DNA of 64,000 nt from Anabaena sp. UHCC 0187 (GTDB lineage: Bacteria > Cyanobacteriota > Cyanobacteriia > Cyanobacteriales > Nostocaceae). The stretch is from the NCBI RefSeq assembly GCF_009712035.1, contig NZ_VILB01000006.1, positions 1-64,000 of the forward strand. Reading direction: 5' to 3'. Under the pieces are notes generated by a model. The model saw only the letters and a list, made by a program, of their open reading frames with translations, ran no database searches and had not been told where the DNA came from. Made by a program: the position numbers and the translations under genes. How positions within the stretch are numbered: the first letter of the stretch is position 1; each line of letters opens with the position of its first letter. Positions 1-64,000 of this stretch are shown piece by piece.

Positions 1-1017
1 TTGAGCAAGGAAGGTAAATCCTTTTCCGTGAAACCTCGCTACTCTTCGGAGCAATCCTCAGAAATTAGAGTAGACAGAGAAAGTAAATCCTATAGTCCTA
101 AACCCCGCACATCTCGGTACTCGTCTGAGCAATCCTCAGAAATCACATTAGCAAATGAAGGTAAATCCTTCACTGCTAGATACCGTCCCGGTTATCAATC
201 TTCCCAGCAACTTTCAGAAATCACACCAACAGAAGAGAGTGATCTTATTTACGGTCGTCATCCAGTTTTGACAGCCTTGGAAAATGAACGGAGTATTAAT
301 CGTCTTTGGATTACTACCCGTCTCCGTTATGATCCCAGATTTCATCATTTGATTTTGCAAGCCAAAGATAATGGCGCAGTTATTGATGAAGTTGAACCAA
401 TGCGGTTAGACCAAATTACTGGTCGGGCAAATCACCAAGGAATAGCTGCTCAAATTGCTCCTTATTCCTACATTGAATTAGAAGACCTGATTACCAATGC
501 TAAAGCTGTTACTGATCCTGTAATTGTCGTTGCCGATGGTATTACTGATCCCCACAATTTAGGGGCAATTATTCGCACAGCAGAAGCAATTGGCGCTCAT
601 GGTTTGGTGATTCCCCAAAGAAGGGCAGCGGGAATTACTTCTACGGTGATGAAAGTGGCAGCAGGGGCATTAGAAACTTTCCCTGTATCTAGAGTGGTGA
701 ATCTTGGTCGCGCCTTAGAACAATTAAAAGAAGAAGGCTTCTGGATTTACGGAACTGCGGCCAACGGTAGCGAAGCATTACAAACCGTTAAGTTTAGTGG
801 GCCTGTGGTTTTAGTTGTGGGTGGTGAAGGTGAAGGTCTGGGGATGTTGACACAACGTTCTTGTGATGTTTTGGTGTCCATTCCCTTGCAGGGCAAGACT
901 CCTAGCCTCAATGCTTCAGTCGCAACTGGTATGGCACTTTACGAAATTTATCGTCAAAAATCGCAGAATACACTGTATCTTGATAAACTACAGACAACTG
1001 CTTTGAACAAACAATAG
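1..1017 (+). CDS. rlmB: TrmH/SpoU-family 23S rRNA 2'-O-methyltransferase (5' end cut by window)
   Basis: SPOUT-class, AdoMet-dependent RNA ribose methyltransferase, closest to RlmB, which methylates a guanosine in the 23S rRNA peptidyl-transferase region. From about residue 80 there is the substrate-binding domain ([13 protein letters not shown]), then the three SpoU motifs: [28 protein letters not shown] and [17 protein letters not shown]. The first 80 residues are an unusual Ser/Lys-rich extension with about three imperfect copies of a block ending SSEQSSEI. The frame is open to the first base, where a TTG is read, so the real start is probably upstream. The rRNA target is inferred from the family. 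Confidence 0.88.
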
Positions 1018-1025
1018 TACAAAAG

Positions 1026-1057
1026 CTAATTTCGTGGACAAATATCCACGAAATTAG
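1026..1057. terminator. 13-bp perfect hairpin after rlmB
   Basis: Perfect inverted repeat CTAATTTCGTGGA / TCCACGAAATTAG with a 6-base loop, starting 8 bases after the rlmB stop. There is no T-run, so it may be a weak terminator or an mRNA-stabilising hairpin rather than a classical intrinsic terminator. Confidence 0.5.
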
Positions 1058-1138
1058 TAACTATAAACAAATGTAAAAGACAATAAATCTAGCCTATTCT
1101 CACACACCCAGTCACACGTTTATAAATCGGCGAAAACC

Positions 1139-1441
1139 ATGAAAACGATTTGGCATAACTTCCAAGAAGGGTTGATTAATACATTCAATGGACTCGGACT
1201 TGCTTGGTGGGTAGAAGTTGTTACACAAAATCCCAGTTGTACATATTACTTCGGTCCATTTTTCAGTTCTGTGGAAGCCAGTAAAGCCAGCAATGGCTAT
1301 ATAGAAGATTTGGAAATTGAAGGAGCGCAGGGAATTATAGTGAATATCAAACGCTGTAAACCTAGTGTTTTAACAATTGCTGAAGATTTGGGGGAATGGA
1401 TTGACCGTAAAGTAAAGCCTGTCTTTAGCGGTCAGATTTAG
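1139..1441 (+). CDS. DUF1816 domain protein
   Basis: 100-residue protein of the cyanobacterial DUF1816 family. Visible features are the aromatic stretch GLAWWVEVVTQNPSCTYYFGPF and a compact alpha/beta pattern (SSVEASKASNGYIEDLEIEGAQ), followed by IKRCKPSVLTI. It has no signal peptide or membrane segment, so it should be cytosolic. The function is not known. In cyanobacteria, relatives are often found as small single-domain proteins, sometimes near phycobilisome or stress genes; nothing in this neighbourhood narrows the role. It appears to be transcribed alone, with the downstream gene on the opposite strand. Confidence 0.75.
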   Translation: MKTIWHNFQEGLINTFNGLGLAWWVEVVTQNPSCTYYFGPFFSSVEASKASNGYIEDLEIEGAQGIIVNIKRCKPSVLTIAEDLGEWIDRKVKPVFSGQI

Positions 1442-1507
1442 TCTAATTACCAATTCTATAGGCTGTTAACGTTCCTGGGTTAATCCTGGGAACTAATTTT
1501 GCTTATT

Positions 1508-2332
1508 TTAAAGCTTCATTACCTGGGGGTTGCTTACTAACCAACTGTCAATATCCCCTAATAACTGTTGGGGTATTTCCCAAGGAAAGAGGTGGGCTGT
1601 ATTCGGGTAACATTGCCATTGAGAATTTGTGAGTTTTTGGGCTGTTTCTGAACTGGCATCAGCGGTAATGTGGCGGTCTTGTTCACCAGCAAGCACTAAG
1701 CTAGGACATTGGATTTGCCAGAGGTCGGGAGTGCGGTTATAACCTGCTCTAATGGCACTGTAAAGGGCATTAGTAGCGGCTGAGGAAGTTTGTAAGTAGG
1801 CTGGTACAGCATCCCTGGCTATGTAACTGTAGGCGGTGGGTGTGTGTTGTTGGATTAAGTACCGAAAGAGCGATCGCTTGGCGAAAGTATCAATATTCCA
1901 TTGCCAACTGGGTTTTATATAGTTTAATATCCCCGCAATCCCTGTATAAACATTGTCTTGCCAAGAAATACGGGGATGATTTCCCCAAGGTCTGGCTGCG
2001 GTAGCGATGAGAATTAAGCCTGTTACCCGTTGTGGTAGACGGATTGCTAGTTCCATGGCTAAAATTCCCCCTAGCGACCATCCCAATACTAAACATTTTT
2101 CTATTTTTAACTGGTCTAATAGGGCTTCTAGGTCATCTAAATGGTCTTGCATTTCAAATTTGCCCTGAAACCGACTTTTGCCATATCCGCGCAAATCTGG
2201 GGCAATGGTTTGGTAGCGTTTTGATAAATGATTGGTAAAGATAGAAAGGCTTTGTCCAGAACCAGGATGACCATGTAAGCCAAGAATGGGAAATCCTTGA
2301 CCTTGGGTGTAGAAGTTAAGTGGTACAGCCAT
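1508..2332 (-). CDS. alpha/beta-fold hydrolase
   Basis: 274-residue alpha/beta hydrolase. The oxyanion region is LGLHGHPGSGQS, the nucleophile elbow is GWSLGG (Ser nucleophile), the acid is probably in LAGEQDRHIT, and the catalytic His is probably in PNTAHLFPWE. A complete triad suggests an active esterase, lipase or haloalkane-dehalogenase-like enzyme; the substrate cannot be told from sequence. The ATG lies 18 bases after the CAP-protein stop on the same strand, so the two may be co-transcribed with the CAP gene first. No signal peptide is seen. Confidence 0.85.
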   Translation of the reverse strand: MAVPLNFYTQGQGFPILGLHGHPGSGQSLSIFTNHLSKRYQTIAPDLRGYGKSRFQGKFEMQDHLDDLEALLDQLKIEKCLVLGWSLGGILAMELAIRLPQRVTGLILIATAARPWGNHPRISWQDNVYTGIAGILNYIKPSWQWNIDTFAKRSLFRYLIQQHTPTAYSYIARDAVPAYLQTSSAATNALYSAIRAGYNRTPDLWQIQCPSLVLAGEQDRHITADASSETAQKLTNSQWQCYPNTAHLFPWEIPQQLLGDIDSWLVSNPQVMKL

Positions 2333-2350
2333 AAATTCTGATTGTAAGTT

Positions 2351-3046
2351 CTATTTTTCGATATAACCACCAGCATAGGTAATCACGCAGATAGTTCTGT
2401 ATTGTTTGTGAGAACCGTAAGCCACACCAGTTACCCGAAAAGATGGGTTAAAGATATTTGTCCGATGTCCTCTGGAGGGTACACCATCATCAATAATTAA
2501 TTGCATGACAATATCTTGGGCTGTATTTGGGCCATAACTGATATTTTCACCGGCGGTAGTTTGCCATTTACCATAACGATTGATGCGAGTGCTAGGTTTG
2601 CTACCATCACTACCATTATGACCTGTTGTTCCCTTTGGTCCTTGGTCTTTAGCATGATCTCGCGCACCTAAAGACATTCCTTTGGAGGCACGTAAGGCAC
2701 CAACAGGACGAACAGATTTTAAAAAAGTTATCGCTTCATTAACCGGTTTTACGCCTTCCTGGGTAATTAAATAGGTATTACTCGACATTTTGACTCGATT
2801 GCCCTGAAACCGCTGTTTATAATTTTCTAAAATGGGCAAATATGACCGAGGATTTGTTCTGACTTTGTTAGTTTCAGAAATTACTTGTTGTTCTAATGGG
2901 GAGAGATAACTTGCTTGTGCTAATAAAGTCTGATTATTTGTATTTGGGATCAGGTGTGCAGTAGATTGTCGAAATCCCAGTAATTGACTAGAAAAAGCAG
3001 TTACCAGCGTAATAGGTAATAATATCAAAAATCCCAGGTGACGCAT
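2351..3046 (-). CDS. secreted CAP-domain (SCP/PR-1-like) protein
   Basis: 231 residues. The N-terminus [20 protein letters not shown] is a signal peptide, so the protein is exported. The CAP domain follows: [20 protein letters not shown] (helix 1), [13 protein letters not shown] and TGHNGSDGS with a conserved His, AGENISYGP, and [19 protein letters not shown], the CAP signature with its second His. Bacterial CAP proteins are extracellular and in some cases bind lipids or act as proteases; no substrate can be assigned here. GAGG lies a few bases before the ATG. Probably first gene of a two-gene unit with the hydrolase. Confidence 0.85.
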
Positions 3047-3354
3047 TCATGACCTCGTTTTCTTGGGGAATTATTGGAGTTAATCAAGCAGGATCTTTTT
3101 TTTGCTTAGTGATTCCCTTGAAAACTACCTATTATCTGTTGTAATCTTTTTTGCTATTAAATGTAAAGGATTATTTGTAAATAAACTGATGATTTCAAAA
3201 AAGAGGAATTGAGAAGTGAAAAGTTATACTCCTCACCTCTCATAAGACTACTCCTTACACTTATGGCAATTAGAACAGATAATCAATACGTGCAACCTCT
3301 AGCTAAGGGTGCAGATTTATTAGCAATTGCCAGAGAATTGGTATAAAGAATTGC
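3047..3354. other. intergenic region, no supported gene
   Basis: 308 bases between the CAP and DsbA-like genes, both on the minus strand. It is AT-rich. The only open stretch is 27 codons on the plus strand (3263-3346, MAIRTDNQYVQPLAKGADLL and so on) without a good ribosome-binding site; it may be a gene remnant, but I cannot place it. The start of the CAP gene should have its promoter here. Confidence 0.5.
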
Positions 3355-4113
3355 CTACTTATTAGATAATTGTTTACCCTGCAAGATTTCTTCAACTTCT
3401 GTTAGCTTCACGGGTCCGGCAAAGCTTTCACTGGTCATAATAAAAGAAGGTGTTCCCCCTAGTCCTAATTTTCGTGCTAACAATAGGTCTTTTTGGATGG
3501 GATTATTAGCTAATTTGCGGTCACTAGTAAATTTTGTGATATCTAAATTGAGCTTTTTAGCAGTGTCTAAATATAAAGTCTCACCCAATTGTTTTTGATT
3601 GGTAAATAAGGCATCATGATATTCCCAAAACTTACCTTGTTGATATGCTGCCCAAGCTGCTGTAGCTGCGGGTAAAGCTTGGTCATGAATTTGGTAAAGG
3701 GGAAAATGTTTATAAACTAAGGTGAATTTATTAGGATATTTTGTTAATAAATCCTTGAGAGTTTTATGTGCTTCGGCACAATAGGGACATTCAAAATCAG
3801 AGAATTCTATCAATACAGTTTTTGATTTAGTTGCACCAGTAGTGGGAGAATCACCAATTACGGCTTGAGGATTTGCTTGAAAATTATTGATAAATTCTTG
3901 CCGTGATTGTTGTAGTTGCTGTTGCTGTTTTTGTTGGTATGCTTCCACAGATTCAATAATTATTTCTGGGTTTTTGCGGATGATTTCTAAAACTTGTTGT
4001 TCTAGTTGGGGGGGGATTTTAGTATCAGCTTGCACAGGAAGTGACCAGCTTAATATTAGGCAGATCAAGCTGAAAATTGCTAACTTGCGGAAATGAGTAA
4101 AAATTTTGAACAT
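3355..4113 (-). CDS. DsbA-like thioredoxin-fold disulfide oxidoreductase, exported
   Basis: Thioredoxin-fold protein of the DsbA/DsbG-like group. The N-terminus has basic residues then a hydrophobic core ending SWSLPVQA, a signal peptide. A Gln-rich helix follows (YQQKQQQQLQQSRQEF), then the active site FSDFECPYCAEAH with a CPYC pair, and the cis-Pro loop LGGTPSFIM. It probably oxidises or isomerises thiols outside the cytoplasm or in the thylakoid lumen. I use the ATG at 4113 because it starts the signal peptide; the frame also runs back to a TTG at 4170, adding 19 residues. Neither has a clear Shine-Dalgarno sequence. Confidence 0.85.
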   Translation of the reverse strand: MFKIFTHFRKLAIFSLICLILSWSLPVQADTKIPPQLEQQVLEIIRKNPEIIIESVEAYQQKQQQQLQQSRQEFINNFQANPQAVIGDSPTTGATKSKTVLIEFSDFECPYCAEAHKTLKDLLTKYPNKFTLVYKHFPLYQIHDQALPAATAAWAAYQQGKFWEYHDALFTNQKQLGETLYLDTAKKLNLDITKFTSDRKLANNPIQKDLLLARKLGLGGTPSFIMTSESFAGPVKLTEVEEILQGKQLSNK

Positions 4114-4322
4114 TTGTAAAAAGGATGACACTAGCGATCTAATTTTATCAAGTAGCGGAGAAAACAGCAATTGTCATAAATTTCTGGAATAATACTTTTC
4201 ATTAATATAGATATTGAAAAATTCAAGTTTATATATTCAGAAGTTTTATTAAGAGATAATTCTGAATTTTGTGCCACATTTCTCAGTAAATATCCAAATC
4301 AAATGGGAATGCGATAACAGTT

Positions 4323-4643
4323 ATGTTAATCAGTTGGCTTTATCTGGTAGCAGCAATTATTTTTGAAGTTTCGGGAACAACTTGCATGAAACTTTCCGAA
4401 GAATTTACCAAAATTATCCCCTCAATTTTCATCTTTGTATTTTATGGACTTTGCCTAACTTTTTTAACTCTGTCCTTAAGAACAATTCCTGTGAGTATAG
4501 TTTATTCCATTTGGGCAGGTTTGGGTACTCTGATAATTGCCACTATTAGCGTAATTTGGTTTCATGAGTCTTTGACAATTGTAAAAATTATTTCTATGTC
4601 TTTTATAATTATCGGTATTATCGGTTTAAACTTAGCTGAGTGA
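4323..4643 (+). CDS. small multidrug resistance (SMR/EmrE-like) transporter
   Basis: 106 residues forming four hydrophobic helices, the usual SMR length. The key acidic residue is in helix 1 (LYLVAAIIFEVSGTTCMKLS; Glu15, equivalent to EmrE Glu14), and helix 3 has the YSIWAGLGT signature. SMR proteins work as dimers and exchange protons for cationic drugs, guanidinium or polyamines. Sequence alone does not separate EmrE-like from Gdx/SugE-like members. It is a single gene with no recognised partner subunit beside it, so probably a homodimer. Confidence 0.88.
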   Translation: MLISWLYLVAAIIFEVSGTTCMKLSEEFTKIIPSIFIFVFYGLCLTFLTLSLRTIPVSIVYSIWAGLGTLIIATISVIWFHESLTIVKIISMSFIIIGIIGLNLAE

Positions 4644-4741
4644 AGGGAAGAGGCAAGAGGGAACAGGGAAGAATCTTTACCCATTACCAATTACCAATTT
4701 CCACACTAAATTAGAAACTTGAGTTAATACAAGAATAAATT

Positions 4742-5512
4742 ATGAACAGTAAAATTCTGGCTACCTCCGTATTTTTACTTACAGTCAGCTTATCAACTAC
4801 AGTCCAAGCTGCAAATTATGAAGATATTAGACAGTTATTAGCAAACAAGCAATGTCCAAAATGTGTTCTTAGTAATGCTGGGTTGGTAATGGCCGATTTA
4901 TCTGGGGCAAATTTAAGTGGTGCTAACCTTGTGGGTGCTAACTTGAGTCGGGCAAATTTGACTGGTGCGGATTTGCGAGGGGCAAATTTAAGCGGTGCAA
5001 GTTTATTTGGTGTGAACTTAAGTGAGGCTAAACTCAGTGGTGCAAACTTAACTGGTGCTGATTTAAGAAATACCTATTTAATGAATACTGAATTGCAAGG
5101 TGCTAACATTACAGGGACAAATTTTCAAGGTGCGGTAGGAATACCTTCACAAATTGCTAAATCAGAAGATTTTTATGTCTGGGGTGTAGCAGCCGCAGAA
5201 AAGGGGAATCTTAAACCAGCTATTGATTATTTTAGCCAAGCGATCGCTATCAAACCAGATTATGCAGGGGCATATTTAGCCCGTGGTATCGCTAGTTATC
5301 AAAGTTTAGATAGAAAAAACGCCTTACAAGATGCCCAAAAGGCAGCAGAACTATTTGAAAAAGAAAAAAATACCGAAGGACTAAAAACAGCGCAAGCTTT
5401 TATTACCGAATTAAAAACGCCTTACTCAGAAACAGTGAGTGCGGGTAAACCCAGCTTCATGGACTTTGTAGGGAGTTTAGGTTCAGTCTTATTACAGTTT
5501 TTCCCTTTCTAA
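4742..5512 (+). CDS. exported pentapeptide-repeat and TPR protein
   Basis: 256 residues. The N-terminus MNSKILATSVFLLTVSLSTT followed by VQAA is a signal peptide. A short motif with two cysteines (QCPKCVLSNAGL) leads into a pentapeptide-repeat helix (A[D/N]LSGANL type units, about residues 50-130). After a linker come TPR-like helices (AAAEKGNLKPAIDYFSQAIA, KPDYAGAYLARGIASYQS, residues about 145-215). Both repeat classes bind other proteins, so this is likely a scaffold in periplasm or lumen. The CPKC opening resembles other cyanobacterial lumenal pentapeptide proteins. No operon partner is evident. Confidence 0.82.
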   Translation: MNSKILATSVFLLTVSLSTTVQAANYEDIRQLLANKQCPKCVLSNAGLVMADLSGANLSGANLVGANLSRANLTGADLRGANLSGASLFGVNLSEAKLSGANLTGADLRNTYLMNTELQGANITGTNFQGAVGIPSQIAKSEDFYVWGVAAAEKGNLKPAIDYFSQAIAIKPDYAGAYLARGIASYQSLDRKNALQDAQKAAELFEKEKNTEGLKTAQAFITELKTPYSETVSAGKPSFMDFVGSLGSVLLQFFPF

Positions 5513-5686
5513 TAGTAATTTTATGTGAGACTGCACAAAATGAGGACATCCATTAATTAATCCGTCTTAATCTGCGTTTATCTGCGGTTAATTATTCTGG
5601 AAATCTTATTGTATGCAGCTTCATCGTAATTTGGTATAAGGAATACTGACGACCAAGCAATAATGGTACAGAAGGAAAAAAGATAG

Positions 5687-7378
5687 ATGTCGGAAAATCT
5701 TAAGAGTAAAGTTATCACACAAGGGGTGCAGCGATCGCCAAATCGCGCCATGCTAAGGGCTGTAGGTTTTGAAGATGCAGATTTTAACAAAGCCATTGTT
5801 GGTGTAGCCAATGCCTACAGCACCATTACCCCTTGTAACATGGGGATTAACGAACTAGCACAAAGGGCGCAAACCGCGATTAAAACCGCTGGTGCTATGC
5901 CCCAAGTCTTCGGGACAATTACCATTAGTGATGGTATTTCTATGGGGACAGAAGGGATGAAATACTCCCTCGTATCGCGGGAAGTTATCGCTGATTCCAT
6001 TGAAACTGTCTGTACTGGGCAAAGTATGGACGGTGTATTAGCAATTGGTGGTTGTGACAAAAATATGCCAGGGGCAATGTTAGCCATGGCGCGGATGAAT
6101 ATTCCGGCTATCTTTGTTTACGGTGGCACAATTAAACCCGGACATTATGACGGCAAAGATTTAACCGTCGTTAGTTCCTTTGAAGCCGTTGGCCAATACA
6201 GTGCCGGCAAAATTGACGATAATGAACTGTTAGCAGTAGAACGCGGTGCTTGCCCCGGTGCAGGTTCATGTGGAGGGATGTTTACGGCTAATACCATGTC
6301 CTCAGCATTTGAAGCCATGGGCATGAGTTTACCCTACTCCTCCACAATGGCTGCTGAAGACGCGGAAAAAGCCGACAGCACCGAAAAATCAGCCGTTGTC
6401 CTCGTTGAAGCCATTCGCAAGCAGATATTACCCCGACAAATCATCACCCGGAAATCTATAGAAAACGCCATTTCCATCATTATGGCTGTGGGTGGTTCAA
6501 CCAATGCAGTATTACATTTTCTAGCGATCGCCCGCGCTGCTGGAGTAGAATTAACCATAGATGACTTTGAAACCATTCGCGGTCGTGTTCCCGTCATCTG
6601 TGATTTAAAACCCAGTGGTAGATATGTAGCCACAGACTTACACAAAGCTGGTGGTATTCCTCAAGTCATGAAAATGTTGTTGGTTCATGGCTTGCTGCAT
6701 GGTGATTGTTTGACAATTTCTGGGCAAACCGTCGCCGAAGTTTTAGCAGATATCCCCGCAGAACCACGGACAGACCAAGACGTAATTCGTCCTTGGAATA
6801 ACCCCATGTATGCCCAGGGACACCTAGCCATTCTCAAAGGCAACCTGGCCACGGAAGGCTCAGTAGCCAAAATTACCGGAGTCAAAAAGCCTGTAATTAC
6901 AGGCCCTGCTAGAGTATTTGAATCAGAAGAATCCTGTTTAGAGGCAATTCTCGCCAAAAAAATCCAAGCTGGGGATGTCATCGTTATCCGTTACGAAGGA
7001 CCCAAAGGTGGCCCCGGCATGAGAGAAATGCTTGCCCCCACCTCCGCTATTATTGGGGCTGGTTTAGGAGACTCCGTAGGATTAATTACCGACGGACGTT
7101 TTTCCGGTGGTACTTACGGCATGGTAGTCGGTCACGTTGCCCCAGAAGCGGCTGTAGGTGGTAATATCGCCTTAGTACAAGAAGGTGATAGCATTACCAT
7201 AGATGCCAATAATCGTTTGTTACAACTCAATGTATCAGAAGCAGAATTAGCCAGTCGTCGTGCAAATTGGCAACTACTTCCACCCCGATACACCAAAGGC
7301 GTACTGGCAAAATATGCCAAACTGGTAGCTTCCAGCAGTGTAGGTGCAGTCACAGATTTGGACTTATTTGCTAACTAG
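5687..7378 (+). CDS. ilvD: dihydroxy-acid dehydratase
   Basis: 563-residue IlvD of the normal length. It dehydrates 2,3-dihydroxy-isovalerate and 2,3-dihydroxy-3-methylvalerate, the common third step of valine, isoleucine and leucine synthesis. The cysteines expected to hold the Fe-S cluster are present in [16 protein letters not shown] and [16 protein letters not shown]; the substrate-binding C-terminal region includes [16 protein letters not shown] and [10 protein letters not shown]. Cytosolic. It is a single gene followed by a strong hairpin; other ilv genes are not in the window. Confidence 0.96.
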
Positions 7379-7382
7379 TAGA

Positions 7383-7409
7383 TACCCGGCTTCTTAAAGA
7401 AGTCGGGTA
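7383..7409. terminator. hairpin after ilvD
   Basis: Near-perfect inverted repeat TACCCGGCTTCTT / AAGAAGTCGGGTA with a 1-base loop, a few bases after the ilvD stop. No T-run follows directly. A related gacttctt..gaagt hairpin follows the helicase gene at 28656, so this may be a dispersed element that also ends transcription. Confidence 0.55.
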
Positions 7410-7486
7410 ATTGGATAAAATTAATTTTATCTTAATATTAATTTGAGAATAGTTTAAAATTTAAAAGAACATCTCTTCCTTCTTCC

Positions 7487-7517
7487 CTCTGTGTCCTCTG
7501 CGCCTCTGCGGTTCGTT
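7487..7517. repeat. interspersed 'ctctgcgcctctgcggttcg' repeat, copy 1
   Basis: Degenerate repeat built from cctctg/cgcctctgcg/gttcgt words. Close copies lie at 9408-9438 and 26311-26342, and complementary forms at 26242-26256, 38340-38366 and 48986-49020. Always intergenic in this window. Confidence 0.7.
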
Positions 7518-7550
7518 ATCTTTCATATTTTCTGAAATATTTTGAAGCTT

Positions 7551-8201
7551 ATGCAGCTAAATTCAAACTTATCAGAGACAGTTATTCAGCATTGGCAAAT
7601 AGTTAAAAATGATATTAGTCAAAATGTTAATTCTTTCACCCAATCAGTACAACAAAAAACCACACAAACAACTGATAATACTAAAGCTGCATTAGAAAAT
7701 AATTGGCATACCGTTGAGAAAATTACCAATACAACATCAGGAGTAATCCAAAAAACTATTAATACATCTGTTCATGATTTATTATCACAATATCCCTGGT
7801 TTTTCCAAATATTAGAAATATGCACATGGGGAATAAATCATCCTGTGAGGGGTGTGATAATTTTATTATTTACAATTGCAGTAATTTGGAGTATCATTAA
7901 AGCAATTGTTAAAATTATAGAAACTGCCAGTTGGTCAATATTAAAAATTCCCTTTATATTACTACAAAAATTATTAAAATCTCTATGGATAACATTTAGC
8001 AAAGTTGGAACTTTCGGAATTAGTAAAATCCAAAGTAATCAATTAAATGATAGTAAACAGCAACGGTTAGCAGAAATTTCTCATCGTTTAGAAGTTATTC
8101 ATAATGAACAAAAAGCACTATTACAAGAAGCTGCTAAACTCATGAAATCAGATTCACAGAATAGCATTAATAATGCCAACGTTGAGGAGACATCTGTTTA
8201 A
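7551..8201 (+). CDS. membrane protein of unknown function with coiled-coil ends
   Basis: Not recognised. The first 85 residues are polar, rich in Asn, Thr and Gln, with a helical heptad pattern (TQSVQQKTTQTTDNTKAALE). Two hydrophobic stretches follow: GVIILLFTIAVIWSIIKAIV, and SILKIPFILLQKLLKSLWIT, which may be re-entrant or amphipathic. The C-terminal 50 residues form a charged coiled coil (LAEISHRLEVIHNEQKALLQ). ATG at 7551 is preferred; the frame also opens at a TTG at 7542. The 3' end overlaps the stop of the convergent oxidoreductase gene by 35 bases, so the two transcripts are antisense there. Confidence 0.65.
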   Translation: MQLNSNLSETVIQHWQIVKNDISQNVNSFTQSVQQKTTQTTDNTKAALENNWHTVEKITNTTSGVIQKTINTSVHDLLSQYPWFFQILEICTWGINHPVRGVIILLFTIAVIWSIIKAIVKIIETASWSILKIPFILLQKLLKSLWITFSKVGTFGISKIQSNQLNDSKQQRLAEISHRLEVIHNEQKALLQEAAKLMKSDSQNSINNANVEETSV

Positions 8202-9339
8202 TTATCTCATCTTCGTGACCAGATATAAACTTAGCAAACCGGACAGCTAAAGGTGGTACAAAGATAAAAGGACTATTAAAACCAGAAAATATATGCAATC
8301 CTGAAAATTCAGAAATAGCACCAATTAAAGGCAATTTATCATGAGTAAATGCGACTAAACAATGATGCCATGTTCCTGGTATATTTCCTAAACTTGGTAA
8401 TATTTGCTTGATACTTTCTCGTAACCACTTTTCACTTGCTGCTGAGTTAATTTCCCCTTCAGGATTGGTTAAAGACCGGCTAATTTGACCTAAGCGCAAA
8501 CTACCATCAAGAAATTGCACCACACCAGCATCTAAAATTGGTGGTACTATTTCATTATTGGGGTTATCCCATAATTCATCAATTTGAGTAGATTCTGTTT
8601 CTAGTACATATCTTTGCAGATTTGCTGGTGATACTAAGGTATGTAATTTAATATCGCTAGGTGGTGTTTCAATTATTTCTGCATAAGAAAAATATATCTT
8701 TGCAGAAATACCCATTGATTTAAGTAATTTTCGACTAATTCCCCCTGCACAAATCACAACATTATCACTATTAAAAGTAGTGGTATTTGTTTTCACTCCT
8801 GTACATTTTTTCGTAAAAGTAGTTACTAATTCTAAAAATTGACCAAATTGGATTTCTCCTCCTAAATTTACCATTGCTTGAATGTAAGCTTGGGTAATTT
8901 TTTCTGGGTGAACATGACCATGTTTAACAGTTAATGCACCAGAAATGACTTCTGGATTTAATAAAGGTTCTAATTCACAAGCTTCTTGAATAGTAATTAA
9001 GCGAGGAGGAATCAAAACTTCTTGATAAGATTGAACCATGATTTCGGGATTCATATCCACAGAAATAGTCATTAATAAATCTAATTCCCGAAATTGAGTA
9101 TCTGCATTTAATTCTTGTGATAAAATTCGGTGACGGGTAATACCTTCCTCACATAATTGTTTTGTAATTGCTGTTTTTCCTGACCAAAAACTAATGCCAC
9201 CATAACTATAAAAAGTAGCATTTTGGGATATTTGATATTGTTCTAACAAAAGTACAGAAAATCCGATTTTTGTTAGTTCGTAAGCAAGTGCAGCACCAGT
9301 AATTCCTGCACCAATAACAATCCAATCGTAAGTTTTCAT
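8167..9339 (-). CDS. FAD-dependent oxidoreductase, DAO/glycine-oxidase type
   Basis: 390-residue flavoprotein of the D-amino-acid oxidase superfamily (DadA, ThiO and sarcosine-oxidase relatives). The N-terminal Rossmann motif is VIGAGITGAALAYELTKIGF with LLLEQ closing the dinucleotide fold. VVICAGGISRKLL is the second FAD contact, and the C-terminal FAD region is HDKLPLIGAISEFSGLHIFSGF. It probably oxidises a C-N bond of an amino acid or amine. There is no thiamine gene beside it, so I do not call it ThiO. It ends inside the 3' end of the facing membrane-protein gene. Confidence 0.82.
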   Translation of the reverse strand: MKTYDWIVIGAGITGAALAYELTKIGFSVLLLEQYQISQNATFYSYGGISFWSGKTAITKQLCEEGITRHRILSQELNADTQFRELDLLMTISVDMNPEIMVQSYQEVLIPPRLITIQEACELEPLLNPEVISGALTVKHGHVHPEKITQAYIQAMVNLGGEIQFGQFLELVTTFTKKCTGVKTNTTTFNSDNVVICAGGISRKLLKSMGISAKIYFSYAEIIETPPSDIKLHTLVSPANLQRYVLETESTQIDELWDNPNNEIVPPILDAGVVQFLDGSLRLGQISRSLTNPEGEINSAASEKWLRESIKQILPSLGNIPGTWHHCLVAFTHDKLPLIGAISEFSGLHIFSGFNSPFIFVPPLAVRFAKFISGHEDEIIKQMSPQRWHY

Positions 9340-9407
9340 AATTTTGATATTTAAGATTTAAACAAAAATTATACCCCAATACAGTTCAGTTAATAATATT
9401 TTCTTTT

Positions 9408-9438
9408 CTCTGTGTCCTCTGTGCCTCTGCGGTTCGTA
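9408..9438. repeat. interspersed 'ctctgcgcctctgcggttcg' repeat, copy 2
   Basis: ctctgtgtcctctgtgcctctgcggttcg, nearly identical to copy 1 at 7487. It abuts the stop codon of the amidase gene on the minus strand and fills the gap to the oxidoreductase. Confidence 0.7.
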
Positions 9439-10830
9439 CTAGAAAAGAGTTTTATTCTTAACTGAACCACATGAAATTAAACCCTGTTTTTCCAACAATG
9501 CTGCAACCCGTAAAATTAAAGCCTCATTATAAGGTGCTGCAATCAATTGTACTCCTAAAGGTAAAGAATTTTCTTGATTTATGGGAACAGATAAAACAGG
9601 TAAACCAATAAAAGATAAAGGTTGCGTGAATAAACCCAAATGAGGACGAATGAGAATTTCTTCACCATTTAATATCATAGTTTGTTGACCAATTAATGGT
9701 GCAGTAATTGGCGTTGTTGGGGCAATAATTATATCTACATTTTCAAATACTTCTCTAACTTGATTTCGATACCAGCTTCTAAACCGCTGCGCTTGTAAAT
9801 ACCAATGATTAGGAATTAACGCACCTGCCAAAAATCTATCTCGCGTGGCAAAATCAAAATCTTGGGGACGAGTTTTTAATTGATGTAAATGTAAATTTGC
9901 CCCTTCAGAAGCCGTAATTATAAAAGCCGCAGCACGGGCAATTTTCGCTTCTGGAATAGTTACATATTCAGTCACATTTAAAGCATTAGCAACTTTTTGA
10001 ACAGCTTGTAAAGCCTCTGTTGCGGCATTTTGGGTAAAATAATCATCGGCGATCGCAATTCTCAGATTAGAGATATCATAATTTAATTGTGGTAAACACT
10101 GTTCAATGGGACGTTTTGTGCAAATGGGATCATTTTCATCTTCACCTTGCAAAACATCAAAAATTGTAGCAATATCTCGGACTGAATTAGCAAAATGACC
10201 GATATGATCTAAACTGCTAGAAAATAATTTTACACCTGCACGGGATAACCTGCCATAAGTAGGTTTAAACCCAAAAACACCACATAAAGCCGCAGGAACC
10301 CGAATTGAACCGTTAGTATCTGAACCCAAAGTAAAAGGAACTAACCCCCCAGCAACCGCAGCAGCAGAACCACCGGAAGAACCTCCCGCAACCCGATTTA
10401 AATCATGGGGGTTATGAGTTGCACCATAATGGGCATTGTCTGTGACAAATCCATAAGCATATTCATCCATATTTAACGCCCCAACTAACACTGCACCGGC
10501 TTTTTTTAATCTCTTAATTGCGGTTGCGTCTTGGGTAGCGGGAGGATTTTCGGCGTTGATTTTTGCACCTGCTAATGTTGTTAAACCAGAAATATCAAAA
10601 AGGTTTTTTACCGCAAAAGGTACACCAGTTAAAACACCGGGATTTTTACCTTCTGCAATTTCTTTGTCAATACGTTCTGCATTTTGTAAAGCGGTTTCTG
10701 CGGTAATTGTTGTAAAGCAATTTAATTCATCATTCTTAGCAGCAATTTTAGTTAATGCAGCTTGGGTAATATCCACTGCGCTAACTTTACCTGATAACAC
10801 ATTTTCGGCTATAGATACAGCATCTTTCAT
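9439..10830 (-). CDS. amidase-signature hydrolase, AtzE-like
   Basis: 463-residue amidase-signature enzyme. The catalytic Lys is in PFAVKNLFDIS, the Gly/Ser-rich core is VAGGSSGGSAAAVAGG, and the nucleophile segment is GSDTNGSIRVPAALCG, giving a Ser-cisSer-Lys triad. The arrangement with a short upstream gene overlapping by 4 bases (ATGA) matches AtzE (1-carboxybiuret hydrolase) with its small GatC-like partner AtzG. GatA of the tRNA amidotransferase is the other close family, but no gatB or gatC is adjacent. The true substrate is inferred only; hydrolysis of a small amide releasing ammonia is likely. Confidence 0.82.
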   Translation of the reverse strand: MKDAVSIAENVLSGKVSAVDITQAALTKIAAKNDELNCFTTITAETALQNAERIDKEIAEGKNPGVLTGVPFAVKNLFDISGLTTLAGAKINAENPPATQDATAIKRLKKAGAVLVGALNMDEYAYGFVTDNAHYGATHNPHDLNRVAGGSSGGSAAAVAGGLVPFTLGSDTNGSIRVPAALCGVFGFKPTYGRLSRAGVKLFSSSLDHIGHFANSVRDIATIFDVLQGEDENDPICTKRPIEQCLPQLNYDISNLRIAIADDYFTQNAATEALQAVQKVANALNVTEYVTIPEAKIARAAAFIITASEGANLHLHQLKTRPQDFDFATRDRFLAGALIPNHWYLQAQRFRSWYRNQVREVFENVDIIIAPTTPITAPLIGQQTMILNGEEILIRPHLGLFTQPLSFIGLPVLSVPINQENSLPLGVQLIAAPYNEALILRVAALLEKQGLISCGSVKNKTLF

Positions 10831-11015
10831 GGTTCAAAAATCGGTGCAATTTCTATTGATTCTGGTAAAGGGAAGTTATTGACGATTTCGGCTATGTCTT
10901 TAATTCTTTCAAAGTTAGCAATTACGCCATGTTTATATTCATCATTTATTGGTAAGTCCAATAAAAACGACATTTGATTAACGTATTCTTGAACATTAAA
11001 ATCTTGATTTTCCAT
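10827..11015 (-). CDS. DUF4089 (AtzG/GatC-like) small partner of the amidase
   Basis: 62 residues starting MENQDFNVQEYVNQMSFLLD, ending PLPESIEIAPIFEP. This is the short helical DUF4089 family; the characterised member AtzG wraps around AtzE as GatC does around GatA. I choose ATG 11015: the longer frame to 11054 only translates an interspersed repeat (VWLTPRFAIV). Its TGA overlaps the amidase ATG, which implies translational coupling and a 1:1 complex. The repeat at 11025-11050 occupies the place where the ribosome-binding site and leader would be. Confidence 0.78.
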   Translation of the reverse strand: MENQDFNVQEYVNQMSFLLDLPINDEYKHGVIANFERIKDIAEIVNNFPLPESIEIAPIFEP

Positions 11016-11024
11016 TTTTTTAAC

Positions 11025-11050
11025 GATAGCGAAGCGTGGCGTTAGCCATA
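11025..11050. repeat. interspersed 'gatagcgaagcgtggcgttagccata' element
   Basis: 26-bp repeat with close copies at 20843-20863 (shorter) and 35105-35130. The three copies lie in unrelated contexts: a gene leader, a broken REP and a MITE-like element. This suggests that the element inserts into other repeats and leaders. Confidence 0.7.
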
Positions 11051-11090
11051 CCACAGAGACACAGAGGAATATGAGGAAGAGTTCACTATA

Positions 11091-11507
11091 TTATATAGTA
11101 TTCAAGCTTTGTCTTAGATCATCTAACGGTGATTCTGGTATTTCAGGTTCATTAGGACAAAATTCTAAATCAACATAATCTGAATATTTTTTCATAGGTG
11201 AAATTGACATCTTTATTTTAATCTTTCCTGTCTGCCACCCTTTTCCACCAATTCTTAAAAGCTGGCAATCTTTTAACATTTGAAATTGCAAATCATCTAC
11301 ATAAATATCTTGGTCATAAATTTTAAAATCACGCAAATGGTCAATACAATTTCTGGTATAAATATCAATGTTATTGCCCATGTATGAAGATTTTTTTCCT
11401 CTAATTCCGTTGATTACCAACTCTCTTAATCTACCTACTGTAAGACTATCCTTAGAAATCTGTATGATATCATCATCACAGTGTAACGGAATAAATTTAT
11501 CACTCAT
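11091..11507 (-). CDS. KGK-type small cyanobacterial protein
   Basis: 138 residues, cytosolic. The C-terminal half has IGGKGWQTGKIKIKMSIS, resembling the KGK motif of a small cyanobacterial family of unknown function; the tail is acidic and proline-containing. The N-terminal half (LHCDDDIIQISKDSLTVGRL) looks like a short beta-rich domain. It precedes the DUF4089/amidase pair on the same strand with a gap of about 75 bases, so co-transcription is possible. The family assignment rests on one motif and is moderate. Confidence 0.6.
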   Translation of the reverse strand: MSDKFIPLHCDDDIIQISKDSLTVGRLRELVINGIRGKKSSYMGNNIDIYTRNCIDHLRDFKIYDQDIYVDDLQFQMLKDCQLLRIGGKGWQTGKIKIKMSISPMKKYSDYVDLEFCPNEPEIPESPLDDLRQSLNTI

Positions 11508-11626
11508 ATCTATCTTCCTAAATTATTAATATCAACAATAATAAATATACCATTTCATTGTATTTGTCAACCTGTAAAATTATATAAATCAACCTAAGAC
11601 TTACACAGAATATCTCTCAAACTCTC

Positions 11627-11664
11627 TTTCCTTCCTTCGTGAACTTCGTGCCTTCGTGGTTCAT
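11627..11664. repeat. interspersed 'cttcgtg' word repeat
   Basis: ccttcgtgaacttcgtgccttcgtggttcat, three cttcgtg words, running into the stop codon of the thioredoxin/NHL gene. It is related in style to the cctctgcg family and to the ctccgtgtccttcgtagttcctgc stretch that ends the pseudogene near 49122. Confidence 0.55.
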
Positions 11665-13181
11665 TTTTTTATTGCTTGTGTATAAGTCCTATAACCATTC
11701 TCAGGAAAACACACCCCAGACGCACACAAACCAGAAAATTGTAAAGTTATCATTTCCAAACTTTCCAAATTAACACGCCGAATTACATGATTATTGGTAT
11801 CACAAATATATAGATATTCACCCAAATAACTCAAACTCGAAGGTTCAGATAAAAGATAATTTTCACCATTTAATAAAATAGTTTTACATTCACCATTCTT
11901 CAGATTTACTAATTTAATTTTATGATTATATGTATCTGTAACCCAAAGAAAATTATTACCATATTCCACACCTAAACAATGCTGTAAACGCACATTATCA
12001 CCCATATCATCTTTATCACCAAAACCAAACAAAGAACCACTACCGCAAATTGTTCTTACCTTGCCATTTTCGGCTATTTCCACACCCCGAATTGAACTAA
12101 CTTCGCTATCAGCAATAAATAACTCTTTACCATTTGTAGTAATTCCGCTAGGTTGAGCAAATGCACATTCTTGAAAATTACCATCTACACAACCTTCTGC
12201 ACCAGTTCCCGCATAACTTGTGATATTACCTGTTGCTAAATTCATTTGCCAAATTTGATGACAACCTGCCATTGTGATAAATAGGAAATTATCAACTTTA
12301 ACTAAATCCCAAGGTGAATTTAATGATGTTGCTAATGCAGCACCACCGTGAGGATAAATAATATGGCTTTGTTTCCCCGTTCCTGCAATTGTTTCTACTA
12401 ATTGTTTTTGCAAATCAACACGTCGTAAAACATGATTTTCTGTATCAGCAATATAAAGAATTTGATTTTCTAGATCATAAGTCATTCCTTGGGGAGCAGA
12501 AAATTGTACTTCTGCAAAGTTACCATCTTTCAAACCGGATTTTCCTGTACCAATAACATGAATAATTTCCCAATCAAAATTACTCATTATTATGCGATGA
12601 TGTCCAGAATCAGCAATAAATAAACCCGCTGCTGTTGCTAAAACTTGACTGGGAAAAGCTAAAGGTGTAATTAATGGTTTTTGCTGTTTTTCTAATGTAA
12701 ATTCAAGTTGTTGAAAATTGATTTTATCTTGATTTTTACTAATTAACTCAATAACGATATTTTCAATAACTTGAAGATTCCCTTCTCCAGAAAATTGAGC
12801 AATTACATATCCTTGTGGATCAATAATAATTAATGTTGGCCACGCTTTAACTGTATAACTTTCCCAAATCCGAAAATCCCTATCAACAACAATCGGGTGT
12901 TCAATATCATGACGCAAGATAGCTTGACGAATATTGGCAATTTCCTTTTCATTATCAAATTTTCCAGAGTGAATACCTATAATTGTCAAACTATCCTGAT
13001 ATTTATGTTCTAAATATTTCAAATCTGGTAAAATGTGAATACAGTTAATGCAGCAATATGTCCAAAAGTCTAAAATGATAATTCTACCTTTGAGATTTTT
13101 TAAAGATAAGGGTTTATTTGTATTTAGCCATTGGTGATTTTGTGGGATTTCTGGCGCTCTAACACGGGGAATTATGGGCAT
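11661..13181 (-). CDS. thioredoxin-like plus NHL beta-propeller protein
   Basis: 506 residues. The N-terminal TlpA-like thioredoxin domain carries ILDFWTYCCINCIHILPDL (a CxxC pair within CCINC), and residues to about 150 complete the fold. From about 170 to the end are NHL repeats (FIADSGHHRIIM, LYIADTENHVLRRVDL, LWVTDTYNHKIKLVNL, LYICDTNNHVIRRVNL), which form a six-bladed propeller. This fusion is widespread, including in animals (NHLRC2). No signal peptide is visible, so it is probably cytosolic; its thiol substrate is unknown. It is transcribed divergently from glsA, with only about 26 bases between the starts. Confidence 0.85.
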   Translation of the reverse strand: MPIIPRVRAPEIPQNHQWLNTNKPLSLKNLKGRIIILDFWTYCCINCIHILPDLKYLEHKYQDSLTIIGIHSGKFDNEKEIANIRQAILRHDIEHPIVVDRDFRIWESYTVKAWPTLIIIDPQGYVIAQFSGEGNLQVIENIVIELISKNQDKINFQQLEFTLEKQQKPLITPLAFPSQVLATAAGLFIADSGHHRIIMSNFDWEIIHVIGTGKSGLKDGNFAEVQFSAPQGMTYDLENQILYIADTENHVLRRVDLQKQLVETIAGTGKQSHIIYPHGGAALATSLNSPWDLVKVDNFLFITMAGCHQIWQMNLATGNITSYAGTGAEGCVDGNFQECAFAQPSGITTNGKELFIADSEVSSIRGVEIAENGKVRTICGSGSLFGFGDKDDMGDNVRLQHCLGVEYGNNFLWVTDTYNHKIKLVNLKNGECKTILLNGENYLLSEPSSLSYLGEYLYICDTNNHVIRRVNLESLEMITLQFSGLCASGVCFPENGYRTYTQAIKK

Positions 13182-13207
13182 TTTATTTTGATTTGAGGAT
13201 AAAGCTT

Positions 13208-14122
13208 TTGATAGGAATAGAAAGCATCAATATAGATAATTTATCTATCTGGGTAGAACAAGCAAAAAGCCAAGCAGCACAAGGGAAAGTTATTGAACGC
13301 ATTCCTCAATTAGCTATAGTTAATCCTAGCTTGTTTGCAGTTCATATAAGTTGTGAATCAGGAGAAAATTATAGTTTGGGAGATACAGATTGTGTATTTC
13401 CATTTATGAGTGTCATAAAGCCATTTTCTTTACTATACCTGCTCGAATATTATCGAGCAAAACAGGTTTTGCAATGGGTTGGGGTTAAACCCTCGGATGC
13501 GCCTTTTAATTCTTTAACGCAATTGATAGCAGATAATGGATATCCTCGCAACTCCATGATTAATAGTGGTGCTATTACTCTCGCTGATAAGTTACCAGGA
13601 AAGAATGCAAATGAATGTACACAATTGTTTTGTAAATGGTTAAACAAATTAGCAGATACTCAATTATATATAGATGCAAATATTCTTGCTTCAGTTCGTG
13701 CTAATCGTTCCCCAATAAATATAGATATTACTAACTATCTCTACAAAGCTGGACATTTAAATAATATTGAATTATCTCTTGACGTTTATGAGCAGATATG
13801 TTGTTTATCTGGGACAGTAGTAGATTTAGCGAAGCTGGGAAAAGTATTAGCTTGCAAAAGCGAGGTTATAAAAAATCAACACCGTCAAATTGTGAATGCG
13901 GTGATGTTAACTTGCGGTTTATATGAAGCTTCCGCTGAGTATGCTGTGAAAATTGGTTTACCAATAAAATCGGGTATTGGTGGTGGACTTGTCGCCATCA
14001 TACCAAATCATGGAGCAATAGCCAGCTACAGTCCGGCTTTAGATAGTGTAGGTAATCCTGTAGCTGGTTTGGCACTAATGGAAACTTTATCTCAAAATTT
14101 GCAACTGAGTATTTTTGGTTAA
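13208..14122 (+). CDS. glsA: glutaminase
   Basis: Glutaminase of the serine-dependent beta-lactamase fold; hydrolyses glutamine to glutamate and ammonia. Landmarks are WVEQAKSQAAQGKVIERIPQ, the SxxK catalytic pair in PFMSVIKPFSLL, NSGAITLAD, and the C-terminal GIGGGLVAIIPNHGAIA. Length (about 304) is normal. There is no ATG at the N-terminus; I choose TTG 13208 because GAGG lies 9 bases before it, with TTG 13193 as the alternative. The stop abuts the stop of the convergent lipoprotein gene with no gap. Confidence 0.9.
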   Translation: MIGIESINIDNLSIWVEQAKSQAAQGKVIERIPQLAIVNPSLFAVHISCESGENYSLGDTDCVFPFMSVIKPFSLLYLLEYYRAKQVLQWVGVKPSDAPFNSLTQLIADNGYPRNSMINSGAITLADKLPGKNANECTQLFCKWLNKLADTQLYIDANILASVRANRSPINIDITNYLYKAGHLNNIELSLDVYEQICCLSGTVVDLAKLGKVLACKSEVIKNQHRQIVNAVMLTCGLYEASAEYAVKIGLPIKSGIGGGLVAIIPNHGAIASYSPALDSVGNPVAGLALMETLSQNLQLSIFG

Positions 14123-15517
14123 TTACTCTTCGAGTTGGGATTTGGGATTTTCCATTGTCTCGCTAGGTAAATTTAACTCCTCTGTTTCTGTTATTTCTGC
14201 TTGTGGTGCTGGAGGAGTCACAAGAGGAGTTGGTGTCACTTCAGGAATTTTAACTTCGGGAATTGGTTGTTTCTCTACTTTCGTTGCTGGAGTTGGTGTA
14301 ACTTCGGGAATTGGCTGTTTTTCTACTTTCGTTGCTGGAGTGGTTATAACTTCAGGAATTTTAACTTTGGGAATTGGTTGTTTCTCTACCTTGGTTTCTG
14401 GAGTTGGTGTAACTTCGGGAATTGGCTGTTTTTCTACTTTCGTTACTGGAGTGGGTATAACTTCAGGAATTTTAACTTCAGGAATTGGTTGTTTCTTTAC
14501 CTTGGTTTCTGGAGTTGGTGCAGGGATAGGTTCAGTAACTGGAATCTTAGCGGTATAAGTTGGGTCTACAATGCCACGGACTTCATCTGCTGTCAATTCC
14601 CCTCTGACAATTTTGGATAAAGTATCTTGACCATTGGGTTGGTAATTAATTAATCTGATACTGGTATTAAAGGCATTTTTCACAGGTTGTCCTTGATTAT
14701 CGAGGAATTCCAGTTTTACCCAAGTTTTACCGGGTTTAAACCCTTTGAGATAAATAGGTTGCCAACGATCAAGAATAAAGCTCTCACCATTAACTGTACT
14801 CCGAATCCGCCAATTACTCATTGTATCGTCAGGATTAGTTTCAGCGAGACTGTGCAATGGTGCATTAGTTAGGTAGAAATCCAGCATAATTGGTTCTGCT
14901 CCATAACCACCATTGGGACGACTATAAGTAAGTAAGGGTAATTTAGAATCTGGGTTGTTTTCCTCGGTTTTCGTCAAAACGTGAAATGTGGCTTGAGCAT
15001 AAGCACCTTCATTTTTGAAACTTTCATGCCACGGACGAGAAGCAAACACGCGAAGAGTATGCGTACCGGGGGATAAGTCTGACAACACCACTGGCTGATT
15101 TAAATCGTAAACAGCTATATAAGGTTGATTGTCTAAAATTAGGTGCAAATGGGGGCCAAGTTGCCATTGAGGGTCTTTAAATATCGGTAAGTCCTTAACT
15201 TGTAACTTCACTTTAACTATATTGTCTGGAAGAATTTCATCTATCTGGGGACTGAGGATGCTGACTTGGGGTTGATAACCCTCTAAGCTGGGACGCAATG
15301 CTTGGATAACATCTGGTGGTGCGGTTTCTGAAAATGTCCCAGAAATTTCTGAAGCTGGGGGCGCTTTCATGAAGGGATTAATGGATACTTCCTGACTTTT
15401 TACTGCTTCAACGCAACTACTTAAGTTAACAACTAGCACTAATGCGATAACCCATTTAATAATTGGGAATCCGGTTGAAAAAAGTGACTTAAAAAATTTT
15501 CTGCACCCAGTGTTCAT
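14123..15517 (-). CDS. lipoprotein with Pro/Lys/Glu tandem-repeat tail
   Basis: 464 residues, not recognised by name. The N-terminus has a hydrophobic segment and a lipobox (VVNLSSC), so it should be lipid-anchored. Residues about 60-320 form a beta-rich region (QLGPHLHLILDNQPYIAVYD, LSPGTHTLRVFASRPWHESF) like extracellular adhesion or Big-type folds. From about 325 the tail repeats PxTKVEKQPIPEV and KIPEV units, encoded by a 111-bp tandem repeat; such tails span cell-wall distances. The last residues are acidic. Probably an outer-surface or periplasmic structural protein. Confidence 0.72.
   Translation of the reverse strand: MNTGCRKFFKSLFSTGFPIIKWVIALVLVVNLSSCVEAVKSQEVSINPFMKAPPASEISGTFSETAPPDVIQALRPSLEGYQPQVSILSPQIDEILPDNIVKVKLQVKDLPIFKDPQWQLGPHLHLILDNQPYIAVYDLNQPVVLSDLSPGTHTLRVFASRPWHESFKNEGAYAQATFHVLTKTEENNPDSKLPLLTYSRPNGGYGAEPIMLDFYLTNAPLHSLAETNPDDTMSNWRIRSTVNGESFILDRWQPIYLKGFKPGKTWVKLEFLDNQGQPVKNAFNTSIRLINYQPNGQDTLSKIVRGELTADEVRGIVDPTYTAKIPVTEPIPAPTPETKVKKQPIPEVKIPEVIPTPVTKVEKQPIPEVTPTPETKVEKQPIPKVKIPEVITTPATKVEKQPIPEVTPTPATKVEKQPIPEVKIPEVTPTPLVTPPAPQAEITETEELNLPSETMENPKSQLEE
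14238..14570. repeat. 111-bp tandem repeat, about 3 copies
   Basis: The words acttcaggaattttaact recur at 14238, 14349 and 14460, exactly 111 bp apart. Each 37-codon unit itself contains two related halves. The units are not identical, and the period keeps the frame. Confidence 0.85.
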
Positions 15518-15893
15518 GTTTTTATTCCGTAATAGTTTTTAACAATTAACGCCATCATTGTGGCGCAAATTATGACTTATGGACTATGGATTAAGAGCAT
15601 AAATCCATGTCCAAAGTTATAAATCTACCTACTTTTGTCTGATTAGAATGCCAAATAAGTGATTTTTTTGACTTAATTCCCAAAGAAGAATTTGCTGATA
15701 GACCGCCTAATTTGGTTGAAAGTAGCTAAACAGTAAGGGTTTAAGCCAATTTCCGTATCAATCATAAGTTTTCCAAATTGTTGTTCTTTGTAAATTAAAT
15801 GAAGAGTCTATTGACATTTGGACAATGTATCGGAATTGGTAAGGTAGATTGGACGATAAATCGGGCTATTTTTAATTATTGTTAACAGGTCTA

Positions 15894-15922
15894 TAACAAT
15901 GTGCAAGTTCTCACTCTATAAT
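15894..15922 (+). promoter_or_regulatory. candidate psaA promoter in a 530-bp upstream region
   Basis: The 15518-16048 interval has no gene. A perfect TATAAT at 15917-15922 would give a leader of about 120 bases; a 17-base spacer puts the -35 at taacaa, which is poor. A TTGACA at 15811-15816 lacks a good -10. psaA in other cyanobacteria has more than one promoter and light-dependent control by RpaB. I did not find a clear RpaB (HLR1) direct repeat. Confidence 0.35.
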
Positions 15923-16048
15923 TCAACAGAAACAACTTTTCTTTTCCACACGACAACCGCATCGTTAGTCCAGAGAAATCTGAAAACTGCGACTGTGTTA
16001 TTCTAGGTGGTATTCATGATTCCCAATTCCTTATAGAGAGGAGGTCGA

Positions 16049-18307
16049 ATGACGATTAGTCCTCCGGAGCGAGAGGAAAAAAAAGCAAGAGTGATCGTTG
16101 ATAATGATCCGGTTCCTACCTCATTTGAAAAATGGGCAAAGCCAGGACATTTCGAGAGATCCTTAAACCGAGGCCCAAAAACCACAACCTGGATTTGGAA
16201 CCTCCATGCCCTCGCCCATGATTTTGATACACATACAAGCGATTTAGAAGACATCTCCCGCAAGATATTCGCCGCTCACTTCGGCCATTTGGCTGTAGTA
16301 GCAATCTGGTTGAGCGGGATGTTGTTCCATGGCGCTAAGTTCTCTAACTACGAAGCTTGGCTGGCTGATCCATTAGGAGTTAAGCCCAGCGCCCAAACTG
16401 TTTGGTCTATTGTTGGTCAAGACATTTTAAACGGTGATATGGGCGGCGGTTTCCGCGGCATTCAAATCACCTCTGGCTTGTTCCAAGTATGGCGTGGCTG
16501 GGGTATCACTAGCTCCTTCCAGCTATATGTAACTGCAATTGGCGGCTTGGTATTAGCAGGCTTGTTCTTATTTGCTGGCTGGTTCCACTACCACAAACGC
16601 GCTCCTAAACTGGAATGGTTCCAGAATGTGGAGTCAATGCTGAATCATCACTTATCAGTGTTGCTAGGCTGTGGTTCTTTAGGATGGGCTGGTCACTTAA
16701 TCCACGTTTCTGCACCAATCAACAATCTGTTAGATGCAGGTGTAGCAGCTAAGGACATCCCTCTGCCCCATGAATTGCTGTTCAATACAGCAAAAATGGC
16801 AGAACTTTACCCTGGTTTCGCTAGTGGTTTAACACCTTTCTTCACCTTAAATTGGGGAGCTTACGCTGATATCCTCACCTTTAAGGGTGGTTTAAACCCA
16901 GTTACAGGCGGCTTGTGGATGACTGATATTTCTCATCACCACCTAGCGATCGCTGTACTGTTCATCGTTGCTGGTCATATGTACCGTACCAACTGGGGTA
17001 TCGGTCATAACATCAAAGATATTCTAGAAGCTCATAAAGGTCCTTTCACTGGCGAAGGTCACAAAGGTCTTTACGAAAACCTCACCACTTCTTGGCACGC
17101 TCAATTAGCTACTAACCTAGCTTTCTTGGGTTCCTTGACAATCATTATCGCGCACCATATGTACGCGATGCCTCCCTATCCTTACTTGGCAACTGATTAC
17201 GCAACACAATTGTGTATTTTCACTCACCATATTTGGATCGGTGGTTTCTTGATTGTTGGTGGCGCTGCTCACGCAGCCATCTTCATGGTGCGCGATTACG
17301 ATCCTGTTGTTAACCAAAACAACGTATTAGATCGCGTGATTCGTCACCGTGACGCTATCATTTCTCACCTCAACTGGGTTTGTATTTTCTTAGGCTTCCA
17401 CAGCTTTGGTTTGTACATTCACAATGACACCATGCGTGCCTTGGGTCGTCCCCAGGATATGTTCTCCGACAGTGCAATTCAATTGCAACCAGTATTTGCT
17501 CAATGGGTGCAAAACCTGCACACATTAGCTCCCGGCAACACAGCACCTAACGCTCTTCAAGTAGTTAGTCATGCTTTTGGTGGCGGATTGGTAGCTGTAG
17601 GCGGTAAGGTCGCAATGATGCCCATTGTTTTGGGTACAGCGGACTTCATGGTTCACCACATCCACGCATTCACCATTCACGTTACTGTTCTCATCTTGCT
17701 CAAAGGTGTATTGTATGCCCGTAGTTCTCGTCTGATTCCAGACAAGGCTAACTTAGGCTTCCGATTCCCTTGCGATGGTCCAGGTCGTGGCGGTACTTGC
17801 CAAGTTTCCGGTTGGGATCACATCTTCCTCGGACTCTTCTGGATGTATAACTCCTTATCAATTGTAATTTTCCACTTTAGCTGGAAGATGCAGTCTGATG
17901 TCTGGGGAACAGTAGATGCAGATGGCACAGTAAATCACATTACTGGTGGCAACTTTGCAGAAAGTGCTATCACCATCAACGGTTGGTTACGTGACTTCTT
18001 GTGGGCGCAAGCTACACAAGTAATCAACTCCTACGGAACTGAATTGTCCGCTTACGGACTCATGTTCTTAGGCGCTCACTTCGTTTGGGCGTTCAGCTTA
18101 ATGTTCCTGTTCAGTGGTCGTGGCTACTGGCAAGAATTAATTGAGTCCATTGTTTGGGCGCACAATAAACTGAAAGTAGCCCCAACAATTCAGCCTCGCG
18201 CACTGAGCATCACTCAAGGTCGGGCTGTAGGTGTGGCTCACTACCTATTAGGAGGAATTGCCACCACTTGGGCATTCTTCCACGCACACATCCTTTCAGT
18301 AGGATAA
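16049..18307 (+). CDS. psaA: photosystem I P700 apoprotein A1
   Basis: 752 residues, full length. With PsaB it forms the thylakoid-membrane heterodimer that carries P700, the A0/A1 acceptors and the FX cluster, driving plastocyanin or cytochrome c6 to ferredoxin electron transfer. The FX loop is [19 protein letters not shown], supplying two of the four cluster cysteines. Many His-containing helices ([37 protein letters not shown]) bind chlorophyll. The ATG at 16049 is preceded by a strong gaggagg at 16039. It leads the psaA-psaB operon, with a 113-base gap before psaB. Confidence 0.98.
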
Positions 18308-18323
18308 AAATCAGTGGAATTTT

Positions 18324-18356
18324 GGATTTTGGATTTTCAGATTTAATCCAAAATCC
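18324..18356. repeat. hairpin element between psaA and psaB
   Basis: ggattttggatt (18324-18335) is perfectly complementary to aatccaaaatcc (18345-18356), within a longer AT-rich palindromic tract (about 18318-18378) made of ggatttt/aaaatcc words. The words are typical of small dispersed repeats. No T-run makes it a clear terminator; it may affect mRNA processing or the PsaA:PsaB ratio. Confidence 0.65.
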
Positions 18357-18420
18357 AGAATCTAAAATCTAAAATTTTGCTGACAAATAATGGCTAAAGG
18401 TCAGAGGACATATCACACCT

Positions 18421-20652
18421 ATGGCAACAAAATTTCCAAAATTTAGCCAGGATCTCGCACAGGACCCGACTACTCGTCGGATTTGGTATGCGATCGCTAC
18501 AGGCAACGATTTTGAAAGCCACGATGGCATGACGGAAGAAAATCTTTACCAAAAGATTTTCGCTACGCACTTCGGTCACTTGGCAATCATCTTCCTGTGG
18601 GCATCCAGCCTCCTGTTCCACGTGGCCTGGCAAGGTAACTTTGAACAGTGGATTAAAGATCCCCTGCACGTCCGTCCCATTGCCCATGCAATTTGGGACC
18701 CTCACTTCGGTCAACCTGCAATTGAAGCTTTCACCCAAGCTGGTGCAAGCAACCCTGTAAACATTGCTTACTCCGGTGTTTATCACTGGTGGTACACCAT
18801 CGGGATGCGGACAAACACCGAACTATACACTGGTTCTGTTGGTTTGCTCTTGTTGGCAGCATTGTTCCTGTTTGCTGGCTGGTTACATTTACAACCCAAG
18901 TTCCGTCCTAGCCTTTCTTGGTTCAAGAGTGCTGAACCCCGTTTAAACCACCACTTATCGGCTTTATTCGGTGTTAGTTCTCTGGCTTGGGCTGGTCACT
19001 TGGTTCACGTTGCTATTCCTGAATCCCGTGGTATTCACGTGGGCTGGGATAACTTCTTGACTGTAGCTCCCCATCCAGAAGGTTTAACTCCTTTCTTCAC
19101 AGGTAACTGGGGCGTTTACGCTCAAAACCCTGACACCGCTGGCCAATTATTTGGTACTTCCACTGGTGCTGGGACTGCGATTCTGACCTTCTTGGGCGGT
19201 TTCCACCCCCAAACAGAATCCTTGTGGTTGACTGACATGGCTCACCACCACTTGGCGATCGCAGTTTTGTTCATCATCGCTGGTCATATGTACCGGACTA
19301 ACTTCGGAATTGGTCACAGCATCAAAGAAATGCTGAACTCCAAATCCGGTTTAATTCCCGGTAGCAAGAGCGAAGGTCAGTTCAACCTGCCCCACCAAGG
19401 TCTTTACGACACCATCAACAACTCCCTGCACTTCCAGTTGTCATTAGCTTTGGCATCTTTGGGAACTATCTGTTCCTTGGTAGCGCAGCATATGTACGCT
19501 CTGCCTCCTTATGCGTTCATCGCTAAGGATTACACCACACAGGCAGCATTGTACACTCACCACCAGTACATCGCTGGTTTCTTGATGGTTGGTGCTTTTG
19601 CTCACGCAGCAATCTTCTGGGTACGTGACTACGACCCTGAACAAAACAAAGGTAACGTCCTTGACCGGATGTTACAACACAAAGAAGCGATCATTTCCCA
19701 TCTTAGCTGGGTATCTCTCTTCTTGGGTTTCCACACCCTGGGTTTATATGTTCACAACGACGTAGTTGTTGCGTTCGGTACTCCTGAAAAACAAATCTTG
19801 ATTGAGCCAGTATTTGCTCAATTCATCCAAGCTGCTCAAGGTAAAGCTCTGTATGGCTTGAATGTACTGTTGTCTAACCCTGACAGTATTGCTTATACCG
19901 CTTACCCCAATGCTGGTAACGTTTGGTTGTCTGGCTGGTTAGATGCCATCAACTCTGGAACAAATTCCTTGTTCTTGACAATTGGACCTGGCGATTTCTT
20001 GGTTCACCACGCTTTCGCTTTGGCTATCCACACCACCACCTTGGTACTCGTTAAGGGTGCTTTGGATGCTCGTGGTTCTAAACTGATGCCCGATAAAAAG
20101 GACTTCGGTTATGCGTTCCCCTGCGACGGTCCAGGCCGTGGCGGTACTTGCGATATCTCCGCATGGGACTCTTTCTACCTGTCCATGTTCTGGATGTTAA
20201 ACACCATCGGTTGGGTAACATTCTACTGGCACTGGAAACACCTCGGTATTTGGCAAGGTAACGTTGCTCAGTTCAACGAAAACTCTACCTACCTGATGGG
20301 CTGGTTCCGTGACTACCTCTGGGCTAACTCTGCTCAGTTGATTAACGGTTACAACCCCTACGGCATGAATAACCTGTCTGTTTGGGCTTGGATGTTCCTC
20401 TTTGGACACCTTGTTTGGGCTACTGGTTTCATGTTCCTCATCTCTTGGAGAGGTTACTGGCAAGAGTTAATTGAAACCTTGGTTTGGGCGCACGAACGTA
20501 CTCCTTTAGCTAACTTGGTTCGCTGGAAGGACAAGCCCGTTGCTCTCTCCATTGTTCAAGCTCGTGTGGTTGGTTTAGCTCACTTCACTGTTGGCTACAT
20601 CGTCACCTACGCAGCCTTCCTCATTGCTTCTACTGCTGGTAAGTTTGGTTGA
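18421..20652 (+). CDS. psaB: photosystem I P700 apoprotein A2
   Basis: 743 residues, full length. It is the second core subunit of photosystem I, paired with Psa[20 protein letters not shown] provides its two FX cysteines; chlorophyll-binding helices include [20 protein letters not shown] and [20 protein letters not shown]. The N-terminus [20 protein letters not shown] is the normal PsaB start. A strong intrinsic terminator follows 24 bases after the stop, so the psaA-psaB unit ends here. Confidence 0.98.
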
Positions 20653-20676
20653 TACTGACTACTAGTTTTAGGTAAT

Positions 20677-20710
20677 TAAAAATCCCCTGCCGTAAGGTGG
20701 GGGATTTTTT
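20677..20710 (+). terminator. intrinsic terminator of psaA-psaB
   Basis: Stem aaaaatcccc (20677-20686) / ggggattttt (20700-20709) with a 13-base loop, closing in a T-run. The stem can also pair as an A-rich/T-rich bidirectional terminator. Confidence 0.85.
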
Positions 20711-20714
20711 TAAT

Positions 20715-20742
20715 GGGCGGGCAGGATGCCCACCCCACAAGA
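20715..20742 (+). repeat. REP element 1 (left flank of RAYT)
   Basis: gggcgggcaggatgcccaccccacaaga begins 5 bases after the psaB terminator. It has an internal gggc..gccc palindrome, and its reverse complement lies at 21396-21423 on the other side of the transposase gene (26 of 28 positions match). Confidence 0.8.
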
Positions 20743-20813
20743 GATATATAAATTACAAGGAAAGATCGAAAATAATGTAATTTTCTGTTTGGAGAATGGG
20801 AAATATAAAGATA

Positions 20814-20880
20814 GGGCAGGCAAGACTTGTACTGAGCTTGTCGATAGCGTAGCGTTAGCCATAGTATGCCTACCCCACAA
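20814..20880 (+). repeat. REP element 2, interrupted by another repeat
   Basis: Left half gggcaggcaaga (20814-20825) and right half tatgcctaccccacaa (20865-20880) match a REP unit; between them sit about 39 bases that include the gatagcgtagcgttagccata element (20843-20863). It looks like a REP into which a second repeat inserted. Confidence 0.6.
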
Positions 20881-20905
20881 TAAACCTAGAAAATATTTTT
20901 CTGTT

Positions 20906-21376
20906 ATGGAAGAAGCAAGGTTGAAAATTTTCTACAGAACATTACCTCATTGGGAATTAGATGGGGCAAGTTATTTTATTACTTTTAATACTTGGGAAAA
21001 GTTAGAACTTAATTCAGAAGCTAGGAAAATAGTTTTGAATAGTTGTCTATTTTTTAATAATCAAAGATATAAAATATTTGTCTTTGTTGTGATGACGGAT
21101 CATGTACATTTACTGATGCAGCCTTTACTCAAATCAGAAAATGAGTATTGGTCACTCAGTAGCATTATGAGTAGTATCAAAGGTTATAGTGCTAAACAGA
21201 TTCCCAAGGTGATGAAACATATAGGAACTGTTTGGCAAGATGAGCGATATGACAGAATCGTCAGGAATGAAGAAGAGTTTCAATCATATTGGCAATATAT
21301 CAGACAAAATCCTATAGAAGCAGGTTTATCATCAACTCCAGAAGATTACCCTTACTTGTGGCAAACCTCAGAATAA
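20906..21376 (+). CDS. REP-associated tyrosine transposase (RAYT, IS200-like Y1)
   Basis: 156 residues from ATG 20906. This is a Y1/HUH single-strand transposase domain: LPHWELDGASYFITFNTW (strand 1), VVMTDHVHLLMQPL with the HUH pair as HVH, and the catalytic-Tyr helix region WQDERYDRIVRNEEEFQSYW followed by YIRQNPIEAGL. RAYTs are domesticated relatives of IS200/IS605 TnpA and spread REP palindromes. REPs flank the gene in inverted orientation. The frame is open back to 20726 through REP sequence; I treat that part as non-coding. Cytosolic, acting on DNA. Confidence 0.85.
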   Translation: MEEARLKIFYRTLPHWELDGASYFITFNTWEKLELNSEARKIVLNSCLFFNNQRYKIFVFVVMTDHVHLLMQPLLKSENEYWSLSSIMSSIKGYSAKQIPKVMKHIGTVWQDERYDRIVRNEEEFQSYWQYIRQNPIEAGLSSTPEDYPYLWQTSE

Positions 21377-21395
21377 CCTCAATTATTGCATCCTC

Positions 21396-21423
21396 TCTTG
21401 TGGGGTGGGCATCTTGCCCACCC
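21396..21423 (-). repeat. REP element 3 (right flank of RAYT, inverted)
   Basis: tcttgtggggtgggcatcttgcccaccc, the reverse complement of REP 1 with two differences, 19 bases after the transposase stop. Confidence 0.8.
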
Positions 21424-21502
21424 TTTGCAATAAATGGCAAGATTAGGTTAATTTAAGTAGTAGAAAAATATATACTGTAATCATTGGAAGTGAGAAGCAC
21501 TT

Positions 21503-23290
21503 ATGACTGAAAACACAAATAAAGCAAATGCTGGAGTTCGTCGAGAAGAAGCTAAAAGTATTCTCGATAGATTCTTAAATAATGAAAATTATAGAGTTTT
21601 AGCTGTTAATGGAAAATGGGGTGTTGGAAAAACTTATCTAGTAGATAATTTTTTATCTGAACATAGAAAAGACGATTATTCATATGCTTCTGTATTTGGT
21701 ATTTCTTCAATTGAACAATTAAAAGCAAGGTTAATAGCTAATTATACAGGTCAAGAAAATAAAAATTTTATTCGTAAGCAGATGTCTAATCTAGTTGAAT
21801 CTGTAAGTCGTAATGCTTCCAGAGTAGAGAAAACTCCAAAACTAGACTTATCATTGCCACACAATTTTTCTATTCCAATAGCAGGTTCACTACTTGCTAT
21901 TGCTGGTGATTTAGGACTTGAGATATTTTTTAATTCAAAAGTTACAGAAAATTCAATTATATGTATTGATGACCTTGAAAGAAAATCTAAACTATCTCTA
22001 GAAGAGATACTTGGGTTTGTTGAGTATCTAGTGCAAGAATGTAAATGCAAAATTATTATAATTTATAATCAAGATGAGTTAGAGGATAAAAAACTATTAG
22101 AACGTTATCGAGAAAAAGTAATTGATAGAGAATTTACACTTGATCCAACAGTTGATGAAAACTTAGATTTCATATTTAAAGATCATCCTGATATAGAAGT
22201 AATTAAAGAAGCTTTTCTAAAAGCTCGTACAAATAATATTCGAGTTATACGCAAAACTAAATGGCTTATTAAGGAACTTATTTCCCTAATGGAGGATTGG
22301 GAGGATAGTTTATGTCATCAAATTATAAAAAATTGTATTATTATTACTGTCGCAAAACTCGACACAGACTTTTGTAAACGCCTGTCTATCAATGGTATAG
22401 ACCCTGTTGATACTATAATATTTTCTATTTCCTACAACCATCAACAAATGCAACAATATGAAGAAAAATATAAAGCTGAAGACAAGGAAACTTCTATAAA
22501 GAAATTAGAATTTCTCGAAAAAATAGCAAAGATGGGTTATAGAAGTCTAGAAGAACTAGATGAATTAATAAGTCAGTTGGTTAATACTCCATTATCTGAT
22601 TCCATTGAGTCGAAGTTTAAGGAAAGAGGTCATATTCTCAATGAAAGAGAAAAAAGAAAGCAAATTATTAAAAAATTGGAAAATATTTACCAATTTAAAT
22701 ACTATAACTCATTCGCAGATAACGAACAAGATATTATAGATGGAATTATTAATTTTCTTGAACAGCATCATCTTGATTTGACTATTGCAGAATTTGAAAA
22801 TATTGAACGATTTACATTAATTTCGGAATTTGATATTTCTTATTACGAAAAATTATTATTAGAAGAAATTTTAAAATCTAATTCTTATGAAAATTTAAGC
22901 GCCTTTAGAAATAAACTGAGTAAATATCCTGAGTTGGAAGCATCTTTCAATGAGAAAATCCATGAATATCACCAAACATTAGATATTACTACAGCAGTGA
23001 AAAATATAATGAATTGTGATCCCTCTTCAAGATCACTTACACTACAAAAAGATGTTGAATTTTTAAGAAGTCTTACTGTTGATAAATACTGTCAATGGCT
23101 TCAAAAAGGGCATCCTGAATTAATTGATATGGTTGAATGGTTGCGAAAGTCCGGGTATCGACCTGCACCTGAAAATTTAGAACAAGCTATTTGCATATTA
23201 GCTGAATGTAGTAACATAAATAGAATTAGAGCCAAGTATCTTTACAATATAGACATAGAAAATATTTATAATAGTGATAATACAAATTAA
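21503..23290 (+). CDS. KAP-like P-loop ATPase
   Basis: 595 residues, very AT-rich codons. Walker A is GKWGVGKT at residues 37-44 (preceded by YRVLAVN), Walker B is IICIDDLER at about 151-159, and KIIIIYNQDEL is a sensor-1-like strand about 28 residues later. This order fits the KAP family (Kidins220/PifA-like) of STAND-related NTPases. SIPIAGSLLAIAGDLGLEIFF, between the Walker motifs, is hydrophobic but too charged to call a membrane helix. The C-terminal two-thirds is helical, charged and without recognised motifs. KAP-type ATPases recur in phage-defence loci, but no effector or partner gene is adjacent, so defence is only inferred. Confidence 0.72.
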   Translation: MTENTNKANAGVRREEAKSILDRFLNNENYRVLAVNGKWGVGKTYLVDNFLSEHRKDDYSYASVFGISSIEQLKARLIANYTGQENKNFIRKQMSNLVESVSRNASRVEKTPKLDLSLPHNFSIPIAGSLLAIAGDLGLEIFFNSKVTENSIICIDDLERKSKLSLEEILGFVEYLVQECKCKIIIIYNQDELEDKKLLERYREKVIDREFTLDPTVDENLDFIFKDHPDIEVIKEAFLKARTNNIRVIRKTKWLIKELISLMEDWEDSLCHQIIKNCIIITVAKLDTDFCKRLSINGIDPVDTIIFSISYNHQQMQQYEEKYKAEDKETSIKKLEFLEKIAKMGYRSLEELDELISQLVNTPLSDSIESKFKERGHILNEREKRKQIIKKLENIYQFKYYNSFADNEQDIIDGIINFLEQHHLDLTIAEFENIERFTLISEFDISYYEKLLLEEILKSNSYENLSAFRNKLSKYPELEASFNEKIHEYHQTLDITTAVKNIMNCDPSSRSLTLQKDVEFLRSLTVDKYCQWLQKGHPELIDMVEWLRKSGYRPAPENLEQAICILAECSNINRIRAKYLYNIDIENIYNSDNTN

Positions 23291-23326
23291 TTATTGAAGA
23301 ATTTATTCATTCAAGTTGTATAATTA

Positions 23327-23353
23327 GGGCGTGCAAGATGCCCACCCCACAAG
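23327..23353 (+). repeat. REP element 4 (after the KAP ATPase)
   Basis: gggcgtgcaagatgcccaccccacaag, same orientation as REP 1. REPs thus bracket both the transposase and the ATPase genes. The rest of 23291-23574 is AT-rich with no gene seen. Confidence 0.75.
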
Positions 23354-23574
23354 AGTTTTTTGAAATTTGGATTTGCATATTAAATATTAAGTAGCTTATT
23401 AAATGCCTATTATGAGGCTAATTACAAAACCATATATCCTAAAATGAAATTAGCTACAATAGCTACAACATTAATGCTAAGTTATATCATACCCGGTTAA
23501 TTACTCTCTTCCCAGCACAAGATATTAACTAAAAACTGTTAATTTAAAATCCCCTTACCTTACTAAATACTAAT

Positions 23575-26202
23575 ATGTCATTTGTTCCTTTACATATTCA
23601 CAGTGATTACAGTTTGCTTGATGGTGCTAGTCAACTACCAGAATTGGTAGATCGAGCGATCGCACTAGGAATGAAAGCCATTGCCCTCACAGATCATGGT
23701 GTCATGTATGGCGCAGTTGAACTCATTAAAATCTGCCGCAGTAAGACTATAAAGCCAATAATTGGCAACGAAATGTATATCCTAAACGGAGAGATTGACA
23801 AACAAGAACGCCGTCCCAAATATCATCAAGTCGTATTAGCAAAAAATACTCAAGGCTATAAAAACCTAGTTAAAATTACCACAATTTCCCATCTTCAAGG
23901 AGTACAAGGTAAAGGTATTTTTTCCCGTCCTTGTATTAACAAAGATTTACTCAAACAATATCGTGAAGGTTTAATAGTCACCAGTGCTTGTTTAGGGGGA
24001 GAAATTCCCCAAGCAATTTTGAGTAATCGGCCAGATGCTGCTAGAAAAGTTGCCAAATGGTATAAAGAAGTATTTGGGGAAGATTTTTACTTAGAAATTC
24101 AAGATCATGGTTCACAAGAAGACCGGATTGTGAATGTAGAAATTGTCAAAATTGCCAGGGAATTAGGAATTAAATTTATTGCTACAAATGATTCCCATTT
24201 TATTTCTTGTTTTGATGTAGAATCCCATGATGCCCTGCTATGTATTCAAACCGGGAAACTCATCAGCGAAGATAAAAGAATGCGGTATAGCGGCACAGAA
24301 TACCTCAAATCATCAGAGGAAATGCACCAGTTATTCCGTGACCATTTACCCGATGATGTCATTGCTGAAGCCATAGCTACCACAGAAGAAATTGCTGATA
24401 AAGTTGAACCTTATCACATTATGGGTGATCCACAAATTCCCACACCCCAAATACCTTCAGGACATACAGCAGATACCTATGCAGAAGAAGTTGCTTGGGA
24501 CGGACTTTTAGAAAGATTAAAACGCAAATCTCGCAACGAAGTAGATCAAGTCTATAAAGAAAGATTGGAATATGAATTAAAAATGATTCAACAGATGGGA
24601 TTTTCCACCTATTTTTTAGTAGTGTGGGACTACATCAAATTTGCGCGAGATAATAATATTCCTGTTGGTCCAGGACGGGGTTCTGCGGCAGGTTCTTTAG
24701 TAGCTTATGCCATGAAAATTACGAATATTGACCCCGTACATCATGGCTTACTATTTGAAAGATTTCTCAATCCTGAACGCAAATCAATGCCGGATATTGA
24801 TACAGATTTCTGCATTGATAAACGAGATCAAGTCATTGATTATGTAACTGAAAAATATGGTGTTGATAGAGTTGCCCAAATCATCACTTTTAACCGTCTG
24901 ACATCAAAAGCAGTTTTAAAAGATGTCGCTAGAGTGTTAGATATTCCCTATGGAGAATCTGACAAAATGGCGAAAATGATTCCTGTAGTTCGGGGTAAAC
25001 CCACAAAGCTGAAAGTAATGATTTCAGATGAAACTCCCGAACCAGAATTTAAAGCCAAATATGATAATGATCCCACCGTGCGGCGCTGGATTGACATGGC
25101 CATGCGAATTGAAGGGACTAACAAAACCTTTGGTGTTCATGCTGCCGGCGTAGTTATTTCCGCAGAACCATTAGATGAACTTGTTCCCCTGCAAAGGAAT
25201 AATGACGGTTCTGTAATTACCCAATATTTCATGGAAGATTTGGAATCATTGGGATTATTAAAAATGGACTTTTTGGGTTTGCGGAACTTAACCCTAATTC
25301 AAAAAACCATTGATTTAATTGAACAAAGTAAAGGCTATCGAATTGATCCTGATGAAATTACAGGACAGGAAAGAAAGGCACAAAAAATATTATCTAAAGG
25401 TGATCATACCAGCTTACCAAAAGACGTTGCTAAAGCTTATTCACTATTAGAAGCAGGTGATTTAGAAGGAATATTTCAATTAGAATCTTCAGGGATGAAA
25501 CAAATAGTCAGAGATTTAAAACCTTCAAATATTGAAGATATTTCTTCCATTCTCGCACTGTATCGTCCAGGCCCATTAGATGCAGGATTAATTCCTAAAT
25601 TTATTAATCGTAAACATGGACGAGAAGAAATTGAATATGACACTCAAATTTTAGAACCGATATTAAATGAAACCTACGGAATCATGGTTTATCAAGAGCA
25701 AATCATGAAAATTGCTCAAGATATGGCTGGTTATAGTTTAGGACAAGCTGATTTACTGCGTCGGGCTATGGGTAAAAAGAAAGTATCAGAAATGGAGAAA
25801 CAAAAGGAAAAATTTATTGATGGTTCGACAAAAAATGGCGTAAAAACCCAAGTAGCCGAACATTTATTTGGGGATATGTTGAAGTTTGCCGAATACTGTT
25901 TAAGTTATGACACAGAAATTTTAACCGTTGAATATGGTTTTTTACAGATTGGGGAAATTGTCGAAAAACAGATTGAATGTAAAGTTTATACCCTTGATAG
26001 TAATGGCATACTTTATACTCAATCAATTGCCCAATGGCATAATCGGGGACAACAGGAAGTTTATGAATACTTATTAGAAAATGGGGCAATTATTCGCGCC
26101 ACAAAAGACCATAAATTCATGACTGAAGAAGGGCAAATGTTACCAATTGATGAGATTTTTGCCCAAGGATTAGATTTGTTGCAAGTGGGTGTTACTGAAT
26201 AA
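23575..26202 (+). CDS. dnaE: DNA polymerase III alpha subunit, N-terminal half with N-intein (split DnaE)
   Basis: 875 residues: 774 of DnaE extein followed by 101 of split intein. The extein has the PHP domain ([20 protein letters not shown]) and the polymerase core ([15 protein letters not shown], and the PDIDTDFC active-site acidic residues). It stops at AEY in the middle of the polymerase, where Cys775 opens the intein. The missing C-terminal half, with the C-intein, is expected at a separate locus; the two proteins splice in trans to give the replicative polymerase. The 774-residue extein length equals that known for Synechocystis DnaE-N. Confidence 0.95.
25897..26199 (+). other. N-terminal split DnaE intein segment
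   Basis: 101 residues starting [14 protein letters not shown] (block A with the nucleophilic Cys1) and containing ATKDHKFMT (block B, TxxH) before [12 protein letters not shown] and the stop. This is the cyanobacterial DnaE trans-splicing intein, close in pattern to the Nostoc punctiforme one. No C-intein sequence is present in the window. Confidence 0.95.
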
Positions 26203-26214
26203 AAGTATGAATTT

Positions 26215-26342
26215 GTCAGGCTTCGCCCCGCTTCGCTAACACGCAGAGGCGCAGAGTCACAGAGAGTAAGAGTTTGGGAGATGGAATTTTTGACTTTCAT
26301 CCCCCCTCTCCACCTCTGCGTCCTCTGCGCCTCTGCGGTTCG
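26215..26342. repeat. inverted pair of 'cgcagaggcgcagag' repeats
   Basis: caggcttcgccccgcttcgctaacacgcagaggcgcagag on the left and cctctgcgtcctctgcgcctctgcggttcg on the right. A perfect 15-bp inverted repeat joins 26242-26256 with 26323-26337. The rest of the 274-bp gap between dnaE and the helicase holds no gene. Confidence 0.75.
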
Positions 26343-26476
26343 TTTTAATTACTTACGCAAACACACGTAAGTATACCTTCTCAAATTTAAAATGCCATAT
26401 CAGTATATTCTCACTAGTTCACAACCCATTAGTAATGGTAGCTTAAAACCCGTAACCATTTTAGGCGAGCAAAAAA

Positions 26477-28648
26477 ATGGCTGTAGGTATAGAAGAACAG
26501 GGTAGCAAGTTTATCACCACCGAAGCAATCAAAAATCAAGACGGAGAACAGAAAGTTTGGGATGCTTTTCGGAGTGCCTTTGCTGATAGAAACTGCATTG
26601 GATATTGGCGTTATCCCATTTTTTCCAAAGTTGGAGAAATTAGAAAAGAGCCAGATATTTTAATAGTTGATAGAGAACTTGGTGTAATTGTAATTGAAGT
26701 CAAATCCCTAAATATTGACCAAATCGCCGCTATTAATGGTCAACAATGGCAATTGCAAAATAGTGATACCACAGAAACGAATCCCTACCAACAAGCAGAA
26801 CACCAACTGCGAGCATTAATATCATATAGTGATCGAGAACCTGCACTTTGGCGGAAAGTTAATGGTAAAGCCATAGTTGCATTACCGCAAATTACCGCCG
26901 AACAATGGCAACAAAAAGGCTTTGATAAATTACCAGATATTCCACCAATTATATTCCAAGACCAATTAGGAAAAGTTGGTTTAATTGAACAAATTCAACA
27001 AGCTAATATTGTCATTCCTGGAGCAGATTTAGAAGATAAAGATTGGGAATTATTGCTATCAGTGATTGGCGGTACACCCATACTGCGTAAACCACCCCGG
27101 AATCAAGTTAATACCACTGGAAAAACCCGTTCTAGTGTCATTGATAGTTTACGAGAAAGACTTTACGAAATTGATTTACAACAAGAACATATTGGTAAAG
27201 AAATTCCTCCAGGACCCCAACGGATTCGCGGTATTGCTGGTTCAGGAAAAACGGTTTTACTGTGTCAAAAAGCCGCACATATGCACCTGAAACATCCAGA
27301 CTGGGATATTGCTTTAGTATTTTTTACCCGTTCTCTTTATGATTTAATGATTAGGTTACTAGATCAATGGATACGGCGTTTTAGTTGTGGTGAAATGCAC
27401 TATGATCCAAAAACTAACTTCAGATTGCAAGTATTTCATGCTTGGGGAGCAAAAGAACAACCAGGTTTATATAGAACTATTTGCGAATATCATGGTAAAA
27501 GACCGGGAACTGTACAAAATACCAATGAAAGACAGCCAAATCGAGGTTTAATAGATTTAAGTAAACGGCTATTAGAAGAAATTACCATTGAACCAATGTT
27601 TGATGCCATCTTAATTGATGAAGGTCAAGATTTAGTAGCAGAAGATGATTTAAAATATGAAGATAAACAAGCTATTTATTGGTTAGCTTATCAATCTTTA
27701 CGACCTGTAAATGCAGACAAGCCAGAAGAAAAACGTTTGATTTGGGCTTATGATGAAGCGCAAAGTTTAGATAATTTAGTAGTACCAGAAGCTAAAGAAA
27801 TATTTGGCGAAAAATTGAATACTATGTTGAACAAGCAACCGCTATACCCTGGCGGTATTAGACGTGCAGCAGTGATGCGTCACTGTTACCGTGTCCCTGG
27901 ACCAATTCTTGCGGCTGCTCATGCTATTGGTATGGGTTTGTTACGTCCAGAAGGAATGTTAACAGGTATGAGTAAGTTAAATTGGGATAAAATTGGTTAT
28001 AAAGTGAAGGGTGATTTTCGACGAGTTGGTACACCAATCACTATTTATCGGCCAGCAGAATATTCACCAAATCCTATTCCTGAACTGTGGGGAAAACCTG
28101 TTTTAGAATTTGAAACTTATAGTTCTCGTGAAGCAGAAATGAAGGCTTTATCTGAGAATATTATGCACAATATTGTCCATGATGGACTTAACCCCAGTCG
28201 GGATATTTTGGTATTAGTTTTAGGTTCATCTTATGAAGCAATGGAATTAGAAACTTATGTTGCTAGTTACTTAATGGAGTCTGACATTGATGTTTATATT
28301 CCTACGGCTTTAAAGTTAAATGATTTAGTTCCCCAATATCCAAATAATGATCCTGATAAATTTTGGTGTGATGGTGGTGTGACTGTATCACGGATCACTC
28401 GCGCTAAGGGACATGAAGCGGATATTGTCTATGTAGTGGGATTTGATAATGTAGCGCGGAATGAAAGTGATATGAATTTCCGCAACCAGTTATTTGTGGC
28501 TTTAACGAGGGCGCGAGGTTGGGCGAATCTTAGCGGTGTTGGTAGTTATCCTATGTATGAGGAAATGCGGAAAGTGATTGCTAGTGGTGAGAGTTTTACT
28601 TTTACCTATAAGCGTCCGCCTAAGCGAGATATTGGGGATAATGATTAA
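26477..28648 (+). CDS. NERD nuclease-related domain plus UvrD-type SF1 helicase
   Basis: 723 residues. Residues about 20-125 form a NERD domain (EPDILIVDRELGVIVIEVKS with the D..E.K nuclease-like core). The helicase part has Walker A GIAGSGKTVLL (about 249-259), motif II ILIDEGQDL (about 377-385), motif IV-like MRHCYRVPG, and motifs V/VI SRITRAKGHEADIVYVVG and NQLFVALTRARGW. This is a SF1/UvrD-REP-like DNA translocase with a possible nuclease. Such NERD helicases are linked to DNA repair and defence in other bacteria. It stands alone here with a hairpin after its stop. Confidence 0.88.
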   Translation: MAVGIEEQGSKFITTEAIKNQDGEQKVWDAFRSAFADRNCIGYWRYPIFSKVGEIRKEPDILIVDRELGVIVIEVKSLNIDQIAAINGQQWQLQNSDTTETNPYQQAEHQLRALISYSDREPALWRKVNGKAIVALPQITAEQWQQKGFDKLPDIPPIIFQDQLGKVGLIEQIQQANIVIPGADLEDKDWELLLSVIGGTPILRKPPRNQVNTTGKTRSSVIDSLRERLYEIDLQQEHIGKEIPPGPQRIRGIAGSGKTVLLCQKAAHMHLKHPDWDIALVFFTRSLYDLMIRLLDQWIRRFSCGEMHYDPKTNFRLQVFHAWGAKEQPGLYRTICEYHGKRPGTVQNTNERQPNRGLIDLSKRLLEEITIEPMFDAILIDEGQDLVAEDDLKYEDKQAIYWLAYQSLRPVNADKPEEKRLIWAYDEAQSLDNLVVPEAKEIFGEKLNTMLNKQPLYPGGIRRAAVMRHCYRVPGPILAAAHAIGMGLLRPEGMLTGMSKLNWDKIGYKVKGDFRRVGTPITIYRPAEYSPNPIPELWGKPVLEFETYSSREAEMKALSENIMHNIVHDGLNPSRDILVLVLGSSYEAMELETYVASYLMESDIDVYIPTALKLNDLVPQYPNNDPDKFWCDGGVTVSRITRAKGHEADIVYVVGFDNVARNESDMNFRNQLFVALTRARGWANLSGVGSYPMYEEMRKVIASGESFTFTYKRPPKRDIGDND

Positions 28649-28655
28649 TATCCCA

Positions 28656-28686
28656 GATCCTCGACTTCTTTGAGAAGTTGGGGATC
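28656..28686. terminator. hairpin after the NERD helicase
   Basis: GATCCTCGACTTCT / AGAAGTTGGGGATC, 14-base arms with one G-T pair and one mismatch. It resembles the hairpin after ilvD (7383), so it is probably a dispersed element serving as a gene end. Confidence 0.5.
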
Positions 28687-28747
28687 TATTATCATATTTA
28701 TAAATGTGTTATTATCAGTATGTAAATAATACTGGAGGTTAATAACA

Positions 28748-29254
28748 ATGACTCAAGAATTAATAGACCTCAGAAACAGCATTTTACAAGGAAATTATGC
28801 AGATGCTTTAGCAATTGTAGATGAATTAGAAGGCATGAGTAAACAAGCAATATTGCGAAATATAGAATCTTATTTAAAGATTTTACTAATTCACTTAATT
28901 AAAAACCAAATAGAACAGAGATTAACAAATTCTTGGATTGCTTCTATTCGTAATTCAATTAGAGAAATTAAAAAGATAAATCTAAAGGAAAATAAAAAGT
29001 CCTATTATGTCAATCAAGATGAATGGGAAAACTTAATAGAGGAAGAAGCAATTGAAGATGCTATTGCTGATGCTAGTTTAGAAATAATGAATGGTAAATA
29101 TACTCGTTCTCAATTATCAGAAATCCTAGATAGAAACCAAATTATCACTACAGTTATTACATTTTTATCTTTAACTTATACTTATTCACCAAAAGAATTA
29201 CCAGCTATTATGGATGATTATTTAAATCAGTTACCAAACGATGAAAATTGGTAA
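28748..29254 (+). CDS. DUF29-family protein
   Basis: 168 residues, helical and acidic/basic, cytosolic. The pattern LRNSILQGNYADALAIVDEL, MSKQAILRNIESYLKILLIHLIK and SWIASIRNSIREIK fits the DUF29 family, which is expanded in cyanobacteria and of unknown function. The C-terminal half (EEAIEDAIADASLEIMNGKY) is less like the family. ATG follows ggaggttaataaca, a good ribosome-binding site. It ends 2 bases before the stop of the facing oxidoreductase gene. Confidence 0.7.
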   Translation: MTQELIDLRNSILQGNYADALAIVDELEGMSKQAILRNIESYLKILLIHLIKNQIEQRLTNSWIASIRNSIREIKKINLKENKKSYYVNQDEWENLIEEEAIEDAIADASLEIMNGKYTRSQLSEILDRNQIITTVITFLSLTYTYSPKELPAIMDDYLNQLPNDENW

Positions 29255-29255
29255 T

Positions 29256-31496
29256 TTAGTACACAAAAACCGGAACTCTTTTATAAGCAGGTGTCCCACT
29301 TTTTGGATCAATTTCTGCTTTAAATAAAACATTAGCTTCAGGATAAAACATAAAAGCTACACCTTCACGAATTGCCCCACAAATAATTTCAATATTCTCT
29401 AATTCTCCTGCGTTCCCTTTAACTGTAATTCGTTGATGTTCCTGAAATCCTGCTTTTTTGATATCCAAACTATTCATTAAAATACAATGACGATGAGGCA
29501 TATTTCGATATTTATCTGCACTGCGATAAACTACTGTATTATGTTGTCCATAACTGCGCCCTGTTCCCAATATCACTACAATTCCTGATTGATTTTCCTC
29601 AACACCAAAAGCTGATTTACTTGGTAAAGATAATTGCGGTAAAGCAGTGACAAACATCTGCGCTTTACCATTAGCAGTGGGAAATTTAGGTTCTTCTAAA
29701 ATCCGTCCTGCAATAATAAATTCTTCTTTAGTTTTATCAATTGTGCTAATCTTTTCATAACCAGGAATAGTTTTAGCAATTAATTCTCTGACATAAACTG
29801 TATCTTGTAATTTACGCCAATTAATCGGATTTTCATCATGTAAACGATGAGCAATTTCTGTAATTAGTTCTACTTCAGAAATCAAATCAGAATTATGTGG
29901 TTGTAAATGACTTTTACCTGCATCATTTAACCTGACAAAATTATTACCTGATTCCGTTGTGGTTTGATGAGGATTTTCAAACCGATTGAAAACAGGTAAT
30001 ATTAAAGTTTGCGTTTTTCCTAAACCGTGAAAATGTCCTAAATTCGGTTTTGTCGCTACATAAAAAATAGTTTCTATTTGCGATAAAGCCTGTTTTGCTT
30101 GTTGTAAATCGGGGTTAGCTGCATACAAATTTCCCCCTAAACAAAAGAGTGTATTGATCTTTCCTAATTCTGCTGCTGTTATTAAGTCACGGGTATGATA
30201 ACCAGGAGTTTCGCTGAGGGGTTTTCCTAACAGTTTCGATAGTGCTTGTTTGATTTCTTCGCGCAAATTGATGGTGACACCCATTGAACCAAATCCTTGC
30301 ACGTTGGAATGTCCACGAATGGGCATTGTTCCTGCGCCAATTTTACCAGCATTACCTGTAATTAAGGCGGTATTGGCGATGCTAAAAACATTATCTACAC
30401 CGTTACCTTGTTGGGTTATGCCCATAGCCCAAGCAAAAACAACACTTTCTGATTTACCAATTAGATAAGCTGTGGCTGTAATTTCTTCTTGAGATAAACC
30501 GCAAGTATTAGTAATATTATCCCAGGATATATTATCAGCGTAATCTAAAATTTCTTGCCAGTTTTGAGTATAGGATTTGAGATATTCTGTTTTGATTAAA
30601 TTTTGTTCAATTAGGGATTTTTGCAACCCCACAAATAATGCCACATCACTACCAGGAAGCGGTTGTAAATACAAAGAAGATATATCTGAACCACCTGTAA
30701 GTAAAGATTTGATGGGAAACGCCGGAGATGCAAATTTAACTAAACCGATTTCAATTTGGGGATTAATGATAATTACTTTACCGCCTCTGTCCCGCAATTT
30801 GATTAATTCATTCATCAAGCGCGGATGATTTGCAGGTGCATTAGAACCAATTAAAACCACACAATCACTATGTTGTAAGCCTTCTAAACTTACCATTGAT
30901 GTCCCAGAACCAAAAACTTTTTTTAAGCCAACGGTTGAGGGAGCGTGACATAAATCAGAACAATCTGCTAGATTATTACTACCAAGCGATCGCATTAACA
31001 ATTGTAATAAATAAGCAGCTTCATTGGAAGAACGTCCAGAACTATAACTAGCAATCTTTGCTGCTGGTTGTTGAAAAGCTATTGTTGCAATCTGATAAAC
31101 TTCTTCCCAACTAATGCGTTGATAATGAGATGAACCTGATCTAAGAATGAGAGGATAACTCAGCCTACCTAAATCATCACATTCTAGAGAAGTCAGTTCT
31201 TGTAATTCACTAATATGATATTTTTGAAAAAAATCTTGTTTAATTCCTGGTTGCAATTCTGCTGCAATCGCTTCTACACTTTTAGCACAACGTTGTAAAT
31301 ATTCTCCCGCTTCATTAACAAACCCTCCCTTTTGTCCACCTGTACCCCAAGCACAGGATAAACAAGCACTTTTATGATTGAGAGTTTGCCATAATTGTAA
31401 ACCTTGGGGTGAGAGAGTTTTTTCTACCCAATATTGGATTACAGGTAAACCACCCCCGGCATTGGAATTAGATTTATTTTCTGGTAAATTATCCAT
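29256..31496 (-). CDS. FdhF/YdeP-type molybdopterin oxidoreductase
   Basis: 746-residue molybdopterin enzyme of the FdhF/YdeP (formate-dehydrogenase alpha-like) group, which lacks the usual four-Cys [4Fe-4S] motif: the N-terminus has only ACLSCAWGTGGQKGGF. Core features are YSSGRSSNEAAYLLQLL, SDLCHAPSTVGLKKVFGSGT, VLIGSNAPANHPRLM and the C-terminal GRSYGQHNTVVYRSADKYRN. The family is cytosolic, with substrates mostly unknown; YdeP is tied to acid resistance in E. coli. No small subunit is adjacent. Starts 91 bases after the toxin gene on the same strand in the opposite order (the toxin is upstream). Confidence 0.85.
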   Translation of the reverse strand: MDNLPENKSNSNAGGGLPVIQYWVEKTLSPQGLQLWQTLNHKSACLSCAWGTGGQKGGFVNEAGEYLQRCAKSVEAIAAELQPGIKQDFFQKYHISELQELTSLECDDLGRLSYPLILRSGSSHYQRISWEEVYQIATIAFQQPAAKIASYSSGRSSNEAAYLLQLLMRSLGSNNLADCSDLCHAPSTVGLKKVFGSGTSMVSLEGLQHSDCVVLIGSNAPANHPRLMNELIKLRDRGGKVIIINPQIEIGLVKFASPAFPIKSLLTGGSDISSLYLQPLPGSDVALFVGLQKSLIEQNLIKTEYLKSYTQNWQEILDYADNISWDNITNTCGLSQEEITATAYLIGKSESVVFAWAMGITQQGNGVDNVFSIANTALITGNAGKIGAGTMPIRGHSNVQGFGSMGVTINLREEIKQALSKLLGKPLSETPGYHTRDLITAAELGKINTLFCLGGNLYAANPDLQQAKQALSQIETIFYVATKPNLGHFHGLGKTQTLILPVFNRFENPHQTTTESGNNFVRLNDAGKSHLQPHNSDLISEVELITEIAHRLHDENPINWRKLQDTVYVRELIAKTIPGYEKISTIDKTKEEFIIAGRILEEPKFPTANGKAQMFVTALPQLSLPSKSAFGVEENQSGIVVILGTGRSYGQHNTVVYRSADKYRNMPHRHCILMNSLDIKKAGFQEHQRITVKGNAGELENIEIICGAIREGVAFMFYPEANVLFKAEIDPKSGTPAYKRVPVFVY

Positions 31497-31518
31497 AAAT
31501 AGGAGTTCTATATCTTAT

Positions 31519-31800
31519 TTACAAATTTTCATAAACCTCATCATCATTTCGCTTACCAACTCGGAAAATTTCAACCTCCTCTTCTTGAATTTTATAGATA
31601 ATGCGAAACTCTCCCTGATCCACTCGATAGAGATCAGCAAATCCTTTTAATGATTTATAATCTTGAGGTTTAGGATTATCTATGAGAGCGAGAATTTTTG
31701 ACATTACCTGTTTAAAAAACTTGGGTTGCAGTTTTAGTAATTCTTTACGAACGGATTTTTTAATATTGAGCTTATATTGTTTACCTTCACTCATTGACAA
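31519..31800 (-). CDS. RelE/ParE-family toxin
   Basis: 93 residues. YKLNIKKSVRKELLKLQPKF, LKGFADLYRVDQGEFRIIY and the C-terminal FRVGKRNDDEVYE are typical of the RelE/ParE fold, usually a ribosome-dependent mRNA endonuclease or gyrase poison. R-V-D..FRIIY and KR..DE.Y match the RelE active-site surroundings. The start overlaps the antitoxin end by 14 bases, as in type II pairs. A start at 31794 (second ATG) is also possible. Confidence 0.85.
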   Translation of the reverse strand: MSMSEGKQYKLNIKKSVRKELLKLQPKFFKQVMSKILALIDNPKPQDYKSLKGFADLYRVDQGEFRIIYKIQEEEVEIFRVGKRNDDEVYENL

Positions 31801-32056
31801 TATTCTCTACAGTAAATTCCGTGCCATGAAGCTGATTATATGCTTGAATGACTTCTTCAGGACTAAAAGATTCTTCATCGTCTTCTGAACTTAAATAACT
31901 TTCTAATTGTTTTAAACGTTTCCATTCTTCATAACTAATTAGAGTAGCGATTGCTTTTCCAGCTTGTTCAATAACAATTGATGTTTCACCTTGGGTAAGA
32001 CTATCCAAAAAATCACTCAAATGTTCTTGTACTTCAGTAGCATTTACTTGAGTCAT
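31787..32056 (-). CDS. Phd/YefM-family antitoxin
   Basis: 89 residues starting MTQVNATEVQEHLSDFLDSL, with VIEQAGKAIATLISYEEWKR, the Phd/YefM DNA-binding fold. The acidic C-terminal tail (SSEDDEESFSPEEVIQAYN) is where such proteins wrap the toxin. It is upstream of the toxin and probably autoregulates the pair. Together they form a type II toxin-antitoxin module, seated between a large oxidoreductase and the S1 gene. Confidence 0.87.
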   Translation of the reverse strand: MTQVNATEVQEHLSDFLDSLTQGETSIVIEQAGKAIATLISYEEWKRLKQLESYLSSEDDEESFSPEEVIQAYNQLHGTEFTVENIVNE

Positions 32057-32120
32057 GGTAATTTCGCTATCATCATATTAATTATTTTAGCTGATCTAAA
32101 GAGGGAAAAGGAAAATAGCA

Positions 32121-32168
32121 ATTCCCAATCCCCAATCCCCAATCCCCAATCCCCAATCCCCAATCCCT
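32121..32168. repeat. STRR heptamer array (CCCCAAT)
   Basis: About seven head-to-tail copies of a ccccaat heptamer, ending in ccctaattacc just before the rps1b stop. This is the short tandemly repeated type found in heterocystous cyanobacteria. Confidence 0.85.
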
Positions 32169-32174
32169 AATTAC

Positions 32175-33077
32175 CTATTCAGCAGTTTTATTAGCCGCAC
32201 GATTAGCACGAGATTCCGCTGAAGCCATTACTTCTGCAAAGTTTTCCACAACTTCACCGGGGTGGTTTTCCAAAACTCTGGTAGAAATAGCAACTCGGCC
32301 TTTACCTTCGTCTAAATCAATAATTACAGCTTTAATGGGTTGACCGATTTGAAAGACTTTTTCCAAAGATTCAATGAATTTTTGGCTAACTTGTTTAATG
32401 TGTAGTAAGGCGCTGACACCATTGAAATCTACAAATACACCAAAAGGTTTGATACCTGTGATTTTTCCTTCTATCAATTGACCTATTTGTAATAAGCTGA
32501 AATTACTAGAACGAGCCGCTAAACGTTGAGAAAGAACGAGTTTATTGGTTTCACGATTAATTTCTAAAAAGCCAACAGTGAGATTTTGACCTTTGAGTGC
32601 ATCTAGGTTATCACGTTCAGACAGGTGCGATCGCGGAATAAAACCCCGTAAACCGAGAAGATCAACAGTCACACCACCTTTATTAACACCAGTTACCCGC
32701 ACTTGAACAGTTTGGGAATTCTCTTGTATTTCTGACAGTTTTTCCCAGATTTGTCGCATTTCCAATTGCTTGCGGGAAATGGTAACTTGACCTTCAGCAT
32801 CCTGATCCCGAATAATTAAAAACTCTAGTTCCTCATCCATCGGTAATATCTCCGACAAATCAGTTACTGCTCTCAAAGAAGCCTCATCTTGGGGAAGAAA
32901 CGCAGACGATTTGCCACCAATATCAACATAAGCGCCATCATGGTCAACTTGGAATATTTTACCACGGACAACTTGTCCCTTTTGAAATTGGTAATCGTGT
33001 TTTTCCAGTGCTTTGGCAAAATCGTCCATTGAAAAAGACGAATTGGCTGTTTGAGAAAGTTTAGATTCGGAATTCAT
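32175..33077 (-). CDS. rpsA: 30S ribosomal protein S1 paralogue (Rps1b type)
   Basis: 300 residues with three S1 RNA-binding domains: GQVVRGKIFQVDHDGAYVDI, VQVRVTGVNKGGVTVDLLG (with FIPRSHLS) and GQLIEGKITGIKPFGVFVDF. Cyanobacteria have more than one S1 gene; the short three-domain form without a long C-terminus corresponds to Rps1b. It binds mRNA on the 30S subunit and helps initiation on weakly Shine-Dalgarno leaders. The C-terminus is an Ala/Arg-rich helix. The gene is the second of two minus-strand genes, separated from the dienelactone hydrolase by a strong hairpin. Confidence 0.88.
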   Translation of the reverse strand: MNSESKLSQTANSSFSMDDFAKALEKHDYQFQKGQVVRGKIFQVDHDGAYVDIGGKSSAFLPQDEASLRAVTDLSEILPMDEELEFLIIRDQDAEGQVTISRKQLEMRQIWEKLSEIQENSQTVQVRVTGVNKGGVTVDLLGLRGFIPRSHLSERDNLDALKGQNLTVGFLEINRETNKLVLSQRLAARSSNFSLLQIGQLIEGKITGIKPFGVFVDFNGVSALLHIKQVSQKFIESLEKVFQIGQPIKAVIIDLDEGKGRVAISTRVLENHPGEVVENFAEVMASAESRANRAANKTAE

Positions 33078-33104
33078 GACTTTTGAGGATAAATTGTTAT
33101 TTTT

Positions 33105-33144
33105 CCGGAGTCAGCAGTTGTTTTTCACTAATTGCTGACTCCGG
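33105..33144. terminator. 12-bp perfect hairpin between dienelactone hydrolase and S1
   Basis: CCGGAGTCAGCA (33105-33116) / TGCTGACTCCGG (33133-33144), loop of 16. No T-run follows on the minus strand, so it is a hairpin-type boundary or RNA-stability element, made of ggagtca-like words. Confidence 0.55.
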
Positions 33145-33157
33145 ACGGTGGAGATTC

Positions 33158-33898
33158 TTAGGCCAGTTGACTAAAAAGTTTTTGAACTTGCTCCCAAGCA
33201 TCGGCCGCAGCCTTATGATTATAACTGGCACGACGGTCACAGAAAAATCCATGATCAGATCCATCGTAGCGAAATAGACGATGAGAAATGTTATATTTTG
33301 CAAATTCGGCAGCAATCTCGTCTACCTGTGCTGGAGGAATACTCGCATCTTCCTGGCCAAAAAAGGCGTAAATAGTGCCTTTAATCTCTGATGTCCGGGT
33401 AATAGTGGGTTTTCCACCGCCAGGAGTGCGGCTAGTAATCCCCGCACCGTAAAAAGACGCAGTGGCTTGAATATCTGGTAAAGTAGCAGCTAGATAGGCC
33501 ACGTGACCACCAAAACAAAAGCCAATACAGCCAAATCCATCTGGTTTGACTTCGGGCAAAGTTTTCAGGTAGTTAATAGCTGCTTGAATATCGCTTAAAA
33601 GTTCTGATGCTGTAGTTTCTGCGGCGTAGTTTCTGCCTATTTCCACATCTTTGGGAGTATAACCAGTTTCAAATCCAGGGGCTTGACGCTGAAACAGTGC
33701 TGGAGCGATCGCTACATATCCCAGTTTAGCAATCCGTTCTGTGACATCCCGAATATGCACATTAACCCCAAAAATCTCCTGTAAAACAACAATTCCTGGG
33801 TAAGAACCGGCTGCTGTTGGTTTGGCCAAATAAGCGGTGATTGGCAAATTATCTTGGGAAATTTGCACTGTTGTAGTCTGTATTGTTGGCTCTGTCAT
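33158..33898 (-). CDS. dienelactone hydrolase family protein
   Basis: 246-residue alpha/beta hydrolase of the dienelactone-hydrolase type. GCIGFCFGGHVAYLA carries the Cys nucleophile; the catalytic Asp and His are likely in FFGQEDASIPPAQ and DGSDHGFFCDRR. The N-terminal motif VLQEIFGVNVHIRDV is typical. Cytosolic. Cyanobacterial members are used on small cyclic esters, but the substrate here is not known. I use ATG 33898; the frame also opens at TTG 33904. Confidence 0.87.
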   Translation of the reverse strand: MTEPTIQTTTVQISQDNLPITAYLAKPTAAGSYPGIVVLQEIFGVNVHIRDVTERIAKLGYVAIAPALFQRQAPGFETGYTPKDVEIGRNYAAETTASELLSDIQAAINYLKTLPEVKPDGFGCIGFCFGGHVAYLAATLPDIQATASFYGAGITSRTPGGGKPTITRTSEIKGTIYAFFGQEDASIPPAQVDEIAAEFAKYNISHRLFRYDGSDHGFFCDRRASYNHKAAADAWEQVQKLFSQLA

Positions 33899-34078
33899 AA
33901 TCAATTTGGTAATAAGGGCAAAGGGGAAAGGAAAGATTTAATCATAGTTATACCTATCACCAATTAACAATTACCAATTACCAAAGTAATATTTCAAAAG
34001 AGCAAACTAACCCATTAATCATATATTTAACAGGTAACTTATGGCGATTTGGATAAGTCTTATGGAGCAGAATTGGTA

Positions 34079-35065
34079 ATGATTCAATTCCGTATTCAAC
34101 CAGATAGTGAAATTCCCGCATCTAACCAACTGTTTAATCAAATCCGATTTGCGATCGCCTCTGGGCAATATTCACCTGCATATAAATTGCCCAGCACCAG
34201 GGCTTTAGCAATGCAAACTGGATTACATCGCAATACCATCAGCAAAGTTTACCGTCAGTTGGAAGAAGAAGGATTTGTTGAAAGTCAAGCAGGTTCAGGA
34301 ATCTATGTCCGCGCCCAAGGTCATGAGGGCGGAAGTAAGTCCCAATCCCCCATGCTGAAACAACATCCTGAAGCCTATAAGGTAGTGCAACAAGCCCTAG
34401 ATGAGTTACTTGGTCAAGGTTGTTCCCTCAATCAAGCCAGAGAACTATTTTTAGCAGAAGTTGACTGGCGTTTGCGTTGTAGTGCCAGAGTGTTAGTAGT
34501 AACACCATCTCAAGACATTGGGGCTGGGGAATTAATGATTGATGAATTGGAAGAATCCCTGCAAATCCCCGTCCAACTGGTAGCAATGGAAGAACTAATA
34601 GCGGTACTAGACCAAACTACCTCAGCCACATTAGTCACCAGTCGTTATTTTATCGGAGAAGTAGAAGCGATCGCTGCCCCAAAAGCAGTCCGTGTCATTC
34701 CCTTAGATATTCACGACTACGCTAAAGAACTCACTGTAGTCAAAAGCTTACCCAAATCTAGTTGTATAGGCATAGTTAGCCTCAGTTCTGGCATTCTCCG
34801 CGCCACAGAAGTCATTCTCCACGGTTTACGAGGGGATGAATTATTAGTGATGACTGCCCAACCCAAGGATGCTTATAAACTACACGCCATCGTCAAACGT
34901 TCAGAGATCATCTTTTGTACTGATCAAGTCAGCTATGCCACAACACAAGCAGCCATGCAAACAGTCTTAGAAGACCTAATTCGTCCACCTAAACTCATTC
35001 GCTGTGAAAACTATATTGGCACTCAATCAATTAATTTACTCAAACGCGAACTGGGTTTAATTTGA
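34079..35065 (+). CDS. GntR-family transcriptional regulator
   Basis: About 328 residues from ATG 34079 (GGAG lies about 11 bases upstream; a TTG at 34049 would add 10). The N-terminus is a winged helix of the GntR type (LFNQIRFAIASGQYSPAYKL, LAMQTGLHRNTISKVYRQLE, GFVESQAGSGIYV). The C-terminal 210 residues do not match the aminotransferase-like or UTRA domains I know; they contain two alpha/beta units (LRCSARVLVVTPSQDIGAGE). It probably senses a small ligand and binds an operator. The regulon cannot be inferred from this context. Confidence 0.78.
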   Translation: MIQFRIQPDSEIPASNQLFNQIRFAIASGQYSPAYKLPSTRALAMQTGLHRNTISKVYRQLEEEGFVESQAGSGIYVRAQGHEGGSKSQSPMLKQHPEAYKVVQQALDELLGQGCSLNQARELFLAEVDWRLRCSARVLVVTPSQDIGAGELMIDELEESLQIPVQLVAMEELIAVLDQTTSATLVTSRYFIGEVEAIAAPKAVRVIPLDIHDYAKELTVVKSLPKSSCIGIVSLSSGILRATEVILHGLRGDELLVMTAQPKDAYKLHAIVKRSEIIFCTDQVSYATTQAAMQTVLEDLIRPPKLIRCENYIGTQSINLLKRELGLI

Positions 35066-35089
35066 GAGGAGGCACAAGTCACCGAGTAA

Positions 35090-35244
35090 TAATTAGGGTT
35101 TGCTGATAGCGAAGCGTGGCGTAAGCCATAAAAGTTATCTGTGAGGGCTAGGAGTCATCCTTATTCCTTGCAACTGATTCACCTTTTTCACCTTCAAACT
35201 CTTGATATATCTAAGTTTTAGCTTTATTAAGCAAGCCCTAATTA
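35090..35244. mobile_element. candidate 155-bp MITE
   Basis: Terminal inverted repeats taattagggtttgct (35090-35104) and agcaagccctaatta (35230-35244) differ at one position. The interior carries the gatagcgaagcgtggcgtaagccata element (35105-35130) and no coding frame. The TA on each side may be the target duplication. The remaining bases up to tnpB (35245-35377) contain a tagct-gaaa-agcta hairpin at 35277-35290, perhaps the left end of the TnpB element. Confidence 0.55.
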
Positions 35245-35377
35245 AGTAACCTTGAAAAATCAAGGGTTAATTAACAGTAGCTGAAAAGCTAACAATTACT
35301 ACCAATTACTCACTATTATCCCAGCCAAAGTCATCTGCTATTGTGACTATATTGGGATTTTGTTGTAAAATACCTTC

Positions 35378-36544
35378 ATGCTACTAGGATTCAAGACAGA
35401 ACTAAAGGTAAGCAAGCAACAAAGACTACTACTAGCACAACACGCAGGAGTAGCCAGACACTCTTGGAATCAAGGATTAGCACTTTGTCAACAGGTAATA
35501 ATACATAATCGGACAAACCCTGACGATAAAATTAAATTTCCCACAGCCATAGACTTACATAAATGGTTAGTAGCAGCAGTTAAATCTACCCATCCTTGGT
35601 ATTATGAAGTATCTAAATGCGCTCCTCAATACGCATTAAGACATTTATCAGATGCCTTTAAATCTTTTTTCAAGAAAGTTAAAGGGTTTCCTAACTTCAA
35701 AAAAAAAGGTAGACATGATTCTTTTACTTTAGATGGTGCAATTCACATTGACCAGAAGAAGGTAAGAGTTCCTGTAATTGGATGGTTAAAAACTTATGAG
35801 CTTTTACCTTTTGGATATAAACCCAAATCAGTCACAATTAGCAAACAAGCTGACAGATGGTTTATCTCTTGGAAAATAGAACTAGAAACCAATGAAACTC
35901 CTAAAAAACAAGAGTTTGTCGGAGTTGACTTAGGAATAAATCATCTAGCAATATTATCAACAGGAGAAATATTTGATGGCGCAAAAAGTTATAAGAGATA
36001 TGAGTCTAAACTAGCAAGAATGCAATACTTGAATCGGCATAAACAAGTCGGTTCTAATAATTATAGAAAAGCCCAAATCCAAATAGCGAGACTACACCAA
36101 AAAATAGCTAATATCAGGAAAGATACATTACACAAAATCACTACTTATATCAGCAAAAACCACGCGGTGATAGGGATAGAAGATTTGAATGTATCAGGAA
36201 TGTTAGCTAATGGTAAGTTGTCTAAAGCTATAGCTGACATGGGTTTTTATGAGTTCCGTCGGCAGTTAGAATACAAAACTCAACTATATGGTAGTAAATT
36301 AGTCATTGTAGATAGATTTTATCCCAGTAGTAAAACTTGTTCTAGTTGTGGTGAGAAAAAATCATCTCTGTCACTGTCTCAACGAGTATTTACCTGTGAG
36401 ATATGCGGTTTTGAATGTGATAGAGATGTAAATTCTGCGATTAACTTAGAAAAAGAAGCGGTCAGGTTGACCGTGTTAGCCTGTGGACTAGATAGTGCCG
36501 ACACTTCTAGGATGAAGCAGAAAGAAAAAGCTGGCTCTTGTTAG
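35378..36544 (+). CDS. tnpB: orphan TnpB-type RNA-guided endonuclease (IS200/IS605 OrfB)
   Basis: 388 residues, full length. RuvC residues are intact: VGVDLGINHLAIL (Asp, about residue 185), IGIEDLNVSGM (Glu, about 266) and CDRDVNSAINL (Asp, about 349). The zinc ribbon is TCSSCGEKK..FTCEICGF. The N-terminal helical region has the usual NQGLALCQQ start. TnpB is an RNA-guided DNA nuclease encoded with a right-end omega-RNA and normally beside a Y1 TnpA. No TnpA is adjacent; the RAYT at 20.9 kb is unrelated by position. The element may be mobilised in trans or be domesticated. Confidence 0.9.
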   Translation: MLLGFKTELKVSKQQRLLLAQHAGVARHSWNQGLALCQQVIIHNRTNPDDKIKFPTAIDLHKWLVAAVKSTHPWYYEVSKCAPQYALRHLSDAFKSFFKKVKGFPNFKKKGRHDSFTLDGAIHIDQKKVRVPVIGWLKTYELLPFGYKPKSVTISKQADRWFISWKIELETNETPKKQEFVGVDLGINHLAILSTGEIFDGAKSYKRYESKLARMQYLNRHKQVGSNNYRKAQIQIARLHQKIANIRKDTLHKITTYISKNHAVIGIEDLNVSGMLANGKLSKAIADMGFYEFRRQLEYKTQLYGSKLVIVDRFYPSSKTCSSCGEKKSSLSLSQRVFTCEICGFECDRDVNSAINLEKEAVRLTVLACGLDSADTSRMKQKEKAGSC

Positions 36545-36561
36545 CATTAGTTAGCTTTTTT
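36525..36561 (+). terminator. hairpin and T-run at the 3' end of tnpB
   Basis: AAAAAGCT (36525-36532) / AGCTTTTT (36553-36560) with a 20-base loop overlapping the tnpB stop codon, followed by T. It is a terminator or part of the omega-RNA scaffold. Confidence 0.5.
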
Positions 36562-36571
36562 GGATCGGTTT

Positions 36572-37408
36572 TTAACCTTTACCACCTGTAAAAGTAACAC
36601 CTCGAATGAAGTAGCGGTTAAAGAAAGCATAAATAGCTAAACCTGGCAGAGTAAACACCATTGAAGCCGCCATAATGTAGTTCCAATAGCTGATATATTG
36701 ACCTTTAAATGTATTTAGTCCCAAAGGTAAAGTAAACATTTCTGGGTCAAAGAGAATCACTACAGGGAGTAAAAAATTATTCCAACTACCCATAAATACA
36801 AAAATCGCTTGTGCCGCTAATGCTGGTTTAGCTAAAGGTAAAACTATATACCGAAAAATTCCCCAGGTATTTAAACCATCCAATTGCCCAGCTTCTTCTA
36901 ATTCTCTAGGGAAATTTATAAAAAACTGCCGCATCATAAAAATAAAAGTAGCATTAACCATACTGGGAACAATCATCCCTGGGTATGAATTTAGCCAACC
37001 GATGGCTTTTAAAATTAAAAATGTGGGAATCAGGGTAATTTGCGCCGGCACTACTAACACTGCCAAAATCAGGAAAAACCAGAACTGTTTACCCCGAAAA
37101 GGCAATCTTGCGAGGGCATAACCTGCCATTGAGTTAAATAACAAATTCAAAATTGTCACAGTAACGCCAATAATTACACTATTAAATAACCACCGCCAAA
37201 ATAGAGGTTCTTGGAGAAATATTTGTTTGTAATTATCGAGAGTAAAATGTTTAGGGATGAAATTAAACTCACCGTTAATAATCTCTGATAGAGGCTTAAA
37301 TGATGCAGAAAATGCCCAGAGAAAAGGAATTACGGTAATAATTCCATAAACGGTGAGGAGGATATATAAAAGAACTTTGAAGCAAGAAATATAAAAGATT
37401 TTATTCAA
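36572..37408 (-). CDS. sugar ABC transporter permease, MalG type
   Basis: 278 residues, six predicted membrane helices. The EAA loop is EEAGQLDGLNTWGIFRYIVL, the contact to an ABC ATPase. The N-terminal helix (LLYILLTVYGIITVIPFLWA) and the final NRYFIRGVTFTGG are typical for carbohydrate permease 2. It pairs with the MalF-type permease, which overlaps it by 4 bases upstream. The substrate is probably a mono- or oligosaccharide or a glycosyl-glycerol; the sequence does not decide. Confidence 0.9.
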   Translation of the reverse strand: MNKIFYISCFKVLLYILLTVYGIITVIPFLWAFSASFKPLSEIINGEFNFIPKHFTLDNYKQIFLQEPLFWRWLFNSVIIGVTVTILNLLFNSMAGYALARLPFRGKQFWFFLILAVLVVPAQITLIPTFLILKAIGWLNSYPGMIVPSMVNATFIFMMRQFFINFPRELEEAGQLDGLNTWGIFRYIVLPLAKPALAAQAIFVFMGSWNNFLLPVVILFDPEMFTLPLGLNTFKGQYISYWNYIMAASMVFTLPGLAIYAFFNRYFIRGVTFTGGKG

Positions 37409-38307
37409 ATTTTATAACCTCCAAACAATTGCCTCTGAATTAATGTGAGAATAATAATTACAGATGCTAGTAAAAAGGCAATTGCTGCACCATATCCCAT
37501 TTGTAAATTCCGAAATACAGTTTGATAAATTAGCAAAACTAAAGTCAGAGTTGCGTTATTTGGGCCACCAGTCCCCCCAGAAAATATATAAGATTGATCA
37601 AATAATTGAAAAGTCCCAATTATCCCCATAGCCATGACAAAGAAAGTTACAGGTTGCAATAAAGGCAATGTAATATAAAGAAACTGTTGCCAACTATTCG
37701 CCCCATCAAGTTCTGCGGCTTCATAAAGGGTTTGGGGAATATCCTGTAAAGCCGCTAAATAAATCACCATAAAAAACGGTGCTGTTGACCAAATATTCAT
37801 GATCATAATCCCTTTCAGGGCAACAGATGGATCTCCTAACCAATTATAAATAGGCAATTTTAGCAAAGCCAAAAAATTATTTAATAGTCCATTTGTGTTA
37901 TAAATCCACATAAAAATTAGTGTCAAAACTGCTGAAGATGTAACTGTTGGTAAAAAGTAAAGAATCCGCCACCAATTTTTCCCACGAATACCAGAATTCA
38001 GTGTCACAGCTAAACCTAAGGCCAAAATAGTTTGAGTGGGAACAACAATAGCCACATATTCGGCGGTATTTTTTAAAGCAATTCCCACTCTTTCATCTGT
38101 TAGCAATCGCTGGAAATTACCCCAACCCAAAAAACGGTAATCAATACCTCCCAACATTTGCACTTTGTGTAAGGAAAGAAATACAGCATAGAGAATAGGC
38201 AAAATTACAAATGTGCCTAAAACTAAAATACTGGGAGTTATGAATAAATAACCTGTAAAATTTTCTCTAATCTGCCTATTACAACGATTTTCGGGTAAAT
38301 GAAACAC
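37405..38307 (-). CDS. sugar ABC transporter permease, MalF type
   Basis: 300 residues, six membrane helices (for example FITPSILVLGTFVILPILYA). EAA loop YEAAELDGANSWQQFLYITL. It is the first permease of the unit and overlaps the MalG-type gene by 4 bases (ATGA), so the two are translationally coupled. It would form a heterodimeric channel with MalG-type and take substrate from the 38395-39645 binding protein. An ATPase is not encoded next to it, so a shared MsmX/MalK-type ATPase is likely from elsewhere. Confidence 0.9.
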   Translation of the reverse strand: MFHLPENRCNRQIRENFTGYLFITPSILVLGTFVILPILYAVFLSLHKVQMLGGIDYRFLGWGNFQRLLTDERVGIALKNTAEYVAIVVPTQTILALGLAVTLNSGIRGKNWWRILYFLPTVTSSAVLTLIFMWIYNTNGLLNNFLALLKLPIYNWLGDPSVALKGIMIMNIWSTAPFFMVIYLAALQDIPQTLYEAAELDGANSWQQFLYITLPLLQPVTFFVMAMGIIGTFQLFDQSYIFSGGTGGPNNATLTLVLLIYQTVFRNLQMGYGAAIAFLLASVIIILTLIQRQLFGGYKI

Positions 38308-38318
38308 ATTTTTTTATC

Positions 38319-38366
38319 GGGCTTCGCCCCGCTTCGCTAACACGCAAAGGCGCAGAGGCGCAAAGG
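38319..38366. repeat. interspersed 'cttcgccccgcttcgctaacacgc' repeat
   Basis: Same 29-bp word as 26215-26243, followed by aaaggcgcagaggcgcaaagg. Lies between the permease start and the binding protein gene, so it would be in their shared mRNA. Confidence 0.7.
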
Positions 38367-38394
38367 AAGAAAGGAAGAGGAAAATTAGAGAACG

Positions 38395-39645
38395 CTACAT
38401 ATCTGCCTGAATTTGCTGGTTTGCTGCGGTTTGTGCTTTTAACATTGCCTGTTTTAATGGTTGTTGTCCTAGCAAAACACTAATAAATTGATTATCAAAA
38501 TTGTTGATAATTGCGGCAGGATTCTTACCTATTTGCCAAGGTGTCGCATAATCAACTCCTGCTACTAATGATGATCTCAGAGGATCTTGATCATAACCTA
38601 ACTGCTGTGCCACTGATTTACGGGCTGGTAAGGCAAATCCTGTCCTTGTCCATTTTTTCATCCCTTCTTTACCTGTCAGATAGGAAATTAATTCCCAAGC
38701 TTCAATTTTATGCTGTGCTTGTTTATTCATGACATAAGCAACAGTAAAAACCATTGTTGCTTTTGTATGATTAATTTCAGGTATCTCTGCTGTAGCAAAT
38801 TCTAGTTTGGGGAAGGTTTCTTGGAGATAGGGAATTGCCCAATTCCCCTCAATTACCATTGCTACTTTATTTTGTCCAAACATTTCACTCCCGGAATTTG
38901 TGCCGACATCAGATTTTTGGGCAGAGGAACGATCTTTTTGATATTGTTTAATTACTAATTCTAAACCTTGCAAACCTGGATCATTGGCAAAGGTAGCATA
39001 ACCATTTTTATCAACAATTTCTCCTCCAAAAGCAGTAATCTTGTATGCCTGACGGGCTAATTCGGGAATTTCTCCAAAGCCATATTTATTCAGTTTGCCT
39101 GTTAATTGTTTTGAATAGGTGCGGAGTTGTTCCCAGGTAGTTGGAGGACTGGTTAAACCAATTTGATGAAATGCTTTTTTGTTATAAAATAGGGCTAGGG
39201 TGGAATAGTCTTTAGGCAAACCATAAATATGGTTTTGGTATGTGAAATTTTTGAGTAAATTCGGTTCTATGTCTGGGAGGTCAAATGTGGGCTTAATGTA
39301 TTTATCAAGGGGTTCTAGGACGTTCTGACCCATTAAAAAAGGGGCTTCTAGTGCGTCGAGATAAAAGACATCTGGTGCGGCTTCTCCTACTAAGCGGGTT
39401 TTAATCACATCCATATATTGATCGGTAATCGTTTCATATTTGACTTTGATTTCTGGATGCTGCCTTTCAAAGTCTTGGATTACCTGTTTTAAAAGTGTTT
39501 GTTCTAGGGGATTACCTGTCCAACCACTGAGTTTTATGGTGATGGGTAGAGGTGGTTTTGGTAATAGCAAATTGTGACAACTAATAATAGTAATCGCTAT
39601 GGTTATTACCAATCCTAAAAAGTTAAATAATCTCTTTGTAATCAC
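38395..39645 (-). CDS. sugar ABC transporter substrate-binding lipoprotein
   Basis: 416 residues of the extracellular solute-binding protein family 1 (MalE type). The hydrophobic N-terminus ends in IISC, a lipobox, so the protein is anchored in the periplasm. ITIKLSGWTGNPLEQTLLK and LPKDYSTLALFYNKKAFHQI with a later VIEGNWAIPYLQ are family marks. First gene of the operon SBP-permease-permease. No binding residues can be assigned to a sugar from sequence alone. Confidence 0.9.
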   Translation of the reverse strand: MITKRLFNFLGLVITIAITIISCHNLLLPKPPLPITIKLSGWTGNPLEQTLLKQVIQDFERQHPEIKVKYETITDQYMDVIKTRLVGEAAPDVFYLDALEAPFLMGQNVLEPLDKYIKPTFDLPDIEPNLLKNFTYQNHIYGLPKDYSTLALFYNKKAFHQIGLTSPPTTWEQLRTYSKQLTGKLNKYGFGEIPELARQAYKITAFGGEIVDKNGYATFANDPGLQGLELVIKQYQKDRSSAQKSDVGTNSGSEMFGQNKVAMVIEGNWAIPYLQETFPKLEFATAEIPEINHTKATMVFTVAYVMNKQAQHKIEAWELISYLTGKEGMKKWTRTGFALPARKSVAQQLGYDQDPLRSSLVAGVDYATPWQIGKNPAAIINNFDNQFISVLLGQQPLKQAMLKAQTAANQQIQADM

Positions 39646-39758
39646 AATTTAATTGAGATTAATTCAGAATTGATGTGTTTACTAATTTATTTCAAATTCT
39701 GTGATAGATCATCTCTCTATAGGATGGGTTTAAGTTCTCTATTCCCCTGATCACTAAA

Positions 39759-40583
39759 TCAATTATTTAAAAACTCTCGCACCTTTCCTAAATAAGTTTC
39801 TGGATCTTCTAACATGGGAAAATGTGCCGTATTCGGAATAATATTTAATTCAACTTTATCACTTAAAGCTGCCGCTGTTTTTCCCAATTCAGCCGGAATA
39901 ATAATGTCATATTCCCCAGCAATTAGCAGAGTTGGTATAGTTAATTTCGCAAATTCTCCCGGCATTGTTTCCGCTTGTTCTTTACTAACAGAAGTATAAA
40001 TAGTCCCTAAAGCCGCTTCATAATTGGCATTAACAAAATCTTCCAAAAAAGCCTGACTTTCAGATTTAGGAATCGGACTATGGAGAAATCTGGCCATAAA
40101 CATTTTATCAGCCAAAGGAATTTTACTTAACCACTGGGGACGGAATTTAACTACATAACCACCGAATTTATGAAAAGCAGAAAAAGCCTTTTCATCATAT
40201 TCAAAAATCCCGCTACAAGTTAAAATCCCCTTTTCCACTCTTTCGGGATAGCGGTTGAAAAATAAAGTAGCAATAGAAGCGCCCATAGAATGGGCATTAA
40301 TATAAACACGATCAAGATTTAACTCATTTAATAAAACCGCCAAATCTTCGACATATTCTGTTAATTCATAACTTAAATGAGGTTGACATTGAGAACGGCC
40401 AAAACCACGTAAATCATATAATAAACAATCAAAATTATCTAATAAAGCCTCAGCCGTACTTTGCCAATATCTGGCTGAACCAGCCCAACCATGCAGAAAA
40501 ACCATCACAGGTTTAACAACATCTGATGGTTTTTTCATCCACTCGTAATAATGATCAACACCCCGAACATTTATATAACTCAT
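39759..40583 (-). CDS. alpha/beta-fold hydrolase
   Basis: 274 residues from ATG 40583 (MSYINVRGVDHYYEW). The longer frame to 40640 only translates repeat DNA (MPIANCQLLIVS). Features: FLHGWAGSARYWQ (oxyanion), NAHSMGASIA (Ser nucleophile elbow GHSMG-like, here AHSMG), AGEYDIIIP and PNTAHFPMLED (acid and His). A cytosolic esterase or hydrolase of unknown substrate. It lies downstream of clpX on the same strand, 92 bases away with STRR repeats between. Confidence 0.83.
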   Translation of the reverse strand: MSYINVRGVDHYYEWMKKPSDVVKPVMVFLHGWAGSARYWQSTAEALLDNFDCLLYDLRGFGRSQCQPHLSYELTEYVEDLAVLLNELNLDRVYINAHSMGASIATLFFNRYPERVEKGILTCSGIFEYDEKAFSAFHKFGGYVVKFRPQWLSKIPLADKMFMARFLHSPIPKSESQAFLEDFVNANYEAALGTIYTSVSKEQAETMPGEFAKLTIPTLLIAGEYDIIIPAELGKTAAALSDKVELNIIPNTAHFPMLEDPETYLGKVREFLNN

Positions 40584-40602
40584 TGTCACAATTAAAAATT
40601 CA

Positions 40603-40673
40603 AAACTAACAATTAACAATTGACAATTGGCAATTGGCAATTAACAACTGACAACTGACAATTGACAACTGAC
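40603..40673. repeat. STRR-like array (acaattg/acaactg words)
   Basis: aacaattgacaattggcaattggcaattaacaactgacaactgacaattgacaactgac. Heptamer-like units, in the gap between clpX and the hydrolase, reaching the clpX stop. Confidence 0.7.
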
Positions 40674-40675
40674 TT

Positions 40676-42019
40676 TTAAGCCGACTCTGGTTTAGGTAAA
40701 GAAGAAGGATGTACTATCAATTCAGCAGTGGAACGTTTTTCCACCATTTCCTTAGTGATAGTACAGCGAGCTACATCCTTACGAGAAGGTAACTCATACA
40801 TCACATCAAGCATTAATTCTTCCACAATACCGCGTAAAGCCCGCGCCCCAGTTTTCCGGCGATAAGCCTCTTGAGCGATCGCTTTCAAAGCATCTGGTTT
40901 AAAATCTAACTGGACATTATCCATATTCAGCAGTTTTTGGTACTGTTTCACCAAAGCGCTGCGTGGTTCAGTCAGAATTGCCATCAGTGCTTCCTCATCC
41001 AAAGGATCAACCACAGCCACCATGGGAATCCGGCCAATAAACTCAGGAATCATGCCAAATTTCACCAAATCATCAGGTTGCAGATGACGTAATGTATCAG
41101 CAGCGCGTTTTTCCTTAGTTTGCACATCTCCTGGTTGGACAAAGCCAATTGACTTTTTACCAACTCTCTGATCTACAACCTTTTCCAACCCGACGAAAGC
41201 ACCACCACAGACAAACAAAATATTGCTCGTATCAATTTGGATACAATCTTGATATGGGTGCTTACGTCCGCCTTGGGGTGGAACATTAGCAACAGTCCCC
41301 TCCAACATTTTCAGCAAAGCTTGCTGTACCCCTTCCCCAGAAACATCTCTGGTAATTGAGGGATTTTCACTCTTGCGGGCGATTTTATCAATTTCATCAA
41401 TGTAGATAATGCCCCGTTGAGCCTCTTCCACATCCAAATCAGCCACTTGCAACAGTCGCAACAAGATATTTTCCACATCTTCCCCCACATACCCCGCTTC
41501 TGTTAGGGTTGTCGCATCAGCCACAGCAAAGGGGACATCGAGAATTTTGGCGAGAGTTTGTGCTAATAGCGTTTTACCGCAACCAGTGGGTCCAATAAGT
41601 AAAATATTAGACTTTTGTAGTTCTATAGCATCATCCGCCCCTGCTTTGTCACTACCTTTAGACTGAAGAATAGCCAGTCGTTTGTAGTGATTGTAAACAG
41701 CTACAGATAGCACCTTTTTGGCTTCATCTTGGCCAATAACGTGTTCGTCCAAATAATTTTTAATCTCTCTCGGTTTCGGGATTTGATTAAACGAGAGATT
41801 AGACGAACGAGTGCGCCGTTTTTCAGGTGTTTCTGACTTTTGAGCCGGTGGAGATGCGGCTGCTGTATTGGTATCCAGCAATTCCTCGTCGAGGATTTCA
41901 TTACACAAGTCAACGCATTCATCGCAGATGTAGACTCCCGGACCCGCGATTAATTTACGCACCTGCTCTTGAGACTTGCCACAAAATGAACATTTTAAAT
42001 GGGAGTCGTACTTAGACAT
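40676..42019 (-). CDS. clpX: ATP-dependent Clp protease ATP-binding subunit ClpX
   Basis: 447 residues. The N-terminal zinc-binding domain is [20 protein letters not shown] with CDECVDLC; then AAA+ motifs GPTGCGKT (Walker A), [10 protein letters not shown] (Walker B) and the [11 protein letters not shown] sensor-2 region. Pore-loop and IGF-like contacts suit a ClpP partner. It unfolds tagged substrates and feeds them to ClpP. Third gene of tig-clpP-clpX, 30 bases after clpP. Confidence 0.96.
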
Positions 42020-42049
42020 ATCAGCCTCTTATTTCAGAATGACGACGAT

Positions 42050-42754
42050 TTACCCTGCTGTGGGAAGATTTTGTCTAGAAATGACCTGATCGATCAAACC
42101 ATAATTCTTCGCCTCTTCTGCTGACATGAAAAAGTCGCGCTCGGTATCAGCTTCAATTCTCTCCAAGGGTTGACCAGTATGCTTGGCCATTAATTGATTT
42201 AACTCACCCTTAATATAAAGAATTTCTCGCGCTTGAATTTCAATGTCAATGGCCTGTCCTTGAGCGCCACCCAGGGGTTGGTGAATCATAATCCGGGAGT
42301 CAGGTAAAGACATCCGCTTTCCAGCAGTTCCAGATGTTAACAAAAAAGCCCCCATGCTCGCGGCTAGTCCAAAACAGATAGTTACAACATCGGGACGTAT
42401 TTGTTGAATTGTATCATAGATTGCCATACCTGCGTAGACAGAGCCACCAGGAGAATTAATGTACAATTGAATATCCTTTTCCGCGTCTTCAGAATCGAGG
42501 AAAAGTAATTGGGCAACAATAGAATTAGCTACAACATCATCTATGGGCGTTCCTAAAAAAATAATCCGCTCGCGCAGTAAGCGGGAGTAGATATCAAACG
42601 CCCTTTCTCCCATCCCAGACTGTTCTACTACCATCGGCACAATATTACTAGAGCTGCTGGAACTGCCACTAATACCGATAGGACTCAAGCTGTTGATAGG
42701 GTAATTTCCCGACTGCGATACAAGCATACTAGAATATTTAACAATAAATGGCAT
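42050..42754 (-). CDS. clpP: ATP-dependent Clp protease proteolytic subunit ClpP
   Basis: 234 residues. The catalytic triad is present: Ser in [10 protein letters not shown], His in [12 protein letters not shown] and Asp in the GLIDQVI region or the preceding DTERDFFMS loop. ClpP forms the tetradecameric serine protease that pairs with ClpX or ClpC. The first about 40 residues are Ser/Gly-rich and not conserved; a start at [16 protein letters not shown] (about residue 41) is common in relatives. Position between tig and clpX matches the usual cyanobacterial operon. Confidence 0.95.
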
Positions 42755-42796
42755 GAAATTGTGAACTGTTAACCATTATGCCTTATGTAGAAGAAT

Positions 42797-42960
<164 letters not shown>

Positions 42961-44370
42961 TTACTCAGGATTACTGGTTTCTTCTTCCTGAACTGCTTCA
43001 GTGCTTTGAGCTTCTGAATCTGTTTCTTCTGTAGGACTTAAAGAACCTTCGGCTACTAGTTCCACAGACGAACGTTCTAATAACCAATCAACGATCTTTT
43101 TGGTTAAAAGTTCTTCTTGAACAACTCCACGCAGTCTATTTTCATCCAAATCTTGATCAGCGTACTCGGTCATCAATTCTGTGACTCTAGCTTGCACTTC
43201 TTCGGCTGCTACTTCAATAGATTCGCGCTTGCCAATTTCTTGTAAGGATAGAGAACGTTTGAGACGATCTATAGCTTCAGGTTTGGATCTATCCCGCAAT
43301 TGGGGAATAATTTCCTGGGTAAATAGCTTTTTCACATCTATTCCCTGCTCAGACAACTTCATTGCTGTTTGTGACAGCATGGCATCAACTTCTTGGTCAA
43401 TGAATGTTGTTGGTAAATCTATTTCGACATGATTCAGCAGTTCTGTTAATAAGGCTTCTTGCTGATTATTTTTGGTTTTATCTGCGGCTTCTTTTTCATA
43501 CCGCTCTACCAATGATGCCCGCAATTGCTCTAATGTCTCAAAGTCACTGACTTCTTGGGCAAAGTCGTCATCCAACTCTGGCAATTCTTTAACTTTAATT
43601 TCTTTAAGCGTGATGGTAAACAGAGCCGCTTTACCAGATAATTCTTCGTTACCGTAAGGATCTGGGAACTGAGCAGATACTTCTTTAGTTTCTCCAGGAT
43701 TCATACCCACTATCCCCAAAACAAAACCGGGAATAAACTTATCTTCTTGTAACTCAACTTGAAAATCAGTTCCTTCTCCACCGGGGATTGGTTTGGGTTC
43801 ACTGTCAGGATCATCACCTTCAGTTTTAGCAATTACACCCTTAAAGTCAATAACTGCCATATCACCGATTTGGGCAGCCCGTCCTTCCACAGGAACTAAA
43901 GTTCCTAACTTTTCTCTTTGTTGTTCAATAACTGTATCTACCTGGGTGGGATCATATTTAATTTCCTCCGCTTTGGCTTCTAAACCGGTATATTGGTTCA
44001 ATTTGATTTCTGGGACTACATCCACAGCCGCAGCAATAATCAGGGGTTGTCCTGGTTCATAACTGTTAATCAAATCATCAAAAGAAGAGCGTAATTGGGG
44101 CTGACCAATGGCGGTAATCGCTTCCTGTTTAATTGCTTGCTCAATGCCTTCTTGAATAATTTCTTCCAGGGCGGTTGCCTTGACGCGAGTAGTTCCGAGC
44201 CGTTGTACTAATATTTGCCGGGGTACTTTGCCTTTGCGAAACCCAGGAATATTTACGGTTTTAGTTAAATTTCTAATGACTTGCTCGTATTTTTGTTTGG
44301 TAATTTCCGGTGCAATTTCTATTTCCAAACCAATTTGACTGGCGGGAAGTTTTTCCTGGGTAACTTTCAT
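42961..44370 (-). CDS. tig: trigger factor (ribosome-associated chaperone and PPIase)
   Basis: 469 residues. N-terminal ribosome-binding domain with the GFRKGKVP signature ([20 protein letters not shown]). Central FKBP-type peptidyl-prolyl isomerase domain ([32 protein letters not shown]). The C-terminal helical arms end in an acidic tail with Glu and Thr residues. It binds nascent chains at the tunnel exit. First gene of tig-clpP-clpX; its leader lies in the 600-bp gap facing asd. Confidence 0.94.
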
Positions 44371-44971
44371 GCTTTATTTCTATTTTTCTGGTATTTTGAT
44401 CTATAAATACTAGACAAGTCTAGACATTTACTTCTTACTTCAACGGGAGTATGGGAGCAGTTATCCCGACCTAAGCTTACACGCTGTCTTCGAGACGTGA
44501 TTATATACTGATTAGGTATCATTCAGACAAAAATGCGTATGAATGTCCTTTGGCAGATATCCAGTATACTCCCAAAACTAAGCGACCGAACACTTTATGG
44601 TATTCTTCTATAGTAGCCTTAGCTCCGGTAACATAACCTGACAGGCAAGGCTTCTTGAAAATACCTAAATGTTAATCGCTCTTCGTTTTCTTTTTTTGCA
44701 GTTTGCTGTATAATAGGATATTATACGATAGTGGATTATTATATTTGATTGCTATAACTTAAATTGCTGTAGACTACGATATCAGTTAATTTTGCCATAT
44801 AAACAACAAAGTCTCAAATTCCTCAATAGCCATCAAAAACTGAGATATAATCACAAAAATATGCAAATTTCACTATTTAAAATCTGCTGTTGAGAGGAAC
44901 AACAGAAACATTTGATTTTTTAAGTTGTCCGGAAAAAAAGTGCTAATTACCTCTTAAAGGAGGAGTCGAGT
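44371..44971. other. 601-bp divergent region between tig and asd
   Basis: No gene is supported. The region is AT-rich and holds both promoters. Just upstream of tig a small hairpin gtct-tcg-agac sits within cacg..cgtg (44479-44499). TATAAT-like words (tataat at 44710-44715, and others) could serve asd. I see no clear operator or riboswitch. Confidence 0.5.
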
Positions 44972-46003
44972 TTGTCTAAGTCCTATCGTGTAGCTATTTT
45001 GGGTGCAACTGGTGCTGTAGGTACGGAGTTGCTGGAATTATTAGAAAGTCGAAATTTTCCCCTTGCTGATTTAAAATTATTGGCATCAGAACGCAGTGCG
45101 GGAAAAACACTCAGATTCAAAGGGGAGGATATCCCGGTTGAAGCAGTCAGCGATCGCAGTTTGGAAAACCTAGATATAGTCTTAGCTAGTGCTGGGGGTA
45201 GCATTTCCAAAACTTGGGCTGGCATAGCTGTGGAAAAAGGAGCAGTGGTAATTGATAATTCCAGTGCCTTCCGCATGAACCCGGAAGTACCCTTGGTAGT
45301 CCCAGAGGTAAATCCCCAAGCCGCATTTACTCACAAAGGGATTATCGCTAATCCTAACTGTACAACAATTCTCATGTCCTTGGCAGTGTGGCCATTGCAT
45401 CAAGTTAAACCAGTTAAAAGGATTGTAGCCTCAACCTATCAATCTGCTAGTGGTGCCGGTGCTATGGCAATGGAGGAAGTAAAAATCCAAAGTGACGCTA
45501 TACTACAAGGAAAGCAACCAGTAGCGGAGGTTTTACCTTACCCATTGGCATTTAATCTATTTACCCATAATTCCCCCATGACAGCTTGGGGATATTGTGA
45601 GGAAGAAATGAAAATGGTGAACGAAACCCGCAAAATCTTTGGTAGTCAAGAAATCAGAATTACAGCCACTTGTGTACGGGTTCCCGTCCTCCGCGCCCAT
45701 TCTGAAGCTATTAATCTAGAGTTTGCAACTCCTTTTAATCCAGATGAGGCTAGAGAAATCTTAAGAAAATCACCTGGTGTTAAATTAATAGAAGATTGGC
45801 AGGCTAATTATTTTCCTATGCCCATAGATGCCAGTGGTAAAGATGAAGTTTTAGTCGGCAGAATTCGCCAGGATATTTCCCATGCTTGCGGTTTAGAATT
45901 GTGGCTATGCGGTGACCAAATCCGTAAAGGTGCAGCCTTAAATGCAGTGCAGATTGCTGAATTATTAGTAGAAAAAAATCTACTAAAATCAACTACAGCA
46001 TAA
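44972..46003 (+). CDS. asd: aspartate-semialdehyde dehydrogenase
   Basis: 343 residues; reduces beta-aspartyl phosphate with NADPH to aspartate semialdehyde for lysine, threonine and methionine. N-terminal NADP fold VAILGATGAVGTELLELLES; active-site Cys in IIANPNCTTILM; VASTYQSASGAGAMAMEE and the catalytic His in PVLRAHSEAI. The start is a TTG with a strong ribosome-binding site aaaggaggag 9 bases upstream. It leads the asd-dapA pair. Confidence 0.95.
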   Translation: MSKSYRVAILGATGAVGTELLELLESRNFPLADLKLLASERSAGKTLRFKGEDIPVEAVSDRSLENLDIVLASAGGSISKTWAGIAVEKGAVVIDNSSAFRMNPEVPLVVPEVNPQAAFTHKGIIANPNCTTILMSLAVWPLHQVKPVKRIVASTYQSASGAGAMAMEEVKIQSDAILQGKQPVAEVLPYPLAFNLFTHNSPMTAWGYCEEEMKMVNETRKIFGSQEIRITATCVRVPVLRAHSEAINLEFATPFNPDEAREILRKSPGVKLIEDWQANYFPMPIDASGKDEVLVGRIRQDISHACGLELWLCGDQIRKGAALNAVQIAELLVEKNLLKSTTA

Positions 46004-46085
46004 GTTTAAATTTAGTTATTTATCATGAGAGATTAGTAGTCAATAACTGACAACCAACAACTGAAAAATTAGGAGAGAAAAGAGT

Positions 46086-46970
46086 GTGGGAGATTTTGGT
46101 ACGATAATAACAGCTATGATTACGCCGTTTCAAGCAGACGGTAGTATTAATTATGATTTAGTTGCCAAACTAGCTGATCATCTAGTTAACAACGGTACAG
46201 ATACATTGGTCGTATGTGGAACAACAGGAGAATCCCCGACACTGACTTGGGATGAAGAATACCAACTCTTTGTTGAGGTATTGCAAGCTGTATCCGGGAA
46301 AGCTAAAGTAATTGCTGGGTGTGGTTCTAATGACACCAAAGAAGCGATCGCCGCCACCCAAAAAGCGGCTAAGATAGGAGTACATGGTTCTTTACAAGTA
46401 GTTCCCTATTACAATAAACCGCCGCAAGCTGGCTTGTATAAACATTTTCAGGCAATAGCACAATCCTGCCCCGACCTGCCGATGATGTTATATAATATCC
46501 CTGGACGGACAGGTCAAAACCTCATTCCAGAAACTGTGGTACAGTTAGCGGAAATTGATAACATTGTTGCTATCAAAGAAGCCAGTGGTAACTTAGATCA
46601 AGTCAGTGAAATCCGTCGCTTGACACCAAAAGAATTTGGGATTTATGCTGGAGATGATTCTTTAACCTTACCCATGTTAGCCATAGGTGCTGAAGGTGTG
46701 GTAAGTGTGGCTTCTCATTTAGTAGGTAATCAACTCCAACAGATGATTCAAGCATGGAAAGTAGGAAAAACTCAAATTGCTACCGACATTCATCTACAAC
46801 TGTTCCCATTGTTTAAAGCTTTATTTTTAACTACAAATCCCATTCCTGTCAAAGAAGCGCTAAAACTGCAAGGTTGGGAAGTAGGTTCAACTCGTTCACC
46901 TCTATGTGAAGCTGATCCGGATGTATCTAAACAGTTAGCATCTGTGATGCAAAAGCTGAATTTAATCTAA
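46086..46970 (+). CDS. dapA: 4-hydroxy-tetrahydrodipicolinate synthase
   Basis: 294 residues; condenses pyruvate and aspartate semialdehyde, the first lysine-specific step. TIM-barrel aldolase with YNIPGRTG (catalytic Tyr) and [13 protein letters not shown] (Schiff-base Lys). [10 protein letters not shown] and [10 protein letters not shown] are also typical. It starts with GTG 46086 behind aggagagaaa. It uses the product of Asd, encoded 82 bases upstream, so the pair is likely one transcript. Confidence 0.95.
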
Positions 46971-47208
46971 GCAACAATAGGTGAGCGACTTATAAATAAT
47001 GTGTAAAAATTGTTACCTAATTGCAATTTAAACACCTGTACTACAACTGAACAATATAAAAATCATTCAGTTTTAAGTCAGTTTTCCGTAAACGAAATTG
47101 AATAGGACTCTTATAAAAGCTGAATTTAAACAGAAATTTGGTGTTTTCTTTCATACAAGAAACCGAACTATCAACTGATTCACAACAAACAACAATCTCC
47201 AGGACAAA

Positions 47209-48975
47209 ATGGTTAAAAACGAAACTAATTCCGCTCTCAAAATTATTCCTTTGGGCGGCTTACACGAAATAGGTAAAAATACTTGTGTTTTCGAGTATGA
47301 AGACGAAATTATCCTGTTAGATGCAGGATTGGCATTTCCCACAGAAGCAATGCACGGTGTAAATATTGTATTGCCTGATACAACTTATTTACGGGAAAAT
47401 CGCCACAAAATTAAAGGCATGATCGTCACCCATGGTCACGAAGACCATATCGGTGGTATTGCTTTTCATTTGAAGCAATTCGATATCCCGGTGATTCATG
47501 GGCCAAGACTAGCAATGGCCATGCTAGAGGGTAAATTGGAAGAAGCAGGGGTACGAGATCGCACGGAATTAAGAACAGTTATGCCCCGTGACATGGTGCG
47601 AATTGGCAAACATTTCTTAGTTGAATACATCCGTAACACTCACTCCATTGCTGATAGCTTCACCGTTGCTATTCATACACCAATAGGCGTAGTTATCCAC
47701 ACCGGAGATTTTAAAATTGATCATACTCCCGTAGATGGTGAAAAGTTTGACCTGCAACGCTTGGCCGAACATGGTGAAAAAGGCGTACTCTGCTTATTAA
47801 GTGATTCTACTAACGCAGAATTACCAGGATTTACACCTTCTGAACGGGCTGTTTTTCCTAACCTTGACCGAGAATTTTCCCACGCTACTGGACGCTTATT
47901 TGTCACGACCTTTTCTTCTAGCGTCCATCGCATTAACATGATTTTGCAACTAGCAAGAAAACATAATCGTGTGGTGACAATTGTTGGGCGGTCTATGCTG
48001 AATTTAATCGCCCATGCCCGCAATTTAGGTTATATCAAGTGTGAAGATAGCCTATTCCAACCGTTGCATACTGTGCGGGGAATGCCAGATGAGAGAGTGC
48101 TGATTTTAACCACTGGCTCTCAGGGTGAAAGAATGGCAGCGATGACAAGAATTGCGAATAAAGAACACCCCCATATCAAAATTCGCCAAGGAGATACGGT
48201 TCTATTCTCCGCTAACCCCATTCCCGGTAATACAATTGCCGTGGTTAACACCATTGATAAATTGATGATTCAGGGGGCAAAAGTGGTCTATGGACGGGAT
48301 AAAGGGATTCACGTTTCCGGCCACGGCTGTCAGGAAGAACAAAAGCTGATGATTGCTTTAACTCGTCCCAAGTTCTTTGTGCCATTCCACGGTGAACATC
48401 GAATGTTGGTGAAGCATTCGGAAACTGCTCAAAGTATGGGCATCCCTGCGGAAAATATGATAATTATCCAAAATGGGGATGTGATTGAGTTGACAGACAA
48501 TTCTATCCGCGTGGCTGGGAAAGTAGCAGCGGGGATTGAATTGGTGGATACTTCTAGTTCTGGTATGGTTAGTTCTAAAGTATTGGAAGAACGCCAACGC
48601 ATGGCTTCTGAAGGGACTGTAACTATTGCTGCTGCCATTGATTGGAGTGGTAAGCTGATGGCTAGACCAGAACTACATATGCAAGGTGTGGTAACAAGTA
48701 TTGAGCGATCGCTTTTGCAAAAATGGGTACAACAACGCATTGAAGAAATCCTTGGGGTCCGTTGGCCAGAGTTTTCTCCCGAAGGAGGACAACCCGCTGA
48801 TACAGACTGGGGTGGATTGCAGGAAACTTTGGAACGGGAATTGGCGCGTTCTATGCGGAGAGAGTTGCAATGTCAACCTTCTTTGACGTTGTTGATGCAA
48901 GTCCCTGAAGAGCCTGCTGCTAAGGTTTCTGATGGTAGACGACGACGCACTCGTTCTACTGCTGTGGCTTCTTAA
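47209..48975 (+). CDS. rnj: ribonuclease J
   Basis: 588 residues. Metallo-beta-lactamase fold with the HGHEDHIGGIAFHL zinc motif, TGDFKIDHTPVDG, and the beta-CASP insert (DSTNAELPGFTPSE, FSSSVHRINMI, PGNTIAVVNT). The C-terminus is the RNase J dimerisation domain. It degrades and matures RNA by endonuclease and 5'-exonuclease action in cyanobacteria, alongside RNase E. It follows dapA by 238 bases and ends with a classical terminator. Confidence 0.93.
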   Translation: MVKNETNSALKIIPLGGLHEIGKNTCVFEYEDEIILLDAGLAFPTEAMHGVNIVLPDTTYLRENRHKIKGMIVTHGHEDHIGGIAFHLKQFDIPVIHGPRLAMAMLEGKLEEAGVRDRTELRTVMPRDMVRIGKHFLVEYIRNTHSIADSFTVAIHTPIGVVIHTGDFKIDHTPVDGEKFDLQRLAEHGEKGVLCLLSDSTNAELPGFTPSERAVFPNLDREFSHATGRLFVTTFSSSVHRINMILQLARKHNRVVTIVGRSMLNLIAHARNLGYIKCEDSLFQPLHTVRGMPDERVLILTTGSQGERMAAMTRIANKEHPHIKIRQGDTVLFSANPIPGNTIAVVNTIDKLMIQGAKVVYGRDKGIHVSGHGCQEEQKLMIALTRPKFFVPFHGEHRMLVKHSETAQSMGIPAENMIIIQNGDVIELTDNSIRVAGKVAAGIELVDTSSSGMVSSKVLEERQRMASEGTVTIAAAIDWSGKLMARPELHMQGVVTSIERSLLQKWVQQRIEEILGVRWPEFSPEGGQPADTDWGGLQETLERELARSMRRELQCQPSLTLLMQVPEEPAAKVSDGRRRRTRSTAVAS

Positions 48976-49011
48976 AGGATTATTTCGCGCAGAGGCGCAA
49001 AGAGGCAAAGG

Positions 49012-49047
49012 CGCAAAGGTGTTTTTTAGCATCTTTGCGTTTTTTTT
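49012..49047 (+). terminator. intrinsic terminator of rnj
   Basis: CGCAAAGGTG (49012-49021) / CATCTTTGCG (49030-49039), 10-bp stem with one G-T pair, then eight T. The arms lie in the cgcaaagg dispersed repeat, which thus provides the terminator. Confidence 0.88.
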
Positions 49048-49121
49048 GAGCGTGAATAAGACCGTTAATTACTCTTTGACTAGCTAAAGAATAGCCATTG
49101 CAGGAACTACGAAGGACACGG

Positions 49122-49606
49122 AGGATTACCGCTTCATGTAGCTACAAAACCAATGTTCGTTGCACCTGCTACAGCTAATAAGTAAGGAATGGGATTTAAT
49201 CCCAAAGATAGAGTTAGACTTAAAGTGAGGGGTGTAAAAATTAGAGCTATGGTGTCATTGAGAAAGAAAGAAAGCCGAGAGGATGCCACAGCCGAAAGTA
49301 AGAACTATCAATCAGCCTAGAGGAATACGAGTACACTTCAATAGCAACACCAATGCTTTGCGGAAAAAGCCAGCATAGGCAAGGTTGGCTTTAATTACCA
49401 TCATGCTTAACAAAAATACAATGGTGTTGGCATCTATGGCCTGCCAAGCTTCCTGTAAATTCAGGACACCCACAGCTATCAACACGGTAGAACCGACTAA
49501 GGCAATAGTGGCCCGGTTCATTCGTAAACCTGGGATGTAACTGATAGCTAAACCCAGATAGGTTCAAGGTAATTGCACTATGAATGACAAATTTAGTAAA
49601 AATCAC
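49122..49606 (-). pseudogene. decayed anion permease (SLC13/ArsB-like), N-terminal remnant
   Basis: On the minus strand the following pieces of one transporter can be read in shifting frames: MIFTKFVIHSAITL, then after a frame change YLGLAISYIPGLRMNRATIA and LNLQEAWQAIDANTIVFLLS, then after a stop (RIPLG) and another change LNDTIALIFTPLTLSLTLSL and NPIPYLLAVAGATNIG, then a TGA inside VAT..SGNP. After that the DNA becomes an interspersed repeat (ctccgtgtccttcgtagtt). At least two frame changes and two stops; only about 160 of an expected 400 or more residues remain. Confidence 0.75.
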
Positions 49607-49945
49607 CGCCTGAAGTTAGCTATTTGAGAGTATTTTCCTTAATCTTGTTTATTGATAATTATTCTTACATTAAGTTTTGTTACAGTTAAGATAAATCACA
49701 CCCAAAGGCAGATGTCTTCACTAAAATCTTAACTGTGTCAAGTTATCAAGAAGATTGAATAAATACAGTATTGCTTTCGGGAACTTACGATTCAAGTGAC
49801 GTATTAACACATAGATCAAAACAGAAAGCAGTTGATTACACTTTTTATAAAATTTCCGTCATAATACTGTTTTCCGGTTCAGTTTCTTGTCATATTGTAT
49901 ATTCATCAGTAAGGTGAATACCCTCAAAGGAAGAGAGGAATTACC

Positions 49946-50323
49946 ATGAAGGTATCTAAGAACAGTAACAAGAATATTTTTTTAGCAAGTTGGATTTCTC
50001 TACATCCCGTAGACGCTAGTGAAGCTAATATGACTCCGTTGCACCATGTCGCATCCCAGCCTGTTTGGGACATTTTGCGTCCTTTACGAAATTGGCTAGA
50101 CAACTTGCAAGTAAGCGATCGCCAATTAGCTCACCGTCTATGTAAATTTATTCCGTCTCAATGTCCGTTTGAGCGAGATGTCAAAGTATTTGGTAGAACT
50201 TTATTTCACATTCCGCCAATGTGTAAGCTCAACCCTTTATATGAAGAAGTAGTAGGTTTACGCTTTAAAGCGATGTGCTATCTAGCTGATACCTGCGGCG
50301 AAGATATTTCCCAGTATTGCTAA
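49946..50323 (+). CDS. Mo-dependent nitrogenase C-terminal domain protein
   Basis: 125 residues of the small family named for the C-terminus of Mo-dependent nitrogenase. Core: VWDILRPLRNWLDNLQVSDR, LAHRLCKFIPSQCPFERDVK and LFHIPPMCKLNPLYEEVVGL; five to six Cys residues are spread along the second half, including the final CGEDISQYC. Function is unknown; it is found in diazotrophic and some other cyanobacteria. Strong ribosome-binding region aaaggaagagaggaa. No nif genes are in the window. Confidence 0.8.
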   Translation: MKVSKNSNKNIFLASWISLHPVDASEANMTPLHHVASQPVWDILRPLRNWLDNLQVSDRQLAHRLCKFIPSQCPFERDVKVFGRTLFHIPPMCKLNPLYEEVVGLRFKAMCYLADTCGEDISQYC

Positions 50324-50351
50324 TTGACAACGGACAACGGACAACTGACTA
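50322..50351. repeat. STRR-like 'acaacgg/acaactg' repeat
   Basis: attgacaacggacaacggacaactgacta, heptamer-like units filling the gap between the convergent stops of the previous and next genes. Confidence 0.6.
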
Positions 50352-52205
50352 ATTCTTTTGAAGTTGCCATTTTTGGATAGCATCTTGAGCATCTTCATAA
50401 GTAATCGTCACTTCTGGAACTAGCGCAGCGGTAGCGATAGCGGTCTTAAAATCTCCTTGAGTGGCGCGGATTTTGGCTAAATCTAAAATTTTTTCACTCC
50501 ACTGATTAATGGATGTTTGGGCAATTTCAAACCCAGGTTGTCCCTTTTGTATTTTTTTAGCAACTTCGATAGCGCGATTATAGGTAGATGCTTGTTCAGG
50601 AATAATTAACGCTTTAGCTGCATCTAAGAGAGTTTTATTGCTCACATATTGCTTGGCTTCTAGTTGCCATTGTTGAATGACAGTTTGAGCTTGAGAATAA
50701 AGCGGCTCTTTTTTGGTAATTAGCTGGGCAGTTACTATAGCATTTTCATATTGTTTTTGTTGGGCTTGTGCTTGTGCTAACTCTAAAATCATCTGACACC
50801 AAACCTGAATATTCTGCACAGATGTGGCATATAGTGGTGCATCCGGTGGAATTCTTTGGGTTTTAGCGATCGCAATACTTAAATGATCAGGTTTGGTGGC
50901 AACGAGAGACATTTTTTTTAGCTCTAAAATGGCTTGATTCCGTTTCTTGGAGTCTGTATTAAAACTGATTTGGGCGTGGCTGGAATTTTGATTAGTGGCG
51001 AAAATCTGGGGAAATTGAGGTTTGCTAGTCCTATTATTAGATACTGTTTTTGAGAAATTTTTAAACCGGAAACTCTCGTGATTGCGGAGCAAAAATGTAG
51101 CAATTAAAGCTACTATCACCATAGTCCCGCCACCCCAGATGATAAATTGTTGCCAAATGGGTGTTTCCGACTGATTTGAGGGATAGGTGTTGGGGGTGGT
51201 GACATGAGGGATAAATCTGCCCCCTGGCTGGGATTCTGGGGCAGTTGTTAGAGTCTGATTGCTGGCGACAAGTGGCTCGGAAACTGATGTGATTGCTAAA
51301 TTTTCCTCGGTCGTTATGTTGCTTAAAGTAGTTTCTGCGGAAGCATTTTCTGTCCACCAAGCTTTGTCTGTGGTGTTAACAAAGGCATTGTTTTCTATTT
51401 TTACGGGTTGTGCAGTCCCAGTGACTGCAAAACTTTCTTCTGGGAAAATTAGTGCTTCCGAGTTTTCATCTAATGTCAACGTCGGTAAAATAGCTGTCTG
51501 TTGAGCAGGAATCACCGTCACAGGATTTTGGACTGGCCGCCAATGGTGTTGACAAAGTTTGGGGGTAAGATAACTCAGATAAGCTGCTAAATCAGGGAAG
51601 TTGTATCCTTTCCCAGAACCCAAAGCTTCTAATAATGCTGCTGTGAAAAAGCCGTGACCTAATTCTGTGCTTTCATGGGAAAATTCTTCAGGTTGACAAG
51701 AAATAATTGCCCCCATTTGCAGTTCTTGGGTAAGTTCGATGATTTCTTGTCCTACGGGTGCATCTGCTTGAGTCCCAAAAGCGCGGTTAATATCAAAGAT
51801 GAGTAAGACATTGATCCCAGTAACTTGCAAGCTTTGCATCAGAGATCGCATTTCTATACCAGTTTCGGGAACTTGCTCAGGATTTCCTCCGACTGGCATT
51901 AAATAATCTTTTTCTTTGTAGTTAACCCCATAGCCGCTAAAGAATAACCATAAATAATCTCCTGGCTGCCAAAATGTAGCTGCTAATTCTTCTAGCAACG
52001 AGAGAATATTTTCTTTTGTAGGGTAGGAGGATTTATCTCCTATGGGGGGCGAAGTGTTGGTCATTAACAAGCATTGTTCTGATACAAAACCTGCTTGTGT
52101 CACCAAAAAATCTTTAATTGCCTCAGCATCTGCTTGAGCGCAACTTAGAGGTTGGAATAATTGATATTGATTAATGCCAATTGTGATCGCCCAGTATTTT
52201 ACCAT
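50349..52205 (-). CDS. caspase-family (orthocaspase-like) protein with substituted catalytic dyad
   Basis: 618 residues from ATG 52205 (MVKYWAITIGINQYQ), behind aaagagcggg; the frame extends to a GTG at 52250. The N-terminal p20 fold (to about 230) is clear, but the catalytic His of FSGHG is Tyr92 (FFSGYGVN) and the Cys of DxC is Asn140 (LIFDINRAFG). YN-type substitutions are known in cyanobacterial caspases and predict no protease activity. Then a low-complexity linker, one membrane helix (IWGGGTMVIVALIATFLL, about 350-370) and a C-terminal region with three TPR-like repeats (ENAIVTAQLITKKEPLYSQA). Probably a membrane scaffold. Confidence 0.82.
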   Translation of the reverse strand: MVKYWAITIGINQYQLFQPLSCAQADAEAIKDFLVTQAGFVSEQCLLMTNTSPPIGDKSSYPTKENILSLLEELAATFWQPGDYLWLFFSGYGVNYKEKDYLMPVGGNPEQVPETGIEMRSLMQSLQVTGINVLLIFDINRAFGTQADAPVGQEIIELTQELQMGAIISCQPEEFSHESTELGHGFFTAALLEALGSGKGYNFPDLAAYLSYLTPKLCQHHWRPVQNPVTVIPAQQTAILPTLTLDENSEALIFPEESFAVTGTAQPVKIENNAFVNTTDKAWWTENASAETTLSNITTEENLAITSVSEPLVASNQTLTTAPESQPGGRFIPHVTTPNTYPSNQSETPIWQQFIIWGGGTMVIVALIATFLLRNHESFRFKNFSKTVSNNRTSKPQFPQIFATNQNSSHAQISFNTDSKKRNQAILELKKMSLVATKPDHLSIAIAKTQRIPPDAPLYATSVQNIQVWCQMILELAQAQAQQKQYENAIVTAQLITKKEPLYSQAQTVIQQWQLEAKQYVSNKTLLDAAKALIIPEQASTYNRAIEVAKKIQKGQPGFEIAQTSINQWSEKILDLAKIRATQGDFKTAIATAALVPEVTITYEDAQDAIQKWQLQKN

Positions 52206-52397
52206 CCCGCTCTTTGTCGGTTGTTGTTTGCCGGAAATTGCTGTTAGCACGGGGCTTTAAGCACAAAGCTAACTTATGTTTGATAGTTTAGGTAATTTTC
52301 ACCTATTTTTTAAATCCGTTGTAGTTTATACAACATAAATAATCGTAAAATACTTGCAGTGGATTTCGATTATAGATCATTTAGGAGCTACAAGTTT

Positions 52398-52994
52398 ATG
52401 TTCAGGATTTATACACAACAACCTTTTTTGGTTATCCCCTTTTCACTTATTGGCCAAGTTAGCAAAAAAATCCGGATCATTCATAGTGGATTTTGGCTTT
52501 TACTAGCCGTTCCTTTATGGTTAACTACGGAAGTAATTGCTCCGCAAATTGTTCAAGCTTATACTGCTAGAGTAGATTTGCTGATCGAGCGCTTACCAGA
52601 GGAAAGCTATGAAAACGTGCTGAGAAGGGCGGAAGCAGCCGCTAGAGCAACAACTCAACGTAGTTTTGATCAAGATATTTTGGTAACAGAAGTATCTGTT
52701 ATTATTTCAGCACAAAATCAGGGAGCAATCGCACCAATCTTATCATTAGAAGTCAGTCGTCCTCAATGGCAACAACGCCCAGATCCCCAACTTTGGACAA
52801 ATTACTTCAAAACATCCCGCTTTTTACTGTTATTTGATAAACAAATCACAACTACTCAACCAGCAGCTACTACAACTCCAGCCCCTAATAACGTCAACCC
52901 AGCAGAAAAATCCAATAATCCAGCCCCTAATAACGGCAACCCAGCAGAAAAACCCAATAATCCACCCTCTAATGTTCAGCCACAAAAGCCATAA
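52398..52994 (+). CDS. exported protein with Asn/Pro-rich tail, unknown function
   Basis: 198 residues from ATG 52398, which follows ttaggagc by 10 bases; a GTG at 52359 would add 13. A hydrophobic N-terminus (SGFWLLLAVPLWLTTEVIA) suggests a signal peptide or anchor. The middle 100 residues are a charged alpha/beta domain (VDLLIERLPEESYENVLRRA) not recognised. The last 45 residues repeat NPAEKxNNPxP. It starts 153 bases after the divergent caspase-like gene. Confidence 0.6.
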   Translation: MFRIYTQQPFLVIPFSLIGQVSKKIRIIHSGFWLLLAVPLWLTTEVIAPQIVQAYTARVDLLIERLPEESYENVLRRAEAAARATTQRSFDQDILVTEVSVIISAQNQGAIAPILSLEVSRPQWQQRPDPQLWTNYFKTSRFLLLFDKQITTTQPAATTTPAPNNVNPAEKSNNPAPNNGNPAEKPNNPPSNVQPQKP

Positions 52995-53081
52995 TCGGAA
53001 TAACAGTTCTTTTTATAGTGCCTGATGTCAATTAATCGCTTAGAATAGGAAGGTTGTAAATAATCACGATATACCGCTGTC

Positions 53082-53258
53082 ATGGCTGTTCCTAAGAAGA
53101 AAACATCAAAATCTAAACGAGATAAACGCCGCGCTACTTGGAGACATAAGGCTGTTGTTGAAGCGCAAAAAGCTATCTCTCTCGGTAAATCCATTTTGAG
53201 TGGCCGTTCTAAATTCGTCTATCCAACTGCTGAGGAAGCAGAAACCGAAGAATCTTAA
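53082..53258 (+). CDS. rpmF: 50S ribosomal protein L32
   Basis: 58 codons, short but unmistakable: [20 protein letters not shown], then [20 protein letters not shown] and an acidic tail ending TEES. L32 is a small basic component of the large subunit. The cyanobacterial form lacks the zinc-binding Cys. ATG 53082 lies near ataggaagg about 30 bases upstream; no closer strong ribosome-binding site. It is followed by a foldback repeat. Confidence 0.93.
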
Positions 53259-53262
53259 AGAA

Positions 53263-53388
53263 GAATTCAGTAGTCTCCAATTCAGGAGTCAGAATAAATT
53301 TAAATGGAATTTTCCCTCAAAAGAAAATCTTCCAGTTAGATTCTGACTCGGTTACTCCTGGGCGCAAAGCCTGCGCCCCTACTGAATT
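53263..53388. repeat. 126-bp foldback element after rpmF
   Basis: Nested inverted repeats: gaattcagtag / ctactgaatt at the ends, gagtcagaat (53286-53295) / attctgactc (53340-53349) inside, and a gggcgca-aagcc-tgcgccc hairpin (53360-53378). This resembles the small palindromic dispersed elements of Nostocales. Confidence 0.6.
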
Positions 53389-53392
53389 TCTA

Positions 53393-54775
53393 TTAAATAC
53401 CGATAATTCGTTTCAACAGCGATAATTTACCCTGATAGGGTGCGTATCGCCAATTTATATCCAAAGAAAATGAGTTTTGCAAGACGCTTTTATAATGGGA
53501 AAAGGTGTCAAAACCAGCTTTACCGTGATAGCTGCCCATCCCACTATCACCCACACCCCCAAATGGTAAGGAAGAAACAGCAACCTGCATTACTGTGTCA
53601 TTAATACATACTCCCCCAGAGGAGGTTTCCTGTAAAATGCGTTTTTGCAGGCTTTTATTTTGGGAAAATAAATATAAAGCCAGAGGTTTTGGTCGAGAGT
53701 TAATTAAGGTAATAGCTTCATTGATATCTGTATATTCAATGATTGGTAAAATTGGACCAAAAATTTCCTCTTGCATTACCATATCTGTTAAAGCAACATT
53801 TTCTACTACAGTGGGAGCAATATAAAGTTCTTCTGGTTTAGTTTCTCCACCAATAATCACTTCACCACATTTGAGTAAATTAGTTAATCTGTCAAAATGT
53901 TTTTGATGAATAATTCGGGCATAATCAGGACTGGTAGCGGGATTTTCGCCATAAAATTCTTTTAGACATCTTTTCAAAGCATTGACTAAATCTGGTTTGA
54001 TTTTTTTATCTACTAAAAGATAATCAGGGGCAATACAAGTTTGTCCAGCGTTAATAAATTTTCCCCAAGCAATCCGTTTAACAGTATGTTCTAGATTAAT
54101 GTCCGTATCAATGATACAAGGACTTTTTCCCCCTAATTCCAAAGTAACTGGAGTCAGGTGTTTTGCAGCAGCTTCCATAACAATTTTACCAATGGCTGTA
54201 CCACCAGTAAATAAGATGTGGTCAAATTTTTCTGCTAGTAGTTGTTGACTGGTTTCTACTGCTCCAGGCACGACTGTAATGTATTCTGGAGAAAAGTATT
54301 TATGAATAAGTTCTGTGATTAAATCAGAAGTATGAGGTGCGAGTTCTGAAGGTTTAATTATGGTGCAATTTCCCGCAGCGATTGTCCCAACTAAAGGTGA
54401 GATAATTAACTGAAAAGGATAATTCCAAGGACTAATAATTAAAACCACTCCTAACGGTTCTGGATATATCTTAGCCCCATAGGGAAATAAGTCTAAAGGA
54501 ACGGCTGCTTTTTTCGGTTTTATCCAACTATTGATATGTTTGAGGGCATAATCAATTTCTTTTGTAACAGTGATTTCTGTAGCGTAAGTTTCAAATTCTG
54601 GTTTATGTAAATCTGCTTTTAATGCTTGGATAATTGCTTCTTTATTCTCAATTACTAATTGTTTGAGGGTTTTGAGTTGGCTAATCCGAAAATCAACATC
54701 TTTAGTTTTACCAGCTTGGAAAAACTGCCGTTGTTTAGTAATAATTTCGGCGCATTTTGGTAATTTATTAGTCAT
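53393..54775 (-). CDS. aldehyde dehydrogenase family protein
   Basis: 460 residues, short ALDH lacking an N-terminal extension. PWNYPFQLIISPLVGTIAAG (NAD pocket), FTGGTAIGKIVMEAA, the general base in LELGGKSPCII, the nucleophile in FINAGQTCIAPDYLL, and QEEIFGPILPI are canonical. It matches the class 3-like fatty aldehyde dehydrogenases; the C-terminus is basic and could touch membrane. In cyanobacteria such enzymes oxidise aldehydes including those from carotenoid or lipid turnover; substrate not decided. Confidence 0.9.
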   Translation of the reverse strand: MTNKLPKCAEIITKQRQFFQAGKTKDVDFRISQLKTLKQLVIENKEAIIQALKADLHKPEFETYATEITVTKEIDYALKHINSWIKPKKAAVPLDLFPYGAKIYPEPLGVVLIISPWNYPFQLIISPLVGTIAAGNCTIIKPSELAPHTSDLITELIHKYFSPEYITVVPGAVETSQQLLAEKFDHILFTGGTAIGKIVMEAAAKHLTPVTLELGGKSPCIIDTDINLEHTVKRIAWGKFINAGQTCIAPDYLLVDKKIKPDLVNALKRCLKEFYGENPATSPDYARIIHQKHFDRLTNLLKCGEVIIGGETKPEELYIAPTVVENVALTDMVMQEEIFGPILPIIEYTDINEAITLINSRPKPLALYLFSQNKSLQKRILQETSSGGVCINDTVMQVAVSSLPFGGVGDSGMGSYHGKAGFDTFSHYKSVLQNSFSLDINWRYAPYQGKLSLLKRIIGI

Positions 54776-54845
54776 TATTACTCTTCACTACAAATGTAAT
54801 TTGCAAATATTTATCGTTACTATTAGTAAATATTTCAGTCATATT

Positions 54846-56573
54846 CTAAAACAAAAAGTATCTTTGTGCCATTGGTAAAACTGTGGCAGGTTCACAAGTT
54901 AATAATTCACCATCTGCGCGAACTTCATAGGTTTCAGAATCTACTTCAATGTGAGGTAAGGCATCATTTAATTTCATATCCTGCTTAGTTAATTGACGAG
55001 TTCCCGAAACAGCAACTGCTAATTTTTTCAACCCTAATTGTTGAGGAATTTCTTTTTCTAAAGCTGCTTGAGAAACAAAAGTTAATGATGTCGCATTTCT
55101 CGCACCTGCAAAACTGCCAAACATCGGGCGCATATATACAGGCTGAGGTGTGGGAATGCTGGCATTGGCATCACCCATTTGTGACCAAGCAATCATACCC
55201 CCTTTAATCACCATTTCCGGTTTAACACCAAAAAATGCAGGTTTCCATAAACACAAATCTGCGATTTTTCCCGCTTCCACAGATCCTACATACTCAGAAA
55301 TACCATGGGTGATTGCTGGATTAATAGTATACTTAGCAACATAGCGTTTAGCTCGAAAATTGTCTGACCTCTCCCCCAACCCCTCTCCTACAAGGTGAGG
55401 GGAGAGTGTTCCGCGCTGTACCTTCATTTTGTGTGCTGTCTGCCAAGTCCGAATTATTACTTCACCGACACGCCCCATTGCTTGGGAATCGGAAGCAATC
55501 ATACTAAACGCGCCTAAGTCGTGCAATATATCTTCAGCGGCAATAGTTTCTCTACGAATACGAGATTCAGCAAAAGATACATCTTCAGGGATGGCAGAGT
55601 CTAAGTGATGACATACCATCAACATATCTAAATGTTCATCTAGGGTGTTGACGGTGTAAGGACGGGTGGGGTTAGTGGAAGATGGTAAAACGTTACTTTG
55701 TCCACAAACTTTAATAATGTCGGGTGCGTGTCCTCCTCCAGCCCCTTCTGTGTGGTAGGTGTGAATAGCACGATGTTTAAAAGCCGCAATAGTATCTTCG
55801 ACAAATCCGGCTTCATTGAGAGTATCAGTGTGAATTGCTACTTGCACATCATACTCATCAGCAATAGTTAAACAAGTATCAATTGTGGCAGGAGTAGTTC
55901 CCCAATCTTCATGGAGTTTTAACCCCATTACTCCGGCTTCAACTTGTTCGATAAGTCCTTCTGGTTTACTTGTGTTACCTTTACCTAAAAATCCCAAATT
56001 GACAGGAAAAGCATCCGCCGCTTGTAGCATTCGGTAAATATTCCAGGGTCCAGGGGTGCAAGTTGTGGCATTTGTCCCTGTGGCTGGGCCTGTACCGCCA
56101 CCGATCATCGTGGTGATACCGGAAGCAATAGCTACTTCAATTTGTTGAGGACAGATAAAATGGATGTGGGTATCAATTCCCCCCGCAGTGAGGATCATTC
56201 CTTCTCCTGCTAAAGCTTCGGTTCCCGGACCAATAATAATATCTATATTGTCTTGAATATAGGGATTTCCGGCTTTACCAATTTTGTAAATTTTGCCATC
56301 TTTAATGCCAATATCTGCCTTGACAATACCCCACCAATCGAGAATCAAAGCATTAGTAATAACTAAATCTACTGCACCATCATGATTAGAAATTGGGGAT
56401 TGTCCCATCCCATCTCTAATTACTTTTCCACCACCAAATTTCACTTCATCGCCATAGGTTGTAAAATCTTGTTCTACTTCTATAAATAATTCTGTGTCTG
56501 CTAACCTAATTTTATCACCCACTGTGGGCCCATAAGTTTCCGCATAAGCGGAACGATTCATTCTATAACTCAT
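54846..56573 (-). CDS. ureC: urease subunit alpha
   Basis: 575 residues; the catalytic subunit that hydrolyses urea at a dinuclear Ni centre. Ligands and catalytic residues are present: [11 protein letters not shown], the carbamylated Lys in [37 protein letters not shown], and the flap His in [13 protein letters not shown]. The protein is several residues longer than the usual 568-570: at about residues 389-402 (after [11 protein letters not shown]) it reads [15 protein letters not shown] before DNFRAKRY, encoded by a palindromic repeat (55367-55408). It is separated from ureB by an oppositely oriented gene, so it needs its own promoter. Confidence 0.93.
55367..55408. repeat. palindromic dispersed repeat read in frame inside ureC
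   Basis: ctctcccc (55369-55376) is perfectly inverted as ggggagag (55399-55406), with aacccctctcctacaaggtg between. Such ctctcccc...aaggngaggggag palindromes are common in intergenic DNA of Nostocales. Here it lies within the urease alpha coding sequence without a stop or frameshift. Confidence 0.8.
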
Positions 56574-56793
56574 ACAATCATCTATTTACTACTTCCCAAT
56601 TTTGTCATATTTTTATCTCCCTTACCCGGTTATAAAATTTTGGAGATTGTCATAAAAATAAAAAGATTATCATTACCAACAATAATTGAAGGTTATAAAA
56701 ATACGTAACAGATTGACCCAATTACAACACAAGTATGATATTTAATAAAGTTAGCTAAGTTGAATTTTTTTTTACTGAATACACTAAATAATT

Positions 56794-59481
56794 ATGTCTA
56801 GTAACTTTTCCAGGCTTAGAAGAACCGCAAATGCTCAACATCTACAAAGAATTACTACGGACGAACCCGAGGTAGAAGACATAACATATATAGAAACAAG
56901 TGAGACAAAAAATACTAAAATATCACCCCAAGAAAAAGCTGAAATTTTTGAATTGGAAGGAGTTATCCGAAATTTAGAGAATAGCTTTCAGGAAATTTCT
57001 TCTATTGAAGATCCAGTCAAACGGGAGTACAAAATCCTTCAGGAAGCGAAAAGGCTAGATATCCCACCCGAAACCTATCGGCGAATGTGGGAATTTTACT
57101 GCTCAGAACAAGAACCAGAACCAGAGAAGCATTTATGGTTAAACCCCCTCACGTTTTTAGATCAACGACTGGGAGACTTTGTTAAATGGTGTGAAAATGT
57201 TTCTCTCTACAGTTTAGCCACAGTTATTGGTCAATTTACATTGTTAGCGGCAATGGGAGCTTACTTTGTGGAAGCACCTCAGAGAGAAAAAGAGGCTCTT
57301 GATAACGCTAGACAAGAAATTAGAAATCAGAAGGGAGTTGAATATTCTGAATCAAGAATTGAAGCTATAGAATATCTGAATAAAGCCTGTGAGAGTCTAT
57401 TGGGAGAACAAGCTCCCAAGGCCAACTTAGAAGGAGTTGAACTTAATAAGTGTTATAAATTTGAATGGAATTGGGGTAGGATTGCCCAATGGCCACCGCA
57501 GTTTTACAGATATGAAGGATTTGACCTGTCCCGAATGGATTTATCCGGCGTAAATTTAAGCGGAGCAAACCTTGAGGGGGCAAACCTGGAAGAAGCTAAT
57601 TTAGAGGGCGCAAACCTGGAAAGAGCAAATCTGAAAGGAGCAAATTTGAAAGGTGCGAACCTCAAAGGGGCAATTCTCAGAGCCGCTTATTTGGAGAAAG
57701 CCAATTTAGAGGAAGCGAATCTTGATAGCAGCCGCATGAGTCGGATTTATTTAAGAGATGCTAACTTAAGCAAAGCATCACTAATTAACTCTCGCTTGCT
57801 ATGGGCTGATTTAGAAGGGGCAAATCTCAACCAAGCAAATTTTCAAGGTTCTAATCTTAGCCGTGCTAATCTGCAAAGTGCTGATCTCTACAAAACTAAT
57901 TTCAAAGCAGCTTTGCTTCGCTATGTGGATATGGGGAATGAAACAATCACAATTGGCACTGAATTTGAGCGTGCTAACCTGAAACGAGCTAAGTTTTGGT
58001 CAGTGGATCAACTGAAACGATCTTATAATTGGGACAAAGCTGCTAAAGATAAAAACTGGGAAGCAGAAACTATCAAAGACACCCCAGATAAGTATAAAAT
58101 CGGATTTATTGTTCCCAACGATAACTTAACCTATAAGTTGTATCAACAAGGCTTAGAAAGGCTGGCTAAAGAAAATAAACAAGTCGAAATTATCCCCATT
58201 AAAACTGGAGAAACTGTTCAGGAAGAAGCTCAAGGGATCAAACAACTACTCACTCAAGATGTTGATGCGATCGTGATGAGACCTCTAGATCCACAGAAAT
58301 CTGTACCTAGTATTCTCCAGGCTTATGTTTCCGGTGTGGTGGTAGTTAATATCGGTGATTGCTTGCCCAAAGAAGCTCAGAAAGTCGTGTTTGCTTGTTA
58401 TGAAAGTGATTCTTCACGCATGGGTTATGATCTAGGGCAGTATATGGGCAATGCGGCATTAGACAGGAACAGGAAACAGGTAAAAGACCTAAATGTGGGT
58501 TTAGTTGATGGGGCAGATTCAACCCGTCTTTATCCTTATTTACAGGGCTTTTTCCAAGGGATAAAAGATACCAATGTCAAATGGACGGAAACGGGAACGA
58601 CTGATGCTAGAACCCCAGAAGATGTGGATAAAGTGAAAGCTATGCTCAAACGCCACCCAAATATTAATGTTTTGTGGGGTGGTTCGGAAATGACTACAGA
58701 AATTGCTCTCCAAGCAGTTAGGGAATTGGGGTTAAAGAAAAAGGTAACTGTGTATGGGATTGTTCCTTTAACTCGTAAGTTGGCAAATATGCTGCTTGAC
58801 CCTAATCAACCTCTGCAATCAATTGTGGATGAAGCTCCCAGCTATGCGGCTGAGGAGGCTGGTAAACACGCAATTAGTGTCATTGAAGGGAAAATTTCCA
58901 AAGAATATAAACACATAGTATTCCAACATCGCTTACTGACCGTCACTGACCGGAAAAAAGTCAATGATTTGATGGGTAACGCGCTGGATTTAGAGAAAAA
59001 TACGCTCAAAAAACTAATTCCTCTGCAAGCTGGAGCTAGTCTGATACCTACCTCAATTCCCTCTAGTTTAGATCCTTCTATTGCTAATTCTCTAACAGCT
59101 ATTACCGATGAGAAAAAGATCCAGAAGTTGCAAGAGGATCTACAAAAACTCATTGTTCAAAATTGGCAAATATCTAACAACAAAGAATCTAAGGAAACAT
59201 CTGTTAATTTTGATCGAGATTTAGTTTATCGGGTGTTGGTAGATTCAGAAGGAGCAATTGTTTCCTATGAGCCAATTGATAAATTGGCGATTGATTTACT
59301 GCAAACCACACCTTTACCTAAATTGTTATCTAAACCTGATGACGGTAAGGCAAAAGATGACACTCTCATATTACCTACTAAGCTAGTAATTAGTAAGTCT
59401 GTAACCGAATTTAAGGTTGTATTTAGTCCCAGTGGTAAAGTTGAGTTGAAATGGGGAGAAAGTTTCTTGGCAGATGAATAA
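56794..59481 (+). CDS. membrane pentapeptide-repeat protein fused to periplasmic-binding-protein domain
   Basis: 895 residues, unusual architecture. Residues 1-135: charged cytosolic-type helices (FELEGVIRNLENSFQEISSI). About 140-160: one membrane helix (SLATVIGQFTLLAAMGAYFV). About 240-405: pentapeptide repeats (NLSGANLEGANLEEANLEGA). About 434-700: a type-1 periplasmic-binding (sugar/autoinducer) fold, YKIGFIVPNDNLTYKLYQQG, AIVMRPLDPQKSVPSIL, NVGLVDGADSTRLYPYLQGF. About 765-895: Gln/Lys helix and a beta-rich end (DLVYRVLVDSEGAIVSYEPI). A ligand sensor is plausible. It is oppositely oriented to, and between, ureC and ureB. Confidence 0.75.
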   Translation: MSSNFSRLRRTANAQHLQRITTDEPEVEDITYIETSETKNTKISPQEKAEIFELEGVIRNLENSFQEISSIEDPVKREYKILQEAKRLDIPPETYRRMWEFYCSEQEPEPEKHLWLNPLTFLDQRLGDFVKWCENVSLYSLATVIGQFTLLAAMGAYFVEAPQREKEALDNARQEIRNQKGVEYSESRIEAIEYLNKACESLLGEQAPKANLEGVELNKCYKFEWNWGRIAQWPPQFYRYEGFDLSRMDLSGVNLSGANLEGANLEEANLEGANLERANLKGANLKGANLKGAILRAAYLEKANLEEANLDSSRMSRIYLRDANLSKASLINSRLLWADLEGANLNQANFQGSNLSRANLQSADLYKTNFKAALLRYVDMGNETITIGTEFERANLKRAKFWSVDQLKRSYNWDKAAKDKNWEAETIKDTPDKYKIGFIVPNDNLTYKLYQQGLERLAKENKQVEIIPIKTGETVQEEAQGIKQLLTQDVDAIVMRPLDPQKSVPSILQAYVSGVVVVNIGDCLPKEAQKVVFACYESDSSRMGYDLGQYMGNAALDRNRKQVKDLNVGLVDGADSTRLYPYLQGFFQGIKDTNVKWTETGTTDARTPEDVDKVKAMLKRHPNINVLWGGSEMTTEIALQAVRELGLKKKVTVYGIVPLTRKLANMLLDPNQPLQSIVDEAPSYAAEEAGKHAISVIEGKISKEYKHIVFQHRLLTVTDRKKVNDLMGNALDLEKNTLKKLIPLQAGASLIPTSIPSSLDPSIANSLTAITDEKKIQKLQEDLQKLIVQNWQISNNKESKETSVNFDRDLVYRVLVDSEGAIVSYEPIDKLAIDLLQTTPLPKLLSKPDDGKAKDDTLILPTKLVISKSVTEFKVVFSPSGKVELKWGESFLADE

Positions 59482-59538
59482 GAGTTACACTAAAACAGAT
59501 ATAATGTCTGCTCTAATTATGCAATTGAAATTTGTTTT

Positions 59539-59844
59539 TTAGAGATTTCCATTGATTTTGCCGTTGAATCCATAGATTTGACGGCTACCAACTAGAGGAA
59601 CTAGAGTAACTTCTTTTTCATCTCCTGGTTCAAATCTCACGGCTGTTCCGGCGGGGATATCTAATCTCATTCCTCGCGCTTTTTCTCTGTCAAAGTTTAA
59701 AGCGGTATTAACTTCGTAAAAGTGAAAATGTGAACCAATTTGAATTGGTCTGTCTCCTGTATTTCCTACTATTAATTCAGTGGTGGGACGACCTGCATTT
59801 AATTCGATTTCACCTATTGGGGTAATAATTTCTCCGGGGATCAT
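59539..59844 (-). CDS. ureB: urease subunit beta
   Basis: 101 residues: [40 protein letters not shown] and [20 protein letters not shown], the complete UreB jelly-roll. With UreA and UreC it forms the (ABC)3 apoenzyme. It is 22 bases after ureA on the same strand. Unlike the common ureA-ureB-ureC order, the next gene downstream (lower coordinates) is on the other strand. Confidence 0.95.
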
Positions 59845-59866
59845 AATTTTTTCCTTTGCGTGAAAA

Positions 59867-60169
59867 TTATCTAATTGGATTATGTACAGTTACCAACTTT
59901 GTCCCATCAGGAAAAGTGGCTTCTACTTGGACATCATGAATCATTTCTGGAATTCCTTCCATGACATCATCACGAGTTAATAAAGTTGTGCCATAGCTCA
60001 TTAAATCTGCTACAGTTTGACCATCTCTTGCTCCTTCCAAAATAGCCGCAGAAATAAAAGCAATTGCTTCAGGATAATTCAATTTTAAACCTCTATTTTT
60101 GCGTCTTTCCGCGACTAAAGCAGCGGTAAAAATTAATAATTTGTCTTTTTCCTGGGGTGTAAGTTGCAT
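59867..60169 (-). CDS. ureA: urease subunit gamma
   Basis: 100 residues, the small gamma subunit: [40 protein letters not shown] and [20 protein letters not shown]. It is 10 bases after ureD, suggesting one transcript ureD-ureA-ureB. Confidence 0.96.
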
Positions 60170-60179
60170 TTTTTATCCT

Positions 60180-61025
60180 TTAAATTTGCCAAACTCTGGG
60201 AATACAATTACCACGATTTAGACAAGATACTCGTAATATTTGCCAAATATTTGTAAACCAACTTCTGACTTCAGATGTAGAATTACCACGATATCGGCAC
60301 AAAAATCCCTGTTGTAAGCGAGTTACTCCAGCGCAAGAGTTGGGAATGATTAAAGAACGAGCTTCGTCAATAATTTCTTCAGAAACCGGAGTTCCTACCC
60401 AAACTAGATTACCAACAACGGGTTTTCCTGCTAAACCGTGGGGACTGTGAAATACTTCTTCGCTACCGGGGACGATTTGTCTATCAATCCACAACGGTAT
60501 ACCATTTTGCCAGATTTCCGTGTGCGATCGCATCTCTCCCTGTAAAAATTTCTCACCCCTAGCACTGCGGCCAAATCGCGTAATTTCCCAGGCTAAATAA
60601 CTCGCACCCGTAGCTAATTCTACCCGTAAATCTTGGCGATAAATTGCCCCATTAAATAAAATTGTTTCTTGGGGTAAATATTCTAAACAAGCATGAGCAT
60701 CAATTTGTATTTCTATGGTTTGTCTTGCTGGTAAGCCATTACTGCGATATATTTTACCTGCGGCTGCGGTGGTAATTAATGCGTTTGTTTGGGGTTGAAG
60801 ATGAATTTGGGAAGATAGGTGATCGCCTCCGACAACGCCGCCAGCAGTGTGTAAAATTACACTATGGCAAATTTTTTTACCTTCTGGGTAAAAGGGGCGT
60901 TGTACCTTAAAAGGGGCTTGATGGTGGTTGTAAATTAACTGAGTGGAATCTTGGTGATTAGCATAAACTAAGTTAAGTTTGCCATGCCAAGTGCTGGAAA
61001 TTTTTGTTTCTAAAAGTTTGCTCAT
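60180..61025 (-). CDS. ureD: urease accessory protein UreD
   Basis: 281 residues of the UreD/UreH family, a scaffold that binds apourease for nickel delivery with UreF and UreG. HSVILHTAGGVVGGDHLSSQ, AAAGKIYRSNGLPARQTIEI, LEYLPQETILFNGAIYRQDL and AWEITRFGRSARGEKF are the conserved blocks. It is the first gene of ureD-ureA-ureB. ureE, ureF and ureG are not in this window. Confidence 0.93.
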   Translation of the reverse strand: MSKLLETKISSTWHGKLNLVYANHQDSTQLIYNHHQAPFKVQRPFYPEGKKICHSVILHTAGGVVGGDHLSSQIHLQPQTNALITTAAAGKIYRSNGLPARQTIEIQIDAHACLEYLPQETILFNGAIYRQDLRVELATGASYLAWEITRFGRSARGEKFLQGEMRSHTEIWQNGIPLWIDRQIVPGSEEVFHSPHGLAGKPVVGNLVWVGTPVSEEIIDEARSLIIPNSCAGVTRLQQGFLCRYRGNSTSEVRSWFTNIWQILRVSCLNRGNCIPRVWQI

Positions 61026-61168
61026 TTTCGAGCCAAAATTACGTAATCATCTAAAGTATAATTCAAATCATAATTCACAATCAGGAATTTTTTTGCAGGT
61101 AAACGTTAAGTACCATTTTCGGGCAAAATAGAATAGTATCTCCATAAATACAGCATCTACCAAAAAAT

Positions 61169-61426
61169 ATGACAGCTAAAGTAATTAGTGTTTGCAACCT
61201 TAAGGGTGGAGTTGGCAAAACTACCCTTGTTATGGCCTTAGCAGAGTATTTAGCAGGGGATACAATGTATGGTCAGCGTGTTCTTGCTATTGACTTAGAC
61301 CCCCAAAGTAACTTAACTACTGCCTTAATGTCTGAGGAAGTTTGGGAATGGCAATATAATAACCGAGGGTTGACATTACCTTTTTTGTTTAAAAATTATG
61401 AATATTTTTTAGCCAATGGTAATTAA
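61169..61426 (+). pseudogene. ParA-family ATPase, N-terminal fragment
   Basis: 85 codons that begin as a normal ParA-like partition ATPase: MTAKVISVCNLKGGVGKTTL (deviant Walker A KGGVGKT), YGQRVLAIDLDPQSNLTTAL (Walker A' region) and GLTLPFLFKNYEYFLANG. The frame then stops. The rest of a ParA (another 200 residues or so) is missing because the DNA joins a fragment of a four-helix protein on the opposite strand. An 85-residue product could not hydrolyse ATP normally. Confidence 0.8.
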
Positions 61427-61577
61427 TATTAGCTGGGATGGATACTGCACTTCTTCTAATTTGTTGAACCATAGCATATAGCTCGTCTTTGGGAAAAAGT
61501 TTAGTGAGGAAATAGCACTTTTGGTGCAATATCCATAAAATGTTGGGACAAACTAAGGTATTGCCCGAAATAATCAC
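61427..61577 (-). pseudogene. four-helix-bundle (23S intervening-sequence type) protein fragment
   Basis: On the minus strand, CYFLTKLFPKDELYAMVQQI followed by RRSAVSIPANI is the signature centre of the small four-helix proteins named for 23S rRNA intervening sequences. After PANI the reading runs into ParA-derived DNA (NYHWLKNIHNF), and the normal N-terminus and the AEG continuation are absent. So both this fragment and the ParA fragment are cut at the same joint near 61426-61437. Confidence 0.7.
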
Positions 61578-61674
61578 ACGATTAAAATCATTTATCTTGC
61601 ATCAATGTAACTTAGACCATTAAAACTTGGTTGCCAACTTGGCATTTTCTTGAAAGTCTTGTATTTCCAAGTGT

Positions 61675-62181
61675 TTAAAGAAATCGTGAGTCTTGTCTGT
61701 CTCTGAAAAATTCTGTATTGGCATTGAGAGGATAGATTTTCTCTGGTGGGGAAATTATCAGCAAATTTTTGCCGTCAGATGGGGAATTTATGGATTTATG
61801 ACGCTTCTGGGGATTCAATTTGTGACTGTTGCGATTGCGTTGAATAGATTTTTGCGTTTCTCGTGAGTTTTGCAGTAGGTAGAAAATTACAAACGAACCT
61901 GTAGAACAGCAGAAGATCACCGCAATTATCAACCATAGAGGTAGAGGATTACTAGTATCAGAAAATGTGGAAATTGTTGATTGTACTGGGATAAATGGGG
62001 TTTCTTCCTGTGCTTTTTGTGGCAGATAGCCAGTATAACTCAGTTGATTATAGGCAAAAATTGCAACTCCTAGAGGAATTAAGAATAAACTCAAAAACCA
62101 GATTCCAGGGTATTTTCTCAATAGATTTACTAGATTTTTTCTAGGATCTTTATTTTTTTTTAACTCTTGTTCATTATCCAT
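61675..62181 (-). CDS. membrane protein of unknown function
   Basis: 168 residues from ATG 62181 (a longer frame starts at 62211). Two hydrophobic helices: YPGIWFLSLFLIPLGVAIFA (about 22-45) and LPLWLIIAVIFCCSTGSFVI (about 80-105), with a polar loop between that is probably outside. The C-terminal 60 residues are basic and Ser/Asn-rich (KSIQRNRNSHKLNPQKRHKS). Nothing identifies a family. It follows ddl on the same strand by 99 bases and could share its transcript. Confidence 0.6.
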   Translation of the reverse strand: MDNEQELKKNKDPRKNLVNLLRKYPGIWFLSLFLIPLGVAIFAYNQLSYTGYLPQKAQEETPFIPVQSTISTFSDTSNPLPLWLIIAVIFCCSTGSFVIFYLLQNSRETQKSIQRNRNSHKLNPQKRHKSINSPSDGKNLLIISPPEKIYPLNANTEFFRDRQDSRFL

Positions 62182-62280
62182 CACTTTAATCACATCAATC
62201 ACACAAATCATAGTTAAGACAAGAGGAAAATATTTATTTTCCCCCTTTATCTAATCCGCTATATCCTCTCCCTAATCCTC

Positions 62281-63342
62281 TTAATTAACTGGAGAATGTC
62301 TTTCAATTGCTAGTTGAATTAACTGATCTACCAATTGGGCAAAGGGTATACCAGTATTAGCCCAGAGTTGAGGATACATACTTGTAGAAGTAAATCCTGG
62401 TAAAGTGTTAATTTCGTTGATGAAAATTTCTCCCGTAGCCTCCACATAGAAAAAGTCTACTCTGGATAACCCCGCCGCATCAACAGCCGCAAAAGCTTGT
62501 AAAGCCATGTCTTGAATTTGCTGTGCTACTGTATCTGGTAACTTAGCAGGAATGAATAAATCAGCTTTTCCTGGAGTATATTTAGTTTCGTAATCGTAAA
62601 AATCACTATCAAAGGTAATTTCACCAATGACGGAAGCTTTGGGGTTGTCGTTACCTAAAACCGCACATTCAACTTCTCTGGCCACAACTCCAGCTTCCAC
62701 AATAATCCGTCTGTCATGGGTGGCTGCATTGTCTAAAGCTACTTCTAATTCTTGACGCGATCGCACTTTGGCAATTCCCACCGATGAACCTAGATTAGCA
62801 GGTTTGACAAAACAGGGATAGCCCAATGTGGCTTCAATTTCATCACACAGTTTGGGAAATACGCAAGCATTTGACCAAACTTGCGCCCTGGTAACAGCTT
62901 TATATTTTACTTGCGGTAATCCCGCTTGGGCAAAAGCCATTTTCATGGCAATTTTATCCATACCCACTGCTGAACCTAATACCCCAGAACCCACAAAGGG
63001 AACTTGCGTTAAAGTTAGTAAGCCTTGAATTGTACCATCTTCGCCATTGGGCCCGTGAAGAACGGGAAACCAAAGGTCAACTTCTTCAATTTCTGGTGGA
63101 AATTGCCATAAATTAGGGGTTATGGTGAGCGGTTCTGTGGGAACACCAGATGCTAAAACTTGTTGTGCAACTTCTCCTGCTTGCCAAACACCATCTTTTT
63201 GGATGTAAAAAGGCAAAACTTCGTATTTATCCGCATTTTCTTCTAAACTGAGAGCTTGAGCGATCGCCCGTGCCGAAATTATTGAAACCTCATGTTCTCC
63301 AGAACGTCCACCAAATAGCAAACCCACCCGTAGCTTAGTCAT
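62281..63342 (-). CDS. ddl: D-alanine--D-alanine ligase
   Basis: 353 residues from ATG 63342 ([20 protein letters not shown]), with a GGAG 12 bases upstream. ATP-grasp enzyme that makes D-Ala-D-Ala for peptidoglycan: [54 protein letters not shown] and the N-terminal [10 protein letters not shown] are conserved, and [12 protein letters not shown] holds metal ligands. The frame continues 89 codons upstream only because the STRR arrays are open; that part translates to SQESGVR and PVPSPQS repeats and is unlikely to be made. Confidence 0.94.
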
Positions 63343-63390
63343 TTTTTTATATATCTCCACAGATCCGCAATTTCCATTATTACCAAAAAA

Positions 63391-63472
63391 AGGGACTGGG
63401 GACTGGGGACTGGGGACTGGGGACTGGGGACTGGGGACTGGGGACTGGGGACTGGGGACTGGGGACTGGGGA
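63391..63472. repeat. STRR array GGGGACT (CCCCAGT family)
   Basis: About eleven head-to-tail ggggact heptamers, the complementary form of the CCCCAGT array at 42881-42960. Located in the leader of ddl. Confidence 0.92.
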
Positions 63473-63507
63473 ACAGGTAATATTATCTTCTTTCTTCTTT
63501 CTTCTTC

Positions 63508-63575
<68 letters not shown>

Positions 63576-63658
63576 TTCCCCAAAAATCCAAGTTCACCAC
63601 AAAACTCAATATATTTGTGTTACCCTAGTACAGTTGTCTAAAATCCGCACATCTGGGA

Positions 63659-63717
63659 ATTCGGGTGTTTCTTAAATTGAGAAATGCACCTAGATGGAGG
63701 TTTAACCCGAATAGGAG
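63659..63717 (+). promoter_or_regulatory. structured leader before rpsB, possible S2 autoregulatory site
   Basis: ATTCGGGT (63659-63666) pairs with ACCCGAAT (63705-63712), enclosing two small hairpins (TTTCT/AGAAA at 63668-63684 and ACCT/AGGT at 63688-63701), a three-way-junction shape. The ribosome-binding AGGAG (63713-63717) begins directly at the foot of the outer stem, so folding could control access to it. Confidence 0.45.
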
Positions 63718-63726
63718 TAATAAAAT

Positions 63727-64000
63727 ATGCCAGTAGTTTCCTTGGCTCAAATGATGGAGTCAGGTGTTCACTTTGGTCACCAGACCAGACGTTGGAACCC
63801 CAAAATGGCTCCTTATATCTACACCTCACGAAATGGTGTACATATCATTGACTTGGTGCAAACAGCCCAGTTGATGGATAACGCATATAATTATATGCGG
63901 ACTCAATCAGAGCAAGGTAAAAAATTCCTGTTTGTTGGTACTAAGCGCCAAGCAGCCGGAATTATTGCCCAAGAAGCCCTCCGTTGTGGTTCTCACTACA
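63727..64000 (+). CDS. rpsB: 30S ribosomal protein S2 (3' end beyond window)
   Basis: First 91 codons of S2: [20 protein letters not shown], then [40 protein letters not shown] and [21 protein letters not shown]2 binds the head-body junction of the 30S subunit. AGGAG lies 9 bases before the ATG. tsf (EF-Ts) usually follows, beyond the window. A structured leader precedes it. Confidence 0.95.

Follow-up and report, generated by a model that had tools for sequence, protein, structure and literature searches.

Palindromes that are translated as part of a protein have been described from Rickettsia, from Wolbachia and as intragenic REPs, and small dispersed repeats of cyanobacteria were reportedly described by Elhai and others in 2008. 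The urease alpha subunit gene (ureC) of the cyanobacterium Anabaena sp. UHCC 0187 raises the question of how a palindrome with the look of a dispersed repeat came to be read in frame inside a conserved metalloenzyme, and of why it has been kept there. To our knowledge, it is an open question whether the landing sites of such elements are random survivors or preferred places. Here we analyze this locus in a window of 64,000 nucleotides (contig NZ_VILB01000006.1, positions 1 to 64,000 of the forward strand), meaning the whole stretch of DNA under study, and compare its ureC with the ureC genes of related genomes.

The palindrome in ureC and its copies in the genome

The 5.1-Mb genome of Anabaena sp. 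UHCC 0187 (G000) yields a single UreC match, the ureC of the window (Table 1). The initial annotation, made from the letters of the sequence, had described a palindrome running in frame through this gene, and the alignment bears this out: positions 55365-55409 encode a 15-residue loop between G388 and D404 of a 575-residue ORF whose frame holds no internal stop. The remark that the protein is longer than usual holds as well, all 15 congeners having a ureC of 1704 bases that encodes a 568-residue UreC with a loop of 24 nt, or 8 residues, at this place (e.g. SLAGDSNA, SLGNDGNA). Together with its flanks, the loop of the window's ureC has a predicted folding energy of -24.5 kcal/mol, which gives a z of -2.3 relative to shuffled sequences. 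The 63-nt folding window of the loop ranks sixth of 554 along ureC, and the top six folding windows all overlap the loop. A ureC pseudogene is unsupported: the gene is complete, all 16 UreC sequences of the genus are stop-free inside, and the sequence beyond the loop shows far more synonymous than nonsynonymous differences.

Table 1. Coordinates of the features discussed in the text, given as positions in the window
Feature	Position	Strand	Evidence or remark
REP-associated tyrosine transposase (RAYT)	20726-21376	+	NF047646, 101.8 bits (cut-off 80)
ureC (urease subunit alpha)	54846..56573	-	complete ORF, 575 aa; TIGR01792, 987.5 bits (cut-off 680)
Loop segment of ureC, 45 nt, residues 389-403	55365..55409	-	sequence reading, alignment with congeners
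R1-homologous part of the ureC loop	55365..55404	+	98% over 40 bases against the copy on contig C5
Outer inverted arms CTCTCCCC / GGGGAGAG	55369-55376 / 55399-55406	+ (letters of this strand)	sequence reading, folded
Inner hairpin arms of the ureC loop	55380-55385 with 55397-55402; 55387-55389 with 55393-55395		

Residues that we take to have catalytic roles were located with Klebsiella urease as the aligned reference (offset +2), and all of them remain in place, as had been stated initially: H136, H138, K219, H221, H248, H274, H322 and D362 do not vary among 32 aligned UreC sequences, and C321 is nearly invariant. An AlphaFold2 model of one subunit, computed from the same number of aligned UreC sequences (mean pLDDT 80.5; TM-score of 0.93 against Klebsiella UreC), has the loop flanked by two helices, 371-387 and 405-415. 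Residues 393-399 have a pLDDT below 50, a value that is not special to the loop, seven other stretches of the model falling below it too. The model makes it plausible that the segment is a surface loop that connects one helix to the next, and the fold of the host UreC is predicted to be intact with the insert, its catalytic residues being kept.

The repeat within the loop, designated R1, recurs throughout the genome. A whole-genome search located it at 13 places besides ureC (E <= 0.04), the best of these matches reaching 98% identity over 40 bases (E 9e-13), and a shorter query returned at least 11 matches, including ureC and 10 others, at E <= 0.001. The further copies rule out a chance palindrome in ureC. 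Two outcomes had been named beforehand as speaking against the reading of the loop as a mobile repeat, namely a genome with no other copies of the palindrome and close relatives that all carry a loop of equal length with unrelated DNA. Neither was found, since the genome holds the 13 other places and the loop is of 8 residues in each of the 15 congeners, and the mobile-repeat reading is thus supported. Similarity between R1 copies extends over about 40 bp, some of the other copies run on into a second hairpin whose end repeats the first end in inverted form, and a consensus typed from genome copies is open in five of its six reading frames. No target-site duplication, which together with terminal inverted repeats would mark a MITE, was seen by eye at R1 in ureC. 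As a dispersed, multi-copy palindrome, R1 has the makeup of elements of the kind of the Rickettsia palindromic elements (RPE). R1 is present in 19 of 20 hand-picked genomes, with at least 40 matches in G102; in the remaining one (G023) no match was found among the candidates scored. For several genomes, the match counts given here and below for each repeat are lower bounds.

The palindrome had been called normally intergenic, which proved only partly right, for coding sequence accounts for five of the 13 places outside ureC in this genome: at four, R1 is read in frame within an ORF (420-1283 aa), and at the fifth it forms a C-terminal tail. Two R1 places fall in paralogous Eco57I-type restriction-modification enzymes and another in an AAA-domain ORF, and in a 710-aa ORF R1 and a related palindrome (L194:2001-2039) make up the linker between DUF4915 and a GNAT acetyltransferase domain. 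The tail (L004:1501-1540) belongs to an ORF that is presumably QueC. Two further matches, one close to the beginning of a 179-aa ORF and one within the upstream part of a ZnuA ORF, were not counted as coding.

Insert-free homologues were sought for ureC and for the Eco57I-type enzyme, and in both cases the repeat is an in-frame insertion that such homologues lack (15 of 15 congeners for ureC, 3 of 18 sequences for the enzyme). The 18 genus sequences of the Eco57I-type loop (L218-L231, L234-L237), two of them from the window's genome, comprise three whose loop of 6 residues is empty, 12 that carry a single R1 unit (15 residues in ten sequences, 11 and 21 in one each), two with two units and one with four units, the first of which is partial. 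One of the two paralogues in the window's genome contains a TAA within its match.

Repeats at the urease loop of relatives

A UreC match was present in 181 family genomes, and loops were read in 70 of these, 30 of them as given loci and the remaining 40 selected with a preference for unusual lengths. Eight of the 70 UreC sequences, cut to 390-397 aa by the ORF rule, were gapped in trees and excluded from the indel scan, in which this loop is the sole indel between residues 10 and 570 of the 62 full-length family sequences. At class level, 20 genomes, mostly with long loops, were taken from the 132 with a UreC match, and 19 of them were parsed. Of 80 named loci, a part was parsed.

Palindromic repeats were recognized in 15 of the 70 family loops, as forward R1 in seven, reversed R1 in three, R2 in three and R3 in two. 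The forward R1 loop of the window recurs with identical junction codons and length in six more genomes, four of genus g53 and two of genus g31; an insertion private to the window's genome is ruled out, the insert being common to two other genera. Reversed R1 occupies the same loop, likewise with 15 residues, in G102, G124 and G062, R2 is found there in G023, G104 and G074, and R3 in G020, while in G072 the loop attains 32 residues and consists of R3 with R4 inside. A direct tandem of R5 occupies the ureC loop of G310, a genome from another family of the order. The observation reported in the initial annotation is confirmed, and it is larger in extent than was described there.

The other repeats are also dispersed in the genomes that carry them at ureC. 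Counting ureC, R2 has at least four matches in G023, three in G104 and five in G074, and it has no match in the window's genome; R5 has at least 26 matches in G310. A query combining R3 and R4 gave at least 41 matches in G072, most among the matches listed falling in the R4 part. Five of six reading frames are open in R2 and in R4, and four of six in R3. From their common general pattern, R2 and R3 may belong to one superfamily, and we therefore distinguish at least four families (R1, R2/R3, R4 and R5). At three other places in G072 the R3 and R4 parts lie in the same order: one is the whole composite, one spans both junctions in pieces, and in the third the match crosses the left junction and reaches up to the right one. 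Since R3 and R4 adjoin elsewhere in this genome, R4 need not have landed inside ureC, and its insertion within ureC itself is not claimed.

Folding energies of loop and flanks divide the 70 family sequences into 16 at or below -17 kcal/mol and 54 at or above -11.2 kcal/mol. The 16 low-energy loops are those with the 15 recognized repeats and that of G108, which could not be assigned to a repeat. The z scores of the 15 repeat loops range from -0.1 to -4.2, length and G+C content explaining part of the energy split. Among the remaining loops, the short loops of EQRA type in other genomes may represent decayed inserts or an older state. Two further ureC loops, NLTPTSLPGGEQRA of L010 (Chlorogloeopsis fritschii PCC 6912) and NLTPTNLTGEEEQRA of L139 (G106), resemble decayed reversed R1 by eye.

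Probable capture, retention and possible spread of the insert

Within the loop, codon differences summed over pairs of the seven ureC genes with forward R1 comprise 20 synonymous and 33 nonsynonymous changes; elsewhere the sums are 2941 and 612. These counts are raw pairwise sums rather than rates, and they fit a relaxed constraint on the protein sequence of the loop. The tip of the R1 hairpin reads TACCA in G132 (L109) and TGGTA, its reverse complement, in G100 (L106) and G119 (L108), the ureC frame remaining unbroken, and both tips are present among the Eco57I-type restriction-enzyme loops. In the window's ureC the net gain of 21 nt is smaller than the R1-derived segment of 40-45 nt, and native loop codons must therefore have been lost or overwritten. 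Neither a clean empty/occupied pair nor a target-site duplication marks the event.

We consider it highly probable that a small mobile palindrome has been captured as the ureC loop, and that landings in frame in this permissive loop recur and are kept as near-harmless. The genomes compared show directly the dispersed copies, the in-frame position, empty and occupied sites, the use of one site by several families, and similar behavior in a second protein. In the mechanism that we propose, dispersed palindromic repeats of several families would land at many places in the genome, and their mostly open frames, as in the R1 consensus, would allow landings to stay in frame. Landings out of frame or in protein cores would be removed, and those in frame between the two UreC helices that border the loop would spare both fold and active site, and so persist. 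The repeated overwriting of the loop, by R1 in either orientation, R2, R3, R3 with R4 and tandem R5, would follow from this persistence. An insert, once present, would be nearly unconstrained in its protein sequence as it evolves, and it may decay, invert at the hairpin tip or be replaced. We infer that the landing is transposition-like, with a RAYT enzyme acting on R5, and that retention stems from permissiveness rather than from benefit, the inserts being retained since the harm they cause is slight, as in the case of Rickettsia palindromic elements. A broader proposition, for and against which we see even chances, is that filamentous cyanobacteria harbor an RPE-like system in which where a repeat lands is a property of the host protein, at least four families have entered the urease loop, loops are exchanged between genera, and the whole constitutes a major source of length variation.

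The length of this loop also varies where no repeat is recognized. No recognized repeat is present in 55 of the 70 family ureC loops, whose lengths still range from 8 to 17 residues; in the class-level sample of 19 mostly long loops, a repeat was recognized by eye in G310 only and in none of the other 18, and long loops without a recognized repeat occur in other phyla as well, as in the Vibrio locus L063. Ordinary indels may well be the source of these other loops. That they also account for the inserts, the loop being simply hypervariable and its G/C-rich palindromes a product of chance or composition rather than captured repeats, is very improbable: the R1 of the ureC loop has matches of up to 98% identity over 40 bases at other places in the same genome, R2-R5 are dispersed in the genomes concerned, and the existence of dispersed copies refutes such an origin for the 15 family inserts and for G310. 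It is unlikely, too, that the palindrome is beneficial, be it as a hairpin in the mRNA that sets the pace of translation or shields the ureC transcript, or as a loop that tunes the docking of urease accessory proteins. All seven forward R1 loops do retain a strong hairpin (-20.1 to -24.5 kcal/mol), and different hairpin-forming repeats share the same place, as a benefit would lead one to expect; yet a strong hairpin accompanies any palindrome and hence is no evidence for selection on RNA, and the predicted pairing differs between sequences. The amino-acid changes of the loop, moreover, are relaxed, the 55 family sequences do without a recognized repeat, and the R1 state changes at least five times on the tree.

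Capture of a mobile palindrome leaves two routes by which R1 may have come to be shared by three genera, either several landings with equal junctions or the movement of a short segment between genera. A single origin of the forward R1 loop, followed by spread between genera through recombination of a very short ureC segment, would complement the capture of a mobile palindrome and would cover the forward R1 loops only; we hold its chances to be slightly short of even. Consistent with such spread, junction codons and length are equal in all seven forward R1 loops, and R1-bearing genes are not a clade. On the gene tree inferred without the loop, the insert-free ureC of G015 is the sister of the window's ureC; R1-bearing UreC sequences entail at least five changes on this tree, and a single clade of them is rejected (AU p 7.7e-5; both results come from a quick tree). 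Over 120 flank sites, furthermore, G000 is nearest to R1-bearing G100 (109 sites), one site over its sister G015 (108). The flanks, however, are no more divergent from G015 than the rest of the gene, with 12 of 120 flank sites differing versus 110 of 1560 elsewhere (p 0.27, not significant). At those 12 sites G000 agrees with an R1-bearing copy of genus g53 at 10 and with one of the 15 insert-free congeners at 11, so that they point to no donor, and an element with a preference for this site could also yield identical junctions. Local gene conversion in the flanks is not claimed, its sliding-window signal having come from windows that held loop columns and the direct test being non-significant.

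Candidate mobilizers, known palindromic elements and the urease neighborhood

Among the genes of the window is a REP-associated tyrosine transposase (Table 1), the only one of six Y1-transposase loci for which NCBIfam confirmed a RAYT. By eye, R5-like palindromes lie on both sides of this gene, near 20713-20740 and 21398-21424; the gene just upstream is one that we take to be psaB. Short R5 matches of 12-13 bases were found at two of the six Y1-transposase loci of this genome. On the basis of this arrangement, the RAYT of the window is a plausible candidate mobilizer of R5, the repeat family seen in the ureC of G310. R1 lies within about 1.5 kb of none of the six Y1-transposase loci in the window's genome, and none of these loci points to a mobilizer of R1.

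Rickettsia palindromic elements (Ogata and others 2000, 2002) are, in the passages cited here, palindromes read in frame in proteins (PMC10969869, PMC2229807), with a size of 105-146 bp (PMC2229807). As they are described in these passages, R1 is like them in being a short dispersed palindrome with open frames, located in frame in unrelated proteins and tolerated there. Unlike the 105-146 bp elements of Rickettsia, R1 measures about 40 bp and belongs to another phylum, and the likeness drawn here is one of description. The urease loop further departs from what those passages relate in that several repeat families occur at one enzyme site, in both orientations, in tandem, and with one repeat inside another. 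Intragenic GTAG/CGTC REPs provide a second point of comparison: the part of PMC3733652 cited here describes small palindromes wholly within ORFs, and different REPs at about the same recB site in two Xanthomonas species. Unlike these, R1 has ends without GTAG or CGTC, GTAG being found by inspection only in the hairpin tip, the ends of R1 being approximate; urease is not named in section 15 of that paper (PMC3733652). Within the cited portion of PMC3116915, which mentions the small cyanobacterial dispersed repeats of Elhai and others 2008, the REPIN/RAYT system resembles the case of R5, whose palindromes flank the REP-associated tyrosine transposase of the window, and differs from that of R1, the repeat in the window's ureC, which lacks such an association at the six Y1 loci.

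Among the best-ranked matches of a literature search with partial coverage, none dealt with palindromic repeats in urease or with a cyanobacterial landing site of this kind. In-frame palindromes in proteins are already known. The urease loop offers a natural series at a single position of one conserved enzyme, which includes empty, forward, reversed, tandem and probably decayed states, as well as one repeat lying against or inside another. In bacteria that have insert-free sister species, such a series makes the tolerance, decay and transfer of inserts directly testable, and a natural insertion-tolerant site in urease could serve for tagging.

The neighborhood of ureC in the window shows several features of its own. 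Between ureAB (59539-60169) and ureC, on the opposite strand, lies an 895-aa ORF with pentapeptide repeats and a periplasmic-binding domain (56794-59481, + strand). A pattern search places a ureB-like motif within 1.5 kb of ureC in 12 of the 15 congeners, and G004 has a pentapeptide motif instead. An Rfam match to 5_ureB_sRNA (56132-56419, + strand, 121.6 bits) runs antisense to ureC and perhaps reflects conserved urease coding sequence rather than an antisense RNA. The window also contains an ORF with a caspase-like domain (Peptidase_C14) at 50352-52250 on the - strand.
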